From contig JAAEOP010000712.1 in assembly GCA_024223125.1 (NCBI GenBank), positions 1 through 12,625 of the forward strand: a stretch of 12,625 nt of DNA. The letters are read 5' to 3'. Numbering within the stretch: the first letter of the stretch is position 1; every line of letters starts with the position of its first letter. A model generated the notes under the pieces. It was not told where the DNA came from. It did no database searches and saw only the letters and a program-made list of their open reading frames with translations. The translations under genes and the position numbers were made by a program. Source of the DNA: Chloroflexota bacterium. GTDB taxonomy: Bacteria > Chloroflexota > Anaerolineae > Promineifilales > Promineifilaceae. Below are positions 1 to 12,625 of this stretch, piece by piece.

Positions 1-87
1 ACTAGACGGCAGGCCCCCCAGTTTTGGGGGTGAAGGGATAGTCCAGCCCACAAACCTGAAAAGGGCAGTGAAAGCTGTAGGGGGATG
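1..87 (+). ncRNA. Group I intron, 3' part (cut by window edge)
   Basis: This is the 3' end of a self-splicing group I intron lying in a tRNA anticodon loop. ACTAGACGGC at 1-10 and GGATAGTCC at 36-44 match the two P7 strands of small bacterial tRNA introns such as that of Azoarcus tRNA-Ile. Between them is a P8 hairpin (C-run 14-19, G-run 26-30) followed by TGAAGG. A P9-like hairpin with a GAAA tetraloop lies at 66-77 (CAGT/GCTG), and GCCC 46-49 can pair with GGGC 63-66. The intron should end in G, and G87 directly precedes CATAACC, so the splice site would lie between tRNA U33 and C34. The 5' exon, P1 guide and P3-P6 are outside the window. No endonuclease gene is seen in the part present. 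The fold was made by eye. Confidence 0.85.
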
Positions 88-127
88 CATAACCGGTTGG
101 TCGTAGGTTCGAATCCTACAGGGCCCA
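88..127 (+). tRNA. tRNA-Ile(CAU), 3' exon
   Basis: This is the 3' half of an intron-split tRNA. Anticodon CAT is at 88-90, followed by AA, the anticodon-stem 3' strand CCGGT (93-97), variable loop TGGTC (98-102), T arm GTAGG/TTCGAAT/CCTAC (103-119), acceptor strand AGGGCCC (120-126) and discriminator A127. CCA is not encoded. CAU could mean initiator Met, elongator Met or the AUA-reading Ile tRNA whose C34 becomes lysidine. The variable loop and the AGGGCCCA end resemble tRNA-Ile2, and the anticodon stem lacks the CCC strand typical of initiator tRNA. The 5' half, which would settle the identity, is outside the window. A terminator follows 10 nt later. Confidence 0.85.
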
Positions 128-131
128 TAAT

Positions 132-166
132 AAAAAACACCCGATGGTAAACATCGGGTGTTTTTT
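132..166 (+). terminator. Rho-independent terminator after the tRNA
   Basis: A perfect 9-bp stem, CACCCGATG (138-146) with CATCGGGTG (152-160), closes a GTAAA loop and is followed by six Ts (161-166). Six As (132-137) mirror the T run, so it may also work in reverse. It ends the tRNA/intron transcript. Confidence 0.92.
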
Positions 167-178
167 ATTGAAATCCTA

Positions 179-217
179 TTGCTAAAAACCCTGATGTATG
201 CTACACTTGTATAAGTG
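179..217 (+). promoter_or_regulatory. Candidate promoter with overlapping palindrome
   Basis: TTGCTA (179-184) and TACACT (202-207), separated by 17 nt, each match the sigma-70 consensus at 4 of 6 positions. TATAAG at 210-215 is an alternative -10 without a good -35. An inverted repeat, CACTT/AAGTG (204-208 and 213-217), overlaps the -10 region and could bind a repressor. Initiation near 214 would give a transcript running into the terminator at 325-360 or, by read-through, into the gene at 433. Confidence 0.35.
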
Positions 218-324
218 AATTTTATAACTACCTCCATTTGACCTTTAAGCAAAAATGATAATGTCACACTCCTATCAGCATTTTTTCCATCTGGTAATCT
301 TGTTCAGCGACCGGAACCCAAAAA

Positions 325-360
325 CGCCAGCAGGTACTTAAGCGCCTGTTGGCGTTTTTT
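325..360 (+). terminator. Rho-independent terminator or attenuator upstream of the 433 gene
   Basis: CGCCAGCAGG (325-334) pairs with CCTGTTGGCG (345-354) over 10 bp with one G-T wobble and a 10-nt loop. Six Ts follow (355-360) and As precede. No complete gene lies between this and the previous terminator, so it ends either a small RNA or a leader transcript of the next gene. Confidence 0.85.
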
Positions 361-432
361 GTGGAACAAAAGTAGGTTTCTGAAACGTATGCAACAATTC
401 GCTGCCTGATTTACCTGGATTGAGGGACCGCT

Positions 433-2139
433 ATGCCAAACCACACCAAACGCACCGACTTTAAAAATGAATTAGCCCGCCTCAAACAGGCTCGTGATAA
501 CGGCGACATCACCGAGCAGAAATATTACGACCAAAGCGGCTATCTGCGCTTTGACGACGAAACCGGCGGCCAAACCTGGTGGCTGGACCCGGAAAGCGAG
601 AAATGGTACGTCGCCCCGCTTGGTTCTGAGGATTTTGTGCCGTATCAGCCAGAGCCGCTCGCCCCCGAACCGGAACCCGCGCCGCCGCCAGAGCCGGAAC
701 CACCCGCTCCCGAACCGAAAACCACGCCGTCGCCAGAATCGGAGCTTGAACCAGTCGCCCCCGAATTGCAAACCACGCCGCCACCGGAATCAGAGCCGGA
801 ACCGTCTACTCCCAAACCGGAACCCGCACCACCGCCGAAACCGGAATCACCCACCCCTGAACCGCAACCCGCACCAGGGCCAAAACCACCCGCTCCCGAA
901 CCAGAACCCGCGCCGCCGGAACACTCAAATCAAACTAGAGTACTGCTCATTGGTGCAGCAGCAATAATTATCATAGCCGTTGTATGTGGTGGATTCTGGA
1001 TATATTCATTGCTTGACAGCAGCGACCCCACCCCAACGCAATCCCAGGTTGCCGCAATCACAAATACCCCGACCCCTGAACCGGATACGCCAACGCCTGT
1101 GCCGCCGCCAACCAAACAATCTTCACCCACCACAACACCACCCAACACGCCCACGACAGAAGCCACCCAACCACCTACTCCTCAACCGTCTACTCTGGAA
1201 CCAACAGCGGAACCCTCTCCCACCTCTGAACAACCCACTCAGGAACCATTGCCAACAGCTACCCCTTCACCGCTGCCTCCGGTTACAAATACACCCATAC
1301 CTACCCCGGAACCTGTTTTTAGCGGCAAATTCGCCTACCCTGAATTCGATGAGAAAAACGATACTTTCAACGTTAAGGTGGTAGAACTGCCAACTAAACA
1401 AGAAATTACAACAATTCCCAATGCCAGTCAACCGGCCCTGAGTTCGGACAGCGCTCAGTTGGCCTACATATCATGGGCCAACGACAATATCGGTTTGTAT
1501 AGCATTTCATTGGCGAATGGTGTGCAGAATCCCGTCAGCAAAATGTTAGAAGCTTACCGTCCGCAATGGGGCTTTGTTGACAACCAAGCAAAGGTTGTTT
1601 TTGAATTTATCAAAGGCGAACAAAAAGAGATACATTTTAGTGATGCCCCCGGAAGCGGCGTACCCGATATACAAAAAGGGCAAACCCCCGCCTGGACGCC
1701 CGATGGTCGCTTAGTGCTACAGGCTTGTCAGATAACCGAGTGCGGGCTGGCCGTGGTCAATACAAACGGTACAGGCTTTGAATTTATAACCCACAACACC
1801 GCAGATATTGCTCCTACCGTTTCACCCGACGGGCAGTGGGTGGCCTATACCGCCAATAGTAACATTTGGCTGGTCAGCCTCAAGGGAGGAACACCAACCC
1901 AATTAACCGACTCTCCCGGACGGGACGGCATCCCAACCTGGTCTCCCAATGGCAAGTGGATTGCCTTTGCCTCGGAAGATAATATGGGACAATGGACTAT
2001 CCAGGTGATACGCTCTAATGGAACAGGCCAACAAAAACTATTAGACGTTGCCGGCAATCTGGATAGCAAAACCTGTATAAATAAATGTCGTGAATCTGGC
2101 CCCGGTTGGCTGCACGAGAGTATTAGTTGGTCTAAATAA
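433..2139 (+). CDS. Single-pass membrane protein: SHOCT-like head, Pro-rich linkers, TolB-like propeller
   Basis: The 568-residue product is probably a membrane-anchored sensor or scaffold. Residues 10-35 (LARLKQARDNGDITEQKYYD) resemble the short SHOCT module, followed by a Trp-rich patch at 49-60. Residues 73-163 are a PEPEP-type linker made of about six 13-17 residue units. Residues 169-194 form one hydrophobic helix, and 195-295 are a T/P-rich stalk. The rest (298-568) shows PD40/TolB-type blades such as PTVSPDGQWVAYT and PTWSPNGKWIAFAS. There is no signal peptide. A cytoplasmic N-terminus and an outside propeller are inferred, not shown. The RBS GAGGGA (422-427) lies 5 nt before the ATG. 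The C-terminal 70 residues clearly resemble those of the protein at 7417. No enzymatic motif was seen. The partner is probably the TIR-CHAT protein encoded downstream. Confidence 0.85.
   Translation: MPNHTKRTDFKNELARLKQARDNGDITEQKYYDQSGYLRFDDETGGQTWWLDPESEKWYVAPLGSEDFVPYQPEPLAPEPEPAPPPEPEPPAPEPKTTPSPESELEPVAPELQTTPPPESEPEPSTPKPEPAPPPKPESPTPEPQPAPGPKPPAPEPEPAPPEHSNQTRVLLIGAAAIIIIAVVCGGFWIYSLLDSSDPTPTQSQVAAITNTPTPEPDTPTPVPPPTKQSSPTTTPPNTPTTEATQPPTPQPSTLEPTAEPSPTSEQPTQEPLPTATPSPLPPVTNTPIPTPEPVFSGKFAYPEFDEKNDTFNVKVVELPTKQEITTIPNASQPALSSDSAQLAYISWANDNIGLYSISLANGVQNPVSKMLEAYRPQWGFVDNQAKVVFEFIKGEQKEIHFSDAPGSGVPDIQKGQTPAWTPDGRLVLQACQITECGLAVVNTNGTGFEFITHNTADIAPTVSPDGQWVAYTANSNIWLVSLKGGTPTQLTDSPGRDGIPTWSPNGKWIAFASEDNMGQWTIQVIRSNGTGQQKLLDVAGNLDSKTCINKCRESGPGWLHESISWSK
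664..918 (+). repeat. Degenerate in-gene repeats coding PEPEPAPPP-type linker
   Basis: About six imperfect units of 39-51 nt encode variants of PEPEPAPPPEPEP within the 433 gene (residues 78-162). They form the extended linker between the N-terminal head and the membrane helix. Units differ in sequence (for example TTPSPES and TTPPPES), so the array is old rather than a recent expansion. Confidence 0.75.
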
Positions 2140-2141
2140 AC

Positions 2142-2205
2142 TGCTACAAAAAACGTGTTTCAAACACGTTTCTACAGCATACGCAACACGTTCTTAACGT
2201 GTTTT
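2142..2205. promoter_or_regulatory. Two ACGTGTT-type hairpins between the 433 gene and the TIR-CHAT gene
   Basis: Hairpin 1 is a perfect 10-bp inverted repeat (2151-2160 with 2162-2171) with TGCT/AGCA outside it (2142-2145 and 2176-2179). Hairpin 2 is AACACGTT (2185-2192), loop CTT, AACGTGTT (2196-2203), followed by two more Ts. The core ACGTGTT or its complement occurs four times. Roles could be transcription termination, mRNA processing or a dispersed repeat. The T run is short for a terminator. Confidence 0.7.
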
Positions 2206-2215
2206 CAATGTTAGA

Positions 2216-2233
2216 CCGTGAATTCATTCACGG
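2216..2233. promoter_or_regulatory. Third hairpin in the TIR-CHAT 5' leader
   Basis: CCGTGAAT (2216-2223) and ATTCACGG (2226-2233) form a perfect 8-bp inverted repeat. It covers a GTG at 2218 that would extend the downstream reading frame by 17 codons, which argues against that GTG as the start. It lies 35 nt before the chosen ATG and could affect mRNA stability or bind a dimeric regulator. Confidence 0.6.
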
Positions 2234-2268
2234 GATACGGCAAACAAATACAGACAAGGGGGAAACAG

Positions 2269-5200
2269 ATGACGCAACCGACTGTTTTCATTAGCTACAG
2301 CCACAAAGATGAAAAAGAAAAAAACATTCTCCTTACATACCTGAATAGCTTAAAAGCTCGTGGTGTAAAGATTTGGAGCGATGACCAGATTAAGGCAGGG
2401 GCCAACACAGAGGAAAGTATTAGTCAGGCTATTAAGCAGGCTAAAATGGCCATCTTACTCATTACAGCCGACTACCTTGCTTCTGATAATATAGATAGAC
2501 AAACATCTGCTTTGAAAGAACGTTACAAAAAAGATAACCTGGCTATTATTCCAATTATTGCAAAACATTGTCCTTGGAACCAATACGAGTGGCTTGCTTC
2601 AATGAAGGTTCTTCCCAGAAGTAAACAACCTGTCTGGCGAGATAGCGGTGAATATGTCAATGAAGAACTGACAGCCATTGTTAATGAAGTAGCAGATATA
2701 CTTGGTTTTAAAAAACCTTCACCCCCTCCTGATGACATTCCTACCCAACAACCCCGGCAGTCAACTATTTCTTCTCCAACCTTTGAAATCAAAATCGCCC
2801 GTCACGGCCCTGTGATGTACAAAGCAGAAATTGATTCTCCAGCGGGAGAAGCAACCGCCACCTTCAAATTACCTCTTGATAAGCAGACCATTGATACTAC
2901 TCTGGCAGAATTTCGTACTAATTTAAAAAATACACGCCGATTGTCTCACGATCAGTCATTTACACCCAAAGATGCCAAAGCGCTTACCCCGGAGCATCTA
3001 GGGTCAACCCTCTTTCAAAATATATTTCAAGACAAAGTGATGGGATTGTACAAAGAGAGCCGGCGGCAGGCCAAACGAGCGCGTAAGCCTCTATCCATCA
3101 TTCTCAATATTGATCCCAAAGCGGGCGATTTGATTAATTTACCCTGGGAATTTTTGTGCGATACTTCTGACCAACGTTTCCGAGGACATTTCTTAGCCTT
3201 TGGGCAGGATACGCCTATCATTCGCCGCTGGCTTAAAGCCGAGAAGGTTGAATTTTCCTATGATCCACCTCTCCGCGTTTTGTTGATTTCCGCTACTCCT
3301 GAAGAAAGCGGGCCTTTGAATGTGCCACGTGAGTACCGCCTTATCCGGGATCAATTGACCGTCTTAAATCGAGGCAACCAGGCCAAAGTCAGAATAGATT
3401 ATCAACCGGCTGCAACCTTAAATGACTTAAAGAAAATTGTGCGTGATCCCAGAAGAACGCCCCATATTTTCCACTTTATGGGACATGGTGGATTGGGCAG
3501 CCTGTTGATGGAAGATGAATTAGGCGGTCAGAAAAGCGTTTCAGAGCAAAGCCTGTCAATTATTCTCAGAAACGCCCCCTCATTAAGGTTAGTTGTGCTA
3601 AATGCTTGCGAAACCACTCAAGCTGATTTTTTAGAAGAGCAATTGGGTGTTGCTCAAAGTCTAGCCGATGCCGATGTCCCGGCTATTGTAGCCATGCAAT
3701 TTGCTATTTCAGATAAGGCGGCTCTGGTTTTTGCCAAAGATTTTTACCAAGTAATTGCCGAAGGCGCCTCAATAGACACGGCTGTAACCTGGGGACGAAT
3801 TGCGATTCAAACCGAGTTCGAGGAATCGGCCACCAAAGAATGGGGAACGCCGGTACTCTATCTGCAATCGCCGGATGGACACATTTTTACCGACTTGCTC
3901 GGCGAGCAGCCCAAACATCAAAAGAAAACACCAGAGGAGGATGTTGAGGAAGCGGCTGATATTTCAGAGCAAGGTAAAGAACAACCGCAAACCTCCAAAA
4001 CAGAACAGATGCGTCGTGAAGCAGCTGAAAAAGCAGCCGAAATCGAACACCTGCAGCAATTACGCCAAGAAAAAAAGAGGAGATTACAGGAACGGGAAAT
4101 CCAAAAAGCCAAATATGGCATTGATACATCACCTCATATCACTCTTGAGATTGCAGACATTCGCCAGGAGATAGACGAAATTGAACAGAAGCTAATAGCT
4201 CTGGAACCGGAAATCCCCCTTCATGATACAACACCGGTGCCGGTTACAACCCGCCCAGTTAGTGTGCAAGGCATAGATGACAGTAAAGCCTTCGATGTTA
4301 GCAAAACAGATGACTCGGGGGTTCACTCAGAAGGATTTAAGCTTTATACTCAAGGACGGGCTGCTTTGGAGAAAGAGGAATGGGGGCAGGCTTTGGGTTA
4401 TCTAAGCCGGGCTCAAAAGCTGGCCTCCGGCTTACCGGATATTGATAACTTTGTCACCCAAGCCCGCCAACAGTGGCGGCAAACGGTTGAGGGCCAGAGC
4501 GAAGATGCCTCTCTTGAGGTACTCTATAGCCAGACGCAGCAATATTTAGCTCAATCTGATCCGGATCTGGAAAAAGTTGCCTTGCTTCTGGAACGAATCG
4601 TTCGCTCTGATGCCGGTTTCAAGGACGACGTTTATGATTTGGCCCTTGAAACGCGAACCCGGGCCGAGAAAGAAAAAGCCGAACGGGAGAAACAGGCCAA
4701 ACTAGAAATGTTGTATGCCCAGGCTCAAGTCCATCGCCAGGAGGAAAACTGGTCAGAAGCGGTTGACAGCTTGACTCAAATCATTGACATAGACGACGCC
4801 TATTTAGACGCCCAACCACTTTTACACGAAGCTACCAAACAGCGGGATTTGTTGAATTCTTATCAGCAAGGAAAGACGCATTTTAAAAAGAAGGATTGGG
4901 CCAAGTCCGTGGCGGCCTTTGGCAAGGTAGCTTCAATTGATCCGGATTATCACGACGCGGCTAAACTTTTACGACTGAGCCGCCACCAGAAGCAACTGGA
5001 TACCTGGATAAAAGAGGCTGAGGATTATCTGGAGGCGAAGGAGTGGGAGGCGGCCATCGAGGTCTTAGAGGAGAACCGGATAGTCGCAGAACGGACGGAG
5101 GCCGGAATACCCTTGAATTACGCCTATGCCCAACGTTCCCGGTTACAGCGCGACTGGGGCCAGGCCGTTGAATACTTAAAGGCGGTAATTGAAGACAGGC

Positions 5201-7395
5201 CCAACTACCGGCCTGATTTAAACACCCTCTACGAGCAAGTCAATGAAGAGCGTCGCTTGCAACAGCAGTTTGAAAAAGCCACGGCCCATATCGAGCAAAA
5301 TGAATGGGCCACGGCCAAGGCGACTTTGGAAAGTATTGTCCAAACCAGACCCGACTACCCGCTGGCTCAAGATCGCTTGCAAGAGGTCAATGAGGAGATC
5401 CGGCTGGCCGGCCTTTATAAAAAGGCGTTGGATTTAATTGAGTTAAAACAATGGGCCAAGGCCATTCCTCACCTGCAGCAGATTCCAGATTATGAAGATG
5501 CCCGGACTTTATTGAAAGAGGCCCAAAAACAGGTTGAATTAGATGCTTTCTATAAAGACGGTCTGGAAGCAGCCGGTCAGGGCCACTGGCAAGAAGCGGT
5601 AACGGCCTTTGAACGGGTGGATGAGATTGATCCTGGCTATCGGGAAACCCAACATCAGTTAGAAACGGCCCGCAATAAAATCATCTTGCAACAATCTTAT
5701 GATAAGGGAATGGCAGCCCTAGAAGCTGGTCGGCAAGCGCACAACTTGGCCCAGCTGGATGAAGCGGTTGGTTGGCTGGACACGGCTGTTGAAATTGACC
5801 GGCGTTTTCGAGGTGCGGAAAACCGTCTCCGTGAAGCCAAACGAGAGCGATCATTGTTGTGGCATTATCGGCAAGGAGAGGGCGCTTTTCAAAACGAGCA
5901 GTGGGCTGAAGCTATTAACCATTGGCAAGTCATTGTCAAAGATGAGAACGAGCCTGGCTATCACGGCGACAGCGCCCGCCGCCTGGCCGAGGCCGAACGC
6001 CAGCAACGTCTGGCCAATTCATATATCGAAGCCTATCGCCACTTCAAGGCAGAGGAGTGGGACAACGCCATCATTTTACTGGAGCAATTGCAGCAAGAAA
6101 CGCCCGGAGAAAATTACAAAGACACGGCCAAACTGCGAACCGAGGCCAAGATACAACAACAACTGTTCCAACATTATCATCAGGCCGAACAAATGATGAC
6201 CGCAGAGCAATGGGATAAAGCCATTCAACATTTGCAGCAGATTCAGGCTGCTCGCGCTGAATATCGCCAGGTTGAAGTGGAGCGGATGCTGGCCGAAGCC
6301 CAAACCAACCATAACGCTGCCGGCAATTATCAAACCGGACTGAAGGCGCTGGAAGCAGAAAGGTGGGCAGAGGCCGTAACCGCTTTTGATCGGGCCTTTA
6401 ACCTCAAAACCGACTTTCGAGACGTGGAGACCCGCCTGAATCAGGCCCGGCAGCAGCAAACCCTGCACCGGCATTATCAAGCGGCGATGGGGGCTATGGC
6501 TAATGAGGCATGGGATGAGGCTATCGAGCGCCTGGTCGCCATTCAAGGACTCGACCCCGACTTTAAAGACGCCCGCCGGCAGTTGGAAGAAGCGGAATGT
6601 CAACGTCAACTGGCCGTCGATTATCAAGCTGCTCTGGCCCACATCGAGGCCGAACGCTGGGCCGAAGCCCGGACCGCGTTTGATAACATTCTGGCCCGCC
6701 AAAAAGATTACAAAAAATCCCAAGCTCACCGGGACCAAGCCCAAACGCATCTGGATATGGCGGGCAGGTATGAACGGGCTGAGAAAAAGATCGAACTGGC
6801 CGGGGAACAGCCGGAACATTGGCAATCCGTCGTTGAGTTGTTAACGACCGTTGTCGAGTGGCAGGCCGACTACCGGGAGGATGCCCAGGTTTTGCTGGCC
6901 GAAGCTCAACAGCAGGCCGAACTGCACCTGCTTTATCAGCGGGCTACGGTTCTGGGTCTCAAAAACGACATTTTAGGATTAGAACAGGCCATTGACCTTC
7001 TGGCCCAAATCATCCAAATTGATCTCGACTACAGAGACGCCGTCTCGCTCAAGGCAGAGTGCGAGGATAAATTAAATCAAAAGAAAGAAGAAGAACGAAG
7101 GGCAAAAGTAAAAGTGTTGCATGACTTGGCTGTTAACAGCGCCCGCAAAGGAGATTTTACTCAGGTGTTTTCATGTCTGGAACAAATTACATTGTTGGAC
7201 AAGCAGTATAAGACAGTACAGAACCAAGTTACAGAACTCATTCAACAATGTCAAGCAAAATTTCAACAGGGTCAGCAACTTAAAGCACAAGGGGAAAAAT
7301 ATAAGGCGCTTGCCATACTCAAAGAATACAATCAAGAAATAGCACAGCTTCCTGTCCAGCTTCAAACAATTCTGAGTCAAAATTTACCCAATTAG
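2269..7395 (+). CDS. TIR-CHAT caspase-like protease with about 20 TPR-like repeats
   Basis: This is a 1708-residue cytosolic multidomain protein. The ATG at 2269 is preferred because AAGGGGG (2256-2262) lies 6 nt upstream and the TIR domain begins at once (TVFISYSHKDE, residues 5-15). The order is TIR (4-145), linker, CHAT clan-CD protease (about 240-543), charged coiled coil (558-648, with the block AKYGIDTSPHITLEI at 614-628), and helical repeats from 687 to near the C-terminus. The CHAT dyad is intact: His406 in HFMGHGG (codon 3484-3486) and Cys447 in LNACET (3607-3609). In the TIR domain the usual acidic NADase residue appears as Gln78/Thr79. CHAT proteins are known effectors in bacterial immunity and cell death, such as Csx29 and gasdermin-cleaving proteases. 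No NTPase switch and no membrane segment were seen. Its substrate is unknown. It is probably co-transcribed with the gene 21 nt downstream. Confidence 0.9.
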   Translation: MTQPTVFISYSHKDEKEKNILLTYLNSLKARGVKIWSDDQIKAGANTEESISQAIKQAKMAILLITADYLASDNIDRQTSALKERYKKDNLAIIPIIAKHCPWNQYEWLASMKVLPRSKQPVWRDSGEYVNEELTAIVNEVADILGFKKPSPPPDDIPTQQPRQSTISSPTFEIKIARHGPVMYKAEIDSPAGEATATFKLPLDKQTIDTTLAEFRTNLKNTRRLSHDQSFTPKDAKALTPEHLGSTLFQNIFQDKVMGLYKESRRQAKRARKPLSIILNIDPKAGDLINLPWEFLCDTSDQRFRGHFLAFGQDTPIIRRWLKAEKVEFSYDPPLRVLLISATPEESGPLNVPREYRLIRDQLTVLNRGNQAKVRIDYQPAATLNDLKKIVRDPRRTPHIFHFMGHGGLGSLLMEDELGGQKSVSEQSLSIILRNAPSLRLVVLNACETTQADFLEEQLGVAQSLADADVPAIVAMQFAISDKAALVFAKDFYQVIAEGASIDTAVTWGRIAIQTEFEESATKEWGTPVLYLQSPDGHIFTDLLGEQPKHQKKTPEEDVEEAADISEQGKEQPQTSKTEQMRREAAEKAAEIEHLQQLRQEKKRRLQEREIQKAKYGIDTSPHITLEIADIRQEIDEIEQKLIALEPEIPLHDTTPVPVTTRPVSVQGIDDSKAFDVSKTDDSGVHSEGFKLYTQGRAALEKEEWGQALGYLSRAQKLASGLPDIDNFVTQARQQWRQTVEGQSEDASLEVLYSQTQQYLAQSDPDLEKVALLLERIVRSDAGFKDDVYDLALETRTRAEKEKAEREKQAKLEMLYAQAQVHRQEENWSEAVDSLTQIIDIDDAYLDAQPLLHEATKQRDLLNSYQQGKTHFKKKDWAKSVAAFGKVASIDPDYHDAAKLLRLSRHQKQLDTWIKEAEDYLEAKEWEAAIEVLEENRIVAERTEAGIPLNYAYAQRSRLQRDWGQAVEYLKAVIEDRPNYRPDLNTLYEQVNEERRLQQQFEKATAHIEQNEWATAKATLESIVQTRPDYPLAQDRLQEVNEEIRLAGLYKKALDLIELKQWAKAIPHLQQIPDYEDARTLLKEAQKQVELDAFYKDGLEAAGQGHWQEAVTAFERVDEIDPGYRETQHQLETARNKIILQQSYDKGMAALEAGRQAHNLAQLDEAVGWLDTAVEIDRRFRGAENRLREAKRERSLLWHYRQGEGAFQNEQWAEAINHWQVIVKDENEPGYHGDSARRLAEAERQQRLANSYIEAYRHFKAEEWDNAIILLEQLQQETPGENYKDTAKLRTEAKIQQQLFQHYHQAEQMMTAEQWDKAIQHLQQIQAARAEYRQVEVERMLAEAQTNHNAAGNYQTGLKALEAERWAEAVTAFDRAFNLKTDFRDVETRLNQARQQQTLHRHYQAAMGAMANEAWDEAIERLVAIQGLDPDFKDARRQLEEAECQRQLAVDYQAALAHIEAERWAEARTAFDNILARQKDYKKSQAHRDQAQTHLDMAGRYERAEKKIELAGEQPEHWQSVVELLTTVVEWQADYREDAQVLLAEAQQQAELHLLYQRATVLGLKNDILGLEQAIDLLAQIIQIDLDYRDAVSLKAECEDKLNQKKEEERRAKVKVLHDLAVNSARKGDFTQVFSCLEQITLLDKQYKTVQNQVTELIQQCQAKFQQGQQLKAQGEKYKALAILKEYNQEIAQLPVQLQTILSQNLPN
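4327..7330 (+). repeat. Array of about 20 TPR-like repeats (protein level)
   Basis: Repeats of about 45-50 residues share the pattern L..Y..G......A..W.EAI..L..I...DPDY.DA...L.EA..Q. The Trp after an acidic or basic residue (EEW, DW, QW, RW) and the closing Tyr-x-x-Ala/Asp mark the units. I count 20 by eye. The first two and the last four are degenerate, and several carry insertions (near 5700-5770 and 6780-6830). Such arrays form superhelical protein-binding surfaces. Confidence 0.85.
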
Positions 7396-7416
7396 AGAAT
7401 AAGGGATCAACACAAA

Positions 7417-9258
7417 ATGGAGACACAAATTTCTATACCGACACCAAGTGCCGATGAGGAAATCAAGGAGCTTCTTTATGAAACCGGCAAAGACGCTCTG
7501 CATGATGGAAACCTTAAAGAAGCAATTACGCAATTTGAAGAATTGTTAGAGCTAGATGGTCAGTACCGTGACACGCGTTTGCTTTTACAGCAAGCCCAAG
7601 CTCAAGCCCTGTATAAAGTGGGCAAAGCAGCTTTTGAGCAAGGTCATTGGGCAGAAGCAATCAAACAATTTGAATCGCTTCTGCACCTGGAAGCCAATTA
7701 TTCTAACACCCGTTCTTTATTACAGCAGGCTAAAATACGTAAGTTGTTGACTGAAAAGGGCTTGATATTTGCTGCTGCCGGCATTGTTATTGTATTGGGT
7801 TTATGTGGGGTCATCGGTATTACAGGGGGCTGGTTCGCCTTCTCTGCTGATGATACGCCAACCCCAACCGAAACTCAAATCGCTGGGGTTACGGATATCC
7901 CTGCTACCTCGGAGCCGGATACACCATCTCCCACAACTGAATCCACCAGTGAACCCACTGTTGAGTCTACTCAAGAACCTACTCAGGAACCCACAACCGA
8001 ACCTACCGGAGAGATCACACAAGAACCTACTCAGGAACCCACTACTGAGCCCACTGCTGAGTCTACTCAGGAACCCGCTGCTCAACCTACTCAAGAATCC
8101 CCCGCTTCTCCGACCAATTTTCAGGTTTCCGAGACCACAGACACCGGTCTTACCCTTAATTGGACCAATCCCACCAACAACTACACGCAGATCATTTTGC
8201 AGCAAGATGGCGCCGTCATTGCTGAATTGCCGCCGGAAAGCCGAAGTTATACTATAGATGGCTTGACTTGTGGCCAGGCATTAAACTTCTCTATCATCAC
8301 CCTCAATGATGCAGGGCAGTCTGAACCGACTCAACTTAGAGCCCAAACGGCTGATTGTTCGGTCTCATCTCCACCCGCATCACCACCCACAGGTAAAATC
8401 GCTGTGCCCGTCTACCAAAACGGAATGTACAACATCTACCTGGCCGAAGCTAAAAATAACTGGACGTCAAAACTGCTCTTTAAACGGGCCAGTCAACCCA
8501 CCTTTTCTAATGATGGTCAAAGTATGGTTATCCATTCCTGGGTTGACAAAGACCGAGGCAAAGAACTAATCTACTTCTCAGATTTTACTAACGCTGCCAT
8601 CTTCCAAAAAATAACTAATCGCATAGAAAATGCTCATCCCAGTTTTAACCAACAGGGTAATGAGATTGTCTATCACAGCCGGCAGGAAGGCATAAATAGA
8701 GATGCCATTCTTATCAGAATGAACCTCAGTTCAGACCTTACAGATGCATCACAGATAAAGTTACCGGGAGAAGGAACTAACCCTGATTGGCTGGGAGAAA
8801 ACATCATTTTTTACAAATCCTTCCCTGATGCCGGACTTTATATTATTGATCAAAATGGTGGGGGTAATAATAAACCAATCCTAAAAACAGGCAAAACTGT
8901 ACCCGCCGCTGCGCCGGATGGTGACACTGTTGCCATTTCTATGAAACGAGACGGTGGGAACAACCACTGGCAAGTGTTTACCTTTTCTGCAAGCCAAGGA
9001 GAAGGCAGCTTGGTCCAACTTACCTCAACGGACAATTCAGACAATTATCTTCCCACCTGGTCGCCTGATGGTCAGCACATTGCGTTCGCTTCAAATCGAG
9101 AAGGGGTGTGGGCCGTATGGGTGATGAATGCCGACGGCACAAATCAGCGCAAGCTGTTTGACCTTCCCGGTTCCGTTGACGGGATCATATCAGACGTAAA
9201 TGTCGATCCATCCCTCTCCTTTGGCTGGTTCGAGGAACGGATGGCCTGGGCGCCGTAA
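7417..9258 (+). CDS. Membrane protein: TPR-like repeats, TM helix, fibronectin III domain, TolB-like propeller
   Basis: The 613-residue product begins with two TPR-like repeats (residues 17-105) of the same type as in the TIR-CHAT protein (GKAAFEQGHWAEAIKQFESL). The basic stretch KIRKLLTEK precedes one membrane helix (115-142), which by the positive-inside rule puts the repeats in the cytoplasm. A T/E/P stalk (146-230) follows, then a fibronectin type III domain (about 231-312) and a TolB/PD40 propeller (326-613; for example PTWSPDGQHIAFAS and VMNADGTNQRKL). The C-terminus is paralogous to that of the 433 product. The RBS AAGGGA (7401-7406) lies 10 nt before the ATG. The gap of 21 nt after the TIR-CHAT stop suggests one transcript and a shared task. 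I infer a transmembrane sensor that recruits the TIR-CHAT protein through its repeats. The ligand is unknown. No clear terminator follows. Confidence 0.87.
   Translation: METQISIPTPSADEEIKELLYETGKDALHDGNLKEAITQFEELLELDGQYRDTRLLLQQAQAQALYKVGKAAFEQGHWAEAIKQFESLLHLEANYSNTRSLLQQAKIRKLLTEKGLIFAAAGIVIVLGLCGVIGITGGWFAFSADDTPTPTETQIAGVTDIPATSEPDTPSPTTESTSEPTVESTQEPTQEPTTEPTGEITQEPTQEPTTEPTAESTQEPAAQPTQESPASPTNFQVSETTDTGLTLNWTNPTNNYTQIILQQDGAVIAELPPESRSYTIDGLTCGQALNFSIITLNDAGQSEPTQLRAQTADCSVSSPPASPPTGKIAVPVYQNGMYNIYLAEAKNNWTSKLLFKRASQPTFSNDGQSMVIHSWVDKDRGKELIYFSDFTNAAIFQKITNRIENAHPSFNQQGNEIVYHSRQEGINRDAILIRMNLSSDLTDASQIKLPGEGTNPDWLGENIIFYKSFPDAGLYIIDQNGGGNNKPILKTGKTVPAAAPDGDTVAISMKRDGGNNHWQVFTFSASQGEGSLVQLTSTDNSDNYLPTWSPDGQHIAFASNREGVWAVWVMNADGTNQRKLFDLPGSVDGIISDVNVDPSLSFGWFEERMAWAP
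7942..8103 (+). repeat. In-gene tandem repeats coding the T/E/P stalk
   Basis: Imperfect 12-nt units (ACTCAGGAACCC-like) encode TQEPTQEPTTEPT in the stalk. An exact 23-nt copy pair occurs at 7972-7994 and 8020-8042, 48 nt apart, pointing to a fairly recent duplication and possible length variation between strains. Confidence 0.8.
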
Positions 9259-9337
9259 AAATATTCAACCCAATCTCAAGGCCGAAGCGACAGCCCCAGA
9301 GGTTGTACCAAGCCAAGCTCAGACAGTGTACCGTTGA

Positions 9338-9477
9338 TTTAAATTGGTGACGCTATCCTTACAAGAAGAGGCAAACAAGGAGTTGGTTGAATTCAACGCC
9401 ACCAAAGATAATTCTTCTCCATTGTCGCTCATGATTTGAAGTCGCCCTCTAATCCTTTACTGGGCAATTTTGATTGA
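9338..9477 (+). pseudogene. Histidine kinase remnant with H-box, frameshifted
   Basis: From 9338 the frame reads LVTLSLQEEANKELVEFN (from 9344) and then ATKDN. After GAT (9407-9409) two stray bases shift the frame, and 9412-9474 reads FFSIVAHDLKSPSNPLLGN and then FD, before TGA at 9475. Joined, this is the linker and H-box of a HisKA sensor kinase (families with ELNATKDKFFSIIAHDLKNPF-like sequence). The phospho-acceptor His codon is 9430-9432. A stop (9335-9337) precedes it in frame, and no ATP-binding domain follows. Only about 45 codons survive, so it is non-functional debris. The open stretch just upstream (9260-9334) is in the same frame but is not recognisable. Confidence 0.78.
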
Positions 9478-9517
9478 CAATACACCGTCGAGGTTATGGT
9501 TCCCCAACTTCCAAGCC

Positions 9518-9544
9518 TTGTAGTTGCAGGGTTTGCCCCTACAA
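9518..9544. repeat. Small intergenic hairpin (TTGTAG...CTACAA)
   Basis: TTGTAG (9518-9523) pairs with CTACAA (9539-9544), with GGG (9529-9531) and CCC (9536-9538) pairing inside it. It resembles the short GC-rich palindromes scattered between genes in many filamentous bacteria. It abuts and partly overlaps the left flank of the MITE-like element. Confidence 0.5.
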
Positions 9545-9548
9545 AAAA

Positions 9549-9740
9549 GGGCGCATGTACTCGTTGGGGAGGAGGCATATGTTTGGGATTTCTGGCAGCA
9601 CATATCATTTCGAATGGAGCGTAGCGGAATGAGAAATCCCCCAAGACGTTGATTTTAAGCAGAGTCTATAGGGATTTCTCGCTCATTCTTCGCTCGAAAT
9701 GACATGCTAGAAGAAGCCCCTCCGCCCTTTACATGCGCCC
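9549..9740. mobile_element. MITE-like element, 192 bp, with 11-bp inverted ends and 9-bp flanking repeats
   Basis: The ends are a perfect inverted pair, GGGCGCATGTA (9549-9559) and TACATGCGCCC (9730-9740). Immediately outside both ends is the same 9-mer TACAAAAAA (9540-9548 and 9741-9749), as expected of a target-site duplication. Inside is a second nested palindrome: TCATTTCGA/TCGAAATGA (9605-9613 and 9694-9702) and GAGAAATCCC/GGGATTTCTC (9631-9640 and 9671-9680). No transposase is encoded, so it would have been moved in trans. It could instead be a composite of two dispersed hairpins. The only open frame across it looks random. Confidence 0.65.
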
Positions 9741-9767
9741 TACAAAAAACATATAGCTCGTACTAAC

Positions 9768-9790
9768 GCGGCCTTTTTCCGACAGGCCGC
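9768..9790 (-). terminator. Hairpin just after the transporter stop codon
   Basis: GCGGCCT (9768-9774) and AGGCCGC (9784-9790) form a 7-bp GC-rich stem with a 9-nt loop. Its right arm touches the stop codon (9790-9792) of the minus-strand gene. On that strand it is followed by GTTAGT rather than a T run, so it is at best a weak intrinsic terminator or a 3' stabilising hairpin. Confidence 0.5.
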
Positions 9791-12465
9791 TAGGGAACAT
9801 ACGGAGCGGTGAGAATATCCAACGGCCATACTACCTCGAAGTTGCCGTCTTGAATTTGCAGTACCTGAGTGCGAACCCCATTTTGTCGCTCAAACTCATC
9901 GTAACTGGCAAACTTAACCGGCCCAAACGGGGTATCCATAACGGTGTTGTTCAACGCCGTGCGGATGTCTGCCGGGCTAAAGGACTCGGCGCGGACCAGG
10001 GCGTCGGCGGCTACCAGCAATGCGGAGTAAGCTTCGGCTCCGTGGTAGTCGGGAATGGCCGAGTAGGTTTCTACGTATTGGTCATAATATTCCTGCGCGC
10101 CGGAGTAAGGGAGCTGGCTGGACCACAGGCTGGCCGTCGTCAAACCGTTGGCCGCTTCGCCGGCAGCGGTCACAAAGTCAGGGTGGGCAAAGCCAAACGC
10201 GCCGCCACTGAAATCCGACTCAATCCCCAACTCGCGGATGGTCTGCACCAAGACGATGCTGTCGGACAGCGAGGCGATCATGTAGATGATGTCCGGTGGG
10301 CTTTCGGCCAGCGGCGATAACGTGGCGCGCAGTTGGGACGGGACGGAACCGGGATCATATTGGATCAACGTGCTCGACTCGATCCCGTTATTTCCCAGAA
10401 ACTCTAGCATGCTGGTCGCGCCGTCAATGCCTAAAATCGTACTTTCGTGGACGATGGCTACGCTTTTGGGCCGGACTTCTTTTTGCCACAAATCTTCCAG
10501 GCTGGTGGTATACTCGCTCACGGGCGGGCTGAGCCGGTACACATTCCGCCAACCGGCCTGGGTAATGCGGTCGGCGGCGGCGGTAGAGATCAGAAACGGC
10601 AGATCGCGGATGTTGGATTCGCTGGACATGGCGTAGGTGGGGTCGCTTCTAAAACCGCCTACCAGCATTACGGCTTTAGCATTTACGGCTAAATCCTCGA
10701 CCAATGCTCTGGCGTTGTCCGGGTTTTCTTCATTGTCGCCGTACACCAGCAGCACCGGCCGGCCATTAATGCCGCCCTCTGCGTTAATTCTTTCTGCGGC
10801 CATGGCAAACGAGTTTTTCATCATCAGCGCGGTTTCTGAAGAGTTACCGGAAAGCGGCAGTGGTACGCCGATAACCACCGGCGGCTGGTCGTCAGATGTG
10901 GGGGCGATGGTTTCCGGCTCCGGTTCGGCGGGGGTAAGTTTGGCCCATTCCGGCTGCACACCCGGTGTAATATCGAACACAATGGTGCCCCACAGGAAAA
11001 ATATACCGGTGACCAGGACTATACCAATAAAGTTGAGAAAAAGGCCGGCCCTAACCATTTCACCAATCCTCACCCGCTCACTGCCAAACACAATGGCGTT
11101 GGGCGGCGTGGCCACGGGCATCATAAAGGCACACGAGGCCGACAGCGTGGCTGGGATCATCAACAGCAGCGGGTTTTCACCAATTGCAACTGCCAGCGAA
11201 CCTAAAATCGGCAAAATCATTTGTGTGGTCGCCGTATTAGACGTTAATTCAGTCATAAAGGTCATCGACAGGTTGATCATACCAACCATAACCAGCGGTG
11301 AAAAAACGGCTAATCCGGCCAACTGGCCGCCCAAATAATCGGCCAGCCCGCTCACCTGAAAACCTTTAGCCAGGGCAAACCCGCCGCCAAACAAGATAAT
11401 CACCGCCCAGGGCAGGCTTCTGAAGACGGTTACATCAACAAGGGTAGAGCTTTTGGACCGGGCCTCCGGGCTGCGGGTGGGGATAAAAAAGAGCAGCATG
11501 GCCATGATCATGGCCACCGTGCCGTCATCCACGCTGATGTCGCCCAACAAGTTTGACCAGCCAGGAATGGTGAACCCGCCCAAGGTGATATCTTTTCTAA
11601 AAACCCACAGTAAGGCGGTGATGATAAAAACGGTCAGCACTACTCTTTCTTCAAAACTGGTTTTCCCCAGTTCTTTGTACTCCTGCTTAACGATCTCTCG
11701 ATCAACTTTTAAATGCGCCGCCGGCCGATAGAGAACTTTGGTCAACACCAGCCAGGTAACCAGGATCATAGCCAGCGACAAAGGCAGCGCCATAATGAAC
11801 CAGTTGCCGAAGGAAACCCCCGGCCCTTCCGGAAAGCTCAGTTCGAACACCCGCTGAAAGACCAGGTTGGGCGGGGTGCCGACCAGGGTTGCCATCCCCC
11901 CCATTGAAGCGGCATAGGCAATGCCCAACATCAGCGCCACGGAAAACTTGTGCGAGTCACTTTTTCCAAACTCCTCTTCCATTTTCAGGATAATCGACAA
12001 GCCTACCGGCAGCATCATGACCGTTGTAGCCGTGTTAGATATCCACATTGAAAGAAAAGCCGAGGCGGCCATAAATCCCATCACCAGCCGGGCCGGGCCG
12101 CCGCCCACCGTGCGAATGACCAACAGCGCAATCCGTTTATGCAGGTTCCATTTTTCCATAGCCAGAGCAATGATAAAACCACCGATGAACAGAAAGATTG
12201 TGCTGTTAAAATAAAGTGGGGCCGTAGCCTTGGGCGTCATAATGCCCAGCAGCGGGAACAGAACAATGGGCAACATCGATGTAGCTGCCAGTGGAATGGC
12301 CTCCGTTACCCACCAGACGGCCATCAGCACGGCTACGGCGGCCATGCTGGTAACCAGCGGCACTTCCGGGTCAAGATTTAGCGATAATGTTGCAAAAAAC
12401 AGGATCGGCCCTAATACTAATCCAACAAGTTGTACTGTGCTTCGGCTTTGAACTGTGGCGGTCAT
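9790..12465 (-). CDS. SLC13/DASS transporter fused to a LivJ/LivK-type solute-binding domain
   Basis: This 891-residue protein has two complete modules. Residues 1-500 are a divalent anion:Na+ symporter-type permease with many membrane helices and both family signatures: SNTATT at 143-148 with GTPPN at 196-200, and SNTATT at 409-414 with ATPPN at 452-456. These build the Na+ and carboxylate sites in the known family. A P/E/T-rich linker (about 505-530) leads to residues 530-891, a type 1 periplasmic binding fold (Peripla_BP_6), with VVIGVPLPLSG, RINAEGGINGRPV and DNEENPDNA. The DASS C-terminus lies outside the cell, so the binding domain would face outward. Its own signal peptide is absent, as expected for a fusion. 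The likely substrate is a carboxylate or amino acid, not determinable here. AGAGGAGA (12471-12478) lies 5 nt before the ATG. The gene stands alone, convergent to the TIR-CHAT locus. Confidence 0.92.
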   Translation of the reverse strand: MTATVQSRSTVQLVGLVLGPILFFATLSLNLDPEVPLVTSMAAVAVLMAVWWVTEAIPLAATSMLPIVLFPLLGIMTPKATAPLYFNSTIFLFIGGFIIALAMEKWNLHKRIALLVIRTVGGGPARLVMGFMAASAFLSMWISNTATTVMMLPVGLSIILKMEEEFGKSDSHKFSVALMLGIAYAASMGGMATLVGTPPNLVFQRVFELSFPEGPGVSFGNWFIMALPLSLAMILVTWLVLTKVLYRPAAHLKVDREIVKQEYKELGKTSFEERVVLTVFIITALLWVFRKDITLGGFTIPGWSNLLGDISVDDGTVAMIMAMLLFFIPTRSPEARSKSSTLVDVTVFRSLPWAVIILFGGGFALAKGFQVSGLADYLGGQLAGLAVFSPLVMVGMINLSMTFMTELTSNTATTQMILPILGSLAVAIGENPLLLMIPATLSASCAFMMPVATPPNAIVFGSERVRIGEMVRAGLFLNFIGIVLVTGIFFLWGTIVFDITPGVQPEWAKLTPAEPEPETIAPTSDDQPPVVIGVPLPLSGNSSETALMMKNSFAMAAERINAEGGINGRPVLLVYGDNEENPDNARALVEDLAVNAKAVMLVGGFRSDPTYAMSSESNIRDLPFLISTAAADRITQAGWRNVYRLSPPVSEYTTSLEDLWQKEVRPKSVAIVHESTILGIDGATSMLEFLGNNGIESSTLIQYDPGSVPSQLRATLSPLAESPPDIIYMIASLSDSIVLVQTIRELGIESDFSGGAFGFAHPDFVTAAGEAANGLTTASLWSSQLPYSGAQEYYDQYVETYSAIPDYHGAEAYSALLVAADALVRAESFSPADIRTALNNTVMDTPFGPVKFASYDEFERQNGVRTQVLQIQDGNFEVVWPLDILTAPYVP

Positions 12466-12470
12466 TGCTA

Positions 12471-12478
12471 TCTCCTCT
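12471..12478 (-). promoter_or_regulatory. Ribosome binding site of the transporter fusion
   Basis: Read on the minus strand this is AGAGGAGA, 5 nt before the ATG at 12465-12463. It is a near-ideal Shine-Dalgarno sequence and fixes the start of the gene. I saw no convincing -35/-10 pair between it and the palindrome at 12517. Confidence 0.8.
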
Positions 12479-12516
12479 ACTTAGTACTACAACGAGACTT
12501 TGAAATAACGGAGGCA

Positions 12517-12613
12517 AGAAACCGGGTTTTTTACAAGTTCATCGGCAAATCTGCTGATATTCCAGAATTAATTTGCCGGTCAAACCAATTTGATTACGAA
12601 AAACCCGGTTTCT
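12517..12613. repeat. 97-bp palindromic intergenic element with 15-bp inverted ends
   Basis: AGAAACCGGGTTTTT (12517-12531) and AAAAACCCGGTTTCT (12599-12613) are perfect inverted repeats. A second perfect pair, CGGCAAAT (12543-12550) and ATTTGCCG (12571-12578), is nested inside, so the single strand folds into one long interrupted hairpin. AGAAACCGGGTTT-type palindromes are common dispersed repeats in cyanobacteria and, to my knowledge, Chloroflexota. No target duplication was seen next to it. It sits 52 bp upstream of the transporter ATG and may separate or carry its promoter. Confidence 0.75.
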
Positions 12614-12625
12614 AAAGCGAAGTCT

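Follow-up and report, generated by a model that had tools for sequence, protein, structure and literature searches.

What joins a TIR-CHAT-repeat gene to the two propeller genes on either side of it in this Chloroflexota contig, and could the three form a device that couples sensing at the cell envelope to proteolysis, as the first-pass annotation proposed? The window, by which we mean the whole stretch of 12,625 nucleotides analysed, holds four large genes: three consecutive ones on the plus strand, here called A, B and C (Table 1), and one transporter gene on the minus strand. The annotation had described two paralogous single-pass propeller proteins flanking B on the same strand, the downstream one only 21 nt away, with no STAND NTPase or CRISPR gene in view. 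Each of these points agrees with our analysis: the ORF coordinates give spacers of 129 nt (A-B) and 21 nt (B-C), Pfam matches and hydrophobicity scans recover the two architectures, and A and C are paralogous propellers with 27% overall identity. Scans with Pfam and PADLOC models found no STAND NTPase in the window and no cas model among the matches of its four large genes, since the only other large gene is the transporter. The window also contains no spaced, CRISPR-like repeat array and no long direct repeats outside the coding linkers. We also considered a mobile island whose mark would be a repeated copy of the 3' end of the upstream RNA, and rejected it: the 25-nt end occurs no second time in the window, and L001, L002, L084 and L085, the loci of the related operons described below, yielded no tRNA, tmRNA or Rfam gene.

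Table 1. Coordinates of the A-B-C genes and their principal features in the window
Feature	Position	Strand	Details
Gene A	433..2139	+	568 aa; ORF and Pfam; same position in four related operons
A-B spacer	2140..2268	+	three hairpins at 2150-2235, z = -4.4
Gene B	2269..7395	+	1708 aa from ATG 2269 (1725 aa from GTG 2218; ORF 2218-7395); TIR-CHAT-TPR, no TM helix
TIR domain of B	2269..2718	+	residues 1-150; Gln78 codon 2500-2502; GC 0.389
CHAT domain of B	2782..3903	+	residues 172-545; His406 codon 3484-3486, Cys447 codon 3607-3609
TPR-like solenoid of B	4336..7368	+	residues 690-1700
Gene C	7417..9258	+	613 aa; ORF, Pfam, hydrophobicity

Transmembrane segments were called by Kyte-Doolittle scans, which gave one strong hydrophobic segment each for A (residues 170-188) and C (117-135) and none for B. 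In gene A, a small N-terminal region and a Pro/Glu-rich stretch precede the helix, followed by a PT-rich linker and a PD40 propeller at 298-567 (Pfam, 2.5e-16); gene C runs from N-terminal TPRs through the helix and a PT-rich linker to an fn3 domain at 231-306 (1.8e-9) and a PD40 propeller at 326-613 (1.6e-14). All five C proteins compared carry more positive charge on the side of the TPRs, which by the charge rule points the propeller outward. For A the same rule leaves the orientation undecided, one of four proteins fitting an outward propeller and the other three being equal; the best hydrophobic segment of A in locus L002 (2.18) falls just below the cut-off used. B likely starts at ATG 2269, preceded by GGGGG, and matches TIR_2 (8.6e-14), CHAT (3.3e-19) and TPRs in Pfam, its solenoid showing W..A-type motifs with a frequent spacing of about 50 residues. 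Numbered from this ATG, the dyad residues named in the annotation are right: His406 lies in HFMGHG and Cys447 in LNAC, and neither varies in two alignments, of 13 and of 18 sequences, window included. B thus has the His-Cys dyad of an active CHAT peptidase, and proteolysis is predicted.

We then surveyed sampled genomes for relatives of B and C, scoring the best two to three candidates per genome. A CHAT-TPR profile match below 1e-150 was found in 4 of 396 genomes of one class, the best C relatives sit in the same four, and all four genomes with a close B or C relative have A, B and C in this order on one strand, although in L001 gene A is interrupted by the contig end. The operon is rare (4/396 in the class, 1/400 in a draw from the phylum), and its A-B spacer, 129 nt in the window, is shorter in all four relatives (12, 13, 50 and 72 nt by mechanical ORF starts). 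In L001 the CHAT, the TPRs and both propellers are arranged as in the window, at 51-70% identity. With its gene order repeated in four further genomes, the trio is, from these comparisons, a conserved operon and more than a chance neighbourhood, and the co-occurrence on which the annotation had staked its proposal is seen throughout the close subfamily. L002 and L084, the two loci that include flanking sequence, share no recurrent effector or substrate gene. Viral contigs scanned with C gave no relative.

Four further proteins (P0004-P0007) are single chains of the order CHAT-TPR-TM-fn3-propeller, collinear with B plus C. Residues 164-1685 of B align onto residues 23-1520 of P0004 at 43.5% identity, and residues 35-613 of C onto its residues 1463-2038 at 39%; for P0007 the best piece covers only 225-613 of C. 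Their propellers are nested in a 17-row C-like clade (support 100/96), and the C of L085 falls outside it, beside a long-branched kinase propeller. Given these collinear single chains, B and C very probably act together as a single receptor-protease.

The wider propeller family behaves differently from this close subfamily. Neighbours were inspected in part of the 74 propeller genomes, at 23 loci (several on 3-5 kb contigs) and in 13 regions, ten of which are propeller loci; CHAT is missing from the neighbourhood at 21 of the 23 loci and in 8 of these ten regions. Some further loci that were read mostly have short flanks. The outcome that the annotation had named as damaging, propellers found mostly without CHAT, therefore applies to the wider family inspected and fails for the close subfamily. 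Propellers of this family also occur on Ser/Thr kinases and on FHA, AAA and LysM proteins. Among the 120 CHAT proteins listed (window included), 60 contain a single strong hydrophobic segment, which in every case follows CHAT, though some may be hydrophobic TPR helices and two have fewer than 60 residues after the segment. The CHAT side is the more positive in 43 of the 60, and 7 of 9 such proteins scanned carry a known domain beyond the membrane segment (SBP_bac_5, kelch, FGE, PD40/SH3 or Big_7), with none in the other two. Together with the charges of the C proteins, these results predict a cytosolic CHAT and an outside C propeller.

The TIR domain tells a different story from the one the annotation gave it as a working effector. 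At the catalytic position it has Gln78 followed by Thr79, in a column where 50 of the 58 TIR matches aligned have Glu; within the A-B-C operon family it occurs on one contig only, that of the window, being absent from B in all four operon relatives. GC content rises from 0.389 in the TIR and 0.411 in the A-B spacer to 0.464 in CHAT and 0.511 in the TPRs. From the four relatives, the low GC and Gln78 in place of Glu, we conclude that the TIR is not the core of the conserved system; it is probably not catalytic, and as an NADase effector it was rejected on account of Gln78. Among 49 other proteins matching the window TIR, in a search limited to lengths between 0.55 and 1.75 times that of B, none carries CHAT. 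TIR-CHAT as such is nevertheless not unique to the window, since both domains share one protein in P0015, P0017, P0018, P0024 and P0114, a set that includes other domain orders, and in L092 and L093, which are TIR-first proteins of a single genome (G004).

Other tags connect the family to conflict systems. EAD7, a conflict-system adaptor, is found on two B relatives (that of L002, 1.9e-13, and P0002), a TCAD9 gene adjoins C in L084 after the operon, and EAD7-TCAD9 and EAD7-TIR proteins occur in operon-bearing genomes. Of the four operon genomes, three have EAD7 and one does not; in the class it is common (52 of 199 genomes). For the proteins of the window Pfam lists no EAD. Among the four operon relatives, B has neither TIR nor EAD7 in three, so any adaptor step would be dispensable.

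Each of the known systems that we compared differs from this arrangement in some respect. Csx29 of Craspase (type III-E CRISPR) combines TPR and CHAT in one caspase-like protein in the order TPR then CHAT; in B the CHAT comes first, the partners have membrane-anchored ectodomains, and with neither a cas match nor a spaced repeat array in the window we rejected Craspase. Thoeris was rejected because of Gln78 at the Glu column and the lack of a ThsA model match in the window. The SAVED domain of the SAVED-CHAT proteins of CBASS and type III CRISPR is not listed by Pfam for window B, P0003, L002, L084 or L085 (for L085, among the best 25 of 27 matches). The PADLOC SAVED_CHAT model does match P0004 and the B proteins of L001 and L085, in each case along roughly half of its length or less, with no match to B of L002, L084 or the window. 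Receptor Ser/Thr kinases of related genomes have ectodomains of the same propeller family in a single-pass layout, but here the output domain would be a CHAT protease, carried by a separate partner protein, rather than a kinase.

In the EACC1-caspase two-gene system, a membrane-spanning partner beside a caspase-superfamily protease is the proposed sensor activating that protease, some members having a TM helix and an extracellular PBP (Kaur et al. 2020, PMC7159879). The common point is a caspase-superfamily protease (the CHAT of B) adjoining membrane partners (the TM helices of A and C). The two differ in that A and C have no EACC1 match in Pfam, which lists for neither the EACC1 TM domain found 5' of the protease, and in that CHAT lies between two propeller genes, carries a long TPR array and is fused to an ectodomain in relatives; PF19953 matches in none of the four operon genomes, in a search whose positive controls gave no match either. 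With the EAD-coupled conflict systems (PMC7159879, PMC8195603), the family shares EAD7 on two B relatives and TCAD9 and EAD7-TIR in operon genomes, whereas the window has TIR and no EAD and the operon has no MoxR-vWA, VMAP or STAND core. The DGR target of Thiohalocapsa, described in PMC10907252 as a predicted cytoplasmic sensor with a DGR-diversified lectin-like domain, likewise has both CHAT and TIR on a single chain, but the A-B-C sensor would be a conserved propeller outside the cell.

Envelope sensing coupled to proteolysis remains the best reading of the locus, owing to the conserved unit, the B-C single chains, the CHAT predicted inside with the propeller outside, and the adaptors of its kin; the part of the original proposal that gained no support is the TIR as a working effector. 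With about even confidence, we suggest that A-B-C is a surface receptor that is gated by a ligand and activates a caspase-like protease in the cytosol, with an exchangeable adaptor into a conflict network. C, and probably A, would hold its propeller outside the cell by means of a long Pro/Thr linker, and the cytosolic TPRs of C would dock onto the TPR solenoid of B, keeping the protease at the membrane. When an external ligand binds, or when a normal wall contact is lost, C and A might then be clustered or re-oriented, switching on CHAT to cut a cytosolic target. The tag on B appears exchangeable (TIR here, EAD7 in two relatives, none in others) and may recruit partners like-with-like, in which case the TIR of the window would be an adaptor and not an NADase. 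The output is likely to be damaging or growth-arresting, perhaps suicidal, because the kin belong to a conflict-system network.

An unlikely competitor is that the receptor-protease cuts a regulator to signal the state of the wall or of nutrients, without suicide or defence, much as transmembrane kinases with the same propeller would act by phosphorylation. The spread of the propeller family over kinase, FHA, AAA and LysM proteins and the fixed operon order favour it, as does the C propeller, which is at least as conserved as CHAT in 8 of 10 pairs and is not diversifying; this conservation counts against fast-evolving phage sensing. The EAD7, TCAD9 and TIR modules around the family, the swapped B tags and the patchy distribution speak instead for conflict systems.

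The remaining explanations are weaker still. That CHAT matures or sheds the surface propellers in an assembly or adhesion device, with signalling not its purpose, we regard as improbable: the two paralogous propellers, with their long stalks of repeated Pro/Thr and Pro/Glu, do resemble surface display, but the protease is predicted on the opposite side of the membrane from the C propeller, and the fusions place a TM helix between the two on one chain. A TIR NADase suicide protein regulated by CHAT and the propellers, with a Thoeris-like output, is very improbable despite the TIR_2 match, a match of the window TIR to the PADLOC ThsB model (2.4e-19) and TIR-first CHAT proteins elsewhere (L092, L093, P0017), given Gln78-Thr79 in place of Glu, the lack of a ThsA match in the window and the TIR-less operon relatives. 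Least credible of all is that the genes are chance neighbours or that misassembly joined TIR to CHAT-TPR; the step in GC and the single TIR-bearing contig, with no CHAT on the other TIR matches, would fit it, but the agreement with L001, the operon in four other genomes and the B-C fusions contradict it.

To our knowledge, the bacterial caspase-like proteases studied so far mainly answer to nucleic acids, second messengers and other intracellular signals. At the level of titles and abstract openings in the open-access literature we found, among the matches listed, no CHAT-propeller or CHAT-ectodomain receptor, a weak negative. More tentatively, these genes may represent a Chloroflexota family of 'death receptors' with an outside sensor, a TM helix, CHAT inside and a TIR or EAD7 tag plugging like-with-like into TCAD9 and other proteins; the window would then be its TIR-tagged two-chain version, alongside single-chain versions that carry other ectodomains. 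The likeness would be to the wiring of animal death receptors and Toll-like receptors, with a sensor outside and a TIR or death-fold-like adaptor plus a caspase inside. If true, outside-in proteolytic signalling in bacteria becomes testable through a conserved operon and its natural fusions, and the exchange of TIR for EAD7 would predict which partners each receptor recruits.

ORF calling placed four large genes in the window (see table). The ATG start of B is preceded by GGGGG, and an alternative GTG start at 2218 is possible. B is separated from C by 21 nt and from A by 129 nt; the A-B spacer, far longer than the 13 nt of the related locus L001, holds three hairpins (z -4.4), which may act as an attenuating or otherwise regulatory leader ahead of B. 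The closest named relatives of B and C are from Chloroflexota, mostly Anaerolineae. At the window start, the tmRNA-like segment weakly matches the Rfam tmRNA family (7.1 bits, E 0.86, 5' cut). When 199 genomes from the class were searched for the transporter and binding-protein fusion with a threshold of 1e-100, in a run without a positive control, the result was empty.

Features of the window
Feature	Position	Strand	Description
tmRNA-like (or intron-bearing tRNA) gene	1-127	+	3' end, truncated by window start; T-arm gtaggttcgaatcctac
Hairpin	128-170		strong, with U-run, directly after the tmRNA-like 3' end
A	433-2139	+	short N-terminal region, one TM helix, C-terminal PD40 propeller
Hairpins (three)	2150-2235		in A-B spacer
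B	2269 (ATG)-7395	+	TIR residues 1-150, CHAT 172-545, then long TPR-like solenoid; no TM helix
C	7417-9258	+	TPRs, TM helix 117-135, PT-rich linker, fn3 domain, propeller
Anion transporter	9790-12465	-	DASS-family, residues 39-497, fused to Peripla_BP_6 binding-protein domain 529-856

The first-pass annotation, which read the trio as a TIR-CHAT effector flanked by membrane propellers, called for a search for the three-gene neighbourhood, and the trio does recur, in four genomes of 396 (loci L001, L002, L084 and L085). When scanning the contigs of genomes with 12 C-like proteins, we obtained 23 loci, two of which have propeller, CHAT-TPR and propeller genes on one strand: L001, where the gaps are 13 and 15 nt and the contig end truncates A, and L002, where they are 12 and 5 nt. 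CHAT was absent from the DNA examined at the other 21 of 23, where the propeller is more distant, and from eight further propeller regions examined with long flanks. Propeller matches at 1e-35 or better occurred in 74 of 396 genomes of the class of genome G002, and the top four of these (8.7e-213 to 7.9e-92) come from the loci with the trio, B and C overlapping slightly in L084 and L085. The annotation's refuting condition that the propellers be found mostly without CHAT or TIR genes holds, as regards CHAT, for the more distant ones at the loci inspected and does not hold for the four closest. A CHAT-TPR profile set apart the same four genomes (best E 0 to 6e-156; next match 3.5e-99). Among 400 genomes drawn from the phylum, one (G001) matched at 1e-100, and a search of 59 relatives of G001 yielded two matches, neither of them new. 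Given this separation and these few matches, A-B-C is a tight unit, though a rare one.

B and C very probably work together as a single machine. In P0004-P0007, which are 2038-2096 aa long, CHAT, TPRs, one TM helix, fn3 and the same propeller as in C are joined in a single chain, with P0004 aligned by B residues 164-1685 over 23-1520 (43.5%) and by C 35-613 over 1463-2038 (39%). A maximum-likelihood tree was built from 48 propellers, several of them from C-like proteins known by sequence alone. The fusion propellers nest within a clade of C-like sequences (17 rows, 100/96); a separate group unites the A propellers (4 of 5 rows, 98/94), and a further one (10 rows, 100/99) holds most of those linked to kinase, FHA and AAA domains. 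The L085 C falls just outside the 17-row clade, beside a long-branched kinase propeller.

The CHAT protease of B is probably active, since the His406/Cys447 pair shows no variation in either of two alignments (13 and 18 sequences). By the charge rule, the TPR side is more positive in 5 of 5 C proteins, which would make the TPRs cytosolic and leave the propeller outside; for A proteins the rule gives no decision (1 of 4, the other three equal), and by analogy with C their propeller may also lie outside. Exactly one strong hydrophobic segment is present in 60 of the 120 CHAT proteins listed; CHAT precedes it in all 60, and the CHAT side is more positive in 43. Seven of nine such one-segment proteins scanned have solute-binding, kelch, FGE, PD40/SH3 or Ig-like domains beyond the TM helix, while P0070 has a known domain before it and P0043 none beyond it. 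The propeller type of the fusions is found on 9 of the 120 listed, the four fusions included. Loci L003, L007, L008, L009, L018 and L019, from records of Anaerolineae and other Chloroflexota, encode LysM, Ser/Thr kinase, FHA, zinc-ribbon-TPR and AAA proteins that terminate in the same propeller ectodomain.

The TIR of B is probably a recently gained adaptor, because it is absent from all four operon relatives, has Gln78 instead of Glu and is lower in GC and GC3 (0.389 and 0.34) than CHAT (0.464 and 0.436). Alignment with the solved AbTIR places Gln78 on E208, which we take to be the catalytic Glu. Across 58 aligned TIR matches this column holds Glu in 50, Gln in 4 and Thr in 1, with 3 unaligned; the four Gln assignments are alignment-dependent since each row has a Glu within two residues. 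In the window TIR the only acidic residue that close is Asp76, Gln78 and Thr79 not being acidic. Searching with this TIR returned 50 proteins, none of the other 49 with CHAT; the nearest relatives are TIR-NACHT-FGE, kinase-TIR and TIR-TCAD9 proteins. Elsewhere, TIR follows CHAT in P0015, P0018, P0024 and P0114, flanks it on both sides in P0017 and precedes it at loci L092 and L093 of genome G004.

TIR and EAD7 are both absent in L001, L084 and L085, and the N-terminus of the L002 B is EAD7 (matching the P0002 EAD7 at 1.9e-13 when 708 ORFs were searched; 0.041 by Pfam alone). P0002, known as a protein alone, has EAD7 between CHAT and TPR, its score of 28.9 bits falling short of the family's cut-off, 32. 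Passages of PMC7159879 and PMC8195603 present EADs as adaptors of conflict systems acting through homotypic interactions. The next gene after C in L084 encodes a TCAD9 protein (4.1e-32), and operon-bearing genomes contain EAD7-TCAD9 (G002), EAD7-TIR (G002, G216) and TCAD9-TIR (G216) fusions. A second CHAT in G001 is an EAD7-CHAT adjoining a PD-(D/E)XK nuclease. G216, which also has the A-B-C operon, encodes a kinase-TCAD9-TIR-AAA_35 protein (L140:1-3756, -). An EAD7-response-regulator receiver-CHAT protein (L043:1501-3303, -) is apparently a caspase-like protease under two-component control. Taken alone, EAD7 co-presence in operon genomes is weak evidence, because EAD7 occurs in 52 of the 199 genomes searched in the class and was not found in G020.

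In concept the trio comes closest to the EACC1-caspase membrane pair; Pfam scans of A and C showed no EACC1, and none turned up in a further search of the operon genomes, the controls of which did not work. By the features tested, the trio is none of Thoeris, Craspase and SAVED-CHAT, and we found no CHAT-propeller receptor described among the titles and abstract openings that searches of one open-access library listed. The annotation had proposed envelope sensing coupled to proteolysis, and we give roughly an even chance to a receptor whose outside propeller or propellers would govern the cytosolic CHAT protease through the TPR junction, with docking, gating and cleavage as presumed steps. Conservation of the C propeller equals that of CHAT in 1 of 10 pairs, is higher in 7 and lower in 2, which speaks against a rapidly diversifying phage sensor and favours an unchanging ligand, for instance a wall component. 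Plain envelope signalling we consider rather unlikely. As for the output, the EAD7, TCAD9 and TIR modules found around the trio suggest a possible role in conflict biology. The propeller family is a sensor module common to kinases, FHA, AAA and LysM proteins.
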